Source of the DNA: Janibacter cremeus
GTDB lineage: Bacteria > Actinomycetota > Actinomycetes > Actinomycetales > Dermatophilaceae
Direction: 5' to 3'
DNA: 64,000 nucleotides
NCBI RefSeq assembly: GCF_029395675.1
Contig: NZ_CP115184.1
Span: 2,108,001 to 2,172,000, forward strand
Both the position numbers and the translations under genes were made by a program. Below are positions 1 through 64,000 of the stretch, in pieces. Within the stretch, counting starts at the first letter, position 1. Each line of letters begins with the position of its first letter. The notes beneath the pieces are model-generated. The model saw only the letters and a program-made list of their open reading frames with translations. It was not told the origin of the DNA and ran no database searches.

Positions 1-1
1 G

Positions 2-799
2 TCGGCCGGTTCCTTCGACCTCGCCGGGGCGGGGACCACGGTGGTCGCGCTGGGGGCCCTCACCTGGTTGCTCACCAGCGGGTCGGGGGCGAAGGGGGCC
101 TCCCTCGCCGTCGCGGGCACGGCCCTCCTCCTCGCGGTGATCGGCTTCGTCGTTGCCGAGACCCGGGCCCGCCGTCCCCTCGTGCCCTTCTCCCTGTTCA
201 CCTCGAGGGTGTTCGCCGCGGCCAACCTGATGACCTTCCTCGTCTACGGGGCGCTCGGGGCGATCCTCTTCGTCCTCGTCATCCAGCTGCAGACCTCGTC
301 GGGGTGGTCGCCGCTGGCCTCTGGCCTGGCGACCCTGCCGGTCACCGGGCTGCTCCTGCTGCTCTCCCCTCGCATGGCCGAGCTGGCCGACCGCACCGGG
401 CCGCGGCTGCCGATGAGCGTCGGCCCCCTGACGTGCGCCGTCGGGGTGCTCGTCCTCGCGGGTGTCGGCCCGGGGACCGGCTGGGGGCTCGTGCTGACGG
501 GGACGACGGTCTTCGCCCTCGGCCTGGCCGCGTTGGTCTCACCGCTGACCGCGGCGGTCCTCGCGGCCGCACCGGACCGTCTGGCGGGCTCGGCCAGCGG
601 GATCAACAACGCCGTCGCCCGCACCGGCACCCTGCTGGCGGTCGCGGCGATCCCACCGCTGGTCGGGCTGACGGGGGACGACTACACCGACCCGGCCGCG
701 CTGACGGAGGGGTACCGGTTGGCGACCTTCGTCATCGCGGGTCTGCTGCTGCTCGGTGGCGGCGTCAGCTGGGTCGGCCTGCGCCCGACCCGGCCGTGA
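2..799 (+). CDS. MFS transporter, DHA2/EmrB-QacA-like, C-terminal part (5' end outside window)
   Basis: Proton-driven efflux permease of the major facilitator superfamily, probably of the 14-helix drug/H+ antiporter family. The reading frame is open from base 2, so the gene starts upstream of the window and only about 265 C-terminal residues are visible. The visible part has hydrophobic segments separated by short charged loops. One loop carries 'ARRPLVPFSLF', the extracellular-loop signature common before the second half of DHA2 proteins, and later 'GSASGINNAVARTG', the conserved stretch near the last helices of EmrB-like pumps. It ends shortly before a 40-bp palindrome and converges on the SDR-TspO gene. 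The substrate cannot be told from sequence. Confidence 0.85.
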   Translation, partial: SAGSFDLAGAGTTVVALGALTWLLTSGSGAKGASLAVAGTALLLAVIGFVVAETRARRPLVPFSLFTSRVFAAANLMTFLVYGALGAILFVLVIQLQTSSGWSPLASGLATLPVTGLLLLLSPRMAELADRTGPRLPMSVGPLTCAVGVLVLAGVGPGTGWGLVLTGTTVFALGLAALVSPLTAAVLAAAPDRLAGSASGINNAVARTGTLLAVAAIPPLVGLTGDDYTDPAALTEGYRLATFVIAGLLLLGGGVSWVGLRPTRP

Positions 800-829
800 C
801 CGTCGCCAGACAGTCACCATGGCCATGAA

Positions 830-869
830 ATCGAGGGAGGACGCAGGAATTCCTGCGTCCTCCCTCGAT
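830..869. terminator. 40-bp perfect palindrome between convergent genes, probable bidirectional terminator
   Basis: The left arm begins ATCGAGGGAGGACGCAGGAA and the right arm is its exact reverse complement, so the palindrome has no spacer and is centred on GAATTC. It lies 30 bp after the MFS stop and about 80 bp before the stop of the leftward SDR-TspO gene. The RNA would fold into a very stable hairpin in both directions. There is no U-tract, which is usual for actinobacterial terminators. Bases 870-950 hold nothing else that I recognise. Confidence 0.7.
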
Positions 870-950
870 AACTGCGTCGGGAGTGCCGGGGACGCGGTCG
901 CCCCACCCCCAACCGACGGTGGGCAACGGGAGCCGGCCCGGGGCCGAGGG

Positions 951-2375
951 CTACGACCGGTTGCGTCGCGCGATCGCCGTCGAGAGCACGGCGGCGAAGC
1001 CCGTCCACGCCGCGTAGGGCACCAGGGCCCAGCCGGTCCGTCGCCCGGATGCCGCCGCGCGGCGGGCCAGGTCGGCCGAACTGGCCGCGAGCGCGCCGGC
1101 CTCCGCGGCCGCCAGGGCGGGCCTGCGCACACGCCAGAAGAGCACGCTCCACCCGGTGTTGAGCACCAGGTTCAGCCACAGCGCCCGTCGGTAGCGCGCC
1201 GCCTCGGCCACCTTCCCCTCCTCCTCGAGGCGGGTCACGGTGGCGACCGAGGTCACGGCGATGCTGCCGTACAGCGGGGTCCACACCAGGGGGAAGGCGA
1301 GGGCCGGCGGCTGCCACGGCGGCAGGTCCAACGACCGGTACCAGCGGCTGCCCGGCTGGGTCGCCGCGGCACCCACGGCCGCGCTGGCGACGGTGGCTGC
1401 GGTGATCGTGAGCGCGTCGCGCAGCGCGTGGTCGGGCCGCGCCCCGCGCATCGCCATGCGCACCGCCTCGTCGAAGCCGATGAGTCCCTCGGCCGGCTCC
1501 CCCACGTACTCGTCGAGGTCCCACTCCCGTCGCACGACCTCGTGGATCAGGCTGCCGACGAGCGGCTTGGCGACGTCGGCCTCGACGGGGGTGATCAGTC
1601 CGACCCAGTGGCTGGCGAGCCACGGGGTGAGCACCGGCACCCCGACGACGAGGCGCCGCCGCAGCCCGTTGACCGCGGCGAAGCGCTGGATCATCTGCTC
1701 GTAGGTGAGCACCTCCGGTCCACCGATGTCGAAGGTCCGGTTCACGTCGGCCGGCAGCCGAGCGGCCCCGACGAGGTAGTGCAGGGCATCGTCGACGGCG
1801 ATCGGCTGGATCCGGTTGCGCAACCACTGCGGGGCGACCATCGCCGGCAGCCGCTCGGTGAGGTACCGCAGCATGTCGAAGGAGACGGACCCGTCACCGA
1901 GCACGACCGCGGCCTGCAGCACCGCCGTCGGGACCGGTCCGCTCAGCAGCACCTCACCGACCTCGACCCGGGAGGCGAGGTGCAGCGAGAGGTCGGCGCC
2001 CTCGGGGTGCAGACCACCGAGGTAGACGATGCGACCGACCTGCTCGTCGGCCGCCGCCGAGGCGAACCCCGCGGCCATCTCGCGGTCGCGCCGGGCGAGG
2101 TCACCCCCGCCGTCCATGGAGTGCACCAGGTAGTAGGCGACGTCGACCCCGGACAGCGCGGCGCGCAGGTCCTCACCGGAGGTGACATCACCCTCGACGA
2201 CCTCGACCCGGTCGGCCCACTCCTTGGCGCGCAGCCGCTCCGCGGACCGGGTGAGCACGCGCACCGTCCAACCGTCGTCGAGCAGCCGGGGCACGAGCAG
2301 GCCGCCGATGTAGCCGGTGGCTCCGGTGACGAGCACCGTGCCCCGGGCGAAGGGGGTGGGATCGGACTGGTTCAT
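951..2375 (-). CDS. NAD(P)-binding SDR/epimerase-like protein fused to a TspO/MBR membrane domain
   Basis: A 474-residue two-domain protein. Residues about 12-310 form an atypical SDR (NmrA/epimerase-like) domain with the dinucleotide-binding motif VTGATGYIGG at 16-25. From about residue 330 there is a TspO/MBR (tryptophan-rich sensory protein) domain with the family signature 'WYRSLDLPPWQPP' near 345, followed by 'VWTPLYGSIA' and three or four more hydrophobic segments. TspO proteins bind tetrapyrroles and are linked to light, oxygen and stress signalling. The SDR half suggests redox or nucleotide-sugar-like chemistry on an unknown substrate. ATG at 2375 follows GAGGTGAAC, and the gene is only 4 bp after the CPBP gene, so they are co-transcribed. 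The run probably extends up to the promoter at 7.3 kb. Confidence 0.85.
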   Translation of the reverse strand: MNQSDPTPFARGTVLVTGATGYIGGLLVPRLLDDGWTVRVLTRSAERLRAKEWADRVEVVEGDVTSGEDLRAALSGVDVAYYLVHSMDGGGDLARRDREMAAGFASAAADEQVGRIVYLGGLHPEGADLSLHLASRVEVGEVLLSGPVPTAVLQAAVVLGDGSVSFDMLRYLTERLPAMVAPQWLRNRIQPIAVDDALHYLVGAARLPADVNRTFDIGGPEVLTYEQMIQRFAAVNGLRRRLVVGVPVLTPWLASHWVGLITPVEADVAKPLVGSLIHEVVRREWDLDEYVGEPAEGLIGFDEAVRMAMRGARPDHALRDALTITAATVASAAVGAAATQPGSRWYRSLDLPPWQPPALAFPLVWTPLYGSIAVTSVATVTRLEEEGKVAEAARYRRALWLNLVLNTGWSVLFWRVRRPALAAAEAGALAASSADLARRAAASGRRTGWALVPYAAWTGFAAVLSTAIARRNRS

Positions 2376-2379
2376 GGGT

Positions 2380-3102
2380 TCACCTCAGGAGGTCGAGGGC
2401 GGGCGGGAGGAGCAGGAGCATCGAGCTGGACCAGATGACGTGCGTGATGATCGGGGCGAGCACCCCACCGGTCACCCGGCGCTGGGCGGCGGTGATCACC
2501 CCGAGCACGAGCGCGGCGACGGCCAGCATGAGGTTGCCGGTGGCTGCCGTGGCGAGCCCGTAGACCACCGTCGTGATGGCGATCGGGTGGCGGCGTCCGA
2601 CGGAGGCGAAGAGCGCGCCGCGGAAGAACAGCTCCTCGCCGACACCGTTGACGACCGTGATCGCCCAGACGAGCCAAACCGACCCGTAGCGAGCGTGGGC
2701 CAGCACGGCGTCGACCCGATCGGCCAGCCAGGGGACCTGACCGACGACGACCGCCCCCGCGAGGAAGATCGCGACGGCGAGCAGGGCCAGGGCGACCGGC
2801 TGCACCAGGGGCCGCGCGAAGCCGCCCTCGCGGGTGCGTGCCCACCCCACGTGCAACCGGCCGGCCGACAGGCCCCCGACGATCCAGACAGCGGCCAGGG
2901 CCAGGGCTGCGATGTAGAAGGAATCGTCTCCCGGCGGGATGCGCAGCGCCACGGCGAGGATGACGGATCCGACCACGAGGGTCACCGCGGTCACGACCCG
3001 TCGCCGCCGCACGAGTGCGGGCGGCTCGTGGTGGTCCCGGGGCACGGGCGCGACGAGCGCCGCCGCCGCGAAGGCCCGCAACTCACGGATGGGACGCGTC
3101 AT
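2380..3102 (-). CDS. CPBP family intramembrane glutamic endopeptidase
   Basis: A 240-residue polytopic membrane protein of the CPBP (CAAX protease/bacteriocin-processing, Rce1-like, ABI) family. The diagnostic motif 'GVGEELFFRGALF' lies near residues 155-167, with the paired glutamates of motif 1, and 'ITHVIWSSS' near the C-terminus supplies the metal- or water-positioning His of motif 3. About six hydrophobic segments are visible. Such proteins cleave peptides within the membrane, but the substrate is unknown here. It is the fifth gene of the leftward run, 44 bp after the SDR and 4 bp before the SDR-TspO fusion. Confidence 0.85.
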   Translation of the reverse strand: MTRPIRELRAFAAAALVAPVPRDHHEPPALVRRRRVVTAVTLVVGSVILAVALRIPPGDDSFYIAALALAAVWIVGGLSAGRLHVGWARTREGGFARPLVQPVALALLAVAIFLAGAVVVGQVPWLADRVDAVLAHARYGSVWLVWAITVVNGVGEELFFRGALFASVGRRHPIAITTVVYGLATAATGNLMLAVAALVLGVITAAQRRVTGGVLAPIITHVIWSSSMLLLLPPALDLLR

Positions 3103-3146
3103 GACTCCACCCTCTCACCGGCCCGCACCTCAGTGAGGGTGAGCGA

Positions 3147-3899
3147 TCACGACGAGCGTGCCATGCGCGCCGTGATCGCCGCCCACACCCGCACCGGCAG
3201 GACCCGGGCGATCTTCATCGTCACGGCCATCCGTCGGGGGAAGACGATCTCGGGCTTGTCCGCCTCCAACCCGTCGGCGATCTCCGTGGCGGCCTCGTCG
3301 GCGTCGATGATGAAGGGCATCGGGAAGGAGTTGGTCGCGGTCATGTCCGTGCGCACGAAGCCGGGGCACACGGTGGTGACCCGCACCCCCTTCGTCGACA
3401 GCGATGCGCGCATCGACTCGAGCAGGTTGATCTGGGCCGCCTTGGTGGAGGCGTAGGCCTCCGCCCCCGACAGTCCGCGGTAGCCGGCGACCGAGGCGAT
3501 GCCCACGAGGTGCCCGCTGCGCCGCGCGACCATCTCCGGCACGGTCGCGTCGATGACGTTGTTCAGCCCTAGGAGGTTGATCTCGACGTGCTTGGCGAAC
3601 TCGTCGGCCTGCCAGTCGGTCGCCGTGAAGGTCTGCCAGTGCCCCACGCTCCAGATGACCGTGTCGATCCGGCCCAGGGCATGGCGCACGTCCACCGCGG
3701 CCGCGTGCGTCGACTCGCGGTCGGTCGCGTCGAGCGCCACCGTGGGGAAGCGGCTCCGGGCGACCTCGTCGAGCTGCTCGGGGCGTCGGGCGCTGATGGC
3801 GACCAGCGCACCGCGGCGGTGGAGCTCCTCGGCCAGGGCGGCGCCGATGCCGCTAGAGGCACCGACCAGCCAGATGCGCTGGCCCACGAGGCTGCTCAT
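3147..3899 (-). CDS. Short-chain dehydrogenase/reductase
   Basis: A classical SDR of 250 residues, the usual length of the family. The cofactor motif GASSGIG is at residues 13-19, and the catalytic YASTK (Tyr about 148, Lys about 152) follows a Ser in 'GIASVAGYRG'. It probably reduces or oxidises a hydroxyl/keto group with NAD(P)H. Its ATG overlaps the stop of the upstream cyclopropane-synthase-like gene as ATGA (3896-3899), so translation is coupled and the substrate is probably a modified fatty acyl chain or related lipid. The substrate is inferred from context only. Confidence 0.88.
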   Translation of the reverse strand: MSSLVGQRIWLVGASSGIGAALAEELHRRGALVAISARRPEQLDEVARSRFPTVALDATDRESTHAAAVDVRHALGRIDTVIWSVGHWQTFTATDWQADEFAKHVEINLLGLNNVIDATVPEMVARRSGHLVGIASVAGYRGLSGAEAYASTKAAQINLLESMRASLSTKGVRVTTVCPGFVRTDMTATNSFPMPFIIDADEAATEIADGLEADKPEIVFPRRMAVTMKIARVLPVRVWAAITARMARSS

Positions 3900-5173
3900 C
3901 GGGTCTCCTGTCGTTCGAGTCGGATCTGGGCGACGTCGATGTAGTCGGCGGCGAAGCCGGCCTCGCAGTAGGCGAGGTAGAACTCCCACTTGCGCCGGAA
4001 GGTCTCGTCGAAACCGCTTGCGGCGATGGTCGGCCACTCCTGCAGGAACGTCCGACGCCATCGTCGCAGCGTCTCCGCGTAGTCGCGACCGAACCGGTGG
4101 GTGTCCGTGATCCGCAGCGAGGTGTGCTCCCTCGTCGTCTCCTCGATGGCCCGCTCGGAGGGGATGAGCCCCCCGGGGAAGATGTGCTTCTGGATCCAGC
4201 CGTAGGAGTGGCGCGTCGCCCGGTAGCGCTCGTGCGACATGAGGATCGCCTGGATCGCTGCGACCCCGCCGGGGGCCAGGAGGTCGTCGATCGCGCGGAA
4301 GTACGTCGGCCAGTACTCCTCCCCGACCGCCTCGATCATCTCGACGCTGACGATGGCGTCGAACTCGCCGGTGACCTCGCGGTAGTCCTGCAGGCGCACC
4401 TCGATGCGCTCGGTCAGCCCCGGCTCGTCCCCGTCGGCGGCAGCGATGCGCTCGCGGGCGAGGGCGGCCTGCTCGTGGGAGAGGGTGATCGAGGTGACGG
4501 TGGCCCCGCGACGGGCCGCGGCGATCGCGAGGGACCCCCAGCCGGTACCGATCTCCAGCACGCGTGAGCCGGCGGCGACGTCGGCCGCGTCGAGCACGGC
4601 CTCGATCTTCGCCCGCTGCGCCTCCGCGAGGGTCTGCTCGGCCAGCGGGCGGCTCCGGTCGAAGAGGGCCGAGCTGTAGCTGAGGGTCTCGTCGAGGAAG
4701 GCCTCGAAGAGGTCGTTGCTGAGGTCGTAGTGCGCCTCGATGTTCTTCCGCGAGCCGACGAGGGTGTTGCGCGTGCCGGTCGGGATGCGGCGGTCGACGA
4801 CGCGGCGCATCCGGTGCAGCACCGGCGGCACGAGGCTCGTCACCCGCTGCGCGAAGGGCAGGAGGGCGTCGGCCAGGTCGGTGCCCGGAGCCGCGTCCCA
4901 GTCCCCGGCCATGTACCCCTCCCCGAAACCGATCTTCGGGTGGTGGGCCATCCGCTCGAAGAGGGCCGTGGGGTGCAGGATCCGCAGCGTCGGGGCATCG
5001 ACGTCGCGTCCTCCGCCGAGGGTGGTGCCGTCGGGCATGGTCACCCGCACGGGCGCGCGGTCGAGCACGGCGGTGACGACCGGCCGCGCGATGTGGGCCC
5101 GCAGGCACCACGGGCGAAGGGCGGGACGGCGCAGGCAGATCGGTTGGTTGACGGTGGGCACGACTGCAGTCAT
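3896..5173 (-). CDS. cfa: Cyclopropane-fatty-acyl-phospholipid synthase family methyltransferase
   Basis: A SAM-dependent methyltransferase of 425 residues that acts on unsaturated acyl chains of membrane phospholipids. The SAM-binding motif 'VLEIGTGWGSLAI' is near residues 200-212. 'EMIEAVGEEYWPTYF' carries the acidic site near the active centre, and 'AYCEAGF' near residue 402 carries the conserved C-terminal Cys of CFA synthases. Related enzymes make cyclopropane, 10-methyl or furan precursor fatty acids, and the exact product cannot be called. Its ATG overlaps the DUF1365 stop (5170-5173) and its stop overlaps the SDR start, so the three are translated as a unit. COG2907, DUF1365 and CFA-like genes form a known neighbourhood in singlet-oxygen and light regulons. 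Confidence 0.92.
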   Translation of the reverse strand: MTAVVPTVNQPICLRRPALRPWCLRAHIARPVVTAVLDRAPVRVTMPDGTTLGGGRDVDAPTLRILHPTALFERMAHHPKIGFGEGYMAGDWDAAPGTDLADALLPFAQRVTSLVPPVLHRMRRVVDRRIPTGTRNTLVGSRKNIEAHYDLSNDLFEAFLDETLSYSSALFDRSRPLAEQTLAEAQRAKIEAVLDAADVAAGSRVLEIGTGWGSLAIAAARRGATVTSITLSHEQAALARERIAAADGDEPGLTERIEVRLQDYREVTGEFDAIVSVEMIEAVGEEYWPTYFRAIDDLLAPGGVAAIQAILMSHERYRATRHSYGWIQKHIFPGGLIPSERAIEETTREHTSLRITDTHRFGRDYAETLRRWRRTFLQEWPTIAASGFDETFRRKWEFYLAYCEAGFAADYIDVAQIRLERQETR

Positions 5174-5940
5174 CGGACGTACTCCTGGGAGTGGGGGCGG
5201 CGGGGCTGGATCGGGAGTCTGCGGGCCCACAGCCGGATGCCGTGGGCGCGGATCAGGGCGCTGACGCGCCAGGTCATGAGCAGGTGCCGCGTTGCCGTGC
5301 GCACGACGGCGGCGTCGGTGGCCGGGAGAGGGACACCCGTGGTGGTGGCGGTGAGGACCCGCTCGCCGTCCCGGTCGAGGCCGACGGTGACGGCCACCCG
5401 GTCGGGGCCGAGCGTCAGGCTGACCGCGTACTCCCCACTGGTGTCGTTGAAGGGTGAGACGTAGAAGGCCTTGTCCGTGCGCGCCCGACCGGCGGTGTCG
5501 ACGTCGAGCAGGTACGCGTGCCGCTCGCCGTAGGTGTTGTGCACCTCGAAGATGCAGGCCCGCAGACCGCCGTCCGGCGCGAGGCACCAGAAGACGGTGA
5601 GCGGGTCGAACACGTGCCCGAGCACGCGGGCGTTGGCGAGCATGACGACCCGGTCACCGGCCTCGAGCGTCACGCCCCGGCGGGCCAGGAAGCGCTCGAC
5701 GTCGCCGCGGATCCCGCCACCCAGCCGGCCCCCGTCGAGATGGTCCCGCGCCTCGATCCGGGTCAGCGCGCGCAACGGCCACCCGTGCCGCGGTAGGTCG
5801 TCGACGTCGACGAGCCACTGGTACTGCCGGTTGGTGAAGGCGTGCCTCAGCGGTGTGCGACGGGTGTGGCTCACCGTCCCGATGACGAGGCTCGGCAGGG
5901 TCGGCAGCCCCCTTCGCACGTGCTTGGGCTCCTGCGACAT
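5170..5940 (-). CDS. DUF1365 family protein
   Basis: A 256-residue protein of the DUF1365 (COG3496) family, for which no biochemical activity is firmly established. Visible conserved stretches are 'RRTPLRHAFTNRQYQWLVDVDDLP' (first 20: RRTPLRHAFTNRQYQWLVDV), 'VFDPLTVFWC' and 'EVHNTYGERHAYLL', all typical of the family. There is no signal peptide or obvious membrane segment. I chose ATG at 5940 because it abuts the flavoprotein stop in a TGATG overlap. It always seems to travel with a COG2907 flavoprotein and a CFA-like enzyme, so a role in making a modified membrane fatty acid is likely. Confidence 0.85.
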   Translation of the reverse strand: MSQEPKHVRRGLPTLPSLVIGTVSHTRRTPLRHAFTNRQYQWLVDVDDLPRHGWPLRALTRIEARDHLDGGRLGGGIRGDVERFLARRGVTLEAGDRVVMLANARVLGHVFDPLTVFWCLAPDGGLRACIFEVHNTYGERHAYLLDVDTAGRARTDKAFYVSPFNDTSGEYAVSLTLGPDRVAVTVGLDRDGERVLTATTTGVPLPATDAAVVRTATRHLLMTWRVSALIRAHGIRLWARRLPIQPRRPHSQEYVR

Positions 5941-7256
5941 CACCACGTCACCCCGAGCCGCTGCGCCGCCTCGACCCCGGAGCGGCAGCCGTCCTCGTGG
6001 AAGCCCCACCCGAGGTGCGCGCCGGCGAAGGCGAGCCGGTCGCCGCCGGCGCCGCGCAGTCGGGTGGCGGCCGCGACCGCCTCCCGGGTGAAGACGGGGT
6101 GGGCGTAGTTCATCCGGGCGACCACGTCCCCTTCGTCGATGGGGGTCGGGGAGTTGAGCGTGACGATTAACTGGTCCCCCTCCTCGTCGTGGCCGTGGAG
6201 GCGGTTCATCCAGTAGCTCACCCGCGGCTCGGTGGCGCCGCCGCAGGTGGCGCTGCGGTAGTTCCAGGAGGCGCGCGCCCGTCGGGCGGTCGGCAGGTGG
6301 CGGGTGTCGCGGTGCAGCACGGTCGCGTTGCGGGTGTAGCGGATGGCGGCGAGGTCCTCCTTCTCCTGCGGTGTCGCGTCGGCGAGGAGGGCCAGCGCCT
6401 GGTCGGCGTGGGTGGCCAGGACGACTTTGTCGAAGGCGGTGTGCCCGGCGGCGGTGCGCACGTCGACCCCGTCGGCGTGCCGGGTCACGGACGTCACGGT
6501 CGCGTTGGTCCGCACGTCACCCAGGCGCGCAGCGAGCGCGTCGACGTAGGTGGCCGACCCGCCGGTGACGGTGCGCCACGTCGGGGACCCGGTGATGCTG
6601 AGCATGCCGTGGTGCTCGAGGAAGGCGAAGAGGTGCCGGGCCGGGTAGTCCAGGGAGTCGTCGTCCCCGGACGACCACACGCACGAGACGAGCGGGAGCG
6701 CGAAGTGGGCGATGAAGTGGTCCGAGAAGCCGCCCCGCTGCAGGAACTCGCCCCACGTCGGGTCGTCGGCGTCGTCCGTGGACGCCCCCTCCCCCGGTCC
6801 GGCCAGGAGCGCCCGGGCGGCCCGATGGAAGCGCGGGATCTCCAGGAGCATCCGCAGGAACCTCGGATCGAGCAACCGTCGCGGCTGGGCGAGGACGGCG
6901 CCGGCCCCGCGCCCTCCGGCCCAGGACAGTCCGCACCCGTCGCACGTGATGGACATGCTCATCTCGGTGGGCTGCGTCGGGACGTCGAGCTCGCGGAAGA
7001 GGCGCAGCAGGTGCGGGTACGTCCGCTCGTTGTGGACGATGAAGCCGCTGTCGACACGCACCTCCGTCCCCGCACTCGTGGGCACGGTGTGGGTGTGCGC
7101 ATGGCCCCCCAGACGCGTGTCGGACTCGTAGAGGGTGACCTCGTGGGTCCGGGAGAGCACGTACGCCGCGGTGAGCCCGGAGACCCCGGCGCCGATGACG
7201 GCCGCGGTCGGCCGCGCACCGCTGGACCGGGTGGAGGTGTCGTGGAGATCGGTCAC
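5940..7256 (-). CDS. FAD-dependent amine-oxidase-like flavoprotein (COG2907 type)
   Basis: A 438-residue flavoprotein. The Rossmann motif AVIGAGVSGLTAAYVL is at residues 19-34 (Gly22, Gly24, Gly27), followed by the acidic ribose-binding end 'VTLYES'. The C-terminus 'LAFAGAHLGWGFHEDGCRSG' is the FAD-contacting signature of the COG2907 group. Related proteins act in unsaturated or furan fatty acid formation and in photo-oxidative stress, which makes desaturation or oxidation of an acyl chain the best guess. It is the first gene of a leftward run of up to six genes. Its start lies 95-150 bp from the repeated AAACGTT elements in the divergent promoter. Confidence 0.88.
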   Translation of the reverse strand: MTDLHDTSTRSSGARPTAAVIGAGVSGLTAAYVLSRTHEVTLYESDTRLGGHAHTHTVPTSAGTEVRVDSGFIVHNERTYPHLLRLFRELDVPTQPTEMSMSITCDGCGLSWAGGRGAGAVLAQPRRLLDPRFLRMLLEIPRFHRAARALLAGPGEGASTDDADDPTWGEFLQRGGFSDHFIAHFALPLVSCVWSSGDDDSLDYPARHLFAFLEHHGMLSITGSPTWRTVTGGSATYVDALAARLGDVRTNATVTSVTRHADGVDVRTAAGHTAFDKVVLATHADQALALLADATPQEKEDLAAIRYTRNATVLHRDTRHLPTARRARASWNYRSATCGGATEPRVSYWMNRLHGHDEEGDQLIVTLNSPTPIDEGDVVARMNYAHPVFTREAVAAATRLRGAGGDRLAFAGAHLGWGFHEDGCRSGVEAAQRLGVTW

Positions 7257-7345
7257 GTCGGGTGCTCCTGCACTGGGTGCCTGCTGGGACGGAAGGGGGT
7301 TTCACCAGTGGTTCGGCGCCCGTCCCGTCAAAGGATTGTTTAACC

Positions 7346-7396
7346 TTTGTCCAAACGTTAGAGTCGTTCCTGCACCTCTGTCAAACGTTTGTCTAA
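7346..7396. promoter_or_regulatory. Candidate operator pair (two AAACGTT elements) in divergent promoter
   Basis: The 151-bp gap between the divergent flavoprotein and SRPBCC genes holds CCTTTGTCCAAACGTTAG (core at 7353-7359) and TGTCAAACGTTTGTCTAAGG (perfect 10-bp palindrome CAAACGTTTG at 7382-7391). The two cores are centred 30 bp apart, close to three helical turns. Read on opposite strands, the two elements share the pattern CCTTnGnCnAAACGTT. A B12/MerR regulator is encoded just downstream, so these are the obvious candidate binding sites. The AT-rich segment 7331-7350 between them and the leftward gene probably contains promoter elements. Binding is inferred, not shown. Confidence 0.5.
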
Positions 7397-7407
7397 GGAT
7401 GGCCAGC

Positions 7408-7845
7408 ATGAGGATCACCCGAACGATCACCGTCGACGGCACGGACCCGGCGGCCGTGTACGCCTACCTCAAGGACTTCACGAACAGCGAGCAGTGGGAC
7501 CCCGGCACCGTGGAGACGACCCTGGTCGAGGGCGACGGCGGGGTGGGCAGCAGGTACCACAACCGCTCGGTCTTCCGGGGCAAGGAGACCGAGTTGACCT
7601 ACGAGACCGTCGACCTCCAGCCCGATCGCCTCGTCGTCATGCGGGGAGAGAACCGGACGGTCGTCGCCGTGGACACCATGTCCATCAGCCCCGGACCCGA
7701 CGGGACGGGTACCGTGCTCGTCTACGAGGCGAACTTCACGTTCAAGGGCCTCGCCAAGCTGGCCACCCCCTTCCTGCGCGGCCAGCTGACGACGCTCGGT
7801 GATGACGCCGAGGCCGCTCTCGACCGAGAGCTGCCACAGCTCTGA
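7408..7845 (+). CDS. SRPBCC family protein (polyketide cyclase/lipid-transport-like fold)
   Basis: A 145-residue single-domain START/SRPBCC-like protein. It opens with 'RITRTITVDGTDPAAVYAYL' and has 'WDPGTVETTLVEG', the usual N-terminal pattern of this ligand-binding fold. It ends in a long helix ('DDAEAALDREL'). Such proteins bind hydrophobic ligands. I prefer ATG at 7408, which has AAGGA 8 bases upstream, over ATG at 7399, which sits directly on that site. It is the first gene of the rightward arm of the divergent promoter, and the MerR/B12 regulator follows after 20 bp, so both are probably co-transcribed and autoregulated. Confidence 0.75.
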   Translation: MRITRTITVDGTDPAAVYAYLKDFTNSEQWDPGTVETTLVEGDGGVGSRYHNRSVFRGKETELTYETVDLQPDRLVVMRGENRTVVAVDTMSISPGPDGTGTVLVYEANFTFKGLAKLATPFLRGQLTTLGDDAEAALDRELPQL

Positions 7846-7865
7846 GAGGCCCGAGGACCACCCGG

Positions 7866-8789
7866 ATGTACACGATCAAGCGCGCAGCCGAGCTCACCGG
7901 TGTGCCGGCAGCCACGCTGCGCGCCTGGGAGCGGCGCTACGACATCGTCGAGCCCCGGCGCACCGACGCCGGGTACCGGATCTACGACGAGGAGTCCCTC
8001 GACCGCATCCGCGAGATGGCCGCCCTCCTCGCCGACGGGTGGAGCGCGAGCAACGCTGCGGCAGAGGTGTCCCGCCGACGCTCGACCGCCGGCACGTCGG
8101 CGGCGGCACGACCCCCTTCGCCCGCTGTCCCGTCGTCCGCCGGCGCGGACACACCACCCCCGGCCCCGACCGACGGACCGACCGCGACGGCCCGCCTGAT
8201 CGAGGCGGCGACCTCGCTGGACCCGGCAGCGGTCGCCCGGGTGCTGGACGAGCGGTTCTCGCGCACCTCCTTCGAGCTCGTCGTCGACGACTGGCTCATG
8301 CCGGCCCTCGAGGAGGTGGGGCGCGCGTGGTCCGAGGGGCGGATCTCGGTCGCCGGTGAGCACCTCGTCTCGCACGCGGTGCTGCGACGCCTGGCCGCCG
8401 CCTATGACGCGGCAGGGAGCCGCCCCGGCAGCCCGTCGGTCATCATCGGCCTGCCCGCCGGGGTGCACCACGAGCTGGGTGTCTTCGCCTTCGCCGTGGC
8501 GCTGCGTCGCCTCGGGGTCAACACCGTCCACCTCGGTCCCGACCTCCCGTCACCGGCGTGGAGCACGGCCCTGGAGGCCCACGCCGCGCGGCACGCGGTG
8601 CTCAGCGTGCCCCGGCCGGAGGATGTGCCGGCCACCCGGGAGCTGATCGAGACGCTGCGCTCGTCCCACGACGACGTGTCCGTCTTCGTCGGTGGTGGAC
8701 GGCAGGACGACCTCGACGTGCCCGGCGTCATCCGGCTGGGCCACGCCATCGCACCTGCCGCGGCGCAGGTCGCCGCCGCCCTGACCTGA
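7866..8789 (+). CDS. litR: MerR-family transcriptional regulator with B12-binding domain (CarH/LitR-type photoreceptor)
   Basis: A 307-residue regulator. Residues 1-70 are a MerR helix-turn-helix ('YTIKRAAELTGVPAATLRAWERRY'; first 20: YTIKRAAELTGVPAATLRAW). After a Pro/Ala-rich linker comes a helical bundle with Trp near 155 and Glu-His at 165-166, the same ten-residue spacing as the Trp and Glu-His that cap adenosylcobalamin in CarH. 'LPAGVHHELG' near 198-207 is the cobalamin-ligating motif, and 'VFVGGGRQ' lies in the C-terminal Rossmann part. In this family, dark AdoB12-bound tetramers repress and light dissociates them. It would therefore repress the divergent lipid-modification genes in the dark. 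The ligand residues are seen; light control is inferred. Confidence 0.88.
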   Translation: MYTIKRAAELTGVPAATLRAWERRYDIVEPRRTDAGYRIYDEESLDRIREMAALLADGWSASNAAAEVSRRRSTAGTSAAARPPSPAVPSSAGADTPPPAPTDGPTATARLIEAATSLDPAAVARVLDERFSRTSFELVVDDWLMPALEEVGRAWSEGRISVAGEHLVSHAVLRRLAAAYDAAGSRPGSPSVIIGLPAGVHHELGVFAFAVALRRLGVNTVHLGPDLPSPAWSTALEAHAARHAVLSVPRPEDVPATRELIETLRSSHDDVSVFVGGGRQDDLDVPGVIRLGHAIAPAAAQVAAALT

Positions 8790-8929
8790 CGGAGGAGGAG
8801 GCGACCGACGGGGTGCGGGTCAGCGAACCGCTGCGCCGTCGCGGATCGCCCGTGCAGGCGGTCGGGCCCGGGCGAGCCGACGCGATGGAAGCGCTGCAAG
8901 GGGTCTGGCCCTCGGCACCAACGTCACCG

Positions 8930-8935
8930 TAAACT
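8930..8935 (+). promoter_or_regulatory. Possible -10 element (TAAACT) upstream of the AsnB-like gene
   Basis: TAAACT at 8930-8935 is the only AT-rich hexamer in the 204-bp gap after the regulator, and it lies about 60 bp before the next start. No convincing -35 is visible. The rest of the gap (8790-8929) holds nothing that I recognise. Confidence 0.3.
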
Positions 8936-8993
8936 GTGCGACCTGTCTCCACGGTCAGAAGCGGTTGGGCTCCGACAGGACTGAGGAATCGCG

Positions 8994-10511
8994 ATGTCGC
9001 CATCTCCCACTGCAACGGACGACCTGACGTTTCGGCGACAGTTCTACTTGGGCCCGGACTTCCCGGACCTTCTTGCCGGGTGGACCCGACACCGAGTCAA
9101 CGACCGTCTCGGGCTGTCCGTGCATCCGGATCTGACCTGGACTCGGGCCGACCTCGACGGCCGCACGCTGATCCTGCTCGGCTATGCGTTGGACCCACGC
9201 CGGACCGACCACGATGATCAGGCCATCATCGATGAAGCGATCCGTCAGGGCGCGACACTGGACCGGTTGATCAGCGCCTTCCACCCGATCGCCGGGCGCT
9301 GGGCGGCGATCTACGTCGACCACGAGCGCCTTGTCGCATTCCACGACGCGACCGGGTCCCGGCAGGTGTTCCACTGCCGGGACGCCGACGGGACCGTCCA
9401 CCTGGGGTCTAGCGCGGGCCTGCTGGCACGTATCACTCGGCGCCCCAAGGACACGCAAGCCCTGCAGCAGCTGGAGCGTGAGGGGGTTTTCCGGGCGGGA
9501 TTCACTCACTTCTGGCCGGGGAGCGGGTCCGCGTTCGTGGGCATCAACCGCTTGTTGCCCAATCACCATCTGGATGTGGTCACCGGTGACGTAGAGCGGT
9601 TCTGGCCGTGCTCCCCCATACCGACCATGGACCCCGACGAAGCAGCCGCTCTCAGCATCAGCACACTCAGCGGCGTGATCTCAGCGGCTTCAACCCGTTA
9701 CCCCCTGGCGCTGTCACTCTCCGCCGGTTTCGACTCGCGCCTCCTGCTGGCGGCCTGCCGCACGATCGCGACCGAGCTCACCTACTACTCCTACAAGAGG
9801 CAGGGCAAGAACTTCTTGAGCCCCGATGTGCGGCTGCCACAGCGGATCTGTCGAGACCTCGGGCTGCGACACAAGGTCATCGATGCGCGACCCCAGGCGG
9901 ACGGCTCCCTGGCAGATGCCATCGCTGCGTCAGTCGTCCCGTTCCACCAACCCGTCGTCGACCAAGCATCCGCACTGCGCCGGGATCCGCCGAGGCCGGA
10001 TGGCCGCTGGGTCACAGTGAACGGCAATGTGGCCGAAGTCGCGCAACGGCGCTTGCGCCGTCTCCCCGTGACGCCCGAAAACCTTGCCCGTAATGCGCGC
10101 ATGTCCGGCAGCGCATTCGCCATGGAGCACCTCTCGGCGTGGCACAGCAGTAGTTCACAAGCCTTCAGTGCGGCAGGTGCCGACCCGTGGGACCTGCTGT
10201 ACTGGGAACACAAGATGGGCGGCTGGTACGCAACGATTCGCACCGAGTTCGACGTCAGCGAGGAGGTCGTCACGCCGTACAACTCCCGCGCGTGGCTCGC
10301 GGCCATGCTGGGAGTTGACCCCACCCTTCGCAGCGCACCGGACTGGCCGTTCTTCAGAGATCTGATCGGAGATCTCTGGCCACGTCTTCTGGACTACCCC
10401 TTCAACCCACCGGACAGGGTGGACGTGGTGCACAAACGTGCGCGGTCGCTGGCCAAAGGGGTCGTCACAGCCGGGCGGTCACGCAAGGAGGCCCCAGAGG
10501 CCCCACCGTGA
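8994..10511 (+). CDS. Asparagine-synthase-like PP-loop protein without active glutaminase
   Basis: A 505-residue protein of the asparagine synthetase B superfamily. The ATP-pyrophosphatase loop is 'SLSAGFDSRLLLA' near residues 239-251, a variant of SGGxDS. The N-terminal half resembles the Ntn-type domain ('AIYVDHERLVAFHDATGSR'), but there is no Cys after the initiator Met, so it cannot hydrolyse glutamine by the normal route. Such proteins act as adenylating amide or lactam synthetases or have unknown roles in cell-envelope clusters. A GAGGAA-type ribosome site precedes the ATG. It converges on a sulfotransferase gene. Base composition looks a little more AT-rich than the neighbours, so this pair may have been acquired. 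Confidence 0.7.
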   Translation: MSPSPTATDDLTFRRQFYLGPDFPDLLAGWTRHRVNDRLGLSVHPDLTWTRADLDGRTLILLGYALDPRRTDHDDQAIIDEAIRQGATLDRLISAFHPIAGRWAAIYVDHERLVAFHDATGSRQVFHCRDADGTVHLGSSAGLLARITRRPKDTQALQQLEREGVFRAGFTHFWPGSGSAFVGINRLLPNHHLDVVTGDVERFWPCSPIPTMDPDEAAALSISTLSGVISAASTRYPLALSLSAGFDSRLLLAACRTIATELTYYSYKRQGKNFLSPDVRLPQRICRDLGLRHKVIDARPQADGSLADAIAASVVPFHQPVVDQASALRRDPPRPDGRWVTVNGNVAEVAQRRLRRLPVTPENLARNARMSGSAFAMEHLSAWHSSSSQAFSAAGADPWDLLYWEHKMGGWYATIRTEFDVSEEVVTPYNSRAWLAAMLGVDPTLRSAPDWPFFRDLIGDLWPRLLDYPFNPPDRVDVVHKRARSLAKGVVTAGRSRKEAPEAPP

Positions 10512-10574
10512 CGCCCGACGACGTCTGCGGCCCGGGCTTGCGAGATCGCTTCCACTGCAAGCGCTGTACCTCGG

Positions 10575-11480
10575 TCAACCGCGCCACCCGGCATAGTGAC
10601 GATCCATCAGGTCACCGCAGATCTCGTCGAATGTTCGGTTCTGGGCATCGCTCCACGGGAGGACCGAGACGGCCGCACTACCGCGGTTCGAGTGGGGCAA
10701 CTGCCTGTCCCCGGCCACCAACCCGACTGCCTCGTTGAACTCCCGTAGGCTCTCACCTCCCAGGACGAGGTCCTCCAGACGGAAGATGCGGTCGGCGAGG
10801 GCGGCGGCGTTGGCGTTGCACTCGACCCAGAGACGGCAACTGCTCTCGAACTGACCCAGCCCGTAATCAGGCTTGATGCGGTCCCAACGAATCTCCCGCG
10901 TGTACCAACCCCTGTTCAGGCCGGACTGCACCACCTTCCGGCCGTCCCGGATCACCATGATGGTCTTCTCCGCGCACACGACATCGGGGTAGATGCTGTA
11001 GTAGGGCGCCGACTCGACATTGTGCAGTGCTCCGCGTTGCTCCAGCTTGACGAAGGCCGTGTCCTTCGCGAGGAATGCATCGAGCATCCAGTCATCGAGG
11101 GGTTGGTGCCTCGCGTGGGCGAGCGTGCCGTCGGTGAAATGCTGACCATCGAGGTAGTGCGCAAGGGTCTGCGTGCCGGATCTGCCCGTTCCGGTGATGA
11201 GCACACGCAGATCGTGCGTCTGCGGCCGGACCGTGAACCAGCGGTCGGGATGGCGGCACCGCTCCCACAACCGGGCGCGTCGCACTCGCACTCGATAAAT
11301 CGACTGCGGGTCCAGGCCCTCGATCGTCGTCCGGTCGACGTCCATCGGCAGCGAAACCGATCCGACTCGTCGGCCCTCTGGGTCATCGACGTCCACCAAC
11401 AGGTGCCGACGACCGCTACGCCTCATCTTCAGCACGTGGATCCGACCGTCGTCCGCGAGACATTCTGTGTGCTCCGGCAT
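10575..11480 (-). CDS. Sulfotransferase family protein
   Basis: A PAPS-dependent sulfotransferase of 301 residues. The 5'-phosphosulfate-binding loop 'ITGTGRSGTQTLAHYL' lies near residues 91-106 and the 3'-phosphate-binding stretch 'VIRDGRKVVQSGL' further on, both standard for the family. An extra N-terminal region of about 85 residues resembles a small beta-rich domain. I chose ATG at 11480 because AGGAG stands 6 bases upstream; the frame is open much further upstream but without support. The acceptor is probably an envelope glycan or glycolipid, judging only from the polysaccharide genes nearby. Confidence 0.85.
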   Translation of the reverse strand: MPEHTECLADDGRIHVLKMRRSGRRHLLVDVDDPEGRRVGSVSLPMDVDRTTIEGLDPQSIYRVRVRRARLWERCRHPDRWFTVRPQTHDLRVLITGTGRSGTQTLAHYLDGQHFTDGTLAHARHQPLDDWMLDAFLAKDTAFVKLEQRGALHNVESAPYYSIYPDVVCAEKTIMVIRDGRKVVQSGLNRGWYTREIRWDRIKPDYGLGQFESSCRLWVECNANAAALADRIFRLEDLVLGGESLREFNEAVGLVAGDRQLPHSNRGSAAVSVLPWSDAQNRTFDEICGDLMDRHYAGWRG

Positions 11481-11699
11481 GGCAACTCCTGAGTTCGCCC
11501 CCCACCGGATGACCAAACGTGTCCGGTCAACTCGAGGCAGATGCCGCCGAGCCGCGGTGCCACCGACAGGGAAAGCGTACTCCGACGACCGGCCGAAGCA
11601 CACCCTCGCTCGAGGTCGGCGGCCGGGCGCGGCCGAGTGCAGACCCTTCCCTCTTGCACACAGCCGGAGGATGCTTGGAGATGGAGACAGGGGGGCGCG

Positions 11700-14600
11700 A
11701 TGTACGAGTATGTCGCGGACAGCGATCCCGCCGAGGGGCGCCGGCGGGTCTACCGGATGAATCGCGTGGAGATCGAGCGGCACGGCCGCTGGCGGTCCTT
11801 CAGCCAGACCCTGGCCGTCGTGGTGGCCCTCTTCGTGCTGCAGTACCCGATCAACGAGGCGGCCACGGGTGACTGGACCGCGGTCGGACCGGTCTCCTCG
11901 GGCACCTCCGCACGGTTGGGCCTGCTCGTGGACCTGGCGATGATCGTGTCCTACCTGACTCTGGCCTGGCGGGCGCTGGAGCTGACGTTGGCGTGGAAGC
12001 GACAGACGCCGTTGCGGTTCATCGTCTACGTCGCCCTGGGGCTGGTCGTCCTCGGCGCGGTCCTCGACCTGGCCGAGAACGTCGTGCTGTGGCGCGAGAC
12101 GACAGCAGGGTGGCAAGGGGATCTGGTCGTTGCGTGGTCCCTGCCGATGCGGTGGCTCGTCGTCACCGGCCTCGCCGCACTCCTGCTCGTCGCTGTCTTC
12201 GCCTGGTGGCGATGGGGCCGGCGCCCGCCGGCTCCCGAGACCGTGCCCGAGCACATGTCCCAGCCGGGCCGGGTGATCTGCTGCTCCGGGGGCGGCGTGC
12301 GCTCGGCGTCATTCTGCCTCGGGGGGCTGCAGGAGCTGACCGACAAGGGTCTCTACGACGACACCGAGTTCGTGATCGGCGTCAGTGGTGGTGGATACAT
12401 CGCCGCGGCCTACCACACCGTGCGCTGGCACTCGGGCACCACGGAGGAGGATGCGAAGTGGGGTGAGCTGGACCCGACGGCGTTCGCACCGGACACCCCC
12501 GAGGTGCAGCGGCTGCGACGCAACAGCCGCTACCTCCTCGACTCCGGGGCCAGCGCGCTGCAGGGCCTGCTGTCGCTGCTGTTCGGCGTCGTCATCAACC
12601 TCGTGCTGCTGACGGCCGCCCTCTGCGCCGCCGCATGGCTGCTCGGGTGGTATCTCGTCGCGTCGGGCGGACTGTCCGGCTGGGACACGGAGAGCGCCGC
12701 GAGTCTGGACTTCCCGCACGCGCCCTGGGACGGCGTGCTGCTCGTGTGGCTCGTGCCGGCCGCCGGTGTGGTGGTCTTCGTCTTCGAGAAGCTTCTGGAC
12801 AAGTACTGGGCCGCACCCTTCGAGGGGCGGATGTGGTTGCGACGTCGCAGTCGGGAGCTCGTGACCTGGGGAAGCTTGCTCGTGGTGCTGCTGCTGGGCA
12901 CGCCGGTCCTCCTCGCGTCGATGCACAACTTCGCTGCCGGTAGCGGCTCGTCATTGGCCAACCTGCTGCACGTCCTCGGGTTCGTGCCCGACGCCGTGTG
13001 CCTCGACCGGCTCACCGACGGAAGGACCGCCTGCGGGGTGACTCCCGCCGATCCGCTCACCCAGAAGCAGGCGGCTGGAGCAGCCGGTGGCAGCGCCTCG
13101 GTGGTCGGGCTCTCGACCGGGGGTGCAGCAGCGGTGGTGGCTGCGGTGCTGGCCGTGATCAAGTCCGCAGGCAGTGCGCTGGGCGGTGACACGAGCTCCC
13201 CGAAGGGAGGGTCACGCCTCGGTGGCCTGCTCACTGCGGTCTGGTCGAAGGTCAAGACCATCGCGCTCCCCTGGGCAGCCGCCATCCTCGTCGCCTCGGT
13301 GCTCGTGGTCGTGCTGCTGCGCTGGACGGCGGGGCTCGCCGCCGCTCCGGAGAGGCTGACGTCATGGAACATCGTCCTCACGTATCTCGGCGCCGTCATC
13401 GGCATCCGGCTGCTCATCGACGCCAACCGCACCTCGCTGCACCACTTCTACCGGGAGCGGTTGTCCTTCGCGTTCATCGTGCGACGCACCCGGAAGGGGG
13501 CTGGCCCCCTCCCGTACAAGGAGGCCCTGCGGTTCTCCGAGTCACGGCCTCCGCACCGAAAGGGGCCGCGGCTCGTGGCCTGCGCGGTGGCCAACATCAA
13601 TGATCCCGGCCTGGTGCCGGCTGGTCGCGGCTGCGCCCCTTTCGTCTTCGACGATGCCCGGATCGGACTGACGGACCAGCAGCTGCCGTCCGGAGCGGCC
13701 ATGACACGCAGCCAGCTCTTCGAGTTCACCGCCGACCGCCGGTTCCGCGACGCCACGATCCCGGCGGCGATGGCCATGAGCGGCGCCGCCGTCTCGCCAC
13801 TGGCCGGCCGGCACAACGCCAGGCTGAATCCGTACCGACTGGTGCTGGCGCTCGCGAATGCGCGGCTCGGCGTGTGGCTGCCGAACCCACTGTGGATCGA
13901 CGACCTCGCGACGGTGCGGCGGCTGGTGAGGACGAGGGAGGAACACGAGACGCTGCGGGCGTGGACGGTGCTCTCCGCCGGCGAACGCGGCCGGCTGGTC
14001 ACGCACTACCTGAACAGGGCGGACCAAGCATGGTTGTGGGACCTCCTGCCCGAGGCGTCCGCCCGCCCTCCGGGATGGGAGCGACCGGACGCCGGCAGCG
14101 GAAGGCTGCGGGTGCTCGGCTACCGGTGCGCCAGCGCAGTGGTCAGCGCGCAGTCCAAACCCGGTCCCGGACGGCTGCTCTCCGAGGCCGTCGGCAGGAC
14201 CTCCGTCTACGACCGGCGGCTCTACATCACCGACGGCGGCCACTACGACAACCTGGGTCTCGTCGAGGCACTGCGCCGACGCCCGAAGGAGATCTTCGTG
14301 CTCGACGCATCCGCCGATCCCGAGGACACCTTCGAGACCCTCGGCCACGCGATCGCCACCGCTCGGATGGATCTGGGCTGCGAGGTCACCTTCGACCCAC
14401 GATCCATGCGGCGGCTGAAGGCAGAGCGGTCGACGGCGGCCTGGGGGAACGGTCGCTACACGTTCGCGGACGGCACCGAGGGCGTCATCCGGATGGTCAA
14501 GGTGATCATGGTGGAGGGCCTGCCGTGGGACGTGGAGGCCTACTCCGCGAGCCACCCGACGTTTCCCCGGACCGGCACCGGCGACCAGCTGTACGACGAG

Positions 14601-14726
14601 TTCGACCTCGAGGCCTATCGGGTGCTGGGTCGTGAGGCCACCCGGACGCTGATCGCCAACCCACCGGCGGAACGCGCGCAGCCGCCCCGAGGCCTGAGAT
14701 TTGCGCTCCGAAAAGCCATGAGTTGA
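11700..14726 (+). CDS. Giant multi-pass membrane patatin-like phospholipase
   Basis: A 1008-residue protein, far longer than a normal patatin domain. Four hydrophobic segments fill residues about 35-165. The patatin oxyanion motif 'SGGGVRSASF' is near 198-207 and the nucleophile elbow 'GVSGGG' near 226-231. The second catalytic motif 'DGGHYDNLG' (Asp of the Ser-Asp dyad) appears only near 844. Between them are about 600 residues with five or six more hydrophobic segments (about 280-310, 338-360, 378-400, 520-545, 555-572). The enzyme probably hydrolyses lipid acyl esters in the cytoplasmic membrane. ATG at 11700 is preceded by a G-rich site (ACAGGGGGGC); ATG at 11757 is an alternative. It stands alone upstream of a tRNA. 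Confidence 0.85.
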   Translation: MYEYVADSDPAEGRRRVYRMNRVEIERHGRWRSFSQTLAVVVALFVLQYPINEAATGDWTAVGPVSSGTSARLGLLVDLAMIVSYLTLAWRALELTLAWKRQTPLRFIVYVALGLVVLGAVLDLAENVVLWRETTAGWQGDLVVAWSLPMRWLVVTGLAALLLVAVFAWWRWGRRPPAPETVPEHMSQPGRVICCSGGGVRSASFCLGGLQELTDKGLYDDTEFVIGVSGGGYIAAAYHTVRWHSGTTEEDAKWGELDPTAFAPDTPEVQRLRRNSRYLLDSGASALQGLLSLLFGVVINLVLLTAALCAAAWLLGWYLVASGGLSGWDTESAASLDFPHAPWDGVLLVWLVPAAGVVVFVFEKLLDKYWAAPFEGRMWLRRRSRELVTWGSLLVVLLLGTPVLLASMHNFAAGSGSSLANLLHVLGFVPDAVCLDRLTDGRTACGVTPADPLTQKQAAGAAGGSASVVGLSTGGAAAVVAAVLAVIKSAGSALGGDTSSPKGGSRLGGLLTAVWSKVKTIALPWAAAILVASVLVVVLLRWTAGLAAAPERLTSWNIVLTYLGAVIGIRLLIDANRTSLHHFYRERLSFAFIVRRTRKGAGPLPYKEALRFSESRPPHRKGPRLVACAVANINDPGLVPAGRGCAPFVFDDARIGLTDQQLPSGAAMTRSQLFEFTADRRFRDATIPAAMAMSGAAVSPLAGRHNARLNPYRLVLALANARLGVWLPNPLWIDDLATVRRLVRTREEHETLRAWTVLSAGERGRLVTHYLNRADQAWLWDLLPEASARPPGWERPDAGSGRLRVLGYRCASAVVSAQSKPGPGRLLSEAVGRTSVYDRRLYITDGGHYDNLGLVEALRRRPKEIFVLDASADPEDTFETLGHAIATARMDLGCEVTFDPRSMRRLKAERSTAAWGNGRYTFADGTEGVIRMVKVIMVEGLPWDVEAYSASHPTFPRTGTGDQLYDEFDLEAYRVLGREATRTLIANPPAERAQPPRGLRFALRKAMS

Positions 14727-14782
14727 CGTCCGCACATCCCACTCACGAGTTGTGGGGACGGGATGGATGGGCGATGCAATGG

Positions 14783-14853
14783 AGCCGGTGACGGGAATCG
14801 AACCCGCGTGTCCAGCTTGGGAAGCTGGCGCTCTACCATTGAGCTACACCGGC
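14783..14853 (-). tRNA. tRNA-Gly (anticodon CCC)
   Basis: A 71-nt cloverleaf on the minus strand with no intron. The acceptor stem GCCGGTG pairs with CACCGGC, the D arm is GCTC/GAGC, and the anticodon stem CCAGC/GCTGG encloses TTCCCAA, giving anticodon CCC. The T arm has loop TTCGATT. The discriminator is T, and the CCA end is encoded at 14780-14782. It reads GGG glycine codons. No integrase or flanking duplication is visible, so it does not look like an occupied attachment site. Confidence 0.95.
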
Positions 14854-15153
14854 GCGCGTCCGCAGACGTGCAGCCGACATCGTAACCCACCCCGACGCTC
14901 TCACCCCGCACAGGGTCTCGAGGCTCGCTCGCGGCGCGAACTCACCTCGACCACCGTGCGAGCAGGTCCCCCCGAAGCGCGAACTCGCCCCTCGACCGAC
15001 GTGTGTCATCACTGTGCGTCACGTCACCAGCCCCTTGCTTGCTCCCGCAAGCGTCTACAGGTGAAGATGTGAAGGATCGTCGGTAAGCGAACGCTTAGCG
15101 ACGCCTCCAGAGCCGGCCACACCGGCACTCGATCGACATGACCAGGAGCCATC
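14854..15153 (+). promoter_or_regulatory. Intergenic region with a TetR-type inverted repeat (15084-15097)
   Basis: This 300-bp gap separates the tRNA from the acyl-CoA dehydrogenase gene. TAAGCG-AA-CGCTTA at 15084-15097 is a perfect 6-bp inverted repeat with a 2-bp centre, located 57 bp before the ATG, where a TetR-family fatty-acid regulator would act. Upstream, GCTTGCTCCCGCAAGC near 15038-15053 can form a short hairpin. No other gene is evident. The operator role is inferred from position and symmetry. Confidence 0.45.
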
Positions 15154-17025
15154 ATGGGTCACTACAAGAGCAACCTCCGCGACCTGGAGTTCAACCTCTT
15201 CGAGGTCTTCGGTCGCGGTGAGGTCCTGGGCCAGGGCCCATACGAGGCCGTGGACGCCGACACCGCGCGCGAGATGCTCAAGGAGTACGCGCGCCTGGCG
15301 GAGAACGAGCTCGCCGAGTCCTTTGCCGACGCCGACCGTAACCCGCCGGTCTTCGACCCGCAGACCCACTCGGTCACCATGCCCGAGTCCTTCAAGAAGT
15401 CCTTCCAGGTCTACAAGGACTCCGGCTTCTGGTCCCTGGACCTCCCGGAGGAGCTCGACGGCACCGTCGCTCCCCCGTCGCTGCGCTGGGCGATGAACGA
15501 GCTCGTCCTCGGTGCCAACCCGGCCATCGGGATGTTCGGCGCCAGCTACTCCTTCGCCAACCTGCTCTACCTGCTCGGCACCCCCGACCAGAAGAAGCTG
15601 GCCAAGTGGATCGTCGACAACCACTGGCACTGCACCATGGTCCTCACCGAGCCCGACGCCGGCTCCGACGTGGGCGCGGGCCGCACCAGGGCCACCGACA
15701 ACGGCGACGGCACGTGGAACATCGAGGGCGTCAAGCGTTTCATCACCTCGGCCGAGTCCGACATGAGCGACAACATCGTCCACTTCGTTCTCGCCCGCCC
15801 CGAGGGCGCCGGCCCGGGCACCAAGGGTCTGAGCCTCTACATCGTCTCCAAGTACGACGTCGACCTCGAGACCGGTGAGCTCGGTGAGCGCAACGGGGCC
15901 TATGTCACCAACGTCGAGCACAAGATGGGCCTGAAGGTCTCCACGACCTGCGAGGTGACCTTCGGCGAGAAGCACGCCGCCGTCGGCACCCTCTTCGGCG
16001 GGGTCCACGACGGCATCGCACAGATGTTCCGCGTCATCGAGAACGCCCGCATGCTCGTCGGCACCAAGGCCATTGCCACCCTCTCGACCGGGTACCTCAA
16101 CGCGCTCGAGTACGCCAAGGAGCGTGTCCAGGGAGCCGATCTGACCACGCCCGCCAAGGACGCCCCGCGCGTGACCATCACCCACCACCCGGACGTGCGC
16201 CGCAGTCTGATGCTGCAGAAGTCCTACGCGGAGGGCCTGCGCGCGCTCATCGCCTTCACCTCCAGCCAGCAGGACACCGTCGATGTCCAGCAGCGCGAGA
16301 CCAGCTCGGAGGAGATCGCGGACGAGAGCCCCGCCGCAATGGCCAACCGGGTCAACGACCTGCTGCTGCCGATCGTCAAGGGCCTGGGCTCCGAGCGCGC
16401 CTGGACGCTGCTGGGCACCGAGTCGCTGCAGACGTTCGGCGGCTCCGGCTTCCTGCAGGAGTACCCGATCGAGCAGTACGTCCGCGACGCGAAGATCGAC
16501 ACCCTCTACGAGGGCACGACCGCGATCCAGGGCATGGACTTCTTCTTCCGCAAGATCGTGCGTGACAACGGCCAGGCGCTGGGTCACCTCGCGATGCAGA
16601 TCCAGGAGTTCGCCCAGGACGTCGACGCACAGGACGGTGCCCTCACGGCCGAGCGCCAGCTGCTGGCCAAGGGCCTCGAGGACGTCCAGGGCATCCTCGG
16701 TGCGATGTTCCAGGCGCTGATGACCTCCGATCCTAAGCAGGAGGGCTCGGACATCACCAACATCTACAAGGTCGGGCAGAACACCTCTCGTCTGCTGCTC
16801 GGCGCCGGCGACCTCGTCGTCGGCTGGCTGCTCCTGCGCCAGGCCGCCGTCGCGACCGAGGCCCTGCAGGGCGAGGTCTCCGCGGCGGACAGGGACTTCT
16901 ACACCGGCAAGATCGCCGCGGCGAGCTTCTTCGCCAAGAACGTCCTGCCCCGCCTGGCCTCCGAGAGGGCCATCGCCGAGGCGACCGACAACAGCCTCAT
17001 GGACGTGCCCGAGTCCGCCTTCTGA
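15154..17025 (+). CDS. Acyl-CoA dehydrogenase, long 600-residue class (FadE5-like)
   Basis: FAD-dependent alpha,beta-dehydrogenation of acyl-CoA in fatty acid oxidation, in the cytoplasm. At 623 residues it matches the long ACAD class typified by mycobacterial FadE5, which carries an extra C-terminal helical domain. Visible are '[16 protein letters not shown]' near 166-181 (flavin/substrate loop), '[20 protein letters not shown]' and '[13 protein letters not shown]' with the catalytic-base Glu at about 453. ATG at 15154 follows CAGGAGCC. The gene is alone, with a TetR-type dyad in its promoter and a strong hairpin after it. Confidence 0.93.
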
Positions 17026-17094
17026 TCGAGCCGTCCCCTGATGCGCACGGCATCCTGAGGCATTTCGGGCGCTGCCCGGCCGGCCGAGGCACCT

Positions 17095-17128
17095 CGAAGG
17101 GCCCCCGCTTGTTGACGGGGGCCCTTCG
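17095..17128 (+). terminator. Rho-independent-like terminator after acyl-CoA dehydrogenase
   Basis: A perfect 13-bp stem CGAAGGGCCCCCG / CGGGGGCCCTTCG with an 8-base loop lies 70 bp after the stop codon. It lacks a T-tract, as often in high-GC actinobacteria. Confidence 0.8.
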
Positions 17129-17450
17129 CGTGTCGCGTTCCGGACAATCCAACGCGCTGCCGATGTTGCCCAATCGCCCCGCGTGCCATGCGAATTCGCT
17201 CCGCCGCGGGGGCTCACTCAGCCCGTCGTCCGGGACGGTCGACCGAGGCAGTGAGCGTTCAAGATGAAGGTCGCCTGCAACTGTCCTAGCATGGGGGCGC
17301 CCATCGAGGTCACGTGCCGGTCGTGGTGTTGCACCACGCGGCCCAACCAACACGCCACTGGTTGCGAGCACCCCTGCGCCCGAACGTGATTCGACAGTAA
17401 CAAAGCGGACGCCATTCCAGTCGATGGCGCCTGAACAAGGAGATCAAGAC
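17129..17450 (+). promoter_or_regulatory. Long leader/promoter region of beta-helix lipoprotein gene
   Basis: This gap of more than 300 bp has no convincing ORF. TAGCAT at 17287-17292 could be a -10 element, which would give a leader of about 150 nt. A 7-bp stem-loop CGTGGTG-TTG-CACCACG sits at 17322-17338. The sequence after 17380 is relatively AT-rich. AAGGAG at 17437-17442 is the ribosome site. A structured regulatory leader is possible, but I could not match it to a known riboswitch class. Confidence 0.3.
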
Positions 17451-18794
17451 GTGACTTTCCGAGCACATGCCATCCGAAACAGCAGAGGCCGAAGACGAGC
17501 CCTCACCGTCACTGCCGCGCTGACGGCTGCCGTGACGCTGAGCGCCTGCCAGCCCTACGGCCCCCGCAGTCTCGATGACTTCGGAAACACCGGTGCTATC
17601 GGCACCCCCGCCGAGACCACTCCCGGAACCACCCCGGAGATCGGGTTCGAGCCCGAGCAGAAGCCCACGCCCGAGCAGAAGCCCGAGCCCGAGGAGAAGC
17701 CCGAGCCCGAGCAGAAGCCCGAGGAGAAGCCCGAGCCCGAGCAGAAGCCCGAGGAGAAGCCCGAGCCCGAGCAGAAGCCCACGCCGGAGCCGACGCCGGA
17801 GCCCACGCCCGAGCCGACGGAGCCCACGCCGGAGCCCACTCCCGAGCCGACTCCGGAGCCCACGCCGGAGCCCACTCCCGAGCCCACGCCGGAGCCCACT
17901 CCCGAGCCCACGCCGGAGCCCACGCCGGAGCCCACTCCCGAGCCCACGCCGGAGCCCACTCCCGAGCCCACGCCGGAGCCCACTCCCGAGCCCACGCCGG
18001 AGCCCACTCCCGAGCCCACGCCGGAGCCCACTCCCGAGCCCGAGCCCGAGACGAACGCCTTCCCGAACGCAGAGAGCACGGGAGTTCCTGCCGGGGTCGA
18101 GCTGGAGCCGTCGGGAGCCCTGACGGTCACCGAGGACGGCGCCGTCATCGACGGCCTGCACGTCAATGGGACGATCACCGTCGAGGCCGACAACGTGACC
18201 ATCCGCAACACCCTCGTCCAGACCGGCACCAGCCTCTACCCCATCAGGGTGAACAACGACTCCACCGGCACCCTCATCGAGAACGTCGAGATCGACAACG
18301 AGGGCGGCACCGGTATCGGCATCTACCTCCAGGGAACCGCTACGGTCCGAAACGCGGACATCCACTCCGCCGAGGACGGCATCCGGATCCAGGCCGACGA
18401 CGTGCTCATCGAGGACTCCTACATCCACGACCTGCAGCGCTTCGAGGGAGGTCACCACGACTCGATCCAGATCCGCAGCGGGGACGACGTCACGATCCGC
18501 GGGAACAACCTGCAGGCCTACGTCGCCTCCGAGGACGACCCGATGAACGCCGCCATCCAGATCGGGTCGCTGTCCGGGGACGACCCCATCAGCAACTTCC
18601 TGGTCATCGGCAACCTGATGAATGGTGGCAACTACACCATCAACGGCGGCCGCAGCGGCGACACCGACAGCGCCCGTTACGCGGACAACCACTTCGGTGA
18701 CGATTACCGGTACGGTGCGGCCGGCAACCTCCAGGACGGCAGTGTCTGGGAGGACTCCAACGTCTGGCACGACACCGGCGAGCCAGTTCGCTAG
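17451..18794 (+). CDS. Lipoprotein with Pro-Glu-rich stalk and right-handed beta-helix domain
   Basis: A 447-residue surface lipoprotein. The basic N-terminus and hydrophobic stretch end in the lipobox LSAC with Cys33, so it should be lipidated and anchored outside the membrane. Residues about 60-200 are a repetitive stalk, first [10 protein letters not shown] units and then tandem PEPT units, encoded by near-identical 12- and 24-bp direct repeats. The C-terminal 240 residues are a right-handed beta-helix with regularly spaced 'VTIRNT', 'IENVEI', 'VRNADI' and 'IEDSYI' turns, as in pectate-lyase-like and polysaccharide-binding proteins. GTG at 17451 has AAGGAG 8 bases upstream. The domain is strongly similar to the lipoprotein at 35917. 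It probably binds or modifies the surface polysaccharide. Confidence 0.85.
17644..18051 (+). repeat. Tandem repeat encoding PEP(Q/T/E)-type stalk
   Basis: Units such as CCCGAGCCCGAGCAGAAG and CCGGAGCCCACTCCCGAG recur head to tail for about 400 bp inside the lipoprotein gene. The near-identity of the 24-bp units CCCACGCCGGAGCCCACTCC predicts length changes by slippage or unequal crossover, which would alter how far the beta-helix domain projects from the cell. Confidence 0.85.
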
Positions 18795-18848
18795 GACCGG
18801 TCACGGGCGACCCGTGAGGCGATGACCGCACACGGGCACCAGATGACA

Positions 18849-18890
18849 GTCGAAGGGGGACCCCCCCGGGTGGTGGGGTCCCCCTTCGAC
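18849..18890. terminator. Bidirectional terminator, 16-bp perfect stem
   Basis: GTCGAAGGGGGACCCC at 18849-18864 pairs perfectly with GGGGTCCCCCTTCGAC at 18875-18890 around a 10-base loop. It lies between the convergent lipoprotein gene and the small membrane protein gene and can serve both. Confidence 0.85.
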
Positions 18891-18900
18891 GTGCGTCGGC

Positions 18901-19089
18901 TCAGTAGCGGTCGACCGTGCGGCGGCGCCGGTCGACGACGAAGCTGAGGATGATCGCCAGCACACCCAGGACGATGGCGATCCAGCCGATGGCTGCCAGG
19001 TCGAGGCCCGCGATCATCATGTCGCCGCTGTAGGCGAAGACGATGACGAGGCCGATGAGCAGGAGGAAGATCCCGAGTCCGATGTACAT
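18901..19089 (-). CDS. Small two-helix membrane protein (DUF6458-like)
   Basis: A 62-residue protein made of two hydrophobic helices ('IGLGIFLLLIGLVIVFAY' and 'IGWIAIVLGVLAIILSFVV') and a basic C-terminal tail 'DRRRRTVDRY'. It resembles small actinobacterial membrane proteins of the DUF6458 type, with the 'GLDLAAIGWIAIVLGV' centre. No function is known. It ends at the shared bidirectional terminator and is monocistronic. Confidence 0.7.
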   Translation of the reverse strand: MYIGLGIFLLLIGLVIVFAYSGDMMIAGLDLAAIGWIAIVLGVLAIILSFVVDRRRRTVDRY

Positions 19090-19234
19090 GCGCCACTCCG
19101 TTCCCCGGCCGCGCGGCCGGTGTCGGTCTCCGCGGGGTCGCGCGGAGCGGGTCCCGGCCCTACTGGACCGTCATGTCCAGACTATCGGCGAACGTCCACA
19201 ATCCGGGGATCCGGCACGGGGCAGCGGTCCTGCC

Positions 19235-21217
19235 TCACTCGCTGTCGCGCCGGGCCAGGCTCGCCAGGTGGGCGTTGTAGGCCGCCAGCTCGGCGTCCCC
19301 GTCGCGGTCGGCGCGCCGGTCGGTGCGTGCGCTCTCCTTGTCGTCCGACTTCATCCACTGCCAGGTGACGGCGATCGCGAGGATGATCGTCGGCACCTCG
19401 CCGACGCCCCAGGCGATGGCGCCACCGGTGCGCTGGTCGGCGAGCGGATCGGTCATCCATGACAGGTCCAACCGACCGAAGTAGTTGGCCGCCAGTAGCT
19501 CGGTGGACTGGGTGATGAGCACGCCGAAGAACGCGTGGAAACTGATCGTGACGAAGAGGACCACGAGCAGCGCGATGGGCGACCAGCGCTTCGGGCCGGG
19601 GTCGACGCCGATGAGCACCCAGGTGAAGAGATAGCCGCTCATGACGAAGTGCAGCATCATCAGCACGTGCCCGGTGTGGGTGCGCATGGCCAGCTCGAAG
19701 AGCGGGCTGTGGTAGAAGATCGCCAGGCTGAAGAAGAACAGCGCCGCGGCGACGGCGGGGTTGGCGAGCACGCGCAGGTACGTCGAGTGCACGACCGTGA
19801 GGATGAACTCCCGCGGCCCCAGGGTCTTGTCCTTGCGCGCCGGCAGCGCGCGCAGCGCCAGGGTGATCGGGGCACCCGGGACCATCAGCAGCGGTGCGAT
19901 CATCGCCACACCCATGTGCTCGACCATGTGCCAGGAGAAGAGGACCCGGCCGTAGACCCCCGGACCGCCGGAGGTGAAGTAGACGAAGACGAGCCAGCCG
20001 AGCACCCAGCTGATCGTGCGCAGGAGCGGCCAGTGGTCACCGCGGGCGCGCAGGCGCAACACCCAGCGCACATAGACGAAGATCGCGATCGCGGCGACCG
20101 TCACCCACAGCCAGTCGGTCTGCCACGCGGTGATCCAGCTCGTGGAGTCCGGCGGGCCCGGGTCGAGGTAGCCGGAGAGGTCGTAGACGATCGAGGTCTC
20201 GGGGCGCTCCTCGGCGGTCGGCGGGGTCGGGGTCCGGCCGACCGCGGCGCCCAGGCCGAAGGCCACGGCCATCACCGCGACCTCACCGAGGGCGAGACGG
20301 GTGAAGGCGGTGCCCCCCTTCGTCAGGTCGCCGAGGGCGGCGATGGCGCGGTGACGGTGCCACCAGCCGGCGACGCCGAGGAGGACCGCGGCGATCGTCT
20401 TGAGGATGAGCAGGACGCCGTAGCGGGAGGCCAGACCGGACAGCGCCCCCATGTTGATCCACGCGGCGAGCAGGCCCGAGCCCACGAGCAGGACGAAGCA
20501 CCAGCCGGCCACCACCGAGTAGCGCCGCACGGTCACCTGCAGGTGCGAACCCAGCGACGGGCGGATGACCACGAGGGCGATGAGGCCACCGACCCACACT
20601 GTCGCCGTGAGGAGGTGGAACGCGAGGGCGTTGACCCCGCCCATGTGGTCCAGGCTCGCTGCGGAGTGGCCGGACAGGGCCAGCGGAAGGAGCGCGAGCA
20701 GGCTGGCGGCGGACAGCCAGCCGAGGGCGGCCTTCGACTCCGCGAGCGGCGCACTCAGCGCCACGACCGCGACGATGATCGAGGAGATGGTGGCGGTGCG
20801 GGTGGCGTCGAGCTCCCAGATGAAGGCGGCCAGCTGCGTCAGATAGCCCGGGTCGGTCAACCGGATGCCGGCCAGCGACGCGAAGTTGGTGAGCAGTCCC
20901 CCGACCCCCGCGAGGAACCAGACGATCGCCGCTCCCCCGGCCAGTTGGGCCAGCGTTCGCCGACGGGCGGTGCGGGTGGTCTCCGGGACGATGAACGCCG
21001 CGAGGACGAGCGCGCCGATGGTCACCGCGGCCGCGCCGTCGTGGATGGCGCGCAGGGTGGGAAGGGACCAGCGCACGAAGGGGCCGGGGTCACCGAGCTG
21101 AAGGGGTGCCGCTCCCCCACCGAACGCGGTGGCGGCCACCACGACGAGGACCGTGAGGACGCCGAAGAGGGCCACGGGGCGCGAGGTGGTGCGGGGGGAA
21201 CTCGCGGAGGGGGGCAT
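19235..21217 (-). CDS. Copper resistance D / cytochrome c oxidase assembly (CtaG) fusion membrane protein
   Basis: A polytopic membrane protein of 660 residues. The N-terminal half (to about residue 330) has the CopD pattern of eight or so helices with 'GGVNALAFHLLTATVWVGGL'. The C-terminal half is the CtaG (caa3-type oxidase assembly) domain with 'SWHMVEHMGVAMIAPLLMVPG' and 'LHFVMSGYLFTWVLIGVDPG', whose His/Met residues suit copper binding. It probably imports or handles copper for the oxidase. The frame is open up to 21283, but ATG at 21217 is preferred: TAGATT (minus strand, 21225-21230) ends 7 bases before it, implying a leaderless transcript. It is divergent from a MarR regulator. Confidence 0.9.
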   Translation of the reverse strand: MPPSASSPRTTSRPVALFGVLTVLVVVAATAFGGGAAPLQLGDPGPFVRWSLPTLRAIHDGAAAVTIGALVLAAFIVPETTRTARRRTLAQLAGGAAIVWFLAGVGGLLTNFASLAGIRLTDPGYLTQLAAFIWELDATRTATISSIIVAVVALSAPLAESKAALGWLSAASLLALLPLALSGHSAASLDHMGGVNALAFHLLTATVWVGGLIALVVIRPSLGSHLQVTVRRYSVVAGWCFVLLVGSGLLAAWINMGALSGLASRYGVLLILKTIAAVLLGVAGWWHRHRAIAALGDLTKGGTAFTRLALGEVAVMAVAFGLGAAVGRTPTPPTAEERPETSIVYDLSGYLDPGPPDSTSWITAWQTDWLWVTVAAIAIFVYVRWVLRLRARGDHWPLLRTISWVLGWLVFVYFTSGGPGVYGRVLFSWHMVEHMGVAMIAPLLMVPGAPITLALRALPARKDKTLGPREFILTVVHSTYLRVLANPAVAAALFFFSLAIFYHSPLFELAMRTHTGHVLMMLHFVMSGYLFTWVLIGVDPGPKRWSPIALLVVLFVTISFHAFFGVLITQSTELLAANYFGRLDLSWMTDPLADQRTGGAIAWGVGEVPTIILAIAVTWQWMKSDDKESARTDRRADRDGDAELAAYNAHLASLARRDSE

Positions 21218-21300
21218 GACGTCTAATCTAGGCAACGCACCTGAAGTGTCCCTCCCCGGTGCGCTTGCAGCACCCCTCACCAACCGTCAGGAGGCACCGC

Positions 21301-21744
21301 GTGTCCGCGTCTGCCGGCCAGCTCAGCGTCAGCATCATCCGGATGCTGCGCATGCTGCACGCCACCCGCGCCCGGGCTCCCCGCGTGCACCCCGGCCTCG
21401 AGCCGAGCCACCACGCGGTGCTCGTCGCGCTGCGCGACAACCCGGCCCGGGTCGGCGACATCGCCGAGCGCAACATCTCCGACGCCTCCACCGTCAGCCG
21501 TCAGGTCAGCCACCTGACCGCGCTCGGCCTCGTCGAGAAGGTCCCGGACCCACAGGACGGGCGCGCCCAGCTCGTCGCGCTCTCCGACGAGGGGCAGGCC
21601 GTCCTCGGTGAGCTGGTCGCCCGCCGGGAGGCGTGGTTCGAGGAGCTGCTCGCGGACTGGCCCGACGAGGACGTGGCGAGCTTCATCCACTACATCAACC
21701 GGTTCTGCGACAGCGTCGCCGCGGACGAGCGCCACCGTCGCTGA
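21301..21744 (+). CDS. MarR family transcriptional regulator
   Basis: A 147-residue winged-helix protein. The recognition region reads 'RVGDIAERNISDASTVSRQVSHLTALGLVEKV', of which 'DIAERNISDASTVSRQV' is the helix-turn-helix, and 'DPQDGRAQLVALSDEG' is the DNA-contacting wing with the family's D-x-R-D/G-R pattern. GTG at 21301 has AGGAGG 6 bases upstream (21289-21294). It is divergent from the CopD-CtaG gene and may control it or itself. Its ligand is unknown. Confidence 0.9.
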   Translation: MSASAGQLSVSIIRMLRMLHATRARAPRVHPGLEPSHHAVLVALRDNPARVGDIAERNISDASTVSRQVSHLTALGLVEKVPDPQDGRAQLVALSDEGQAVLGELVARREAWFEELLADWPDEDVASFIHYINRFCDSVAADERHRR

Positions 21745-21825
21745 CAGGCCGGCGTGATCGCTCGCTCCGCCCGCGGGCACGGCTCCTGCGCGGGACCCGA
21801 GCCGCGCACTACCGGTGATCGGCCG

Positions 21826-22671
21826 TCACCAGCGTGCGGGCCGGCCGGCCAGGCGGGTCAGCCGGCGGCGGATCGAGCGTCGCTTGGCCCGCCAGCCGGA
21901 GTACGCACGGGGGTCGAGGGAGGCGGACTGCAGGACGAAAGCGCTCTGCCGCAGTTGCTCGGTCCACTCGGCGACGGTCGTCACGCCGTTGACCTGGGCC
22001 GACAGGGGCATCCGGTCGGCGAAGTCGTCATCGGTGTGGATCAGGGTGTGCGGCGATCGCGGGTCGTCCATGTGATCCTCCGGCACGAAGGGGTAGTAGA
22101 ACCCGTTGACCGCTCCACCGCGAGCAGCTCGCAGGCAGTAGTCGGTGAAGGACTCCTTGACGCCGATCAGCCCGTTGCGATCCACCAGTGTCCGCGGCAT
22201 GAGGTAGCCACTTCCCTGGACCCAGAGATTGCGCATGAGCTGGTGTCCTTCGGCAAAGGTCTGGATCTTGCGCTTGGCCAGCTCCGCGCGGAAGTCCTCC
22301 GGCGGATGTCGCCAGCTACCGATGATGCCGAACTCCGGGTTCGCGTCGTGGGCCGCCGTGAAGGTGTCGAGCCAGCCGTGGCTGACGAGGCAGTCGTCGT
22401 CGACCTTGGAGACGAAGCGTGCCGTGGACTCCCGCCAGAGCCATGACGTCGGCTCGCGCAGCTTCACGTTCTCCCGACTGTGGTGGTACCGGTGGACCCG
22501 GCTGTCCTGCCGAAAGGGTCGCAGCGCCTCGATGGTGGCCTCGTCGTCCCCGTTGTGCCACAGCCACACCCGATCACCGTCGCCCAGCGTCTCCAGCAGA
22601 CGGGGCAGACTCAGGTGCAGGTAGCCGGCACTGCGGTAGGTGATCATGATGATGTCGGCACGGGGGGCCAT
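21826..22671 (-). CDS. Glycosyltransferase, GT2-like (GT-A fold)
   Basis: A cytoplasmic glycosyltransferase of 281 residues. It begins with 'ADIIMITYRSAGYLHLSLPR', the beta-strand and nucleotide-sugar loop of GT2-like enzymes, and has 'FVSKVDDDCLVSHGW', where the Asp triad would hold the metal and sugar nucleotide. There are no membrane helices. ATG at 22671 has GGAAGGAG 8 bases upstream. It is the last gene of a leftward pair with the pyruvyl transferase and marks the left edge of the polysaccharide locus. The sugar specificity cannot be read. Confidence 0.85.
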   Translation of the reverse strand: MAPRADIIMITYRSAGYLHLSLPRLLETLGDGDRVWLWHNGDDEATIEALRPFRQDSRVHRYHHSRENVKLREPTSWLWRESTARFVSKVDDDCLVSHGWLDTFTAAHDANPEFGIIGSWRHPPEDFRAELAKRKIQTFAEGHQLMRNLWVQGSGYLMPRTLVDRNGLIGVKESFTDYCLRAARGGAVNGFYYPFVPEDHMDDPRSPHTLIHTDDDFADRMPLSAQVNGVTTVAEWTEQLRQSAFVLQSASLDPRAYSGWRAKRRSIRRRLTRLAGRPARW

Positions 22672-22750
22672 CAGCCGATCTCCTTCCATGTGGGGGCCGC
22701 GACGGTCACTCCCGACCACCCTGACGGGTCCATCGCGGACGGTGCGGCCG

Positions 22751-24037
22751 TCACGCGATCGACCCCACGCGGGCGGCGCCGTCGCGCCACTGCAAGACGC
22801 TCTCGAGCATGCTGCTCAGCTGATCGCGTGATTGCTCGACGGTGGTGGGTACCCGGGCAGTCAGCTGGGCGCGGATCGACTGGCGGTCGTGGAACGAGGC
22901 GAGGATGGCCTCGACGGCCTCGACGCCGTGACTGCGTCGAGCGTCCACGACCTGGCTCCCCGCGCCACACGTCTCGAAGACGCCCAACGTCTTGTCGCTG
23001 TAGGCATAAGCCGCAGCCGGCGTGCAGGTGGAGAGCGCAGCGATCGTGGCGTGCATGCGGCTGCCGACGAACCAGTCGAGCTGGGTCACCGCCCACTTGA
23101 TCTCAGCGGCGTCCAGGTGCGGGGGCAGCACCATCACCCGGTCTCTCTCCGCTGCGGTGAGGCGCTCGCGTACGCGGGCGATGGCCGCCACATCGCTCTC
23201 GCCCACACCGCCCGGGTCGTGCACGTGCGGGACGAAGAGCACACGCGCACCGGCCGAGAGCAGACCACGAACGGCAGCGGTCATGGTCGCGATGTAGTCA
23301 CCCGCGAGCCCGAACTGCGCGTGAGCGGCGTCCTCGCGCAGGAGCCCGCTGACGTTCACGCCCACGGTGAGGTCGAGAGCCCACTCCTCCACCCGGTCCG
23401 CCACCTGCGCCTCCGGCCGTCGCGGCACCAGGGCGAAGGCGACGTCCACCCCCTGCCGCAGTCGCGGACGGTCGGCGTCCGGGCCGGCGAGCGCGAGGAG
23501 CTGCTCGTGGCTCCGGGCGTCGCGAGCATAGGCCAAGGAGGCCGACCGGATGATGCGTTCCGCCGCGGCACGGCCCGAGCGCGTGGTGAAGGGACCGTAG
23601 GTCTGGGGCAGGAGCACGAGGGGTCGATCCGCCCTGATCGCAGCCCTCTTCGGCGCCGAGACGGCAGCGAGTCGCGCGGGGCCGTAGAGATCGGTGAAGC
23701 TGTCGCCGCCACTGAGGTCGAGGACGGCATCGGCATCCGCGATCCGCGCAGCCGCACGGTTGTGGTGCGACCCCAGAGCCTGCGCCAGACGGATCCGGGC
23801 CCAGCTCTCCTGCCGGTGCCAGCGCCGGGACCAGCGCACACCGAGGTACTCGAGGTCGAGGTGCTCGTACCCGAGATCCGAATCCGAGCGCACACCCCAA
23901 CCATCGTCCAGGAGGGTCATGACGGCACGGTGCTCATGACGGTCCACGCCGTCCATGACGGAGCGAGCCAGCGCCTCGACACCTCGATTGCCGTTCCCGA
24001 TCGCTGCGCCGGCAAGCACCAAACGGAGTCCCGTCAC
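22751..24037 (-). CDS. Polysaccharide pyruvyl transferase family protein
   Basis: A 428-residue enzyme that transfers pyruvate from phosphoenolpyruvate to form a ketal on a polysaccharide sugar (CsaB/EpsO-type family). Visible are the N-terminal 'GAAIGNGNRGVEALARS', the family's 'NxGDEA'-like start, 'VLDLSGGDSFTDLYG', 'VLLPQTYGPF' and 'DWFVGSRMHATIAALS', which contains the conserved G-S-R-M/L-H. GTG at 24037 lies 5 bases after TACTAG (minus strand, 24043-24048), which suggests a leaderless message. It is divergent from the chain-length gene across an 83-bp promoter gap. Confidence 0.9.
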   Translation of the reverse strand: MTGLRLVLAGAAIGNGNRGVEALARSVMDGVDRHEHRAVMTLLDDGWGVRSDSDLGYEHLDLEYLGVRWSRRWHRQESWARIRLAQALGSHHNRAAARIADADAVLDLSGGDSFTDLYGPARLAAVSAPKRAAIRADRPLVLLPQTYGPFTTRSGRAAAERIIRSASLAYARDARSHEQLLALAGPDADRPRLRQGVDVAFALVPRRPEAQVADRVEEWALDLTVGVNVSGLLREDAAHAQFGLAGDYIATMTAAVRGLLSAGARVLFVPHVHDPGGVGESDVAAIARVRERLTAAERDRVMVLPPHLDAAEIKWAVTQLDWFVGSRMHATIAALSTCTPAAAYAYSDKTLGVFETCGAGSQVVDARRSHGVEAVEAILASFHDRQSIRAQLTARVPTTVEQSRDQLSSMLESVLQWRDGAARVGSIA

Positions 24038-24120
24038 CCTCGCTAGTATGGTCCAATTGACGGTGTCATGGGGGTTACGTCCTCGTCGGACGCGCTACTG
24101 GCACACGCGGGGAGGCATGA

Positions 24121-24963
24121 ATGGACGTATGGCGCATCACGGTGGCGGTCGTGCGCCGCTGGTACGTGTTCCTGCCCCTGCTCGCGCTGACGCTCCTGGC
24201 CGCCCTGCAGGTCGGCGCGGCAACCCCGACGCAGCACCAGGTCTCGGCGACCGCAATCCTCGTCGCCGGTGACGCCTCGTCCGAGGAGCAGACCAGTGCC
24301 TACGGAGGTAGGAGCGCCACGGCCGAGGTCCTGGTCGTCGTGCTCGACGCCCCCGAGGTGCGCGAGGCCATCGAGGCGGAGGGGCTGGTCCGTGACTACG
24401 AGGTTCGCGCTGAAGACGACCTGTCCATCATCGACTTCGTCGCGCTCGGCGACACCCGCGCGGAGGGCCTGGCAACGGTGACCGCGGTCGTCGACCTGGC
24501 TCGTCAGGAACTCGCCGAGCGGCAGACCGCCGCAGACATCCCCCCCGGCGACCGACTCGAGATGCAGGTGCTGCAGCCACCGCACGTCGCAGAGGTGGTG
24601 GCCGAAGGCAAGTTGCGCAACATGGCGATCGTCGGCGTCCTCGGTGCTGCGCTGTCGCTGCTCGCAGCCATCCTCTTCGACGACATCGTGGGGCTGCTCA
24701 AACACTGGAAGCGCCACCCGCGCAGGCGCGCCACCACCGGCAAGGATGACGTCGACGCAGTGCCCAATAGTCCCGACTCCGGGGACGAGGCGACCACCGA
24801 CCCACGCGACGGCTCGCGGGGGCGCACGGAGTCCGGGCCGGACGAACAGGAGACCGCGTCGATCCTCACCAGCGCGGCCGACGACACACCGCCCGCGACA
24901 CCCGTGCAGGGGTCCCGTACCGACCCCGTCCAGGTCGGCAACTCCAGCGACGGCCACCCATGA
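24121..24963 (+). CDS. Wzz/chain-length-determinant-like membrane protein
   Basis: A 280-residue polysaccharide co-polymerase-like protein. It has an N-terminal helix ('WYVFLPLLALTLLAALQVG'), an extracytoplasmic helical domain, and a second helix ('LRNMAIVGVLGAALSLLAAILF') preceded by a Pro-poor 'PPHVAEVVAEGK' segment. A hydrophilic acidic tail of about 80 residues lacks any Walker motif, so no kinase domain is fused. Such proteins set polymer length with Wzy. GGGGAGG precedes the ATG. A 213-residue paralogue lies at 38062. The polymerase gene follows after 20 bp. Confidence 0.82.
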   Translation: MDVWRITVAVVRRWYVFLPLLALTLLAALQVGAATPTQHQVSATAILVAGDASSEEQTSAYGGRSATAEVLVVVLDAPEVREAIEAEGLVRDYEVRAEDDLSIIDFVALGDTRAEGLATVTAVVDLARQELAERQTAADIPPGDRLEMQVLQPPHVAEVVAEGKLRNMAIVGVLGAALSLLAAILFDDIVGLLKHWKRHPRRRATTGKDDVDAVPNSPDSGDEATTDPRDGSRGRTESGPDEQETASILTSAADDTPPATPVQGSRTDPVQVGNSSDGHP

Positions 24964-24983
24964 CCACGACGTGGTGAGTCACC

Positions 24984-26471
24984 GTGTCCGACCACCCCAC
25001 TCGTCCCGACGCGGGAGCATGGCAACCCCTGCTGCTGCGTGCACCACCCGGCTGGAGGCGCGCGCGCCAGGGCTGGAGGCCCGTGCTCGTCCACGGCAGG
25101 GTTGTCACCACCCTCGGGCTGCTGATGGTCTTCCTGGCGTTGCAGTTCCTGGTCCCTGCCCGGCTCGTGATCGGGGGCATGGGCGCGGCCGGGCGGCCTT
25201 CCGTGGCCGTGGGGGTCCTGCTCGCCTTCCTCTGGTTGGTATCGGCGATCTTCACCAACAACCTGCCGAGGAGCCGGCAGCCCATCCGTTGGGCCGTCGG
25301 CCTGTTCCTCCTGGCACAGCTGGTGGGCAACGTCGTGGGCTTCGATCGCCTCCCGTCATCAGCCCAGGCGAGCTCGGCCGACCGCTGGCTCATCGCCACG
25401 ATCGGATTCGTCGGGGTCTGCCTGGCCACGGCCGACGGCATCTCGACGCGTGAGGAGCTCGATCGTCTGCTGCGGGCCGTCGTCGCTCTCGCCGGTCTCA
25501 TGTCGGTGGTCGGGGCGCTGCAGTTCTTCGGTGTCGTCGATCTGACGCAGTACATCCGGATCCCGGGGCTGAGCCTCAACTCCGACTTGATCGGAGTGTC
25601 CAGTCGCGGTAATGGCGCCGTGCCTCGCGTCGCGGGGACTGCCAATCACTACATCGAGTTCGGCGTCGTACTCGCTCTCGTCCTGCCCGTGGCCCTGCAC
25701 TATGCCCTGTTCTCACCGCCGGGCCACACACGATGGGTGCGGTGGTGCGCCGTCGGGCTCGTGGCGGTGGGCATCCCGCTGTCGATCTCGAGGTCGGCGA
25801 TGTTGGCAGTCGCGGTGGCGATGACACTCATTGCGGTCGTCTGGCCGTGGCGACAGCGCTACAACGCGATGGTGATCGCGGTCATGGCCGTCGCCGTCTT
25901 CCACGTGCTCAACCGCGGGGTCCTCGGCACCATCAGGGCCCTGTTCACCAACGCCGAGAACGACCCCAGCGTGACCGCCCGAATCGAACGCACGGCGACC
26001 GTCGTGGAGCTGTGGGAGCAGCGGCCGGTGCTCGGCTGGGGCGCGGGAATGGTAACGCCGGAGGAATTCCTGCTCCTCGACAACCAGATCTACGTATTCC
26101 TCATCGCCGGCGGCATCGTCGGGGTCATGGCCTTCCTGTCCCTCTTCATGATTCCGTATGTGGTCGCTCGCAGCGTCAGGCTCCGCGGGCGTGACCAGGA
26201 GACACGACATCTCGGCCAAACCCTCGCCGTGACCATGCCGACCGCGGTGATGGCCAGCGCCACCTTCGACTCGTTCTCGTTCGCCACCTTCGTCGGCGTG
26301 ACCGCCATCCTGATCGGCGCCATCGGCGCCCTATTGCGTCTCGACGGCACCACCGTCAGGCGTCCGCTGCAGCCCGCCGCCCCGGGGGACAGCTTCGTGA
26401 CGACCCCGCTGACGGCAAACCTGCGTCAGCGGCTCCGTGCGGCCCGACCGGTGCGGGGGCCGCGCACCTGA
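24984..26471 (+). CDS. O-antigen ligase/Wzy-like polysaccharide polymerase
   Basis: A 495-residue membrane protein with about eleven hydrophobic segments of the Wzy_C/O-antigen-ligase family. A large extracytoplasmic loop contains 'NDPSVTARIERTATVVELWEQ' followed by 'RPVLGWGAGM', the typical 'R..l...al..~~~p.~G.G.g' signature of this family. It would join lipid-linked repeat units into polymer or ligate polymer to an acceptor outside the membrane. It starts at GTG 24984 with only a weak ribosome site and is in operon with the chain-length gene. A decayed asnB follows. Confidence 0.85.
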   Translation: MSDHPTRPDAGAWQPLLLRAPPGWRRARQGWRPVLVHGRVVTTLGLLMVFLALQFLVPARLVIGGMGAAGRPSVAVGVLLAFLWLVSAIFTNNLPRSRQPIRWAVGLFLLAQLVGNVVGFDRLPSSAQASSADRWLIATIGFVGVCLATADGISTREELDRLLRAVVALAGLMSVVGALQFFGVVDLTQYIRIPGLSLNSDLIGVSSRGNGAVPRVAGTANHYIEFGVVLALVLPVALHYALFSPPGHTRWVRWCAVGLVAVGIPLSISRSAMLAVAVAMTLIAVVWPWRQRYNAMVIAVMAVAVFHVLNRGVLGTIRALFTNAENDPSVTARIERTATVVELWEQRPVLGWGAGMVTPEEFLLLDNQIYVFLIAGGIVGVMAFLSLFMIPYVVARSVRLRGRDQETRHLGQTLAVTMPTAVMASATFDSFSFATFVGVTAILIGAIGALLRLDGTTVRRPLQPAAPGDSFVTTPLTANLRQRLRAARPVRGPRT

Positions 26472-26639
26472 GGGTCCGTGCCGTTGGGAGCATGCGTGAC
26501 AGCGAGGATCCCGGGCGCGATGTTCATCGTCAGCGGTCCGGGTAGACGGCCGGTGAGGAGCGACCCGTGAGGAGCTGCCTGGGCCAGGCGGATCAGCCAG
26601 CACATCGGTTCGCACCACCACGAGACCTTGGTCCGACCG

Positions 26640-27503
26640 CAGGCTTTGTGCAGAGGTGGTCCAAGCTGACCTGGCACCGCGACGGTCCCGTCTCGGAGCC
26701 TGCCGACGGCGCGGGGCCCCGCTTGGCCGAGGCGGCCCGCGAGCTGGTCACAGTCGTGTTATCGAGGGGGGCGGTGATGAGTTCGTCGTCGGATGCCCGA
26801 AGCACCCTGCGGCACCCTCGACACGAACCTCTTGGCCATCGCTGCGGGGCTGCCGCGCCGGTGCCGCCGGGACGGTGGAAAGCCACCTTCCGCAGTTCTT
26901 GGCGTACCACCGGATCGCGCTCCGAGTCCCTTGGGGAGAACACGGCCGCGGAGCAGCGTCGTTCGTGGTTCTCGCCCTTCACGACGTACGAGCGACCATC
27001 GACTGCTGGCGGTGGGTGCCGCAACGCGCGCCATCTGTCCCAACAGCGAGCAACGGGGCGACCCCCTTCGCGACGTGCTCGTGGAAGACCTGTCGTCTTG
27101 GCTCCCGACAACCTGCTCGAGCGGAGCGACCGCATGTCGATGGCCGCGTCGCTCGAACGGCGGCCGCCGCTGCTGGATCATCGACTCGTCGAATTGGCCA
27201 TCCGGCTCCCCTCCCAGCACCAAGTCCATCGCACAACCACCCGTTGGCCCTGAAGGAGACCGCACGCTCCTGCCCGACGCAGGAAGGTGGGCTTCGGGGT
27301 CCCGCTCGATAGGTGGTTCGAGGCGCCCTGCGCGACTTCGTTAGCGACCGCCTCACCGACCCCCACTCGTTCCTCGCCATCACGTCCACCGTGCTGCCAT
27401 CACCTCACTGCTCGAGCGGCACGAGAGCGGCCGACTCAACGAGGACGACCGTATCTTCACCCTGGTGTCCCTCGCGGTGGGGCACGCGACCTTCTTCGCC
27501 TAG
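26640..27503 (+). pseudogene. Decayed asparagine synthetase (asnB-like) C-terminal half
   Basis: Fragments of the AsnB synthase domain occur in order but in alternating frames. They are 'LTWHRDGPVSEPADG' (about 26670), 'GGGDEFVVGCPKH' (about 26766, matching LSGEGGDELFGGYPKH), and 'DRMSMAASLERRPPLLDHRL' (about 27117, a hallmark of AsnB). Then come 'LKETARSCP' (27250), 'VGFGVPLDRWFEAP' (27284), 'LRDFVSDRLTDPHSFL' (27322) and 'LLERHESGRLNEDDRIF' (27408), ending at TAG 27501-27503. At least five frameshifts separate them, and the N-terminal glutaminase half is missing. The stretch 26472-26640 carries nothing recognisable. An intact AsnB lies 3 kb downstream, so this is probably the remnant of a replaced copy. 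Confidence 0.85.
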
Positions 27504-27535
27504 CCAAGGGGCGACGTGTACGCCAGAATCCATTC

Positions 27536-28363
27536 ATGGAGGGGATCCGCTTGCGCGCCATCCGCACAGCGAGAGGGATCGCGGCGTCGCTGCGCTCTCC
27601 CGCGTACGCGCCGCCCGGGCACTACCCTCCGGCGACGGCGGTGCCCGATCGTGAGCGCGCCGTCTGTTGGCGACGGTCGGCGCCCGCCGGGGTCGAGCCG
27701 AAAGAGAGTGGTCAGGAGCGGACGATGCTCGGTCTCGCCACCCTCATTGTCGAGCTGCCTGAGGACCGGTGGCAGCCGCGCAACGGGATGTACGGTCGCG
27801 CCGACGCCGCGGTGCTGCGTGGCATGGTGCGCCACCATCGACCGACGCGCGCGCTGGAGATCGGGTCAGGCTACTCGACAGCGGTCACCCTCGACGCCGC
27901 CGCGAGGCACCTGCCGGGGCTGCGGATCACGTGCGTCGAGTCCAACAGGCAGCGGCTGCGGTATCGGCTGAGGCCCGGTGACGACATGGCCATCATCAAG
28001 GCAAATGCTCAAGACGTACCGCTGGAGTCATTCACCCAGCTCGAGGCCAGGGACGTTCTGTTCATCGACTCCTCCCACGTGCTCAAGCACGGCTCCGAGG
28101 TGGTCTGGCTCTACCTGCACGTCCTGCCCGTGCTCGCTCCAGGCGTCATCGTCCACGTTCACAACGTCCACTGTCCGTTCAAGTATCCCGAGCGATGGCT
28201 GCGTGAGGGACGCGACTCGACGGAGGCGCATCTCCTGCGCGCGCTCCTGACCCACAACGACGTGTGGAAGGTCCGACCGATGATGGGGTCGATGCGGATG
28301 GACCTCGGGCGCGAGTTTCTTTGTCACGAGCCGACGGATGCGCTGTGGATGCAGTGCGCCTGA
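27536..28363 (+). CDS. Class I SAM-dependent methyltransferase (Methyltransf_24-like)
   Basis: A 275-residue protein with a Rossmann methyltransferase core. 'RALEIGSGYSTAVTLDAA' near residues 101-118 is the SAM-binding motif I, 'ITCVESNRQRLRY' is motif II with acidic Glu, and 'ARDVLFIDSSHVLKHG' is motif IV, typical of Methyltransf_24 enzymes. The first 60 residues are low in conservation. No good ribosome site precedes ATG 27536 and the frame is open upstream into the pseudogene, so the start is uncertain. In this setting it probably methylates a sugar. Confidence 0.78.
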   Translation: MEGIRLRAIRTARGIAASLRSPAYAPPGHYPPATAVPDRERAVCWRRSAPAGVEPKESGQERTMLGLATLIVELPEDRWQPRNGMYGRADAAVLRGMVRHHRPTRALEIGSGYSTAVTLDAAARHLPGLRITCVESNRQRLRYRLRPGDDMAIIKANAQDVPLESFTQLEARDVLFIDSSHVLKHGSEVVWLYLHVLPVLAPGVIVHVHNVHCPFKYPERWLREGRDSTEAHLLRALLTHNDVWKVRPMMGSMRMDLGREFLCHEPTDALWMQCA

Positions 28364-28389
28364 GGTACGCGCCGAACGAGGACCCGATC

Positions 28390-29283
28390 ATGATCGACTG
28401 CCTGCTGATCGTCGTCTCCTACAAAAGCGCCAACGACATCACGAGCCTGCTGTCCACGGTTCCGGCCGCCATGGGCGATCTCTCTTGGTGCACCCTCGTG
28501 GTCAACAACGACCCTGCCGAGGACTTGAGGCACATCGTCGCCGCACACCCGGGCACCGACCTCGTGGAGTCCGGCGCCAACCTGGGCTATGCGGGCGGGA
28601 TCAACCGCGGACTGGCCGATGCGCCACCCTCACGGTGGGTCGTCTTCCTCAACCCCGACCTCCGCCTCGGACCCGGCGCAATCGCCTTGATGGCGGCGGC
28701 CTCCGGCGGCCGGGACGCTGTCGTGCCCACTCTCGTGGACGACGCCGGGCTCCTGCAGTACTCCCTGCGGCGGGAGCCGAGCGTCCTCGGCGCGCTCGGC
28801 GATGCGCTGCTGGGCGGACGATGGCCAGGACGCCCGCCGGCCCTGGGAGAGGTGATCACTCGATCCCCGGCCTACGCCTCCCCGGGTATCGTCGACTGGG
28901 CCACGGGAGCTGCACTCCTGGTGCCAAGCGCCCTCGTCCGGCGCGTCGGTCCGTGGGACGCGGACCGCTTCTTCCTCTACTCCGAGGAGACGGACTACTG
29001 CCGACGACTGCGCCGGACGGGTGCGGCGATCCGCTTCATCCCGGATGCCCTCGTCAGCCACCGCGGTGGCGGCTCTGGGAGATCAGAGGCGCTGCATGCA
29101 CTGCAGGAGGTCAACCGCGTGCGCTATTTCCACAAATGGCACGGCCCCTACATCACCACCGTCTTCGCGGGGGTCGTGACACTCAACAACCTGCTTCGCT
29201 GTCACAGGTCCCGCAGTCGAGTGGCGCTGCGAGCGCTGCTCGGCACGCACGCGCGCAGGGCACTGCCTGGCGGCACTCGATGA
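28390..29283 (+). CDS. Glycosyltransferase family 2, rhamnosyltransferase-like
   Basis: A 297-residue GT2 enzyme. 'LLIVVSYKSANDITSLL' opens the GT-A fold, 'ESGANLGYAGGINRGL' is the characteristic N-x-G-(Y/F)-(A/G)-G-G-x-N segment of rhamnosyl/WbbL-type transferases, 'VFLNPDLRLGPG' carries the metal-binding NPD, and 'FLYSEETDYCRRLR' holds the catalytic-base acidic pair. ATG 28390 follows GAGGACC. Its stop overlaps the next glycosyltransferase start as ATGA, so the two are translationally coupled. Confidence 0.9.
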   Translation: MIDCLLIVVSYKSANDITSLLSTVPAAMGDLSWCTLVVNNDPAEDLRHIVAAHPGTDLVESGANLGYAGGINRGLADAPPSRWVVFLNPDLRLGPGAIALMAAASGGRDAVVPTLVDDAGLLQYSLRREPSVLGALGDALLGGRWPGRPPALGEVITRSPAYASPGIVDWATGAALLVPSALVRRVGPWDADRFFLYSEETDYCRRLRRTGAAIRFIPDALVSHRGGGSGRSEALHALQEVNRVRYFHKWHGPYITTVFAGVVTLNNLLRCHRSRSRVALRALLGTHARRALPGGTR

Positions 29284-30119
29284 GCACCCCCGAAGGCAGC
29301 ATCGTCATCGCAGCCCACGACGAGGAAGCAGTTATCGCACGCACGCTGCGGCCACTGTCCGACATCGTCCGGCAAGGACGGCTCGACGTCATCGTGGTCT
29401 GCAACGGTTGCCGGGACCGAACTGCGGACGTGGCTCGCGGCTTCCCGGGGGTACGGGTGCTGGAGCTGCCCCAACCGTCGAAGACCGCGGCACTGCGGGA
29501 AGGCGACCGCCTAGCCGTGGCGGGACCGCGCATATACTTGGACGCCGACATCACCATGACCGGCAAGGCAGCCGTGGAGACGATGCGCGCGCTCACAGGC
29601 GGTGTGGTCGCCGGACGCCCACCCCACATGTTCGACACGACCGGGGCCAGCTGGGTGGTCCGCCGCTGGTACGGCGTCCGGTCACAGCTGCCATCGATCT
29701 CCGGGCCACTCTGGGGCGCCGGCTGCTACGCACTCTCTGTTGAGGGTCGGTCGCGTTTCGACGCGTTCCCCGAAATTATCGCCGACGACCTCTTCATCGA
29801 CAGGTTGTTCGCCCCGCCGGAGATCGAAATCGTCGACACCGACCCGCTGGTCGTCCGCACACCTCGCCGCCTTGCCGACCTCTTCCGGGTGCTACGGCGC
29901 AGATACCGGACCCAGAGTGATGTGGCCACCATCCACACCAGCGGTCTCACGACTGCCGCGCAGCGTCACCATCTGCACGATCTCCGCGACCTGATACGAC
30001 GCGATCCGCGACGGATGGTCGACGTGGCGATCTACCTCGGGATCATTGCCGGAGCCCGACTTCGCGCACGGTGGGGGCCGGCGCCCCGGTGGGAGCGAGA
30101 TGCCAGCTCGCGTCGGTGA
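29280..30119 (+). CDS. Glycosyltransferase family 2
   Basis: A 279-residue GT2-type transferase. 'GSIVIAAHDEEAVIARTLRP' is the N-terminal nucleotide-sugar loop, 'VVCNGCRDRTADVARG' follows, and 'GPRIYLDADITMTG' supplies the DxD motif. 'DDLFIDRLF' carries the ED-like acidic pair. Two weakly hydrophobic segments near the C-terminus may associate with the membrane. The start codon overlaps the stop of the preceding transferase (29280-29283). Confidence 0.88.
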   Translation: MSTPEGSIVIAAHDEEAVIARTLRPLSDIVRQGRLDVIVVCNGCRDRTADVARGFPGVRVLELPQPSKTAALREGDRLAVAGPRIYLDADITMTGKAAVETMRALTGGVVAGRPPHMFDTTGASWVVRRWYGVRSQLPSISGPLWGAGCYALSVEGRSRFDAFPEIIADDLFIDRLFAPPEIEIVDTDPLVVRTPRRLADLFRVLRRRYRTQSDVATIHTSGLTTAAQRHHLHDLRDLIRRDPRRMVDVAIYLGIIAGARLRARWGPAPRWERDASSRR

Positions 30120-30182
30120 CGGCCGCGCGATGCTGTGCCATGCTTTGGCCACCGGGCTCTCCAGGGGAGATGGGGTTGACGG

Positions 30183-30386
30183 ATGACCGCTGATCAGGAT
30201 CAGGTACTGGCAGAGTTGCCACTTCCACTCTCGCCCGATGCCGATCCTCATGCTGCCCTGGAGCTGGCCATCGCGATCGAGGACGGTTGCGGGGTGATCC
30301 TCCCGGACGAGGCGATCACGGTGGCCCACCTCGGCACCCACAGGTCGATCACCGCGCTGCTGCGCAGTCTCGCCGAGCGCGCCTGA
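30183..30386 (+). CDS. ACP-like protein lacking the phosphopantetheine serine
   Basis: A 67-residue protein resembling the last three helices of acyl carrier protein. 'DADPHAALELAIAIEDGCGV' aligns with the ACP stretch GADSLDTVELVMALEEEFG, and 'ILPDEAIT' with EIPDEEA. The residue after the conserved Asp21 is Pro22 instead of the Ser that carries phosphopantetheine, and helix 1 is shortened. It therefore cannot be a normal carrier. Its TGA overlaps the ATG of the intact asnB (TGATG), so it is coupled to it. It may be a docking or regulatory partner, or a degenerate carrier. Confidence 0.65.
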   Translation: MTADQDQVLAELPLPLSPDADPHAALELAIAIEDGCGVILPDEAITVAHLGTHRSITALLRSLAERA

Positions 30387-32365
30387 TGTGCGGCATCGCC
30401 GGGGTCCTGTCCTTCGACTACCCGCCCGAGACCGACCTCGTCGCCCGCATGCTCACGCGACTGCCCCATCGTGGGCCCGATGGCAGCGGCATCTTCCGTG
30501 ACGAGCGGGTGGCGCTGGGCCACGTGCGGCTGGCGATCATCGACGTGGCCGGCGGTCAGCAACCCATGTCCGTCGATGACGAGTCGTTGTGGATCACCTT
30601 CAACGGGGAGATCTTCAACTACCTCGAGCTGCGCGAGGAGCTTGCGACCCTCGGCCACCGGTTCCGTACCGACAGCGACACGGAGGTCATCCTCCATGCC
30701 TGGCAGCAGTGGCAGGAGGGGTGCTTCTCCCGATTCAACGGTCAGTGGGCCCTGGCGATCTGGGAGCGGCGCAACCAGCGTCTGATCCTCTCCCGGGACC
30801 GCTTGGGGGTCCGGCCGCTCTACCTGACCCGGCACGGTGGCCGCCTCGTCTTCGCATCGGAGGTCAAGGCGATCTTCGCCGATCCGAGGATCCCGAGGAC
30901 GTTCGACCGTGTGGGTCTTGCCGAGACGATGACCTTCTGGAGTGCCGTCGCACCCCGCACCGTCTTCGCCGGGGTCGAGCAGCTGCCGCCCGGACACGTG
31001 GCCATCATCACCGAGCGGACGGAGCGCATCCTCCCCTTCTGGCAACCGCAGTTCCCACACCGCGGGGCCGAGGAGAGCCAGGACCTGGCGCGCAACGCCG
31101 GTGACCTGCGCGATCGTCTGATCGAGGCGGTGCGGTTGCGGTTCCTGCGCAGCGATGTGCCGGTCGGGGCCTACCTGTCCGGCGGCATCGACTCCGCCGT
31201 CACCGCGGCTGTCATCACGCGGTACACCGACGTACCCCTGCAGACCTTCTCCCTGCGGTTCGCCGACGCGGACTTCGACGAAGGCAGCTTCCAGCTCGCG
31301 ATGGCGCGACGTCTGGGCACCGAGCACCACCAGATCACGGTCGACGCGCGGGACATCGGCAGGATCTTCCCCGAGGCCGTGCGGCACGCGGAGACACCGA
31401 TCCTGCGCGCGGCCCCCGCGCCGATGCTCCTGCTGTCCCGGCTGGCCCGGGAGCACGGCTACCGGGTCGTGGTCACCGGTGAGGGCGCCGACGAGGTGCT
31501 CGCCGGCTACGACGTCTTCCGCGAGGCACGTCTGCGCGAGTTCATCGCGCGGGACCCCGACTCGGCGCTGCGCGCCAAGGCGCTCGACCTGCTGTACCCG
31601 TGGATGGCCCGGTCCCCGGGTCGGGCACCCGCCTTCGCGCGCGAGTTCTTCGGCCGCGGTCTCGATGTCACCGACCCGGCGTTCTCGCATCGACCACGGT
31701 GGGACTCCACGTCGGCGCTGCTGGGCATGACCGCGCCGCACCCGGACTGGGCCACCGACGTGGCCACTGCCCTGACGGGGACGATGCCGAGCGCGCACGA
31801 GGCCTGGGACCCGCTCAGTCGCGCCCAGTGGCTGGAGATGACGACGCTGCTCCCCGGGTACATCCTTGCCTCGCAAGGCGACCGCATGCTCATGGCCAAC
31901 TCCGTCGAGGGACGGTTCCCGTTCCTCGACAAGGACGTGGTGGACCTCGCAAATCGCCTACCGAGTCGCCACAAGCTGCTCGGCCTGGACGAGAAGCACA
32001 TCCTCAAGAAGGCATTCGCCGACCTGCTTCCCGACGAGATCCTCACCCGGCCCAAGCAGCCGTACCGGTCACCGGACGCCGCGTCGTTCTTCGTCGACGG
32101 CAGCAGCCCCTGGGTGGATGAGGTGACCGCGCCCGATGCGGTGGCTGCGGCAGGGATCTTCGAGTCGGGTGTGGTCGCAGCACTCATGGCGAAGGTCCGG
32201 CGCACGGGCGGGGTCCGGATGAGCAACACCGACAACATGAGAGTTCTCGCGGTGCTGTCGACACAGCTCATCCACCACCAGTTCATCGCCGGTGACGGCT
32301 CATCGCCGGCCGACCGACCACCGGCCGAGCCGATGACACTGATCGATCGAGCAGCTCACAGTTAG
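30386..32365 (+). CDS. asnB: Asparagine synthase (glutamine-hydrolysing) family amidotransferase
   Basis: A complete class II amidotransferase of 659 residues. The N-terminal 'MCGIAGVLSF' exposes Cys2 as the glutaminase nucleophile, followed by 'RGPDGSG' and 'NGEIFNYLELREEL'. The synthase half has the PP-loop 'YLSGGIDSAVTAA' near 263-275, 'VVTGEGADEVLAGY' and 'DRMLMANSVEGRFPFLD'. It would amidate a carboxylate using Gln and ATP. In polysaccharide loci such enzymes often act on sugar or acyl carboxylates rather than on aspartate. It is coupled to the ACP-like gene before it, and the NadE-like gene follows after 10 bp. Confidence 0.93.
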   Translation: MCGIAGVLSFDYPPETDLVARMLTRLPHRGPDGSGIFRDERVALGHVRLAIIDVAGGQQPMSVDDESLWITFNGEIFNYLELREELATLGHRFRTDSDTEVILHAWQQWQEGCFSRFNGQWALAIWERRNQRLILSRDRLGVRPLYLTRHGGRLVFASEVKAIFADPRIPRTFDRVGLAETMTFWSAVAPRTVFAGVEQLPPGHVAIITERTERILPFWQPQFPHRGAEESQDLARNAGDLRDRLIEAVRLRFLRSDVPVGAYLSGGIDSAVTAAVITRYTDVPLQTFSLRFADADFDEGSFQLAMARRLGTEHHQITVDARDIGRIFPEAVRHAETPILRAAPAPMLLLSRLAREHGYRVVVTGEGADEVLAGYDVFREARLREFIARDPDSALRAKALDLLYPWMARSPGRAPAFAREFFGRGLDVTDPAFSHRPRWDSTSALLGMTAPHPDWATDVATALTGTMPSAHEAWDPLSRAQWLEMTTLLPGYILASQGDRMLMANSVEGRFPFLDKDVVDLANRLPSRHKLLGLDEKHILKKAFADLLPDEILTRPKQPYRSPDAASFFVDGSSPWVDEVTAPDAVAAAGIFESGVVAALMAKVRRTGGVRMSNTDNMRVLAVLSTQLIHHQFIAGDGSSPADRPPAEPMTLIDRAAHS

Positions 32366-32375
32366 GGAAATGGAC

Positions 32376-33356
32376 ATGGCATCGACATTCGGACCGCACA
32401 CGCTGCAGATCGACCTGCCCGCAGAGGCCCAGCGGATCGGGGAGCACATCCGGGAGTACCTCGCACGCACCCGCCGCAAGGGGGTGGTGGTGGCCCTCTC
32501 CGGCGGGATCGACTCGAGCGTGGTCGCGGCGCTGGCCGTCGACGCACTCGGGCCCGAGCGGGTCTTCGGCATCCACATGCCGGAGAAGGAGTCCTCGGCG
32601 CAGACCCTGTCGGTCAGCACCGGCCTCTCGGACGCGCTGGGCATCGCCTCGTCGGTGGAGGACATCACTGCGATCCTCGAGGCCTTCGGCGCGTACGAGC
32701 GCAGGGACCAGGCCATCCGCATCGTCTGTCCCGAGTATGGGCCCGGGTACCGCTCGAAGATCGTGCTGCCGTCGGTCATCGACACCGACAGCTACCGGCT
32801 CTACTCGATCGTCGTGATGGATCCGGACGGCGGGCAGCAGACCTACCGCCTGACGTCGGAGGCCTACCTCGGGATCGTTGCCGCGACCAACTTCAAGCAG
32901 CGGGCACGCAAGGCGCTGGAGTACTACCACGCAGACCGACTGAACTACGTGGTCGCGGGCACCCCCAACCGACTCGAGTTCGACCAGGGATTCTTCGTCA
33001 AGCTCGGCGACGGTGCTGCGGACGTCAAACCCATCGCCCACCTCTACAAGTGCCAGGTCTACGCACTCGCCGAGCACCTGGGCGTCCCGGAGGAGATCCG
33101 CAGCCGCCCCTCGACCACCGACACCTACTCCCTGCCCCAGTCGCAGGAGGAGTTCTACTTCTCCCTGCCGCACGACCGGATGGATCTGTGCCTCTACGGC
33201 AAGAACAACGAGGTGCCGAGGGAGCAGGTGGCTGCGGCCGCCGGGTTGACACCCGAGCAGGTCGACCGGGTCTACCGGGACATCGAGCAGAAGCGTCGCG
33301 CGACCGAGTACCTCCACCTGCCCCCCGCCCTGGTCGAGGAAGTGGGGCAGGTGTGA
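32376..33356 (+). CDS. NAD synthetase-like PP-loop ATP pyrophosphatase of polysaccharide-cluster type
   Basis: A 326-residue N-type ATP pyrophosphatase. The PP-loop 'ALSGGIDSSVVAALA' is near residues 40-54, and 'GTPNRLEFDQGFFVKLGDGA' followed by 'DVKPIAHLYKCQVYALAEHL' matches the NadE core. The last third diverges, with 'TYSLPQSQEEFYFSLP' replacing the usual NadE ending, and no glutaminase domain is fused. A housekeeping nadE would not be expected between an asnB and a phosphotransferase in this locus. I infer a specialised ammonia-dependent adenylating/amidating enzyme. The second ATG (32376) is preferred because AGGGA lies 7 bases upstream. Confidence 0.8.
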   Translation: MASTFGPHTLQIDLPAEAQRIGEHIREYLARTRRKGVVVALSGGIDSSVVAALAVDALGPERVFGIHMPEKESSAQTLSVSTGLSDALGIASSVEDITAILEAFGAYERRDQAIRIVCPEYGPGYRSKIVLPSVIDTDSYRLYSIVVMDPDGGQQTYRLTSEAYLGIVAATNFKQRARKALEYYHADRLNYVVAGTPNRLEFDQGFFVKLGDGAADVKPIAHLYKCQVYALAEHLGVPEEIRSRPSTTDTYSLPQSQEEFYFSLPHDRMDLCLYGKNNEVPREQVAAAAGLTPEQVDRVYRDIEQKRRATEYLHLPPALVEEVGQV

Positions 33357-33401
33357 TGCGGTCGTCCGTGCGGCGAATCCGGCACTCCCGCCCGGATCGG
33401 C

Positions 33402-34457
33402 TCAGGGGCGCCGCACGGCGCCCAGCGACTCGTGGAGGTGATGGCACCACAGTGCTCGCCGGGCGGTGGCTCCGTTCCCGTCGAGGTGGGCGATGATCGA
33501 GGTCAGGATGGAGCGGACGCACTTCAGCTCCATGGCCACGCGCACGAGATCCCGCTCCACCGGCATGCGGCTCGCCTCCTCGTAGGCGGACACGAACTCC
33601 TCGACCGTCCGGGGATCCGTGCCCACGAGGACCACTGCGGCGGCTCCGACCTCGAGCACCCAGGGCGCGACCGTGGCGTTGTCGAAGTCCAGCAGCGCGC
33701 GCACCCGGAAGGCCTCGTCGAAGACGAGGTTCTCCCAGTTGAGGTCGTCGTGGATCAGCCCCAGGTCAGCCCGACCGACACGGCGGGCGATCGACTGCCC
33801 GGCCAGCCACTCGGCCCGGCTCGCCATCTCGGGCAGGACACTGATGATCCATCGCTCGAACGCGGACTTGGCGGGATTGAGCCGCAGGGCATGCAACCTG
33901 CGGAACAGTCGCCGGCCCGGCCTGCGGATCTCGGCGAGGCTCAGCCGTGGCAGGGTGAGCAGCCGGTCGGCCTCCCCCCTTCGCGAGCCCGCTGCACCGA
34001 GCTCCTGCTGAGCGCTGACGAGGTGCATCCTCCCGACCAGCATGGCCAGCTCGCTGGCGACTCCGGGATGGCGAGCAAGCAGCTCGTCCCGCTCGCCGAT
34101 CGCGATCTGGCGACCGTCGACCCAACCGTGGAGGGCGTACTGCACGGCGCCGTCCTCGACGAGCGTCGCCCCCGTGAGCGCGCGGCACAGGGGGGCCACC
34201 GGGAACCCGACCTCGGCCAGGCGCAGCTCCAGCGGGTGGGACAGTGCGAGCCGCTCGATGCTCCGTGCCGAGGTGTGGCCCTTGAGCACCCACTCACGGC
34301 CATCGGCACGCACCCGAAGACCGGCATGCCGGCCGGCGCCCGAGACCACGGGGGCGATCGACTCCAGCGATGCCGGCGGGAGCCCGAACCGTGCAAGGAC
34401 CCGATGGATCTCGGCCTGGGGCGCCTCCTGGCTCCAGAACGACCGGGGAACCGTCAT
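33402..34457 (-). CDS. Aminoglycoside phosphotransferase/choline-kinase-like family protein
   Basis: A 351-residue kinase-like protein. The catalytic loop is 'GLIHDDLNWENLVFD' (HxDxxxxN) and the metal-binding 'ALLDFDNATVAPW' stands in for DFG, as in APH/choline/homoserine kinases. 'EWVLKGHTS' near the N-terminus contains the nucleotide-binding Lys. It probably phosphorylates a small hydroxylated molecule such as a sugar or choline; antibiotic resistance cannot be claimed. ATG 34457 lies 5 bases after TAGACT (minus strand, 34463-34468), suggesting a leaderless message, though upstream starts exist. It converges on the NadE-like gene and is divergent from a GT4 gene. Confidence 0.8.
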   Translation of the reverse strand: MTVPRSFWSQEAPQAEIHRVLARFGLPPASLESIAPVVSGAGRHAGLRVRADGREWVLKGHTSARSIERLALSHPLELRLAEVGFPVAPLCRALTGATLVEDGAVQYALHGWVDGRQIAIGERDELLARHPGVASELAMLVGRMHLVSAQQELGAAGSRRGEADRLLTLPRLSLAEIRRPGRRLFRRLHALRLNPAKSAFERWIISVLPEMASRAEWLAGQSIARRVGRADLGLIHDDLNWENLVFDEAFRVRALLDFDNATVAPWVLEVGAAAVVLVGTDPRTVEEFVSAYEEASRMPVERDLVRVAMELKCVRSILTSIIAHLDGNGATARRALWCHHLHESLGAVRRP

Positions 34458-34663
34458 GCCGCAGTCTAGGCACGTCATCACGTGTCGGGGCGATACCCGC
34501 ACGGCCAGCCCGGGAGGACCCGCCGCGTGCCGCGCCGTGTGCGCCCACCCCCTGCGGCTCGGGCCTTCCGCGGGGTGTCCCGGTGCTCTAACCTTGGGTC
34601 AATACTCGGGATCCGTCGACTTCTCGACGCATCCTCGGATCGACTGGGTCGAGCGGGGGCGAC

Positions 34664-35920
34664 ATGGTCTCCATCGTGCACGGGGCCTGCGCCCCGCACA
34701 TCGTGATCATCATCCAGAACCTGCCCTTTCGTCTGGACCGACGGGTGCGTACCGAGTGCCGGGCGCTGCACGAGGCCGGCTACACGGTGAGCGTGATCTG
34801 CCCGAAGGAGGAGCCCCATGAGGCCGACCTGCACCGGATCGACCAGGTCGACGTGCACTCGTACCGGGCCTTCGAGAGTGGTGGAGGCACCTTCTCCTAC
34901 GTGTGGGAGTTCGCCAGCAGCTTCCTCCACACGTCGCGGTTGAGCCTGCGCATCCACCGCACCAAGCCCTTCCGGGTGGTGCAGGCCTGCAACCCTCCCG
35001 ACACCTACTGGCTCCTGGGCGCCCTGTGGCAACTGCGTGGGCGTGCCTTCGTCTACGACCAGCACGACCTGTGCCCGGAGGTCTTCGAGGCCCGCTTCGG
35101 CCGCCGTGGACCCATGCACTCGGCACTGCTCTGGCTGGAACGACAGACGTACCGCGTCGCCGACCGGGTGATCTCACCGAATCCCGCCTACCGGGAGATC
35201 GCCGTGCAGCGGGGTCGTGTCCCCGAGCACCGCACGAGCGTCGTCATGAGCACTCCCGATCCGGATCAGATGCGCCGTGGGGACCCCCACCCGCAGCTGC
35301 GCGGCTCGCTCGAGCACCTGGTGTGCTACGTGGGGATCATGGGGCCGCAGGACGGCGTCGATCACCTGCTCGAAGCCATCGATGTCTTCGTCCACGACCT
35401 CGGCCGGAAGGACACCCGCTTCGCCTTGCTGGGGTTCGGGGACAGCCACGAGGCACTGCGCGCGGAGTGCACGGCCCGGGGACTCGATGCCTGGGTGACC
35501 TTCACCGGACGGGTGGACCACGAGGAGATCGGTAGGTGGCTCTCGACCGCGGACGTGGGTGTCACGCCGGACCCGCCGAGCGAGTTCAACCATCGATCGA
35601 CGATGAACAAGACCCTCGAGTACATGGCCCACGAAGTGGCAGTCGTCGCCGTGGACCTGCGGGAGACCCGACGATGCGCGGGCGAGGCCGCCGTGTACGT
35701 CTCGGGGACGGACCCCCGGGAGGCAGCGCAGGCGATCTCGGACCTGCTCGACGACCCTGCGCGCCGGGGGGACATGGGGCGCATCGGTCGAGCCCGGATC
35801 GAGCACGAGCTCGCGTGGGCCCTGCAGGCGGAGGCATACGTCCGGGTCTTCGACGACCTGACGGCGGCCCGGCACGGCCACGACGCGGCCGACCGACCTC
35901 GAGGGGCGCTGCGCCCATGA
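34664..35920 (+). CDS. Glycosyltransferase family 4
   Basis: A 418-residue GT-B fold enzyme. 'HIVIIIQNLPFRLDRRVRTE' forms the first strand and acceptor loop. The donor half has 'YVGIMGPQDGVDHLLEA', 'FTGRVDHEEIGRWLSTADVG' and 'NKTLEYMAHEVAVVA', the last being the EX7E-like region where nucleotide sugar binds. It lacks membrane helices. The 160-bp upstream gap contains AATACT around 34602 as a possible -10. Its stop overlaps the start of the beta-helix lipoprotein gene (ATGA, 35917-35920), linking sugar transfer with that exported protein. Confidence 0.9.
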   Translation: MVSIVHGACAPHIVIIIQNLPFRLDRRVRTECRALHEAGYTVSVICPKEEPHEADLHRIDQVDVHSYRAFESGGGTFSYVWEFASSFLHTSRLSLRIHRTKPFRVVQACNPPDTYWLLGALWQLRGRAFVYDQHDLCPEVFEARFGRRGPMHSALLWLERQTYRVADRVISPNPAYREIAVQRGRVPEHRTSVVMSTPDPDQMRRGDPHPQLRGSLEHLVCYVGIMGPQDGVDHLLEAIDVFVHDLGRKDTRFALLGFGDSHEALRAECTARGLDAWVTFTGRVDHEEIGRWLSTADVGVTPDPPSEFNHRSTMNKTLEYMAHEVAVVAVDLRETRRCAGEAAVYVSGTDPREAAQAISDLLDDPARRGDMGRIGRARIEHELAWALQAEAYVRVFDDLTAARHGHDAADRPRGALRP

Positions 35921-36828
35921 GAGCAGCGCCGGCGCCGCGCCGCGGTGGTGCGGCCGGGACACGGCCGATGGCTCTCGTCGTGGCCCTAACGTCCGCCTGC
36001 CTCGCGGTCAGTGGCTGCACGGAGGCGGGCCCCGGGACCGGCGAGGGAACCACGACCGACCCATCGAAGACGGCTGCGTCCCCGGAAGAGCCCGAGTTCC
36101 CCACCGCGAGGACGACGGGAGTGCCCCAGGGAGTGAGGTTGACGAGGACCGACACCCTGACCATCACCAAGGACGGCACCGTGGTCGACGGCCGCCGCGT
36201 CGACGGCCGCATCCTCATCGAGGCGGACGACGTGACGATCCGCAACACCTTGGTCAGGACGCGAACCAGTCTCTACCCCATCCACGTCGCCAACGACACG
36301 ACCGGCGCCCTCATCGAGGACGTCGAGGTCGACAACCGGGGTGGTACCGGCATCGGTGTCTACTTCCAGGGCAGCGGCACGCTGCGTGGCGCGGACGTCC
36401 ACTCCGCCAGCGACGGCATCCGGATCGAGGCCGACGACGTGACCATCGCCGACTCCTTCATCCACGACCTGCGCCGCCAGCCCGATGGCCACCACGACAC
36501 GATCCAGCTGCGCAGCGGTGACGACGTCACGATCACGGGCAACACCCTCCAGCCCTACGAGGAGGCGACGGACGACCCGATGAACGCCGCGATCCAGATC
36601 GGTTCGCTCTCCGGCGACGACCGGATCACCAATCTGGTGGTGAGCAAGAACCTGATGAACGGCGGAAACCACACCATCAACGGGGGTGGGCGGGGCGAGG
36701 TCGAGAGTGCCCGCTACAGCGGCAACGAGTTCGGTCGCGACTGCCGCTACGGCCCCGCCGGCAACATCGAGAACAGTGTCTGGGAGGACACCAACGTCTG
36801 GCACGACACCGGCGAGCCGGTGCGTTAG
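35917..36828 (+). CDS. Right-handed beta-helix lipoprotein (paralogue of the 17451 gene)
   Basis: A 303-residue lipoprotein. The hydrophobic signal ends in lipobox VSGC near residue 29, then a Thr/Ser/Pro linker of only about 30 residues, then the beta-helix domain. It shares long identical stretches with the protein at 17451, for example '[17 protein letters not shown]' and the C-terminus 'WHDTGEPVR', but has no PEPT stalk. The helix turns 'VTIRNT', 'IEDVEV', 'LRGADV' and 'IADSFI' repeat regularly. It is translationally coupled to the GT4 gene. A role in binding, trimming or epimerising the polymer is plausible. No lyase residues could be assigned. Confidence 0.85.
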   Translation: MRAAPAPRRGGAAGTRPMALVVALTSACLAVSGCTEAGPGTGEGTTTDPSKTAASPEEPEFPTARTTGVPQGVRLTRTDTLTITKDGTVVDGRRVDGRILIEADDVTIRNTLVRTRTSLYPIHVANDTTGALIEDVEVDNRGGTGIGVYFQGSGTLRGADVHSASDGIRIEADDVTIADSFIHDLRRQPDGHHDTIQLRSGDDVTITGNTLQPYEEATDDPMNAAIQIGSLSGDDRITNLVVSKNLMNGGNHTINGGGRGEVESARYSGNEFGRDCRYGPAGNIENSVWEDTNVWHDTGEPVR

Positions 36829-37994
36829 GTCCTCAGCCGCACGATGCGGTCGTCCGAGGGCGCGGGGTCGCCTCGGCCGTCGGTGTTCGAGGTCACCACC
36901 CACAGGCCCCCGTCGGGAGGGATGACGACGGCACGCAGGCGTCCGAGGTCAAGCTGGTGCGCGCGGGGCTCACCCACCTCTCCGTCCGGTCCCAGCGGGA
37001 CGTACCAGAGCCGCTCCCCCATGAGGGCGCTCAGCCACACCCCTTCGTCGGTGACCGCGATCCCGGAGGGTGAGGCCTCGCTCGTGGACCACGTCACCAG
37101 CGGGTCGATGTACTCGTCCTCCCCCGACCAGCCCTCGATGTGGGGCCAGCCGTAGTTGCCGCCCTTGGTGATGCGATTGAGCTCGTCGAACTCGCTGCTG
37201 CCGAACTCGGAGGCGTACATCGTCCCGTCGCTGGTCCACCCGATGCCCTGGACATTGCGGTGCCCGTAGCTCCACACCTCGTTGTCGAAGGGGTTCCCCG
37301 GCGCCGGCTCCCCGGCGGTCGTCACGCGCAGGATCTTCCCCGCGAGACTCGAGGTGTCCTGCGGCAGGTCGAGGTTGCGGGCGTCCCCGGTCGTCACGTA
37401 CAGGTAGCCGTCCGGACCGAACGCGAGTCGTCCCCCGGCGTGCTGCTCGTACCGCGGGATACCCTCCACGATGACCTCCGGTGCGACGAGGGAGTCGCCC
37501 TCGAGGTCGTACCGCACCACACGATGGTCCTTGTCCGTGGTCATGTAGAGATAGACGCCGTCGTCAGGGCCGACGGCCAGGCCCAGCAGCCCGTCCTCGC
37601 TCTCGTGCTGCACGCCCGGCACCTTCCCCCCGGTGCCGCCGGCATCGAGCGTGACGGTGCGGTCGCCGTCGAGGCGGATCACCTCGGCGGGGTCCCGGAG
37701 GGTCACCAGGGCGGACCCGTCGTCGAGGAAGTCCACGTCCCACGGTGTCTGCAGCCCGGAGGCAACGGCCTTGCCGACCACCACCTCGTGCGCACCCTGG
37801 GACGAGCTCGACGAGTCGCCGTCCGTGGGCTTGGTGGTGTCGACGCTCTCGCTGGTGGAGCTGGTCCGTTCCGGAGCCGGTCCCCCGCGTGGTTCCTCGT
37901 CCGAGGAGAACTGGGTGCAGCCGGCGGCGAGCGCCACCACGAGGACACCGATCACACCGCGTCGGGCTCGGCTCAGGCGGTTGACTCGTCGCAT
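36825..37994 (-). CDS. PQQ-dependent sugar dehydrogenase-like lipoprotein
   Basis: A 389-residue secreted lipoprotein. The signal 'GVIGVLVVALAAGC' ends in a lipobox Cys, followed by a Ser/Thr-rich linker and a six-bladed beta-propeller of the glucose/sorbosone dehydrogenase (GSDH) family. Hallmarks are 'LQTPWDVDFLDDGSALVT', 'EDGLLGLAVGPD', 'YGHRNVQGIGW' and 'GGNYGWPHIEGW'. The family oxidises aldoses using PQQ at the cell surface, but actinobacterial members may lack PQQ. I prefer the second ATG (37994), 5 bases after GGGGAGG. Its stop overlaps that of the convergent beta-helix gene. It may share a transcript with the Wzz-like and ACP genes upstream. Confidence 0.88.
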   Translation of the reverse strand: MRRVNRLSRARRGVIGVLVVALAAGCTQFSSDEEPRGGPAPERTSSTSESVDTTKPTDGDSSSSSQGAHEVVVGKAVASGLQTPWDVDFLDDGSALVTLRDPAEVIRLDGDRTVTLDAGGTGGKVPGVQHESEDGLLGLAVGPDDGVYLYMTTDKDHRVVRYDLEGDSLVAPEVIVEGIPRYEQHAGGRLAFGPDGYLYVTTGDARNLDLPQDTSSLAGKILRVTTAGEPAPGNPFDNEVWSYGHRNVQGIGWTSDGTMYASEFGSSEFDELNRITKGGNYGWPHIEGWSGEDEYIDPLVTWSTSEASPSGIAVTDEGVWLSALMGERLWYVPLGPDGEVGEPRAHQLDLGRLRAVVIPPDGGLWVVTSNTDGRGDPAPSDDRIVRLRT

Positions 37995-38061
37995 CATGAC
38001 CTCCCCCTGGACTGGAGGCAATCGCACCGCATCCCCGCGACAAAGTCAACGTTTGGTCAGG

Positions 38062-38703
38062 TCACGGTGCCCCCGCCCCACCGGGGTCGTCTGACTGATC
38101 GTGCTCGAGGGCCCTGCGGTCAGGTCCGCGACGCCGCAGCCAAGCCACGAGGTCGTCGACGAGGACGGTCAGGAGCAGCGACAGGGCCACCCCGATGGCC
38201 CCGACCATCACCGCGTTGCGCCGTGCGCCCTCGACCACGTCCCAATCAGACGGCGTCTGCAGGATCTGCATCACCGTCCGTGCTCTGGGTGACACGCCCG
38301 CGGCCGCCTGTCGCTGCGCCAGCTCCTGCCGGGCCATCGCCAGGACCGCCTCACCGGTGGCCACGCTTCGCTCCCGGGAGTCATCCACGACCGCGACGTT
38401 CAACAGGTCGCTGTTGTCACGGGCCTCGATCAGGTAGTCGGGGTTCAGGCCCAGCCGGGCGATCGCAGCGCGGCTGCGCCCGTTCGCGAGCACGATCGAC
38501 AAGGCCTGGGTCGTGTCCTCGATGCTTCCGTACGGCCGGTCGGTGGGCGGATCGCCCGGCACAAGAATGGCTGTGGCCGACGTCTCGTACTGCGGGCGCA
38601 CCCCCTCCTCGACCCGCAACGCGGCCATGACGGTCAGGATGACCAGGGGCAGAAAGACGTACCAGCGACGCAGGACGGCGCCGGCACCACGTCCGACATC
38701 CAT
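38062..38703 (-). CDS. Wzz/chain-length-determinant-like membrane protein (second copy)
   Basis: A 213-residue paralogue of the protein at 24121. It shares the N-terminal helix 'RRWYVFLPLVILTVMAALRV', 'SATAILVPGD', the helical 'MARQELAQRQAAAGVSP' and the second helix 'VMVGAIGVALSLLLTVLVDD'. The long acidic tail of the first copy is replaced by a short basic one. It should form an oligomeric co-polymerase in the membrane. It follows the ACP gene after 15 bp and precedes the sugar dehydrogenase lipoprotein. Confidence 0.82.
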   Translation of the reverse strand: MDVGRGAGAVLRRWYVFLPLVILTVMAALRVEEGVRPQYETSATAILVPGDPPTDRPYGSIEDTTQALSIVLANGRSRAAIARLGLNPDYLIEARDNSDLLNVAVVDDSRERSVATGEAVLAMARQELAQRQAAAGVSPRARTVMQILQTPSDWDVVEGARRNAVMVGAIGVALSLLLTVLVDDLVAWLRRRGPDRRALEHDQSDDPGGAGAP

Positions 38704-38718
38704 GCCCGCCCCCTTCGC

Positions 38719-38985
38719 TCACCTCTGCGTCGCGCCGGCGCGCTTCCGGGTCACGAAGCCAGTGATGTTCTCGATGCTGTCGAGATTCGCCGGGACCGTC
38801 TCGTGGTCGGCAACCGGCACGTCGAGGTCGCTCTCCAGGAACTCCACCAGCTCCAGGATGCCGGTCGAGTCGACCACCCCGCTCTGCAGGAGGGACTCGG
38901 AGTCTCCGGGCATCTTGGAGGTGTCACCGAAGAGGAAGTTCGCCACAATGAACTCCCGGACCCTGATCTGCACCGCTTCGTCCAT
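38719..38985 (-). CDS. Acyl carrier protein
   Basis: An 88-residue carrier protein. 'SGVVDSTGILELVEFLESDL' contains the D-S-x-G/x-x-x-E-L motif, with the Ser near residue 40 that would carry phosphopantetheine, and 'DSIENITGFV' forms the last helix. It differs from housekeeping AcpP ('DSTGILEL' instead of DSLDTVEL) and matches carriers found beside AMP ligases. GGAGG lies 5 bases before the ATG. It is divergent from the AMP-ligase gene across a 114-bp shared promoter region, so the two are likely co-expressed partners. Confidence 0.88.
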   Translation of the reverse strand: MDEAVQIRVREFIVANFLFGDTSKMPGDSESLLQSGVVDSTGILELVEFLESDLDVPVADHETVPANLDSIENITGFVTRKRAGATQR

Positions 38986-39099
38986 GCCAACCTCCAGCGC
39001 TCTCCCCCTCGGCCCCCTGCCGCTGGCGGGATAGTCACGCTACCCTAAAGAACCACGCTCGGACGGGGACGGGCACGTGCTTTCGGGGGAGGATCGACA

Positions 39100-40593
39100 G
39101 TGACCCAGAGCGGGGCCAACGTCAGCCAGTATCTCCTGGGGACCGGTCGGCCGGAAGACACCGCCGTCATCGATCGCAACGGCGCGCACACCTACGCCAC
39201 GCTGCGGCAGGCAACGGCCGCGCTGGCCCGGGTCATCGCCTCCTGGGAGCTGGCTCCCGGCTCGCGGATCGGGCTGCTCAGCCGCAACTCGCTGTTCTGG
39301 GCGGCCTCGTACCTGGCCATCATGCGCGCCGGACACGTCGCGGTGCCCTTCACCACCTCGCTCACACCGCAGGACGTGCTCGTCAAGGCGCGTTTCGTCG
39401 ACTGCGACTGCTTCCTCGTCGACTCGGGGCTGTGGCGGACCTTCGGACCGGTCCTGGAGTCGGCCACCCACCTGGCCGACGACACCGTGCTGCACGAGCC
39501 GGCCCGTCCCGGCGGCGAGGCGGTGAGTGCGGTTGATCCGGACGATGATGCCGTCCTGATGTTCACGTCAGGTACCACGTCCGCACCCCGCGCAGTGCGC
39601 GTGAGTCACCGCAACATCCGAGCCAACACGGACTCGATCATCGAGTACCTGGCGCTCACGGCGCAGGACCGGATCCTCGTCGTCCTGCCGTTCTCGTACT
39701 GCTACGGGGCGTCGCTGCTGCACACGCACCTGCGGGCCGGGGCCAGTGTGTCGATCTGCGACACCTTCGCCTTCCCCGAGACGGTCATCGAGGCCATTCG
39801 CCGTGACCACTGCACCGGCTTCGCGGGGGTGCCCTCCAGCTACCAGCTGCTGCTGCGTGCCAGCTCCTTCGAGAGTGCCCCCCTGCCGTCCCTGAGGTAC
39901 CTGCAGCAGGCCGGCGGGCGCCTGCCGCAGCCCCAGATCGATGCCGTGGCCGCGGCCCAGCCGCACGCCCAGCTGTTCGTGATGTACGGCGCGACGGAGG
40001 CTACCTCGCGAATGTCGTATCTCCCTCCCGATGTGCGCCAGGAGCGCCGGGGCTCGATCGGTCGGGGGATCCCGGGTGTCAGCCTGACCGTCGTCGACGA
40101 CGAAGGAAAGGCCGTGGCCCCCGGCGTGGTCGGGGAGATCTTCGCGCGCGGGGAGAACGTGACCAAGGGGTACTGGAAGGATCCCGAGGGGACGGCCCGG
40201 ACCTTCGTCGACGGCGGGCTGCGCACCGGCGACCTGGCCCGTGCCGACGCCGACGGGTTCATCTACGTCGTCGACCGCAAGTCGGACTTCATCAAGTCGT
40301 GGGGCATCCGCGTCTCCAGCCGGGAGGTCGAGGACGCCGTGGTCGCCCTGCCCGGGGTGGCCGCGGCCGCAGCGGTCGGCCGGCCGGACGACGCGGCCGG
40401 CGAAGCCATCGTCGTGTTCTACGCGTGCCCCGAGGGCGTCGACCTGACGCCCGAGCAGGTTCTCGCCCACTGCCGTTCGACCCTGGCCAAGCACCTCGTC
40501 CCCCACGACGTGCGACGGATCCCACAGCTCCCACTCAACACGAACGGCAAGATCCTCAAGTCGCAGCTGAAGTCATTGGCCGCCACCCCATGA
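39100..40593 (+). CDS. AMP-dependent acyl-CoA/acyl-ACP ligase
   Basis: An adenylate-forming ligase of 497 residues. The core motif A3 is 'LMFTSGTTSAPRAVRVSH' near residues 151-168, A5 is 'FVMYGATEAT' near 295, A8 'GGLRTGDLARADADGFIYVV' holds the Asp hinge, and A10 'PLNTNGKILK' has the catalytic Lys. It would activate a carboxylic acid as acyl-AMP and load it onto the neighbouring ACP. GTG at 39100 is supported by GGGGGAGGA upstream. Its stop overlaps the SGNH-like gene, and acpS follows, giving a three-gene acyl-activation operon. The acid itself is unknown. Confidence 0.9.
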   Translation: MTQSGANVSQYLLGTGRPEDTAVIDRNGAHTYATLRQATAALARVIASWELAPGSRIGLLSRNSLFWAASYLAIMRAGHVAVPFTTSLTPQDVLVKARFVDCDCFLVDSGLWRTFGPVLESATHLADDTVLHEPARPGGEAVSAVDPDDDAVLMFTSGTTSAPRAVRVSHRNIRANTDSIIEYLALTAQDRILVVLPFSYCYGASLLHTHLRAGASVSICDTFAFPETVIEAIRRDHCTGFAGVPSSYQLLLRASSFESAPLPSLRYLQQAGGRLPQPQIDAVAAAQPHAQLFVMYGATEATSRMSYLPPDVRQERRGSIGRGIPGVSLTVVDDEGKAVAPGVVGEIFARGENVTKGYWKDPEGTARTFVDGGLRTGDLARADADGFIYVVDRKSDFIKSWGIRVSSREVEDAVVALPGVAAAAAVGRPDDAAGEAIVVFYACPEGVDLTPEQVLAHCRSTLAKHLVPHDVRRIPQLPLNTNGKILKSQLKSLAATP

Positions 40594-41318
40594 GCGCGCC
40601 CTCGTCCGCGGAACTGCTCGCAGTGGGTCGGGCACGGGTGTTCTTCGCCCACCAGTCGGTCGGCGAAAACATCCTCGCTGCCATCCCCCGGGTCTACCGG
40701 ATGCGGCAACTGTCACCCCCGAAGGTCAGCGAGCTCGCCGACTCCGGGCCCGAGGACCGTCTGGTGCACACCCGGATCGGACACAATGGCGACCCGCTCG
40801 GCAAGATCGCGGAGTTCGACCGCCTGATCCGCCAGGGCCTCGGCGACAGCGCGGACGCCACCCTCCTGAAGCTCTGCTATGCGGACGTGCGCGACACCAC
40901 CGACGTCCGCGGATCCTTCACGGCCTACCACGAGACCATGGCCGCGCTGCAGGTGGCGTACCCGGAGGTCAGCGTCCTCGTGGCGACGGTCCCCCTCACG
41001 ACACCGCGCAGCGCGAGGGGGAAGGTCAAGCAGTGGCTCGGCCGGGGGGACCGGCACGGACCGGAGCACAACGTCGCCAGGGAGCAGTTCAACTCGCTCC
41101 TGCGTGCGGCGTATGCCGGGACCGGACGCCTCGTCGACATCGCCGCGATCGAGTCCACCGGCCCACGCGGCCGACGTGTCACCAGCCGGCACCGGGGTCG
41201 GACCTGCCCCGCTCTCGCGCGCGAGTACGCCAGTGACCACGGGCACCTCAACGAGGCCGGCGGTCTGGCAGTCGCCGGCGGCATGCTCGGCGTGCTGGCC
41301 AGCGCCGTGCGGGCATGA
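40590..41318 (+). CDS. SGNH/GDSL-like protein of polysaccharide loci, cytoplasmic form
   Basis: A 242-residue protein without signal peptide. It has 'RVFFAHQSVGENI' near residues 13-25, where Ser could be the nucleophile, 'HTRIGHNGDPLGKIAEFD', 'LLKLCYADVRD' and a C-terminal 'DHGHLNEAGG', which looks like the Asp-x-x-His of SGNH hydrolases. I do not recognise a characterised member. It shares all these blocks with the membrane-anchored protein at 48435. ATGA overlap with the AMP ligase and 4-bp spacing to acpS suggest it transfers or removes the ACP-linked acyl group. Confidence 0.6.
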   Translation: MSAPSSAELLAVGRARVFFAHQSVGENILAAIPRVYRMRQLSPPKVSELADSGPEDRLVHTRIGHNGDPLGKIAEFDRLIRQGLGDSADATLLKLCYADVRDTTDVRGSFTAYHETMAALQVAYPEVSVLVATVPLTTPRSARGKVKQWLGRGDRHGPEHNVAREQFNSLLRAAYAGTGRLVDIAAIESTGPRGRRVTSRHRGRTCPALAREYASDHGHLNEAGGLAVAGGMLGVLASAVRA

Positions 41319-41322
41319 GCCG

Positions 41323-41727
41323 ATGCCCATCGTCGGGGTCGGCACGGACGTCGTCGACGTGCACCGCATTGCTCGTCTGGTCGACCGGGACGGCCATCGC
41401 TTCCTCTCGCGATGGTTCCGACCGACGGAGGTGGGCCCCCCTTCGCCGGTAAGGGTCCCCGCCCACCACATCGCCGCCCTCCTCGCAGCGAAGGAGGCCA
41501 CCTTCAAGTCCCTGCGGGTGTCGGGCTCCGGTCCGGTGCCGTGGCACGACATCGAGATCATCCACCACCCCGGGCACCGAGGAGCGACGGTCCGCCTCCA
41601 CGCGAGCTTGCACGGGCTCGCGGCTGCTGCCGGCATCTCGGGCTTCCACGTCTCGATGTCGCACACCAGCGACTACGCCACCGCGTCGGTCCTGGCCGTC
41701 GCAGGTGAGGGTCACGACTCCGTCTGA
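41323..41727 (+). CDS. acpS: Holo-ACP synthase-like 4'-phosphopantetheinyl transferase
   Basis: A 134-residue AcpS-type enzyme that moves phosphopantetheine from CoA to the Ser of a carrier protein. 'VGVGTDVVDVHRIARL' is the N-terminal motif with the Mg-binding Asp, and 'LLAAKEATFKSL' contains the W/A-x-x-KEA motif with Glu and Lys. The length is normal. Its place in this operon, rather than near fatty acid genes, implies that it is dedicated to the carrier at 38719. Its 3' end overlaps the convergent ABC transporter gene by 16 bp. Confidence 0.9.
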   Translation: MPIVGVGTDVVDVHRIARLVDRDGHRFLSRWFRPTEVGPPSPVRVPAHHIAALLAAKEATFKSLRVSGSGPVPWHDIEIIHHPGHRGATVRLHASLHGLAAAAGISGFHVSMSHTSDYATASVLAVAGEGHDSV

Positions 41728-43568
41728 CGCTGGGTGATCTCGTTGACCTCCCGGAAGAAGGCGCTCTCCTCCATGAGGTCGGCCTGGGTGCCCAGGGCCG
41801 AGACGCGCCCGTCGACCATCACCACGATGCGGTCGCACACTGTCAGCGTCGAGAGTCGGTGCGCGACCAGGATGGTGATCGTGTCCCGCTTGATCTCCCG
41901 CAGCGACTGCTGGACCAGCTCCTCCGAGCGCACGTCGAGGGCACTCGTCGGTTCGTCCAGGACGAGCACCTCCGGGTCCTCCGCGAGAGCCCGTGCCAGA
42001 CAGATCCGCTGGCGCTGGCCACCGGAGACCGCGCTGGCCCGTTGACCGATGACCGTGTCGTACCCCAGCGGCCACGACATGATGTCGTCGTGGATGTGCG
42101 CCCGACGTGCCGCCACCACCACCTCCTCGTCGGTGATCCAGTCACGGTGGAAGACGATGTTCTCCCGGACCGTCCCCCAGATCACCTGCGAGGACTGGGG
42201 TACGTAGGCCACACGTCTCTGCCAGTCCGCGCGCCTGACCGCGCGCACGTCCCGGCCGTTGACCACCACGGCCCCGGCCCGTGGGTCGCGCAACCGGAGC
42301 AGGACCTGCACGATCGAGGACTTGCCGGCTCCCGAGGGACCGACGATGCCGATGGCCTCGCCCCGCCGGAGCTCGAAGCTCACGTCATGGAGGACGTCGG
42401 TGTCCCGCTCGTACCCGAAACAGACGTGCGCCAGCCCGAGACTGTGGATCTCCTCGAGCCCCTCGGGGCCATCCTGCTGGGGACGACGGCGATAGCGTTC
42501 AAGGGCATCGGCGATCTGGTTCATGAAGGGCACGCGCTCGTCGATGGTGGTGATGGCCGACTGGATCTGCTGGGCGTAGGTGAGCGCGCGGATCAGCAGC
42601 AGGATGACCGCCGCGAGGGCAGCGAGCTCGGCGGTACCCACCAGCCCGACTGCGATGAGCGCCACCACGAGCAGCAGCAGCGCGACGCTCTGGTAGAGGC
42701 CGGGGAGGCCGACTGCCATGAACCGCGTGCGGATGTACGGACGGCGCACCGCCTCCACCTGGTCCCGGAACGCGTCGCGGAACCGGGGCGTCGACCCGAA
42801 GACCTCGGTCTCCTCAGCGACCTGGACCACTTCCTGGACGGTGTTCGTGAAGGACATCACCTCCCTGCTCAACCGTTTCGCGTGCTTGCGCAGGCGACGC
42901 GAGAGCGGACGGAGCGCGACGAACAGCGCCAGCGAGGCCGCCATGAACACCGCCGCCGCCACGAAGTTCTGCAGGAAGGCACCGACGGTCATCGTGACGA
43001 ACATGATGGTCGCGGTGATACCGAGTCCCAGGTTGATCGCCGTCAGGCCCGTGTACGAGGCGTTCTGCATCATGAGGTTCTGGAATGCGCCGTCACGTTC
43101 CCGCGACTTCACCGACCAGGCCGTCGACGTGAAGGACTCGAACAGCTGGATGCGCAGGTCGGCCAGTACCTGGGCGCTCATCCGTGCCGGGATGTAGGCG
43201 AGCACCAGCTGCAGGCCCGCACGCAGCAGGGCCATCCCCACGGCGACGGCAAAGACCGTCGAGCGCCCCATGTCCACGGACAACGGCCCGAACTGCTGGG
43301 TGATACCCCCGCCACCCTCGGCAAGACCGACGGCCATCGACGCGATGAGCATCAGCAGGCCGGCCTCCACGAAGCCGGCCAGGATCGACACGACGACGAT
43401 CGATGCGAGGAGGGGCGTGGATGAGCGGAAGAACGGAGAGAGGCGGCGCCATGCGCGGCGCAGGCGCACCACGCTGTGGACGGGCCAGATGCGCTGCCAC
43501 CCCGCGCGTGAGGCGGTCTCACCCACCGTCGCCCCCCGTCTGTGCTGATCCCTCGTGTGAGCGGTCAC
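41712..43568 (-). CDS. ABC transporter, fused permease-ATPase (exporter/flippase-like)
   Basis: A 618-residue half-transporter. Residues about 40-330 hold six membrane helices of the type I exporter fold. The ATPase domain has Walker A 'IVGPSGAGKSSIVQ' near 407-420, signature 'SAVSGGQRQRICLARAL' near 513 and Walker B 'VLVLDEPTSALD'. It resembles MsbA/PglK-type lipid-linked oligosaccharide flippases. No Wzx flippase is visible in the locus, so this protein is the best candidate to move the repeat unit across the membrane. GTG at 43568 is the first start in frame. It is co-directional with the acetyltransferase, 11 bp after its stop. Confidence 0.9.
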   Translation of the reverse strand: MTAHTRDQHRRGATVGETASRAGWQRIWPVHSVVRLRRAWRRLSPFFRSSTPLLASIVVVSILAGFVEAGLLMLIASMAVGLAEGGGGITQQFGPLSVDMGRSTVFAVAVGMALLRAGLQLVLAYIPARMSAQVLADLRIQLFESFTSTAWSVKSRERDGAFQNLMMQNASYTGLTAINLGLGITATIMFVTMTVGAFLQNFVAAAVFMAASLALFVALRPLSRRLRKHAKRLSREVMSFTNTVQEVVQVAEETEVFGSTPRFRDAFRDQVEAVRRPYIRTRFMAVGLPGLYQSVALLLLVVALIAVGLVGTAELAALAAVILLLIRALTYAQQIQSAITTIDERVPFMNQIADALERYRRRPQQDGPEGLEEIHSLGLAHVCFGYERDTDVLHDVSFELRRGEAIGIVGPSGAGKSSIVQVLLRLRDPRAGAVVVNGRDVRAVRRADWQRRVAYVPQSSQVIWGTVRENIVFHRDWITDEEVVVAARRAHIHDDIMSWPLGYDTVIGQRASAVSGGQRQRICLARALAEDPEVLVLDEPTSALDVRSEELVQQSLREIKRDTITILVAHRLSTLTVCDRIVVMVDGRVSALGTQADLMEESAFFREVNEITQRQTES

Positions 43569-43578
43569 CGGAGCCGTC

Positions 43579-44262
43579 TCAGGCTCCGGCGTCGTACGCG
43601 TCGATGAATCCCTGGATGTCCTCGGACATCATCAGATCCAGTGACGCCACGATGCGCTCGTCGCTCCAGTCCCACCACCTGATGCGCAGGAGCGCCTCGA
43701 TCTGCTCGGGGGTGAACCTGAATCCCGCCACTCGCGCCGGGTTCCCGAGCACGATGGCGTAGGCGGGCACGTTCTGTCGGACGACGCTGCCGGCCCCGAC
43801 GATGACACCGTCGCCGATGGTCACGCCCGACAAGATCACCGATTCGTGGCCGATCCACACGTCATTGCCGATGATCACGTCCCCGCGCGCCACCGTGTCG
43901 CCGCGGACGGGTTCGTACCACTCGTTGAACGGCGGGTACTTCCCGAACCGGTACGTGGTGACGAAGTCGGCGCGGTGCTCTCCGCCGAGCAGGACCTCGG
44001 TGCCGAAGGCGAAGGAGCAGAACTGTCCGACCTCGAGCACGCACCCCGGTGAGCGATTGGCGATCCGCAGGTGCCCCCACGAGTAGCGTCCGATCTCGAA
44101 CTGCGCCAGGTCGGGTCGCTGGTCGAGTCGTCTGGCCGGCGGGTAGAAGAACTGCCGTCTGATGCGACCGAGCCGTTCTCGCGCTCCCCCACGAAGATTC
44201 ATCGGTTCCCCGTCCATCCGCGCAGGTCTGGTGACACCTGCGCTCTTGTGCGTCCCCACCAT
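43579..44262 (-). CDS. CatB-related left-handed beta-helix O-acetyltransferase
   Basis: A 227-residue hexapeptide-repeat acyltransferase of the xenobiotic/virginiamycin acetyltransferase type. 'GGEHRADFVTTYRFGKYPPF' includes the catalytic His region, and 'DVIIGNDVWIGHESVILSGV' with 'IGDGVIVGAGSVV' are the left-handed helix turns; 'GNPARVAGFRF' closes the domain. It would O-acetylate a sugar using acetyl-CoA. The start at 44262 has a weak ribosome site; 'MNLRGGARERLG' 20 codons later is a good alternative. It lies between the glycosyltransferase and the ABC gene in a leftward operon. Confidence 0.88.
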   Translation of the reverse strand: MVGTHKSAGVTRPARMDGEPMNLRGGARERLGRIRRQFFYPPARRLDQRPDLAQFEIGRYSWGHLRIANRSPGCVLEVGQFCSFAFGTEVLLGGEHRADFVTTYRFGKYPPFNEWYEPVRGDTVARGDVIIGNDVWIGHESVILSGVTIGDGVIVGAGSVVRQNVPAYAIVLGNPARVAGFRFTPEQIEALLRIRWWDWSDERIVASLDLMMSEDIQGFIDAYDAGA

Positions 44263-44303
44263 GGCCCGTTCACGGCACGGGGCCGCTGCGAGTTCAGCGC
44301 AGT

Positions 44304-45272
44304 CTAGCGGCGCGTGTGGTCGGCGTCACGTGCCCGGCCCCGGCCATGGGGACGTCGAGTCCGCAGAGCCAGGGCAAGGACGTACCAGGCGGCGGCATAC
44401 CGGTGGTAGACCTCCCCCACGACGAATGCCGCCCGTGCCCGCGGCGTCAACAGCTGCGGGGCGCGCGCCCGCCGGAGCGCTCCCAGGGGCGGGACGAGCG
44501 ACCGCGGAGACGGCCAGGGGGCCGCACCGGTGGCGCCGTCGAGACGGTCCCGCTCGTGTCGTCCGACGATCACCCGTCGCAGCTTGGAGTTGAGCGCCTG
44601 GTACGAGTCGCGCGCGGGATGGTGGACCACGGCAGCCTCGCAGTACACGGTGCGGGCGCCGCGCACGTTCGCTCGCTGTGACCACTCGATGTCGGCACCG
44701 GAGTACAGCTCCGGGCGAAAGGGGCCGGTGGCCTCGAACACTGCTCTGGTGGTGGCCATGTTGGCCGTCACGCAGGCGCCCCCACGGTCGACGTACACCG
44801 CTTGGGGGAAGGCGTGCACCAGCTCGTGGGCCTCGACCGGGTGCGGCCGGCGGTCATCCTTTGCGTACACCGCCACCAAGCCGGCGACGACCCCCGCTCC
44901 CGTCCCGATCGCTGCCACGACCTCCTGCAGCCAGGTCGGCTCGGGGACACAGTCCGCATCGGTGAAGGCGAGGACCGTGCCGCGGCTGGCGAGGACGGCG
45001 GCGTTGCGGGCTGCGTAGGACCCCCCGGAGGGTTGGCTCACGACGCGCACCTCGGGCCACGGCGCGCAGAGGTCCTCCACCGATGCCGCGCTGCCGTTGT
45101 CCGCCACGAGGATCTCCACGCGGTCCGCGGGGTAGGTCTGTCGCCCGAGCGCCTCGAGGCACCGGGCCAGCCGCGGGTCGTCACGGACGGGGATGATCAC
45201 CGAGACGCGCGGCTGGTTGTCCATCCGACCATCTTGGGGCCGGGGGACGCCGTCTTCAACCAACGTGCTCAT
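44304..45272 (-). CDS. Glycosyltransferase family 2
   Basis: A 322-residue GT2 enzyme. 'RVSVIIPVRDDPRLARCLEA' and 'ILVADNGSAASVEDL' form the nucleotide-binding part, 'GTVLAFTDADCVPEPTWL' has the DxD, and 'FRPELYSGADIEWSQRA' holds the catalytic acidic pair. A C-terminal hydrophobic stretch 'AAWYVLALAL' may touch the membrane. ATG at 45272 or at 45224 ('MDNQPRVSV') could be used. It heads the leftward operon with the acetyltransferase and the ABC exporter. Confidence 0.9.
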   Translation of the reverse strand: MSTLVEDGVPRPQDGRMDNQPRVSVIIPVRDDPRLARCLEALGRQTYPADRVEILVADNGSAASVEDLCAPWPEVRVVSQPSGGSYAARNAAVLASRGTVLAFTDADCVPEPTWLQEVVAAIGTGAGVVAGLVAVYAKDDRRPHPVEAHELVHAFPQAVYVDRGGACVTANMATTRAVFEATGPFRPELYSGADIEWSQRANVRGARTVYCEAAVVHHPARDSYQALNSKLRRVIVGRHERDRLDGATGAAPWPSPRSLVPPLGALRRARAPQLLTPRARAAFVVGEVYHRYAAAWYVLALALRTRRPHGRGRARDADHTRR

Positions 45273-45332
45273 GTCACGCTCCGGTCACATGCGGTTAAGT
45301 GGTCGAGCGGCGCCCCTCGCGTCCGTCGGCGG

Positions 45333-45568
45333 TCAGGCCCAGAGGAAGGCCGTCCCCGGATCGTTCAGCAGTGCGGCGACATCGGCGAGCAGCTTGCTGC
45401 CCAGCTCACCGTCGGCGAGCCGGTGGTCGAAGGAGAGCGCGAGCTGGGTGACCCAGCGCGGCTCGATCGACTCGCTGCCATCGGCACCAGTGACCACCCA
45501 CGGCGCGCGCCGGACCGCACCGAAGGCGAGGACGGCGGCCTCGCCCGGGTTGAGAATAGGGGTGCCCG
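45333..45568 (-). pseudogene. Duplicated 3' end of the E2 (dihydrolipoyl acyltransferase) gene, copy A
   Basis: These 236 bp align without gaps to the last 78 codons of the E2 gene (49323-49558), with 11 differences by my count, about 95% identity. They encode 'GTPILNPGEAAVLAFGAVRR' through the stop, with the catalytic 'SFDHRLADGELG', but the rest of E2 is absent. The orientation is the same as the intact gene. It is a truncated, surely non-functional fragment and marks a junction between the ABC/acetyltransferase block and the oxidoreductase cassette. Confidence 0.93.
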
Positions 45569-45675
45569 ACGAGATCGGCCGGATAGGCTGAGGCTGAACG
45601 CCGATGAGGCGCTGCACCATTCGGGCACCTCAAGTTCTCCATGCCCGACCACGTCAAGGGACGACTCCGAGGCTG

Positions 45676-45681
45676 TAGCGT
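45676..45681 (+). promoter_or_regulatory. -10-like TAGCGT before leaderless oxidoreductase start
   Basis: TAGCGT ends 7 bases before GTG 45689. No Shine-Dalgarno is present before either GTG 45689 or ATG 45716, which favours a leaderless transcript that starts at the GTG. Confidence 0.4.
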
Positions 45682-45688
45682 GCCAATC

Positions 45689-46819
45689 GTGAATGGGTTC
45701 TCGTCCCCGCCCCGGATGACGACGCAGTCTTTCCCGTTCCGCTGGGCGATCTTGGGCACCGGAGGGGTGTCGCGCAAATTCGTGCTGGGCCTGCGCTCCC
45801 TCGACGGTCGAGCCCGACCCGAAGTCGTTGCCTCGCGCAATCCCGAGAATGCGCGACGTTTCGCTGCTACCTTCGACGTCCCCCGCGTGGCGAGCTACGC
45901 CGAGGCGTCTGCGCACCCCGAGGTTGATTTCGTCTACGTCGCCACCCCACCAGTGACACACGAAGAGCACGCCATGATGGCGATCGACGCCGGAAAGCCT
46001 GTGTTGATCGAGAAGCCGTTTGCCCTCGACGCGGCCGCCGCCCGACGGATCGTGGAGCGGTCTCGGGATGAGGGTGTGTTCTGCATGGAGGGGATGTGGA
46101 CACGCTTTTTGCCCCTGACCGTGCAGATTCGGAGACTGATCGAGTCAGGAGAGCTTGGCGAACCCCGAGCGTTCGAAGGAGGGTTCGTTGGTAACAACGA
46201 GCCCGATGGCTCGGTCGGTCTCTTCGATCCGGGACAAGGTGGTGGCGCGTTGATGCACCGGGGGATCTACCCCCTGTCACTGGCGCGGCACTTCTTGGGC
46301 CCAGTGGCGACCGTGCGCTCCTCTGGTCGGATCGGCGCCACCGGGGTGGACGAGGACTGCAGTCTCGTGCTCGAGCACGAGACTGGTGCCATTTCGACCG
46401 TGCGTGCCGGATTGCGGGCAGCAGGCACGAACCGCGCGACGGTGTACGGCTCACGGGCCACCGTGGAGATCGGCGCTCCGATCTATCGCCCATCCCATGC
46501 ACGCATGATCTCCGCGCCACCGAGCCGGGACGGGACCTCTCCCCGAGGACGCGGGAGGTTTGACGCCCTTCGCGAAGGTGGGCTCGCCCAGGGCACGAAC
46601 CAACGGCTCGGTCGATGGAAGGAGCTCGTCCTACCGACCGGTCGAGGGATCTCTGCACGGTTCTCCGGCAACGGTTACGGCCATGAGGCCCACGCAGTTG
46701 CCCACGCTGTGACCCAAGGGTGGATCGAGCACCCAGTCATGCCCCTCGCCGAAAGCATCGAACTCATGGAGACGATCGATCGAGCACGCGCGCAGTGGTG
46801 GAAAAAGGGGGATGGATGA
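45689..46819 (+). CDS. Gfo/Idh/MocA family oxidoreductase (dehydrogenase, GFO type)
   Basis: A 376-residue NAD(P)-dependent sugar or cyclitol oxidoreductase. 'FRWAILGTGGVSRKFVLGL' near residue 16 is the dinucleotide fold, 'VYVATPPVTHEEH' and 'GKPVLIEKPFALDAA' contain the family EKP motif, and 'GGALMHRGIYPLSLARHFLG' carries the catalytic Asp/His-type site of dimeric dihydrodiol-dehydrogenase relatives. Start choice is uncertain: GTG 45689 (leaderless), ATG 45716 or ATG 45641. Codon use and base composition look less GC-biased than the flanking genes. It overlaps the next oxidoreductase by ATGA and lies between two E2 tail fragments, so it arrived as a cassette. Confidence 0.88.
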   Translation: MNGFSSPPRMTTQSFPFRWAILGTGGVSRKFVLGLRSLDGRARPEVVASRNPENARRFAATFDVPRVASYAEASAHPEVDFVYVATPPVTHEEHAMMAIDAGKPVLIEKPFALDAAAARRIVERSRDEGVFCMEGMWTRFLPLTVQIRRLIESGELGEPRAFEGGFVGNNEPDGSVGLFDPGQGGGALMHRGIYPLSLARHFLGPVATVRSSGRIGATGVDEDCSLVLEHETGAISTVRAGLRAAGTNRATVYGSRATVEIGAPIYRPSHARMISAPPSRDGTSPRGRGRFDALREGGLAQGTNQRLGRWKELVLPTGRGISARFSGNGYGHEAHAVAHAVTQGWIEHPVMPLAESIELMETIDRARAQWWKKGDG

Positions 46820-48132
46820 TGAAGATAGGCGTCGTCGGTTGCGGCTATGTGTTCGACCATTACATGGCGACGTTGGACCGCCATCCCGATCTCGAAATTG
46901 GTGGAATCGCCGACCGTGACGCGGTGAGGCTGAAGCGCGCGACCGGCTTCTATGGGCTGCCCGCCTACCCGAGCGTGGCGGCCCTGCTGGACGATCCGTC
47001 CATTTCCATCATCGCGAATTTCACCTCGATCGAAAGCCACTATCTCGTCACCAAGGCCGCACTGCAGGCAGGTAAACACGTCTACTCCGAGAAGCCGCTT
47101 ACAACAGACCTTGCGCAGGCGGAGGAGCTCATGCGGCTGGCCGACGAGGCAGGACTGCATCTGAGTTGTGCGCCGTCTAATGCACTCTCGGACACATCAC
47201 TGACCATGTGGAAGGCAGTGGTGGACGGGGCCGTCGGGGACGTGCGAATGGTCTACGCCGAGTTCGACGACAACCCGATCTACCTCATGAGCCCTGACGG
47301 GTGGCGCTCACGCTCGGGCGCACCGTGGCCCTACTTGCACGAATACGAGATGGGTTGCACGTGGGAGCACATCGGCTACCACCTGGCGTGGATGTGCTCC
47401 ATATTCGGACCCGTCCGATCGGTCACAGCCTTCTCCAAGGTAACGGTCCCAGACAAGACCGACCAGCCCCTGGACCCCGCTGACACACCCGACTTCTCGG
47501 TCGCTTGCCTCGACTTCGAGAGCGGGGTGGTCGGTCGTGTGACCTGCTCGATCGCGGCCCCGTACGACCACCGCATGCGAATCATCGGGAACAAGGGGAT
47601 GATCCACGCCAACACCTATAGACATTATGAGTGCCCCGTCTACTTGGAGCCCTTTACGAAACTAAGCCTGAATGCTCGAAAGTCCCGTTCCGTGCGTACG
47701 AAAAGTTGGGTGCAGGCGCCCTTCGGGGTCGGTGGCCGGCGGGTACCGCTGGCCTCTGCATCTGACGGGGACGCTCCCGGGTCCCGCGGCTGGAAGGGAC
47801 GGTGGCGGCCCCGCGGTGCTCTCCAACGGTGGAAGCGCCGTGAGCTCGGACAGCAGGACAAGATGGTCGGGATCGCCGAACTGGCAGACGCTGTGCGGAG
47901 CGGGCGCACGCCCTTCCCCGGGCCCGATTTTATCGTTCACCTCACCGAGTTGACGTTGGCGGTCCAGCGCGCGGGTCCCGATGGTGCCAGTCAGACCCTG
48001 AAGAGCCGATTCACGCCCGTGGAGCTCCCGGCAAAGGTGACCCAGACGGCTCCCGATTACACCCGGTACGCCCAGCCCGGTCCCATGGCTCGTCACGCAG
48101 GCGCGCTCCTTGACCGGATGCACCAGCACTGA
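46816..48132 (+). CDS. Gfo/Idh/MocA family oxidoreductase
   Basis: A 438-residue member of the same superfamily as its neighbour but only distantly related to it. 'MMKIGVVGCGYVFDHYMATL' is the N-terminal Rossmann strand, 'GKHVYSEKPLTTDLAQAEEL' has the EKP motif with catalytic Lys, and 'YEMGCTWEHIGYHLAWM' carries the His-rich active site. The last 100 residues include a basic, low-complexity insert near 320-345. It is coupled to the preceding gene (46816-46819). The pair probably makes a special nucleotide-linked sugar. Composition again is less GC-rich than the housekeeping genes to the right. Confidence 0.88.
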   Translation: MMKIGVVGCGYVFDHYMATLDRHPDLEIGGIADRDAVRLKRATGFYGLPAYPSVAALLDDPSISIIANFTSIESHYLVTKAALQAGKHVYSEKPLTTDLAQAEELMRLADEAGLHLSCAPSNALSDTSLTMWKAVVDGAVGDVRMVYAEFDDNPIYLMSPDGWRSRSGAPWPYLHEYEMGCTWEHIGYHLAWMCSIFGPVRSVTAFSKVTVPDKTDQPLDPADTPDFSVACLDFESGVVGRVTCSIAAPYDHRMRIIGNKGMIHANTYRHYECPVYLEPFTKLSLNARKSRSVRTKSWVQAPFGVGGRRVPLASASDGDAPGSRGWKGRWRPRGALQRWKRRELGQQDKMVGIAELADAVRSGRTPFPGPDFIVHLTELTLAVQRAGPDGASQTLKSRFTPVELPAKVTQTAPDYTRYAQPGPMARHAGALLDRMHQH

Positions 48133-48139
48133 AGCAATC

Positions 48140-48230
48140 GGTCGAGCGGCGCCCCTCGCGTCCCCGTCGGCGGTCGGGCCCAGAGGAACGCGGTACCCGG
48201 GTCATTCAGTAGCGCGGCGACGTCGGAGAG
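48140..48230 (-). pseudogene. Second remnant of the E2 gene 3' end, copy B
   Basis: Bases 48175-48230 resemble the last 18 or so codons of E2 (for example CCCAGAGGAA...TCGGAGAG), with the stop TCA changed to TCG on this strand. Bases 48140-48174 match the sequence beyond copy A (GGTCGAGCGGCGCCCCTCGC at 45301 and 48140) but not the sequence beyond the intact gene. It is a shorter and more diverged scar in the same orientation. Confidence 0.8.
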
Positions 48231-48434
48231 ACCGCTCCTGATCCAGAGCGCATCTCACTACGGCCCGGTGTCCGACGGGCCGTACCTCCCGGGGGCGGCG
48301 GTCGGGGTGAGCCGAGTCGCCACAGGCTGCGTGTCCCGTTCCGTGCCGGGCCACACCCGTTGACAACGTGAATAGTCTGGTTGTTCTCGGGGGGAGTTCG
48401 GTGGGGGCATCCTCGCCCACGGAGTGGGGGCACG
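48231..48434 (+). promoter_or_regulatory. Intergenic region with possible promoter of the anchored SGNH-like gene
   Basis: Together with copy B this makes a gap of about 300 bp. TTGACA at 48360-48365 is a good -35, but the facing hexamers (TAGTCT at 48373, too close; TTGTTC at 48381) are poor -10 elements. The segment 48231-48350 shows no gene and no repeat that I can recognise. Confidence 0.3.
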
Positions 48435-49304
48435 ATGAACAGAACTTTGAGGGCCCGTCTCGGCGTCACCGTCGCCGTCCTCGCTGTGGGCTCGCTGCTC
48501 CTGGTGTGGATGTTCCAACGTCAGGACCACGGCCAGTACTCGGCCGCGGACATCTCCGCGGCAGCAGACGGCACCGCGGTGCAGCGTGCTGCCGACCTTC
48601 GCGTGTTCTTCGCCCACCAGTCGGTCGGCGACGATCTGGTGAGCGAGATCCCGGCCGTCTACGCCGCGGCAGAGGTCACCTCGCCGGAGGTCATCGAGGT
48701 GTCCGGAGACCCTCGTGAGGGATCTGCCGTGCCGTCCTCGGACGAAGGCTTCTTCGCTCACACCCGGATCGGTGAGAACGGCGACCCGATCGGCAAGCTG
48801 GAGGAGTTCGATGCCTGGATGAGGGCCGGGATGGCCGACCGTGTCGACGTCGCCTTCATCAAGCTGTGCTACGTCGACCTCACCGGCGACACCGACGCCG
48901 ATGCTGTCTTCAAGCGGTACAACCAGACCCTGGCCAGCCTCGAACGTGACTATCCCGACGTGACCTTTGTCGTCGTCACCACGCCCCTGTCCACCGAGCC
49001 AGAGCTCAAGACGAGGATCAAGGGCCTGCTGGGCAGGGATCATCCGGCTCCGAAGTCCAACGCGGTGCGGCAACGTTTCAACGAACTCCTACGCGAGCAG
49101 TACGGGACGCGGGTGTTCGACGTGGCCGCCTTCCAGTCGACTGCGCCCGACGGCTCCAGGATCCGCGGCACCGTCGATGGACAGGAGTACTTCGCGCTCT
49201 ACGACGGCCACGCGCGCGACCAGGGACACCTCAACGACACAGCATCAGCGGTGGCGGCAGCGCGACTGATGACCTTCCTCGCCGACGCCACCGCCCCCGA
49301 CTGA
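48435..49304 (+). CDS. Membrane-anchored SGNH/GDSL-like protein (paralogue of the 40590 gene)
   Basis: A 289-residue protein with one N-terminal helix ('LGVTVAVLAVGSLLLVWMF') and an outward-facing domain. It shares every block with the protein at 40590: 'RVFFAHQSVGDDL', 'HTRIGENGDPIGKLEEFD', 'FIKLCYVDLTGD', and 'RDQGHLNDTA' near the end, in the place of an SGNH Asp-x-x-His. I cannot name a characterised relative. One copy inside and one outside the membrane, both tied to this locus, suggests acyl handling on the precursor and on the exported polymer. It lies between copy B and the intact E2 gene. Confidence 0.65.
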   Translation: MNRTLRARLGVTVAVLAVGSLLLVWMFQRQDHGQYSAADISAAADGTAVQRAADLRVFFAHQSVGDDLVSEIPAVYAAAEVTSPEVIEVSGDPREGSAVPSSDEGFFAHTRIGENGDPIGKLEEFDAWMRAGMADRVDVAFIKLCYVDLTGDTDADAVFKRYNQTLASLERDYPDVTFVVVTTPLSTEPELKTRIKGLLGRDHPAPKSNAVRQRFNELLREQYGTRVFDVAAFQSTAPDGSRIRGTVDGQEYFALYDGHARDQGHLNDTASAVAAARLMTFLADATAPD

Positions 49305-49322
49305 GCACGCAGGCGCAGCGCA

Positions 49323-50732
49323 TCAGGCCCAGAGGAAGGCCGTGCCCGGGTCGTTCAGCAGTGCGGCGACGTCGGCGAGCAGCTTGCTGCCCAGCTCACC
49401 GTCGACGAGCCGGTGGTCGAAGGAGAGCGCGAGCTGGGTGACCCAGCGCGGCTCGATCGACTCGCTGCCGTCGGCACCGGTGACCACCCACGGCGTGCGC
49501 CGGACCGCACCGAAGGCGAGGATGGCGGCCTCGCCCGGATTGAGGATCGGGGTGCCCGTGTCGACGCCGAAGACGCCGACGTTGGTGATCGTCGCGGTCC
49601 CACCGGACAGGTCGGCCGGCTGCGTCTTGCCCTCACGGGCCGTGGCGACGAGGTCACCCAGCGCGCCGGCGAGGTCGTGCATGGAGAGCCGGTCTGCGGC
49701 CTTGATGTTGGGCACGAGCAGCCCGCGCGGCGTGGCCGCGGCGATGCCCAGGTTGACGTCGCGGTGGTAGACGATCTCCTGCGTGGCGTCGTCCCAGCTG
49801 GCGTTGGCCTCCGCGTGCCGGCGCAGCGCCAGGGTGAAGGCCTTGGCGACGACGAGCAGCGGCGTGACCTTCACGTCCCGGAAGGACCGATCGCCCTTGA
49901 GCCGCTCGACCATGTCCATCATCGCCGTGACGTCGACGGTGACGAACTCGGTCACGTGCGGCGCCGTGAACGCCGAGGAGACCATCGCCTGTGCGGTGGC
50001 CTTGCGCACGCCCTTGATCGGCAGGCGGGTTTCCGCAGGGCCATCGGCGAAGGGGGTGACACCAGTGGCGGAAGCAGCGGCAGCGCCGCCGGTCGCACCG
50101 GCCGCACCCGTGGACCCGGAGGCCGCCGACTCCACGTCGGCGCGGGTGACGATGCCCCCTTCGCCCGTGGGGGTGACCGACTGCAGGTCGACGCCGAGGT
50201 CCTTGGCGAGCTTGCGCACCGGCGGCTTGGCCAGGGCCCGGGTCGCCTGCGGGCTCAGCGGCTCGGTCGGAGCAGCCGGGGCCGGGGCTTCCGGGGCCGG
50301 CGCGGGCTCGGGCGACACCGGTGCGGCAGCTGCGGGGTCAGCGGCTACCGGCGCTGCACCCTTGCGGGCGCGACGGCGGGTGCTGCCGGCCTTGGCGCCG
50401 TAGCCGACGAGGTTGGGGCCGGCCGACTCGTCGGCCTCGCCCGCGCCTTCCGCCGGGGCCTCACCCGCCGGGGCGGCCTCGGGCGCGCTGCCCTCGACCT
50501 CGACGGCGATGATCGGGGCGCCCACGTCGACGGTGTCGCCCTCGGCCACGAGCAGCTCGGTGATGGTGCCCGCGAAGGGGATCGGCAGCTCGACGAGGGA
50601 CTTGGCGGTCTCGACCTCGATGATGATCTGGTTGACGGTGACGGTGTCACCGGGCTGGACCTTCCAGGAGACGACATCGGCCTCCGTGAGGCCCTCGCCG
50701 GGGTCGGGCAGGGTGAAGTGCTGTACGGCCAC
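49323..50732 (-). CDS. Dihydrolipoamide acyltransferase (E2) of a 2-oxoacid dehydrogenase complex
   Basis: A 469-residue E2 subunit. Residues 1-78 are a lipoyl domain with the modified Lys in 'VETAKSLVELP'. An Ala/Pro linker follows, then the E1/E3-binding domain ('KPPVRKLAKDLGVDLQSVTP', about 180-215), and the catalytic domain ending in 'SFDHRLVDGELG' with the catalytic His and Asp. It passes acyl groups from E1 to CoA. GTG at 50732 has AGGAGG 6 bases upstream. It is the last gene of the operon, 14 bp after E1 beta. Its 3' end is the source of the two tail fragments at 45.3 and 48.1 kb. Confidence 0.93.
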   Translation of the reverse strand: MAVQHFTLPDPGEGLTEADVVSWKVQPGDTVTVNQIIIEVETAKSLVELPIPFAGTITELLVAEGDTVDVGAPIIAVEVEGSAPEAAPAGEAPAEGAGEADESAGPNLVGYGAKAGSTRRRARKGAAPVAADPAAAAPVSPEPAPAPEAPAPAAPTEPLSPQATRALAKPPVRKLAKDLGVDLQSVTPTGEGGIVTRADVESAASGSTGAAGATGGAAAASATGVTPFADGPAETRLPIKGVRKATAQAMVSSAFTAPHVTEFVTVDVTAMMDMVERLKGDRSFRDVKVTPLLVVAKAFTLALRRHAEANASWDDATQEIVYHRDVNLGIAAATPRGLLVPNIKAADRLSMHDLAGALGDLVATAREGKTQPADLSGGTATITNVGVFGVDTGTPILNPGEAAILAFGAVRRTPWVVTGADGSESIEPRWVTQLALSFDHRLVDGELGSKLLADVAALLNDPGTAFLWA

Positions 50733-50746
50733 GGTGGTCCTCCTGG

Positions 50747-51736
50747 TCAGTGGGCGAGCGAGCGGTCGACGGCGTCGAGGACGCGGTCGAGGGTCGGGAG
50801 GAACTCCTCCTCGAAACGGCTCGGCGGGTAGGGGATGTTGTAGCCCCCGACCCGCAGCACCGGCGCCTCGAGGTGGTAGAAGCACTCCTCCTGGATCCGG
50901 GCCGCGATCTCCGCCCCCATCCCGACGAAGGTCTGCGCCTCGTGGACGATGACCGCACGCCGGGTCTTCTTCACCGACTCCATGATCGTCGGCAGGTCCA
51001 GCGGGCTGAGCGTGCGCAGGTCGACGACCTCGAGGTTGCACCCCTCCTCCGCCGCGGCCTCGGCCGCCTGCAGGCAGGTCTTGACCATCGGGCCGTAGCA
51101 CAGCAGCGTCGCGTCGCTGCCCTCACGGACCACGCGGGCGTCGTACAGACCGAGCTCGGGGGTGCCCCCTTCGTCGATCTCGGTCTCGCCGCGCTCGTGG
51201 TACCGGCGCTTGGGCTCGAAGAAGATCACCGGGTCGTCGGACTCGATCGCCTGCTGCATCATCCAGTAGCCGTCCGCCGCGTTGCTGCAGGTGACCACCC
51301 GCAGGCCGGCGGTGTGCGCGAAGTAGGCCTCGTTGGACTCGCTGTGGTGCTCGACCGCGCCGATGCCACCACCGCAGGGGATGCGGATGACCAGCGGCAG
51401 CTTGAGGTGCCCGAGCGAGCGGGCGTGCATCTTGGCGACCTGCGAGACGATCTGGTCGAAGGCCGGGTAGACGAAGCCGTCGAACTGGATCTCCACGACG
51501 GGCCGGTACCCGCGCAGGGCCAGACCGACCGCGGCCCCGACGATGCCGGACTCGGCGAGCGGAGTGTCCATGACGCGGTGGTCGCCGAAGTCCTTCTGCA
51601 GGCCCTCGGTGATGCGGAAGACGCCGCCGAGCTTGCCGACGTCCTCCCCCATGAGCACGACCTTGGGGTCCTTCTCCATCGCGCGCCGCAGTCCGGCGTT
51701 CAGGCCCTTGGCGAGGCTGAGGCGGGTGCCGCTCAT
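50747..51736 (-). CDS. bkdB: 2-oxoacid dehydrogenase E1 beta subunit (branched-chain/pyruvate type)
   Basis: A 329-residue transketolase-like subunit. 'VVLMGEDVGKLGGVFRITEG' is the N-terminal motif with the thiamine-activating Glu region, 'MDTPLAESGIVGAAVGLAL' and 'IPCGGGIGAVEHHSES' surround the active site, and the C-terminal domain ends 'YNIPYPPSRFEE'. It pairs with E1 alpha to decarboxylate branched-chain 2-oxoacids or pyruvate. Its ATG overlaps the E1 alpha stop (51733-51736), so subunit ratio is translationally coupled. The gene symbol is by family resemblance only. Confidence 0.92.
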   Translation of the reverse strand: MSGTRLSLAKGLNAGLRRAMEKDPKVVLMGEDVGKLGGVFRITEGLQKDFGDHRVMDTPLAESGIVGAAVGLALRGYRPVVEIQFDGFVYPAFDQIVSQVAKMHARSLGHLKLPLVIRIPCGGGIGAVEHHSESNEAYFAHTAGLRVVTCSNAADGYWMMQQAIESDDPVIFFEPKRRYHERGETEIDEGGTPELGLYDARVVREGSDATLLCYGPMVKTCLQAAEAAAEEGCNLEVVDLRTLSPLDLPTIMESVKKTRRAVIVHEAQTFVGMGAEIAARIQEECFYHLEAPVLRVGGYNIPYPPSRFEEEFLPTLDRVLDAVDRSLAH

Positions 51737-52968
51737 GCCTGGCCCCCTTCCTCGGCGAAGCCGGCGTGGTAGGCGAGGAACTCCTCGCGCTCGGCCTCCA
51801 CCAGCGGGTGGTACTCGGTGTACTGGTGGTCGAACATCGTCGGCAGCTCCGGGTCGGGCATCTCCTGGCAGGCCTTGCGCACGCGCGCGGCGATCTCGTC
51901 GGCCTCCGCGTCGACGGCGGCGAAGAACTCCTCGTCAGCGTGGTTGCGCTCGGCCATGAAGCCGCGCATCCGCTTGATCGGGTCCTTCTCCTTCCAGATC
52001 TCGACCTCGGCGCTGCTGCGGTACTTGCTCGGGTCGTCGGAGGTCGTGTGCGCGCCCATCCGATAGGTGTAGGCCTCGATGAGGGTGGGGCCCTGACCGG
52101 AGCGGGCCTTGTCGAGCGCGTCCTTGGCGACCGCGTAGGTGGCCAGCGGGTCGTTGCCGTCGACGAGCACGCCGGGGAAGCCGAAGCCGCGGGCGCGCTG
52201 GTACGGCGGGATGATGAACTGCTTCTCGTTCGGCTCGGAGATGGCCCACTGGTTGTTCTGCACGAAGAACACGGTCGGCGCGTTGGTCACGGCCGCGAAG
52301 ACGAGCGCCTCGTTGAAGTCGCCCTGGCTCGTGCCGCCGTCACCGGTGAAGGCCATCACGGCCGCGTCCCGGTCCGGGTCGCCGGTGCCCATGTCGCCGT
52401 CGGCGGCGATGCCCATGGCGTAGCCGACCGCGTGCAGCATCTGGTTGCCGATGACGATCGTGTAGAGGTGGAAGTTGTTCTCGTTGGAGTCCCACCCGCC
52501 GTGGTTGACCCCGCGGAACATCCCCAGCAGGTTTTCCGGCGGCACGCCGCGGCACCAGGCGACGCCGTGCTCGCGGTAGCCCGGGAAGGCGTAGTCGTGG
52601 TCGCGCAGCGCGCGGCCGGCGCCCACCTGTGCGGCCTCCTGGCCGAGGAGACTGGGCCACAGGCCGAGCTCACCCTGGCGCTGGAGCGCGAAGCCCTCGG
52701 CGTCGATGCGGCGCACGAGGACGAGGTCGCGGTAGATGATCCGCGCGTCCTCGCTCGTCATCTCCTCGACGATCTGCGCGTAGGGGGCGTTGGTCTCGTT
52801 GGTCTCCAGCCGGTTGCCGTCCGCGTCGACGAACTGGACCATCTCCGGGTTCTCGTCGGAGAAGTGCCCGTAGATCTGCGACGGGGGCGTCGGCCCCGAC
52901 TCGGGTGAGGGCTGGAAGGCCCCCTCCATGCGGGACCGGGCGTGCCCGGCGACCTCGTTGTCGCTCAA
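51733..52968 (-). CDS. bkdA: 2-oxoacid dehydrogenase E1 alpha subunit (branched-chain/pyruvate type)
   Basis: Thiamine-diphosphate-dependent E1 alpha of 411 residues. The ThDP motif is 'AFTGDGGTSQGDFNEALVFA' to 'NNQWAISEPNEKQ', and 'RMGAHTTSDDPSKYRS' is the phosphorylation-loop region typical of the branched-chain type. It starts a three-gene operon, E1 alpha, E1 beta, E2. TTG at 52968 has AAGGGAG about 6 bases upstream; ATG at 52929 is the conservative alternative. The intergenic region up to 53190 contains TAGGTT-like sequence facing this gene, but no clear operator. Confidence 0.92.
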   Translation of the reverse strand: MSDNEVAGHARSRMEGAFQPSPESGPTPPSQIYGHFSDENPEMVQFVDADGNRLETNETNAPYAQIVEEMTSEDARIIYRDLVLVRRIDAEGFALQRQGELGLWPSLLGQEAAQVGAGRALRDHDYAFPGYREHGVAWCRGVPPENLLGMFRGVNHGGWDSNENNFHLYTIVIGNQMLHAVGYAMGIAADGDMGTGDPDRDAAVMAFTGDGGTSQGDFNEALVFAAVTNAPTVFFVQNNQWAISEPNEKQFIIPPYQRARGFGFPGVLVDGNDPLATYAVAKDALDKARSGQGPTLIEAYTYRMGAHTTSDDPSKYRSSAEVEIWKEKDPIKRMRGFMAERNHADEEFFAAVDAEADEIAARVRKACQEMPDPELPTMFDHQYTEYHPLVEAEREEFLAYHAGFAEEGGQA

Positions 52969-53190
52969 CTGATGCTCCCTTCGCTCCACGTCCCGGGGGA
53001 TCGCCCCGTGCCGCGGCAGTGAGGTGCGCCGCCAACGGCGCAACGTTCGGCTGCGGCCGGCTTGTGACCGGGACCACAGATCTCATGGTGTCGACCCAAC
53101 CTAGCGTCTCACTGGCTGGACACCCAAACGCCCCCTGTCGGCCCCCCTTCGCCCTCGTCCACCCGGCGACACGGCCCACGCTCAGGTGGT

Positions 53191-53203
53191 TAAGGTGCGC
53201 TCC
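53191..53203 (+). promoter_or_regulatory. -10 element TAAGGT of a leaderless transcript
   Basis: TAAGGT at 53191-53196 ends 7 bases before ATG 53204, and there is no ribosome-binding site between them. The aminotransferase is therefore probably translated from a leaderless mRNA. Confidence 0.55.
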
Positions 53204-54280
53204 ATGGACTCCCCCCGGATGCGCTCCGCCCTCGACCAGGTCCCGGCCTACGTCGCCGGCAAACCTCCGACGCCGCGTGAGGGGCTGACGGTCTACAAGG
53301 TCTCCTCGAACGAGAACCCGTACCCGCCGCTGCCCTCGGTGCTCGAGGTCGTGCGCGAGCGCGCCGCCGAGATCAACCGCTACCCCGACATGGGCGTGGG
53401 CGCCCTCACCGACGCCCTCGCCGCGCACCTCGACGTGCCCCGCGAGCAGGTCGCGACCGGTACCGGGTCGGTCGGTGTGCTCGGGCAGATCATCCAGGCG
53501 ATGTGCGATGCCGGGGACGAGGTGGTCTTCGCCTGGCGCTCCTTCGAGGCGTACCCGATCGTCACGCGGATCGCCGGGGCGACGCCGGTCATGGTGCCGC
53601 TGACCGACGAGCACCGCCACGACCTCGACGCGATGGCCGCCGCGATCACCGACCGCACCAAGGTCGTGCTCGTGTGCACCCCCAACAACCCGACCGGCCC
53701 CTCGGTGACCCACACCGAGCTGGTCGACTTCATCGCGAAGGTCCCCTCGCACGTGCTCGTCGTCGTCGACGAGGCGTACCTGGAGTTCGTCGACGACGAG
53801 GACGCCGTCGACGGGCTGGCGCTGCGGCGCGAGCACCGCAACGTCGTCGTGCTGCGCACCTTCTCCAAGGCGTACGGCCTGGCCGGCCTGCGCGTCGGGT
53901 ACGCGGTGGCGGACGAGCCGGTTGCCGAGGCACTGCGCAAGACCGCGACCCCCTTCGGCGTCAACCACCTCGCGCAGGTGGCCGCCGTCGCGTCGTTGGA
54001 GGCGAAGGGGGAGCTGGACGAGCGCGTGCAGCGGCTCGTGGCCGAGCGGGCCCGGGTGGTCGACGGACTGCGCTCGGCCGGGTGGGACGTCCCCGCGACG
54101 CAGGCGAACTTCGTGTGGTTCCCGCTCGGGGAGCGCACCCCGGACTTCGTGGCGGCCTGCGACGAGGCGGGGCTGTCGGTGCGGCCGTACGGCACGGACG
54201 GCGTGCGGGTGACGATCGGCGAGCCGGAGGCGAACGACCGCCTGATCGAGGTCGCCGGGCAGTTCCTCCGGGGAGCCTGA
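53204..54280 (+). CDS. hisC: Histidinol-phosphate / aromatic aminotransferase
   Basis: A PLP-dependent class I/II aminotransferase of 358 residues. '[15 protein letters not shown]' is the N-terminal substrate motif of HisC-like enzymes, '[13 protein letters not shown]' and '[10 protein letters not shown]' hold PLP-contacting Asn and Asp, and '[16 protein letters not shown]' carries the Schiff-base Lys near residue 222. It may serve histidine synthesis or, since a his operon is not in view, transaminate aromatic 2-oxoacids. The gene stands alone, divergent from the E1 alpha gene. Confidence 0.9.
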
Positions 54281-54285
54281 GCCGG

Positions 54286-54678
54286 TCAGTCGTCGTCCGG
54301 CTCGGGCAGGATCCAGCTGAGGATCATCGCGACGATCGTGACGATGAGGGCACCGAGCACGGCATCCCACCAGAACTCCTCGATGACGAAGCTCAGACCC
54401 AGCGGCTCGGAGATCCACTCCGTCAGCTGCAGCAGGAAGGCGTTGACCACGAAGGTGAACAGCCCGAGCGTCAGGACGATCAGCGGGAACGCGAGCAGCT
54501 TGGCGATGGGCTTGACGACCGCATTGACCACGCCGAAGATCAGCGCCACCAGGACGATGGTCGCGAAGTTCGAGGCGAACGTCGTGCCGTCCTCGGCGAG
54601 GACGATGCCGTCGATGAGCCACGCGGCGACCCACAGGGCCACCCCGTTGACGGCCGTTCGGATGAGGAAATTGGTCAT
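54286..54678 (-). CDS. Phage holin family / PF04020-type membrane protein
   Basis: A 130-residue membrane protein with four hydrophobic segments. 'VNAVVKPIAKLLAFPLIVLT' followed by 'LGLFTFVVNAFLL' is the highly conserved core of the Phage_holin_4_2 (YvlD-like) family. An acidic tail 'PEPDDD' ends it. In spite of the family name these are chromosomal membrane proteins of unknown role, often linked to envelope stress. It converges on the aminotransferase with 5 bp between stops. The in-frame region before ATG 54678 is open but unsupported. Confidence 0.88.
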   Translation of the reverse strand: MTNFLIRTAVNGVALWVAAWLIDGIVLAEDGTTFASNFATIVLVALIFGVVNAVVKPIAKLLAFPLIVLTLGLFTFVVNAFLLQLTEWISEPLGLSFVIEEFWWDAVLGALIVTIVAMILSWILPEPDDD

Positions 54679-54806
54679 GCGGACAGCATGGCAGGTCACC
54701 GGAGGGTGACGTCCGCTACTTGTGGGTCACAACGAGCCCACACGAGCAGTCCGTGGGCCATACTTGCGCGCGGCTGGTGACGACCGGCGACGAAGGAGTG
54801 CGACAC

Positions 54807-56567
54807 ATGAGTGCCCAGGACCGACCAGGTCGGCGACGCGACGTCTGGGACGACGACGAGGACAGCACCTCGTCGAGTCCGGCCACCCCCGAGCCCACCA
54901 CCGCCGAACGCTCGTCACTCGACGGGAGCACGGGCGAGGCCACCAGCCGCCGCACCCTCCACCGCGGCCGGCGCCGCCGCCTCCCCTGGTGGGTCGTGCT
55001 GCTCGTGCTCCTCCTCGTCGCACTGCTGTGCCTGGGCGGCGCGTGGTCCTTCCTGCGCGGCGAGGGGTCCGCCTCCTCCTCGTGCGGTGACCCGCTGGCC
55101 GTCTCCGCGGCGCCCGAGATCGCCGAGCCCCTCGAGGAGGCCCTGGAGAAGGTCGAGGGCGAGTGCACCGATTACCGCGTCAGCGCCGTCTCCGCCTCCA
55201 CGGCCACCAAGAACATCAACGAGGGCATGGCGCCCGACGTGTGGGTCCCGGACAGCTCGACCTGGATCGACGCGATCGACCAGGAGACCACTCCCGGCCA
55301 GTGGCTCGAGGGCCAGTCCATCGCCTCCTCCCCCATCGCCCTGGCCGCCGGGTCGGAGACGGAGGGCGCGCCGAGCGAGGCCTCGACGTGGACGCGGATC
55401 ATCGACGACGAGGGCGACCTGCAGATGGCCAACCCCGACGTCGACACGGCCAGCCGACTCGCCTTCCACGCCAGCCGCGTCGGCCAGCCCGCGCGGATCG
55501 GCCTGGAGACCGGCGAGCGCCTGATCTTCCTGTCGCGCTTCGCCGCTCCGTCGGTCAACAAGCTCTTCGAGGACTACGCGAGCGACCCGAGGAAGAACAC
55601 CCCCTTCCCCGCGTCCGAGCAGGAGATCGCCACCTTCAACAAGGAGCACGACGACCTCCCGCCCCTGCGCGCGGTGATGCCCGAGAAGGGCACGCTGTCG
55701 CTCGACTACCCGTGGATCACCAACCCGGAGCTGACGGGCGAGGCCCTCGAGGCCGCCGACAGGGCACGCACCGAGCTCGGGACCATCGACGTGCGGGAGT
55801 CGCTGACGAAGGCCGGGTTCCGTGACGCCAACGGCCAGGACGGCCCGACGATCGCAGGGCAGGAGGCCGCCCCGGTCGAGGAGCTCGATGCGCCGGGCCG
55901 CAACGAGCGGGTCGCACTCGTCGAGCAGTGGGACATCATGCGCACGGACATGCGCATGCTCGCCGTCGTCGACGTCTCCGGCTCGATGCAGTGGGACAGC
56001 CCCACCCCGGGCAGGTCCCGCTGGGACGTCACCCAGGGTGCGCTCACCACCGGCACGGGCCTGCTGCCCGCCGGCAGCGAGGTCGGCGCGTGGGTCTTCA
56101 GCACCGACCGCAAGGGCGGCCGGGACTACGAGGAGGTCGCCCCGGTCAAGCCGATGAACTCCGCGCGCGGCAAGGGCACCCACCGGGACCACCTGGCCCA
56201 GCTCGTCGCGGACGGCGACAAGTGGCTCGGCGGGGACACCGCTCTGTACGACACGATCTGGGCCGCCCACCAGCAGATGGTCGACAGCTACGACCCCGAG
56301 TTCGTCAACTCGCTCGTCGTCTTCACCGACGGGGAGAACGACGACCCCAACGGCGGGCTGTCCCTGACCCAGCTGTTGAACAAGCTCGACGAGTCCTACG
56401 ACGCGCAGCGCCCGGTCCGGGTCATCACGATCGGCATGGGCGAGGCCGACGCCTCGGCCCTGCAGAGGATCGCGGACGAGACCGGCGGCACCTCCTACAT
56501 CGCCGAGACCCCGGAGGACATCGAGCGGGTGTTCGTCGAGGCGCTGCTCGCCCGCGGCTCGGGCTGA
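54807..56567 (+). CDS. Membrane-anchored solute-binding plus von Willebrand A domain protein
   Basis: A 586-residue protein. A basic, Ser/Thr-rich cytoplasmic head is followed by one helix (residues about 60-82). A periplasmic-binding-protein-like domain of the extracellular solute-binding type comes next ('CGDPLAVSAAPEIAEPLEEA', 'GMAPDVWVPDSSTW'). The C-terminal vWA domain has the metal site 'AVVDVSGSMQW' (Asp389, Ser391, Ser393), 'GGDTALYDTIW' (MIDAS Thr) and 'VVFTDGEND'. The combination is common in actinobacteria, and its partner ligand is unknown. GAAGGAG stands 8 bases before ATG 54807. A 25-bp stem-loop closes the transcript. Confidence 0.88.
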   Translation: MSAQDRPGRRRDVWDDDEDSTSSSPATPEPTTAERSSLDGSTGEATSRRTLHRGRRRRLPWWVVLLVLLLVALLCLGGAWSFLRGEGSASSSCGDPLAVSAAPEIAEPLEEALEKVEGECTDYRVSAVSASTATKNINEGMAPDVWVPDSSTWIDAIDQETTPGQWLEGQSIASSPIALAAGSETEGAPSEASTWTRIIDDEGDLQMANPDVDTASRLAFHASRVGQPARIGLETGERLIFLSRFAAPSVNKLFEDYASDPRKNTPFPASEQEIATFNKEHDDLPPLRAVMPEKGTLSLDYPWITNPELTGEALEAADRARTELGTIDVRESLTKAGFRDANGQDGPTIAGQEAAPVEELDAPGRNERVALVEQWDIMRTDMRMLAVVDVSGSMQWDSPTPGRSRWDVTQGALTTGTGLLPAGSEVGAWVFSTDRKGGRDYEEVAPVKPMNSARGKGTHRDHLAQLVADGDKWLGGDTALYDTIWAAHQQMVDSYDPEFVNSLVVFTDGENDDPNGGLSLTQLLNKLDESYDAQRPVRVITIGMGEADASALQRIADETGGTSYIAETPEDIERVFVEALLARGSG

Positions 56568-56575
56568 TCCGCTCC

Positions 56576-56630
56576 CTACGCTCCTGCTCCACCTCGTGGG
56601 CATGTCCCACGAGGTGGAGCAGGAGCGTAG
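56576..56630. terminator. Very long perfect stem-loop (25-bp stem) after the vWA gene
   Basis: The left arm at 56576-56600 starts CTACGCTCCTGCTCCACCTC, and the right arm at 56606-56630 is its exact complement, with loop CATGT. It begins 8 bp after the stop codon and should terminate the vWA transcript. The stem is much longer than a terminator needs. Confidence 0.75.
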
Positions 56631-56692
56631 CGACGTCCACGACCGAGCGCGCGCACGAGATTCGCGTGTCGGCCCACGCGAAGGGGGGCGGC

Positions 56693-56704
56693 TAGGGTGA
56701 CGCG
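56693..56704 (+). promoter_or_regulatory. -10 element TAGGGT of a leaderless transcript
   Basis: TAGGGT at 56693-56698 ends 6 bases before GTG 56705 of the MFS gene, and no Shine-Dalgarno is present. Confidence 0.5.
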
Positions 56705-57979
56705 GTGCGTCGCCTGAGGGCCCTGCTGGCCGACACCCGCCCCCTGCGGGTACCGGCGTACCGCAGGCTCTTCACCGCGCAGATCGTCACCGTGATCGGC
56801 GCCCAGCTGACGGTCGTCACGGTGCCGGCGCAGATCTACTCGATGACCGGGTCGAGCGCCTACGTCGGCCTGACGGGCGTCTTCGGTCTCGTGCCCCTCG
56901 TGATCTTCGGCCTCTACGGCGGCTCGCTCGCCGACCACGTCGACCGGCGGCGGCTGCTCACCTTCACCACGTGGGGCCTGATCGTCACCTCGTTCGTGTT
57001 CTTCCTCCAGGCCGCGCTGGGCAACACCAACGTCTGGCTGCTGCTGACGATCTTCTCGATCCAGCAGGCCTGCTTCGGCATCAACCAGCCCACGCGCTCG
57101 GCCGTGCTGCCGCGGATCGTCCCGCACGAGATGCTCCCGGCGGCCAACGCCCTGAACATGACCGTCTTCACCGGCGGCGCCATCGCCGGCCCCCTCGTCG
57201 GCGGAGCGCTCATCCCGGTCCTCGGCTTCTCGTGGCTCTACCTGGTGGACACCCTCTTCCTCTTCGCCACCCTCTGGGCGGTGATCTCCCTCCCTTCGCT
57301 CCCGGTCGAGGTGGTGGCCGGCTCCTCCCCCGGCCTGCGCTCGGTCATCGACGGCTTCCGCTACCTCGCGACCCAGCCGGTGCTGCTCATGTCCTTCGTC
57401 ATCGACCTCATCGCGATGGTTTTCGGCATGCCGCGTGCGCTCATCCCGGAGATGGCCGACATCGACTTCGGTGGGCCGGCCGAGGGCGGGCTCGCCTTCG
57501 CGGTCCTCTTCGCCGCGATGCCGGCCGGGGCCTTCCTCGGCGGAGTCCTCTCGGGGTGGGTCTCGCGCGTGGAGCGGCACGGGCTGGCGGTCGTCGTCGC
57601 CGTCCTCGTCTGGGGTGGGGCGATGGTCGGGTTCGGCGTGGCGGTGGCCCTCGCGGACGGTCGCGCCGGCGGCTGGCTGGCCCTGGCCGTCGTGCTCTTC
57701 GCGGCCGGCGGTGCGGCCGACGTCGCGTCCGCGGCCTTCCGCTCGACGATGCTGCAGAGATCGGCGACGGATGCGATGCGCGGGCGGCTGCAGGGCGTCT
57801 TCATCGTGGTCGTGGCCGGCGGCCCGCGCCTGGCCGACGTCCTCCACGGGCTCGTCGCGAGCAGCCTCGGCGCGGCTGCGACGACGATCCTCGGCGGCGT
57901 GCTCGTCATCGTCCTCACCATGGCGGCGTCGGCAGCGGTGCCGGCCTTCGTGCGCTACCGGGTCGCGCGTGCGGGATGA
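56705..57979 (+). CDS. MFS transporter (TMEM/enterobactin-exporter-like, 12 helices)
   Basis: A 424-residue permease with about twelve helices of the major facilitator superfamily, MFS_3/EntS-like group. 'YRRLFTAQIVTVIGAQLTVV' opens helix 1, 'GLYGGSLADHVDRRRLL' is the G-x-x-x-D-x-x-x-R-R/K loop 2-3 signature, and 'QQACFGINQPTRSAVLPRIV' is the diagnostic stretch of EntS-type exporters. The substrate is unknown. The GTG start lies just after a TAGGGT -10, so the message is probably leaderless. It is followed by a 114-bp gap and blaI. Confidence 0.88.
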   Translation: MRRLRALLADTRPLRVPAYRRLFTAQIVTVIGAQLTVVTVPAQIYSMTGSSAYVGLTGVFGLVPLVIFGLYGGSLADHVDRRRLLTFTTWGLIVTSFVFFLQAALGNTNVWLLLTIFSIQQACFGINQPTRSAVLPRIVPHEMLPAANALNMTVFTGGAIAGPLVGGALIPVLGFSWLYLVDTLFLFATLWAVISLPSLPVEVVAGSSPGLRSVIDGFRYLATQPVLLMSFVIDLIAMVFGMPRALIPEMADIDFGGPAEGGLAFAVLFAAMPAGAFLGGVLSGWVSRVERHGLAVVVAVLVWGGAMVGFGVAVALADGRAGGWLALAVVLFAAGGAADVASAAFRSTMLQRSATDAMRGRLQGVFIVVVAGGPRLADVLHGLVASSLGAAATTILGGVLVIVLTMAASAAVPAFVRYRVARAG

Positions 57980-58012
57980 GGACCCGCCGGGTGAAAACTC
58001 AGGAAGCACGCG

Positions 58013-58036
58013 TATCATCAACTACATCGTGTCGTA
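58013..58036 (+). promoter_or_regulatory. blaI promoter with BlaI-type operator
   Basis: TATCAT at 58013-58018 may be the -10 element, with GTGAAA at 57991-57996 as a weak -35 (16 bp apart). The dyad TACATCGTGTCGTA at 58023-58036 overlaps the expected transcription start. The same dyad with one base changed occurs before cydA (60319-60332). The position fits autorepression. Confidence 0.6.
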
Positions 58037-58093
58037 CACCCTGCCGCGGACAGACCACGTGGATGCGACCCGACGATCGGGAAGGAGCCGGAC

Positions 58094-58489
58094 ATGCCCA
58101 AGAACGCGATACTGGGTGACCTCGAGCAGGCGATCATGGACGTGCTGTGGACCGACGGCGGGGCGCTGACCGTGCGGGAGGTCCTCGACCGCCTCACGGC
58201 CCGCGACCTCGCGTACACGACCGTCATGACCGTCCTCTCCCGCCTCGAGACCAAGGGCGTGACGACCCGCGAGCGCGATGGTCGCGCCTGGCGCTACCGT
58301 GCGGCGGCCACCCGCGAGTCGATGACCGCGCAGGCCATGCGCGGCCCGCTGGACGATCTGAGCGGCGAGGACCGGCAGGCCGCGATCCTGCACTTCCTCT
58401 CCGAGGCGAGCGCCGACGACCTGGACGCCGTGCGGGCCGCGATGGCCGAGGTGGAGGCGAAGGGGGATCGCCCGCGCCGTCGCCGCTGA
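58094..58489 (+). CDS. blaI: BlaI/MecI/CopY family transcriptional repressor
   Basis: A 131-residue winged-helix repressor. 'LGDLEQAIMDVLWTDGG' is the N-terminal family signature, 'LAYTTVMTVLSRLETKGVTT' is the recognition helix, and 'RERDGRAWRYRAAATRES' is the wing, followed by a dimerisation helix. In this family a membrane M56 peptidase inactivates the repressor, and exactly such a gene follows. Dyads of the expected TACnnC...GTA shape lie before this gene and before cydA, so the bd oxidase may be a target. Confidence 0.92.
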   Translation: MPKNAILGDLEQAIMDVLWTDGGALTVREVLDRLTARDLAYTTVMTVLSRLETKGVTTRERDGRAWRYRAAATRESMTAQAMRGPLDDLSGEDRQAAILHFLSEASADDLDAVRAAMAEVEAKGDRPRRRR

Positions 58490-58513
58490 TGGGGATGCGG
58501 CAGACTCCACTGT

Positions 58514-59359
58514 GTGATCGCTGCACTGTTGCTGCTCTGCGCGGCAGCACTCATCGCCGTCCCGCACGTGCTCGTGCGGGCCGAACGGCTGCGCCGCAGC
58601 CCGCGTGCGGCGCTCATCCTGTGGCAGGCCCTCTCGCTGTCCGCGGTGCTCTGCCTGCTCGGCGCGGGGCCGATCGCGTGGCTGCGGCCACGACCACTGC
58701 CCCCGGTGCCGGGTGGTGTCGTGACCGCCCTGGCCACCATCGCCTCCCTCGGCGTCCTCATCCACCTGCTCGTGCGCACCCACGACGTGGACCGTCGGAT
58801 CCGGACGGCGCGGGACGAGCACCGGCAGCTCGTCGACCTCGTCGGCCGCCACGAGGGCGAGCACACCCGGGTCCTGAAGTCCGAGCAGGTGGCCGCCTAC
58901 TGCGTCCCGGGCGCCCGCTCGCGACTGGTCATCACCGACGCGCTCACCGCCCTGCCCAGTGACCAGCTGGCCGCGGTCGTCGCCCACGAGGAGGCGCACC
59001 TGCGCGAGCGGCACGACCTGGTCCTCGAGTTCTTCACGGTGCTGCACACCGCGACGCCGCGCTTCATGCGCACGGACGCCGCGCTGACGGAGGTGGCCCT
59101 GCTCATCGAGATCATCGCCGACCGGGCCGCGTGGCAGGAGGTCGGCGAGGTCTCGCTCGCGCGGGCGATCCTCTCCCTCGCCGAGGCGGCGGGCGAGCAG
59201 GTCCCCACGGGCATCTCCGCCGGAGCCGGTGCGGCGGCGACGAGGATCCGCCTCCTCCTGAGCGACGAGCCGGCGCCGTGGCAGACCCTCGCCCTCTACC
59301 TCTTCTGCGTCGCCGCGCCGACGACCCCACCGGTGCTGTCGGTGCTCGTGGCCGGCTGA
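58514..59359 (+). CDS. M56 family (BlaR1-like) membrane metallopeptidase
   Basis: A 281-residue membrane protein. Helices lie near residues 1-20, 33-55, 66-86 and at the C-terminus. The zinc motif 'AHEEAHLRERHD' puts HExxH at 158-162, with 'EIIADRAAW' supplying the third ligand. There is no penicillin-binding sensor domain, so the signal must differ from that of classical BlaR1. It starts with GTG 58514, 24 bp after blaI, and is expected to cleave or antagonise that repressor. Confidence 0.9.
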   Translation: MIAALLLLCAAALIAVPHVLVRAERLRRSPRAALILWQALSLSAVLCLLGAGPIAWLRPRPLPPVPGGVVTALATIASLGVLIHLLVRTHDVDRRIRTARDEHRQLVDLVGRHEGEHTRVLKSEQVAAYCVPGARSRLVITDALTALPSDQLAAVVAHEEAHLRERHDLVLEFFTVLHTATPRFMRTDAALTEVALLIEIIADRAAWQEVGEVSLARAILSLAEAAGEQVPTGISAGAGAAATRIRLLLSDEPAPWQTLALYLFCVAAPTTPPVLSVLVAG

Positions 59360-59457
59360 TTCGCCGGGCAAGTGCCCATGGCCCGGGCAGGGTCGTCGGC
59401 CATACAGTGATCGGCAGGCACCCACGGGGGGATGTCATGAACCAGAGAGGATCCACC

Positions 59458-60186
59458 ATGCCCATCCACGGCACGCTGTTCCAGGAGTTCAAGGAGGAAG
59501 CGACCTCCGACCAGTTCTCGCTGCAGAACAAGAAGATGCTCAAGGTCCAGATGGGGCACGGCCCCGTCATGGCGAAGAGCGGCTCGATGGTCGCCTACCA
59601 GGGGGACGTCCGCTTCGCGAACAAGGGCTCGGGAGGCCTGGACAAGTTCATCAAGAAGGCCGTCACCGGCGAGGGCGTCGACATGATGACCTGCTCGGGG
59701 CAGGGCGAGCTCTTCCTCGCCGACTCGGCGAGCGAGATCCAGGTGATGTACCTCGAGAACGACATGATCTCGGTCAACGGCAACAACATCATGGCCTTCT
59801 CCGCGTCGATCGACTGGGACATCCACCGCATCCAGGCCCGCGGTGCGGCGATGACCGGCGGCCTGTACAACGTCACCCTCCGCGGCACCGGCTACGTGGC
59901 GATCACGACGAAGGGGGACCCGGTCGCCCTCGACGTCTCCGGTGCCCCGACCTTCGCCGATGCGCAGGTGGTCGTGATGTGGACGGCCGGCGTGCGGATG
60001 GACATCAAGGTCGACACGGGTGGCCTGAAGTCGATGATCCGCGGCGGCACCGGGGAGATGCTGCAGATGGCCTTCGGCGGCGAGGGCTACGTCCTCGTCC
60101 AGCCGGCGGAGTCGGTGGCCGACGGCGGGCACCAGCAGTCCTCGGGGAGCAGGGGCTCCGGCCTGAGCGACTTCCTCGGCGGCTGA
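59458..60186 (+). CDS. AIM24 / TIGR00266 family protein
   Basis: A 242-residue protein of the AIM24 (DUF124) family, which forms a double-stranded beta-helix trimer of unknown function. Typical are 'LKVQMGHGPVMAKSGSMVAY', 'GEGVDMMTCSGQGELFLAD' and 'YNVTLRGTGYVAITTKGDPV', with a Gly/Ser-rich tail. It has no signal peptide. ATG at 59458 has AGAGAGG 7 bases upstream and is preferred to ATG 59437. TACAGT near 59403 may be its -10. A 34-bp palindrome follows the gene. Confidence 0.88.
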   Translation: MPIHGTLFQEFKEEATSDQFSLQNKKMLKVQMGHGPVMAKSGSMVAYQGDVRFANKGSGGLDKFIKKAVTGEGVDMMTCSGQGELFLADSASEIQVMYLENDMISVNGNNIMAFSASIDWDIHRIQARGAAMTGGLYNVTLRGTGYVAITTKGDPVALDVSGAPTFADAQVVVMWTAGVRMDIKVDTGGLKSMIRGGTGEMLQMAFGGEGYVLVQPAESVADGGHQQSSGSRGSGLSDFLGG

Positions 60187-60211
60187 CCCACGCCGGCGAG
60201 GACTCCTCGTG

Positions 60212-60245
60212 CACGAACCCCGCTGCGCGCGCAGCGGGGTTCGTG
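60212..60245. terminator. 34-bp perfect palindrome, terminator of the AIM24-like gene
   Basis: CACGAACCCCGCTGC at 60212-60226 pairs perfectly with GCAGCGGGGTTCGTG at 60231-60245, and the GCGC between them is itself self-complementary. It lies 25 bp after the stop codon. Part of the right arm (GCGGGGTTCG) is repeated at 60254-60263. Confidence 0.8.
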
Positions 60246-60308
60246 GTCGTTGAGCGGGGTTCGCGGACGGTGAGCAGCCCTCCGTGACACGGCTCCCGAC
60301 CACCCGCG

Positions 60309-60339
60309 TAGTATCTCTTACATCTTGTCGTACTAAGAG
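60309..60339 (+). promoter_or_regulatory. cydA promoter with BlaI-type operator
   Basis: TAGTAT at 60309-60314 is a plausible -10, with GTGACA at 60284-60289 as -35 (19 bp apart, long). Immediately downstream is the dyad TACATCTTGTCGTA (60319-60332), flanked symmetrically by CTTA and TAAG. It differs in one base from the dyad in the blaI promoter. A bound repressor would block initiation. Confidence 0.65.
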
Positions 60340-60354
60340 CCGTAGGAGATGCCG

Positions 60355-61788
60355 ATGGACGTGCTCGAACTAGCTCGGTGGCAGTTCGCGATCACCACCG
60401 TCTACCACTTCTTCTTCGTGCCGGTCACCATCGGACTGTCCGCGATCGTCGCCTGGTACCACTCGCGGTGGATCCGCACCCGCAACGAGGAGCACCTGCG
60501 GATGGCGAAGTTCCTCGGCAAGCTCTTCACGATCAACTTCGCCCTGGGACTCGTCACCGGCATCGTCCAGGAGTTCCAGTTCGGCATGAACTGGTCGACC
60601 TACAGCCGCTTCGTCGGCGACATCTTCGGCGCCCCGCTCGCCCTGGAGGCGCTGCTCGCCTTCTTCCTCGAGTCGACCTTCCTGGGCCTGTGGATCTTCG
60701 GCTGGGGCCGGATCCCCGAGCGGCTGCACGCGGCGACGATGTGGATCGTGCACATCGGCACCGTCCTGTCGGCCTACTTCATCCTCGCGGCCAACTCCTT
60801 CATGCAGAACCCCGTCGGCTACCGGATCAACCCGGACACCGGCCGTGCCGAGATGGCCGACTTCCTCGCGATGCTGACCAGCCCCGTGCAGCTCGTCGCC
60901 TTCCCCCACGTGATCACCGCCTGCTACATGGTCGGCGGCGCCCTCGTCATGGGCGTCGGCGTGCACAAGCTCCGTCAGGCGAAGGGGGGCGCGCTCGCCG
61001 ATCGCAGGATGTACCGCCACGCGGCCCGGCTCGGCGCGGTCGTCACCCTCGTCGCCGGCCTCGGCGTCACCATCAGCGGTGACGTGCAGGGCAAGGTCAT
61101 GACCGAGGTGCAGCCGATGAAGATGGCGGCCGCGGAGGCCCTGTACGAGACCCCTCCGGAGGGTGAGTGCGCCCCCTTCTCCGTGCTGACCGTCGCCGGC
61201 CTCGGCGGGGAGGACCCGACGCACGTTCTCGAGATCCCCTGCCTGCTGTCCTACCTCGGCACCGGCAGCTGGGACGGCCAGGTGCAGGGCATGGTCGAGC
61301 TGGAGAACGAGTACCGCGCCTCCTTCGGCGACAGCGAGCTGACCCGGGCCGACACCTACATCCCCCCGATCGCGATGACCTACTGGAACTTCCGCCTGAT
61401 GATGGGCGCCGGCTTCTTCGCCATGGCCGTCGGCGCGTGGGTGCTGTGGGCCACCCGCAAGGACCGGGCCCCGATGCAGCGCTGGGTGGGGCCGCTCATG
61501 GTCCTCGCGCCGATCGCGACCATCCTCGGCCACAGCTTCGGCTGGATCTTCACCGAGATCGGGCGCCAGCCGTGGGTCGTCTTCGGCGAGATGGCCACCC
61601 ACACCGCGGTCTCCCCGTCCGTCGGGTCCACCGACGTGTGGATCTCGATGGGGGTCTTCACCCTGCTCTACGGGGCACTGGCCGTCGTCGAGGTCCGCCT
61701 CCTGCTCGAGTACATCCGCCGCGGCGCCGAGCCCTTCGAGGAACCCCGCCTCGTCACGGACGACGAGCCGCTCGCCTTCACCTACTGA
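60355..61788 (+). CDS. cydA: Cytochrome bd ubiquinol/menaquinol oxidase subunit I
   Basis: Membrane subunit of the bd-type terminal oxidase (477 residues), which oxidises quinol and reduces oxygen at high affinity. His18 ('TTVYHFFFVPVTIG') is the heme b595 ligand, 'FPHVITACYMVGG' holds the b558 His and 'TYWNFRLMMGAG' the b558 Met. The quinol-binding loop contains 'GDVQGKVMTEVQPMKMAAAE', and the loop is short, as in actinobacteria. The second ATG (60355) is chosen because TAGGAG lies 6 bases upstream; ATG 60349 sits on that site. cydB follows after 15 bp and cydD overlaps cydB. Confidence 0.96.
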   Translation: MDVLELARWQFAITTVYHFFFVPVTIGLSAIVAWYHSRWIRTRNEEHLRMAKFLGKLFTINFALGLVTGIVQEFQFGMNWSTYSRFVGDIFGAPLALEALLAFFLESTFLGLWIFGWGRIPERLHAATMWIVHIGTVLSAYFILAANSFMQNPVGYRINPDTGRAEMADFLAMLTSPVQLVAFPHVITACYMVGGALVMGVGVHKLRQAKGGALADRRMYRHAARLGAVVTLVAGLGVTISGDVQGKVMTEVQPMKMAAAEALYETPPEGECAPFSVLTVAGLGGEDPTHVLEIPCLLSYLGTGSWDGQVQGMVELENEYRASFGDSELTRADTYIPPIAMTYWNFRLMMGAGFFAMAVGAWVLWATRKDRAPMQRWVGPLMVLAPIATILGHSFGWIFTEIGRQPWVVFGEMATHTAVSPSVGSTDVWISMGVFTLLYGALAVVEVRLLLEYIRRGAEPFEEPRLVTDDEPLAFTY

Positions 61789-61803
61789 TCCAGGAGTCTC
61801 GCC

Positions 61804-62898
61804 ATGGACCTCGTCCTCATCTGGTTCGTCCTCATCGCCGTCCTGTGGACCGGCTACCTCGTGCTCGAGGGCTTCGACTTCGGTGTCGGCATGCTGCTGC
61901 CCCTCCTCGCACGTGACCGGGGCCCCGGGTCCGCACCCGCGGTCCCCGGCCAGCGGTCCACGAGCAGCGAGGACCGCCGCCGCACCCTGCTGACCACGAT
62001 CGGCCCCCACTGGGACGGCAACGAGGTCTGGCTGCTCACCGCGGGCGGGGCGACCTTCGCCGCCTTCCCGCACTGGTACGCGACGATGTTCTCGGGGATG
62101 TACCTGCCGCTGCTGCTCCTGCTCGTGACGCTCATCCTGCGCAACATGGGGCTGGAGTACCGGCACAAGCGCACCGATGCCGCGTGGGTGCGCCGATGGG
62201 ACGTGGCGATCGTCGGCGGGTCGGTCATCGCCCCCTTCGTCGTCGGCGTGGCGCTGACCAACCTCGTCGTCGGGATGCCGATGAGCGAGCACCTCTCCGG
62301 CACAACGGCGTACACCGAGTTCTCCGGGTCGGTCCTCGACCTCTTCACCCCGGTCACGCTGCTCGGTGGGCTCGCCCTGACCGCGCTGTGCCTGACCCAC
62401 GGCGCCCACTTCGTCGCGCTGAAGACCAGCGGTCCGCTGCGGCAGGAGTCGCGCACCCTCGCCAGGCTCGCGGGGGCCGTGGCGGCCGCGCTCTCGGTCG
62501 TGCTGCTCCTCGTCCTCGGCGCCGACCGCGGCACCGTGGCCTCGTGGGTGGCCGCGGGCGTCGCCGTCGTCGCGCTCGTCGTGGCGATCGCGGCCAACAC
62601 GAAGGGGGCGGAGCGCCTCGCCTTCGTCGGCTCCTCCACGACGATCGCGATGGTCGTCGTCGGGTACTTCCTCATGCTCTCGCCCAATGCCATCAACGGT
62701 CGCGACGCCGGCCCGGCGCTCACGCTCGAGGCGGCGGCAAGCTCGTCGATGACGCTGACGATCATGACCTGGGCGGCGCTGGTCTTCACGCCGATCATGC
62801 TCGGGTACACCGTCTGGAGCTATTGGATCTTCCGGCGTCGGCTCTCGGTCGACCACATGGCCCGCCCGGACACCCGCACGGAGGAGATGGTGGGGTGA
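61804..62898 (+). CDS. cydB: Cytochrome bd oxidase subunit II
   Basis: A 364-residue membrane partner of CydA with eight or nine helices. 'VLWTGYLVLEGFDFGVGMLL' at the N-terminus and 'IGPHWDGNEVWLLTAGGATF' are the family signatures, and 'FPHWYATMFSGMYLPLLLLL' follows. CCAGGAG precedes the ATG. Its TGA overlaps the GTG of cydD (62895-62898), so all three are one operon, presumably under the dyad-containing promoter before cydA. Confidence 0.95.
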   Translation: MDLVLIWFVLIAVLWTGYLVLEGFDFGVGMLLPLLARDRGPGSAPAVPGQRSTSSEDRRRTLLTTIGPHWDGNEVWLLTAGGATFAAFPHWYATMFSGMYLPLLLLLVTLILRNMGLEYRHKRTDAAWVRRWDVAIVGGSVIAPFVVGVALTNLVVGMPMSEHLSGTTAYTEFSGSVLDLFTPVTLLGGLALTALCLTHGAHFVALKTSGPLRQESRTLARLAGAVAAALSVVLLLVLGADRGTVASWVAAGVAVVALVVAIAANTKGAERLAFVGSSTTIAMVVVGYFLMLSPNAINGRDAGPALTLEAAASSSMTLTIMTWAALVFTPIMLGYTVWSYWIFRRRLSVDHMARPDTRTEEMVG

Positions 62899-64000
62899 GG
62901 CCCTTCGACCCCCGGGTCCTCCGCGTCGCACCGGCCACCCGCGCACCGATCGCAGCGCTGGGTGCCATCGGCGTCGCCCAGGGTGTGGCGACGATCGCCA
63001 CGGCGTTCGCCCTCGCGCACCTGGTGGTGGCGGTCGTCCGTGGCGAGCCGCTCGTGGGGCCGCTCGTGTGGACCGGGGGGCTCTTCGCGGTCCGTGCCGT
63101 GCTCGGGGCGCTGTCGGAGCGGATCGCCGCTGCTGCAGGGGCGCTCGTCGCCACGCAGCTGCGCGACCAGCTCCTCGACGCGTGGTCGCGGCGCACGGTC
63201 GAGGAGCGGCCACCCCGTGATCGGGCGCTGACCCTGGCGACGCAGGGCACGAGCGCCGTCGAGCCCTACATCGCGAAGTACCTGCCGGCACTCATCGCGG
63301 CCGCGGTCGTGCCGGCACTCGCCATCGGCTGCCTGCTGCTCGTCGACTGGCCGAGCGCCGTGGTGGTCATCCTCACCGTGCCGCTGCTGCCGCTCTTCGC
63401 CGCGCTCATCGGGGCGACGACGCAGGAGGACACCGACCGCAGGTGGCACGCGCTGAGCGACCTCTCCGGGCACTTCCTCGACGTGATGCGCGGCCTGCCC
63501 ACCCTCGTCAGCTACGGCCGGGCGACGCGTCAGGTCACGACGATCAGCGCCGTCAGCCAGCGGCACCGGCGGGCGACGATGCGCACGCTGCGGCTGGCCT
63601 TCCTCTCCGCGGCCGCGCTGGAGCTGCTCGCGACGATCTCGGTGGCGATCGTGGCCGTCGTCGTCGGGCTGCGCCTGACCACCGGCTCGATGGAGCTGCT
63701 CGTCGCGCTGACCGCGATCCTCCTTGCGCCGGAGGCGTTCTGGCCGATCCGGCGGGTGGGTACCGAGTTCCACTCCGCCGCGGACGGATCGGCGGCCCTG
63801 TCGACGATCCTCGCCGAGCTCGAGGCGGGCGAAGGGAGGCCACACCTCCCTGCGGACACGCGGGTTGGTGCGCACGACCATGGGGAGGTGCGGCTGGTCG
63901 GGGTCGGATACGCCCACCCCGGCGCCGGGCGCCGGGTGCTCGGCGACGTCGACCTCACCGCCACCGGACCCGGTCTGACCGTGGTCACCGGGCCGTCCGG
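62895..64000 (+). CDS. cydD: ABC transporter CydD, N-terminal part (runs off window)
   Basis: Permease-ATPase half of the CydDC exporter, which moves thiols (glutathione/cysteine) and is needed for bd oxidase assembly. The visible 368 residues hold six helices of the exporter fold ('TLATQGTSAVEPYIAKYLPA', 'GHFLDVMRGLPTLVSYGRA') and the start of the ATPase domain, cut off just inside Walker A ('TVVTGPSG'). In some actinobacteria CydD and CydC are one fused protein, which cannot be decided here. It starts at GTG 62895, overlapping cydB. Confidence 0.93.
   Translation, partial: MRPFDPRVLRVAPATRAPIAALGAIGVAQGVATIATAFALAHLVVAVVRGEPLVGPLVWTGGLFAVRAVLGALSERIAAAAGALVATQLRDQLLDAWSRRTVEERPPRDRALTLATQGTSAVEPYIAKYLPALIAAAVVPALAIGCLLLVDWPSAVVVILTVPLLPLFAALIGATTQEDTDRRWHALSDLSGHFLDVMRGLPTLVSYGRATRQVTTISAVSQRHRRATMRTLRLAFLSAAALELLATISVAIVAVVVGLRLTTGSMELLVALTAILLAPEAFWPIRRVGTEFHSAADGSAALSTILAELEAGEGRPHLPADTRVGAHDHGEVRLVGVGYAHPGAGRRVLGDVDLTATGPGLTVVTGPS

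What the first reader, a model, noticed from the sequence alone, without database searches (positions are those of the whole stretch)
39100..41727. Dedicated acyl-activation module (AMP ligase, SGNH-like protein, AcpS, divergent ACP) inside a polysaccharide locus
The sequence shows an AMP ligase overlapping an SGNH-like gene, acpS 4 bp later, and an ACP gene divergent from the ligase across 114 bp. That set can activate an acid, prime a private carrier and hand the acyl group on. AMP ligases with ACPs and AsnB are known in exosortase-A exopolysaccharide loci, but I see no exosortase here, and the private AcpS and SGNH partner are unusual. I infer a system that decorates a polymer or lipid-linked sugar with a carrier-bound acyl group.
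Basis: partly seen in the sequence, partly recalled or inferred. Interest (0 to 1): 0.8.

Follow-up and report, generated by a model that had tools for sequence, protein, structure and literature searches.

The report
Carrier-bound acyl and amide gene module
A polysaccharide gene locus in an actinobacterium carries a set of enzymes that seems to load an acid onto a private carrier protein and add nitrogen to it, and the same core genes sit together in very different bacteria, so it looks like a real but still uncharacterised pathway.

Summary
The four genes are real and placed as described. The module is larger: 5 to 9 kb away lie AsnB and a NAD-synthase-like protein (PRK00876 family), plus an unannotated 67-aa, serine-less carrier-like ORF overlapping the AsnB start. 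Of 47 loci of 19 kb or more found through the SGNH family, 35 also hold ligase, ACP, AsnB and the NAD-synthase-like gene; the 43 such loci of any length span about ten phylum-level groups by record title. The core also stands without SGNH on rhizobial and Azospirillum plasmids (9 of 9 regions fetched), often beside GNAT-like acyltransferases. Its Sinorhizobium ligase/ACP pair is almost certainly SMb20650/SMb20651, for which ligase-dependent acylation is reported (PMC7232532). That ACP's DST motif is reported to hinder priming by basal AcpS (PMC12391972), which would explain a private AcpS. SGNH usually looks exported, so it is probably not the general acyl-acceptor enzyme. Most likely the module makes a carrier-bound, amidated acyl group that here decorates a glycan; acid and product are unknown. 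It is a new variant of the exosortase-A-type acyl/amidotransferase gene set, without exosortase; my ten searches listed no paper describing it.

The parts
30183..30386 (+). 67-aa serine-less carrier-like protein (helix II onward of an ACP), stop codon overlaps AsnB start
   Evidence: profile match to the module ACP 93% probability, E 3e-7 over 42 columns, against at most 0.8% for 20 column-shuffled profiles and three other module families; no Pfam/NCBIfam hit; third-position GC only 0.76
30386..32365 (+). AsnB-type glutamine amidotransferase, 659 aa, Cys2 and SGGxDS/GEGxDE motifs intact
   Evidence: PF00733/PF13537; TIGR01536 over cut-off, TIGR03108 below cut-off; conservation
32370..33356 (+). 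NAD-synthase-like PP-loop enzyme, PRK00876/NF002048 family, 328 aa
   Evidence: NF002048 502 bits, cut-off 313; intact SGGIDS and substrate loops; another PF02540 match in a 706-aa frame at 2327656 of the genome
38719..38985 (-). acyl carrier protein with DSTG motif, 88 aa
   Evidence: DSTG in 43 of 44 aligned module ACPs, one DSIG
39100..40593 (+). AMP-forming acyl ligase, 497 aa, GTG start
   Evidence: motifs
40590..41318 (+). SGNH-fold protein, 242 aa, no export signal seen
   Evidence: (S23, H219 invariant, D216 nearly, 26 rows)
41323..41727 (+). private AcpS (4'-phosphopantetheinyl transferase), 134 aa
   Evidence: two further PF01648 genes in the genome, one an AcpS 37.6% identical to this one
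41712..43568 (-). ABC exporter (NCBIfam models HepA, MsbA and PglK match, all below cut-off)
   Evidence: relatives near the module in the congener G126 (75%) and L009 (65%)
43579..44262 (-). hexapeptide acyltransferase, candidate acyl acceptor enzyme (ORF start uncertain)
   Evidence: 68-71% relatives near the module in L007 and L009
48381..49304 (+). second SGNH paralogue with N-terminal hydrophobic segment
   Evidence: 42% identity; hydropathy 2.37

Best explanation
The four genes are part of a conserved, patchily distributed (probably horizontally spread) module whose core is AsnB, ACP, AMP ligase and a NAD-synthase-like amide-forming enzyme. AcpS primes the DST-type ACP (inferred for this protein; the need for extra AcpS is reported for the Sinorhizobium protein). 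The ligase adenylates a carboxylic acid and loads it on the ACP (reported for what is almost certainly the Sinorhizobium pair). AsnB, helped by the serine-less carrier-like protein, and the NAD-synthase-like enzyme then put glutamine- or ammonia-derived nitrogen on the carrier-bound acid, giving an amidated or amino-bearing acyl group (inferred from intact catalytic motifs). In this genome an acyltransferase, most likely the hexapeptide protein at 43579-44262, moves that group to a sugar of a lipid-linked repeat before export (inferred). The exported SGNH relatives trim or re-transfer ester groups on the outside; the window's first SGNH has no export signal and would act inside (inferred).
For: Co-occurrence: 35 of 47 SGNH loci of 19 kb or more hold ligase, ACP, AsnB and NAD-synthase-like genes. 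Reverse: in 394 genomes of the class, 3 (this one and two of one other genus) have the NAD-synthase-like family and all 3 have SGNH within 8 kb. Core in one block on all 9 plasmid regions fetched, of 116 plasmid records hit (L101-L109). GNAT-like proteins beside the core where no SGNH was found: Azospirillum L108, L109 and actinobacterium G686 by Pfam; Shinella L106, L107 and Mesorhizobium L105 as homologues of the G686 protein. Hexapeptide proteins between SGNH and ACP in the myxobacterium Citreicoccus (L058) and after SGNH in Oscillochloris (L016) by Pfam; in Fibrobacteres L080 by tblastn only. Catalytic motif residues kept in most or nearly all of 44 rows. Literature passages: PMC7232532, PMC12391972.
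Against: Neither acid nor product is known. Amidation of a carrier-bound acid is not shown for any member. A glycan setting is not universal: 0 of 11 myxobacterial core loci resemble this window's glycosyltransferase or polymerase genes (other kinds would be missed) and the Sinorhizobium operon has none annotated in 13 kb. 17 of 80 loci hold the SGNH gene with none of the other seven families searched, some on short contigs. In two class members (G372, G499) the core is diverged and no ACP was detected. Hexapeptide enzymes are common in polysaccharide loci (recalled).
Confidence: 0.45

Rival explanations
1. The core makes a free small metabolite (an acyl amide, osmolyte or signal) and only happens to be kept in polysaccharide loci in some genomes.
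For: Four-gene operon asnB-ACP-ligase-nadE near minCDE on Sinorhizobium pSymB with no glycosyltransferase annotated in 13 kb; operons in Myxococcus, Oscillochloris and Fibrobacteres where I recognised no glycosyltransferase by eye; 0 of 11 myxobacterial core loci hit by this window's glycosyltransferase or polymerase genes.
Against: 14 of 21 actinobacterial core loci are hit by them; both Shinella regions have annotated glycosyltransferases within 5 kb of asnB; adjacent GNAT or hexapeptide acyltransferases suggest hand-over to an acceptor.
Confidence: 0.25
2. A Dlt-like system: ligase and ACP charge a small acid and the SGNH protein transfers it, as DltA, DltC and DltD do.
For: Same trio of protein kinds (Dlt recalled); SGNH model resembles the acetyltransferase PatB as well as esterases; window SGNH has no export signal.
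Against: No MBOAT match in the whole genome; no SGNH relative in the plasmid collection, where the core occurs; SGNH looks exported in most members; AsnB and NAD-synthase-like genes have no place in Dlt.
Confidence: 0.12
3. It is an exosortase-A (XrtA/PEP-CTERM) type EPS acyl module that lost its exosortase.
For: Ligase and AsnB have TIGR03098 and TIGR03108 as second-best NCBIfam profiles; for the Sinorhizobium ligase TIGR03098 is the best; L084 has two hydrolases whose best profiles are TIGR03101 and TIGR03100.
Against: All below curated cut-offs; exosortase found in only 3 of 22 genomes tested, none in this one; the NAD-synthase-like gene is not part of that set as I recall it.
Confidence: 0.13
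4. AsnB and the NAD-synthase-like gene are ordinary duplicates making asparagine and NAD, unrelated to the ACP genes.
For: Databases name them so; catalytic motifs are kept.
Against: Co-occurrence over distant phyla and one-block arrangement on plasmids; substrate loop differs from NadE in the printed alignment; another NAD synthase match is in the genome.
Confidence: 0.03

Closest known systems
Sinorhizobium meliloti SMb20650 (ligase) / SMb20651 (ACP)
   Same: pSymB ACP-ligase pair next to AsnB and NAD-synthase-like genes; ACP 42-43% and ligase 34-35% identical to the window's; DST motif; ligase reported to acylate the ACP in E. coli (PMC7232532, abstract and passages seen)
   Different: no SGNH, AcpS or serine-less carrier found in the region; function still reported as unknown (PMC5686131, PMC12391972 passages); locus tags are inferred, the strain 1021 record fetched carries no annotation
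Exosortase-A associated ligase/amidotransferase/hydrolase set (TIGR03098, TIGR03108, TIGR03100, TIGR03101)
   Same: AMP ligase, ACP, AsnB-type amidotransferase and hydrolases in EPS loci (context recalled)
   Different: scores below cut-offs, no exosortase in this genome, NAD-synthase-like enzyme and SGNH instead
PRK00876/NF002048 NAD(+) synthase subfamily
   Same: window protein over the family cut-off (502 vs 313 bits)
   Different: I saw no test of the NAD synthase name for this subfamily (not searched for specifically); gene context points to another carboxylate
DltA-DltC-DltD D-alanylation
   Same: ligase, carrier and SGNH-type protein (recalled)
   Different: no MBOAT, extra amidotransferases
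SPT-linked AcpR/AasR (specialised ACP with its own acyl-ACP synthetase, PMC9386255, passages seen)
   Same: private ACP selectively charged by its own ligase
   Different: serves sphingolipid synthesis with serine palmitoyltransferase; the word asparagine does not occur in its main text

Membership tests
AcpS phosphopantetheinyl transferase | PF01648 match and AcpS motifs | tested here: met
   39.9 bits over cut-off 25; TIGR00556 over cut-off, TIGR00516 58.5 against 59.8; D, KEA..K residues conserved in 20 aligned
Carrier protein (ACP/PCP) | phosphopantetheine serine in DS motif | tested here: met
   DSTG; 43 of 44 DSTG, one DSIG
SGNH hydrolase | SGNH fold with Ser and Asp-x-x-His | tested here: met
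   no sequence-profile match
Exosortase-A EPS system | exosortase in the genome | tested here: not met
   PF09721: no match in G000
Exosortase-A EPS system | ligase and amidotransferase over TIGR03098/TIGR03108 cut-offs | tested here: not met
   311 against 592 and 416 against 817 bits
Dlt system | DltB-type MBOAT | tested here: not met
   PF03062: none in G000
Dlt system | ligase activates D-alanine | not testable with these tools
   needs enzyme assay; no NRPS-like FDxS at A4 (the motif is recalled)
PRK00876 NAD-synthase subfamily | score over cut-off | tested here: met
True NAD synthase | converts deamido-NAD to NAD | not testable with these tools

The most novel reading that the evidence does not exclude
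A widespread pathway hidden under housekeeping names: a NAD-synthase paralogue (PRK00876) and an AsnB work on a carrier-bound acid, with a serine-less carrier fragment as a helper in actinobacteria, to make an amidated acyl group that different acyltransferases (hexapeptide, GNAT, SGNH) hand to glycans or other acceptors in many phyla. That would be a new reaction for the NadE family.
Probability: 0.35. Interest if true: 0.8.

Novelty: new variant of a known kind. Interest (0 to 1): 0.6.

Why it matters
The module gives a testable function for the orphan Sinorhizobium ACP SMb20651, a reason why some carriers need a private AcpS, and may reveal an undescribed glycan or lipid substituent.

Tried and rejected
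Rejected: Dlt-type system (no MBOAT); plain exosortase-A module (cut-offs and exosortase not met); Myxococcus BPS as the product: of six terms searched in the main text of PMC7310880, asparagine, acyl carrier, SGNH and NAD gave no occurrence, and I recognised no glycosyltransferase around the Myxococcus operon L056 (by eye; weak GT2b tblastn pieces vanish with composition-adjusted scoring).

Led nowhere: predicting the acid from the ligase pocket (no NRPS-like aspartate motif; two ligase types seen by eye); finding the set in print: searches list no paper whose title or abstract start describes the set; only open-licence PMC papers are held, and seven papers were opened, by term search of their main text. 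Ramos-Vega 2009 is not held and was not read. A reverse test centred on other phyla was not possible as I asked it.

Limits of counts: one search kept the best 80 of 185 relatives, so loci close to the query are over-represented; one search uses bit thresholds I chose and leaves out L007 and L008; the serine-less carrier count (16 of 55 loci with an AsnB start examined) was read by eye; the two export rules are crude and disagree (33 of 43; 40 of 44), and they use the longest ORF start; the distance correlations of 0.46-0.76 between module proteins have no control for species relatedness; phyla are from record titles, several of MAGs.
Full report
Observation. All four have the codon bias of genes here (third-position GC 0.87-0.91). 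Family searches support ligase, AcpS and ACP. The SGNH protein has no Pfam or NCBIfam match but a confident model (pLDDT 94.5) whose best solved matches are SGNH enzymes: PAF-acetylhydrolase-like, sialate O-acetylesterase and PatB, TM about 0.5. Ser23 and His219 are invariant and Asp216 nearly so in 26 aligned sequences.

Genome. The window lies in a 3,495,359-base single-contig genome. Among the named hits to its SGNH and NAD-synthase-like proteins the closest are from Janibacter. Two other PF01648 genes exist: one is an AcpS beside what by eye is glmS, 37.6% identical to the module AcpS, the other by eye an Sfp-type protein. The ACP has no paralogue at E 0.01. No exosortase and no MBOAT were found. 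Fourteen other places match the ligase at E 1e-20 or better, one with a stop inside.

The module is larger. A scan of GTDB genomes with the SGNH alignment gave 185 relatives, of which the best 80 loci were kept. Searching the window's genes in them showed that the SGNH gene often lies with the ligase, ACP, AsnB and a NAD-synthase-like gene; in the window the last two lie at 30386-33356. Over the 80 loci: AsnB 54, NAD-synthase-like 53, ligase 51, ACP 50, AcpS 24; 17 held SGNH and none of the other seven families searched. Of 47 loci of at least 19 kb, 35 hold all four core genes. Forty-three loci hold all four by ORF label. By record title they fall in Actinobacteria, Chloroflexi, Spirochaetes, Myxobacteria, Desulfobacteraceae and Geobacter, Fibrobacteres, Bacteroidetes, Eisenbacteria, Sedimentisphaerales and Gammaproteobacteria; several are MAGs, where misbinning is possible. 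Ligase, SGNH and AcpS follow one another in that order in 21 of these 43; in Spirochaete L071 some 2 kb lie between the last two. The congener G126 has the same arrangement around the finding, with 51-75% identity in HEX, ABC, AcpS, SGNH, ligase and ACP.

Spread. In the same family 2 of 149 genomes have the SGNH gene, both of one genus. In the class, 3 of 394 have the NAD-synthase-like family at E 1e-60, this genome included, and 5 of 394 have SGNH. All 3 of the former have SGNH within 8 kb. In the two others (one genus) the core relatives are diverged (ligase 28%, AsnB 36-37%, NAD-synthase-like 39%), AcpS is there (31%), and no ACP was detected. The two SGNH-only genomes, G408 and G461, show no core gene in the 13.7 and 12.0 kb fetched. 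In the phylum 2 of 296 have the NAD-synthase-like family; the new one, G686, has ligase-ACP-AsnB-NAD-synthase-like and no SGNH in the 20 kb fetched. Such patchiness fits horizontal transfer; it was not tested with a tree.

Core alone. A plasmid search with the NAD-synthase-like protein hit 116 records, while SGNH hit none. All nine plasmid regions fetched (L101-L109: three S. meliloti pSymB including strain 1021, Ensifer, Mesorhizobium, two Shinella, two Azospirillum) carry the four core genes in one block. Beside the core lie GNAT-like proteins in Azospirillum (2 of 2, Pfam E 1e-5 to 4e-5) and in G686 (E 2.5e-5). The Shinella and Mesorhizobium neighbours have no GNAT match in Pfam but are homologues of the G686 protein. 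None is among the annotated neighbours in Sinorhizobium; the Ensifer region was not examined for one. Eisenbacteria L072 has a GNAT after SGNH.

Literature anchor. PMC7232532 (abstract and passages seen) says that SMb20650, a ligase on pSymB, is cotranscribed with the ACP gene SMb20651, that holo-SMb20651 was made in E. coli with S. meliloti AcpS, and that adding SMb20650 gave acylated SMb20651 in vivo; it also reports that SMb20650 cannot replace FadD. PMC12391972 (one passage) says basal E. coli AcpS could not prime SMb20651, which has a DST motif, and that AcpS of E. coli or S. meliloti had to be co-overexpressed. The pSymB operon of strain 1021 found here has an ACP with DSTG directly before the ligase. 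I take it to be SMb20651/SMb20650, although the record used has no locus tags. The window ACP and 43 of 44 aligned ACPs, window included, have DSTG. So a private AcpS is reasonable: the carrier is one that ordinary AcpS may serve poorly. It is not a strict rule: AcpS was recognised in 22 of the 43 core loci. The acyl group was not named in the passages I saw.

Nitrogen enzymes. AsnB keeps the glutaminase cysteine and the synthetase motifs; the NAD-synthase-like protein keeps the PP-loop and a loop TTDTxSxxQSQExFYF where NadE has a different sequence in the printed alignment. The genome has another PF02540 match in a 706-aa frame. Hence I infer another carboxylate, probably on the carrier. A 67-aa ORF (30183-30386), whose stop overlaps the AsnB start, matches the ACP from just after the serine onward (93% probability, E 3e-7; at most 0.8% for 20 column-shuffled profiles and three other module families). 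Its codon bias is weaker than that of its neighbours (third-position GC 0.76). Similar ORFs precede AsnB in 16 of 55 loci examined (by eye), in actinobacteria and Spirochaetes, while myxobacteria have the true ACP in that slot. It has no family match.

SGNH role. By a hydropathy threshold 33 of 43 module SGNH proteins have an export-like N-terminus, by a laxer rule 40 of 44 with the window, which is one of the four without. A second window paralogue at 48381-49304 has one. So SGNH is more likely an outside esterase or transferase in general, and cytosolic in this lineage (the congener's copy also lacks the signal). The hexapeptide acyltransferase at 43579-44262 has 68-71% relatives near the module in L007 and L009. 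Other hexapeptide proteins sit beside SGNH or ACP in Citreicoccus L058 and Oscillochloris L016, so I favour it as the acceptor enzyme here.

Setting. With composition-adjusted scoring 14 of 43 core loci, all 14 among the 21 actinobacterial ones, are hit by this window's glycosyltransferase, Wzy, Wzz or pyruvyltransferase genes; none of 11 myxobacterial ones is. Other kinds of glycosyltransferase would be missed: both Shinella regions have annotated ones near the core.

Relation to known systems. Ligase and AsnB resemble the exosortase-A ligase and amidotransferase families but score below their cut-offs; L084 adds two hydrolases whose best profiles are TIGR03101 and TIGR03100, below cut-off. 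Exosortase was found in 3 of 22 genomes tested. I therefore call it a new variant of that kind of acyl/amidotransferase set, without exosortase and with a NAD-synthase paralogue. Ten literature searches listed no paper that describes the set.

Shown: gene set, co-occurrence, motifs, fold. Reported by others for the likely homologue: priming need and ligase-dependent acylation. Inferred: amidation on the carrier, transfer to a glycan, SGNH role.

Noticed in passing
window 30183-30386 (+): Unannotated 67-aa serine-less carrier-like ORF whose stop overlaps the AsnB start; similar ORFs in 16 of 55 loci examined (by eye).
   Followed up: partly
window 48381-49304 (+): Second SGNH paralogue with a hydrophobic N-terminus, 42% identical to the first, at the far end of the polysaccharide locus.
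   Followed up: partly
window 24121-24963 (+) and 38062-38703 (-): Two similar-looking Wzz-like membrane proteins (shared RRWYVFLPL start, by eye) at different places of the locus, no Pfam match.
   Followed up: no
window 26567-27253 (+): Partial Asn_synthase-like ORF (PF00733, E 1.7e-15) beside the Wzy gene; possibly a diverged or truncated second amidotransferase.
   Followed up: no
window 33402-34502 (-): APH-family phosphotransferase-like protein next to the NAD-synthase-like gene, with relatives in L008 (55%) and L009 (44%).
   Followed up: partly
L060 1854-6019: Two NAD-synthase-like genes near one ACP and one ligase in an Aminicenantes MAG; no AsnB found on that 12-kb stretch.
   Followed up: no
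L010 and L038: Diverged module variant with a DSLG-type ACP directly before AsnB.
   Followed up: no
control genomes of the genome search: Methanosarcina acetivorans is the only one of 14 control genomes with a PRK00876 match; an archaeal context would be worth a look.
   Followed up: no
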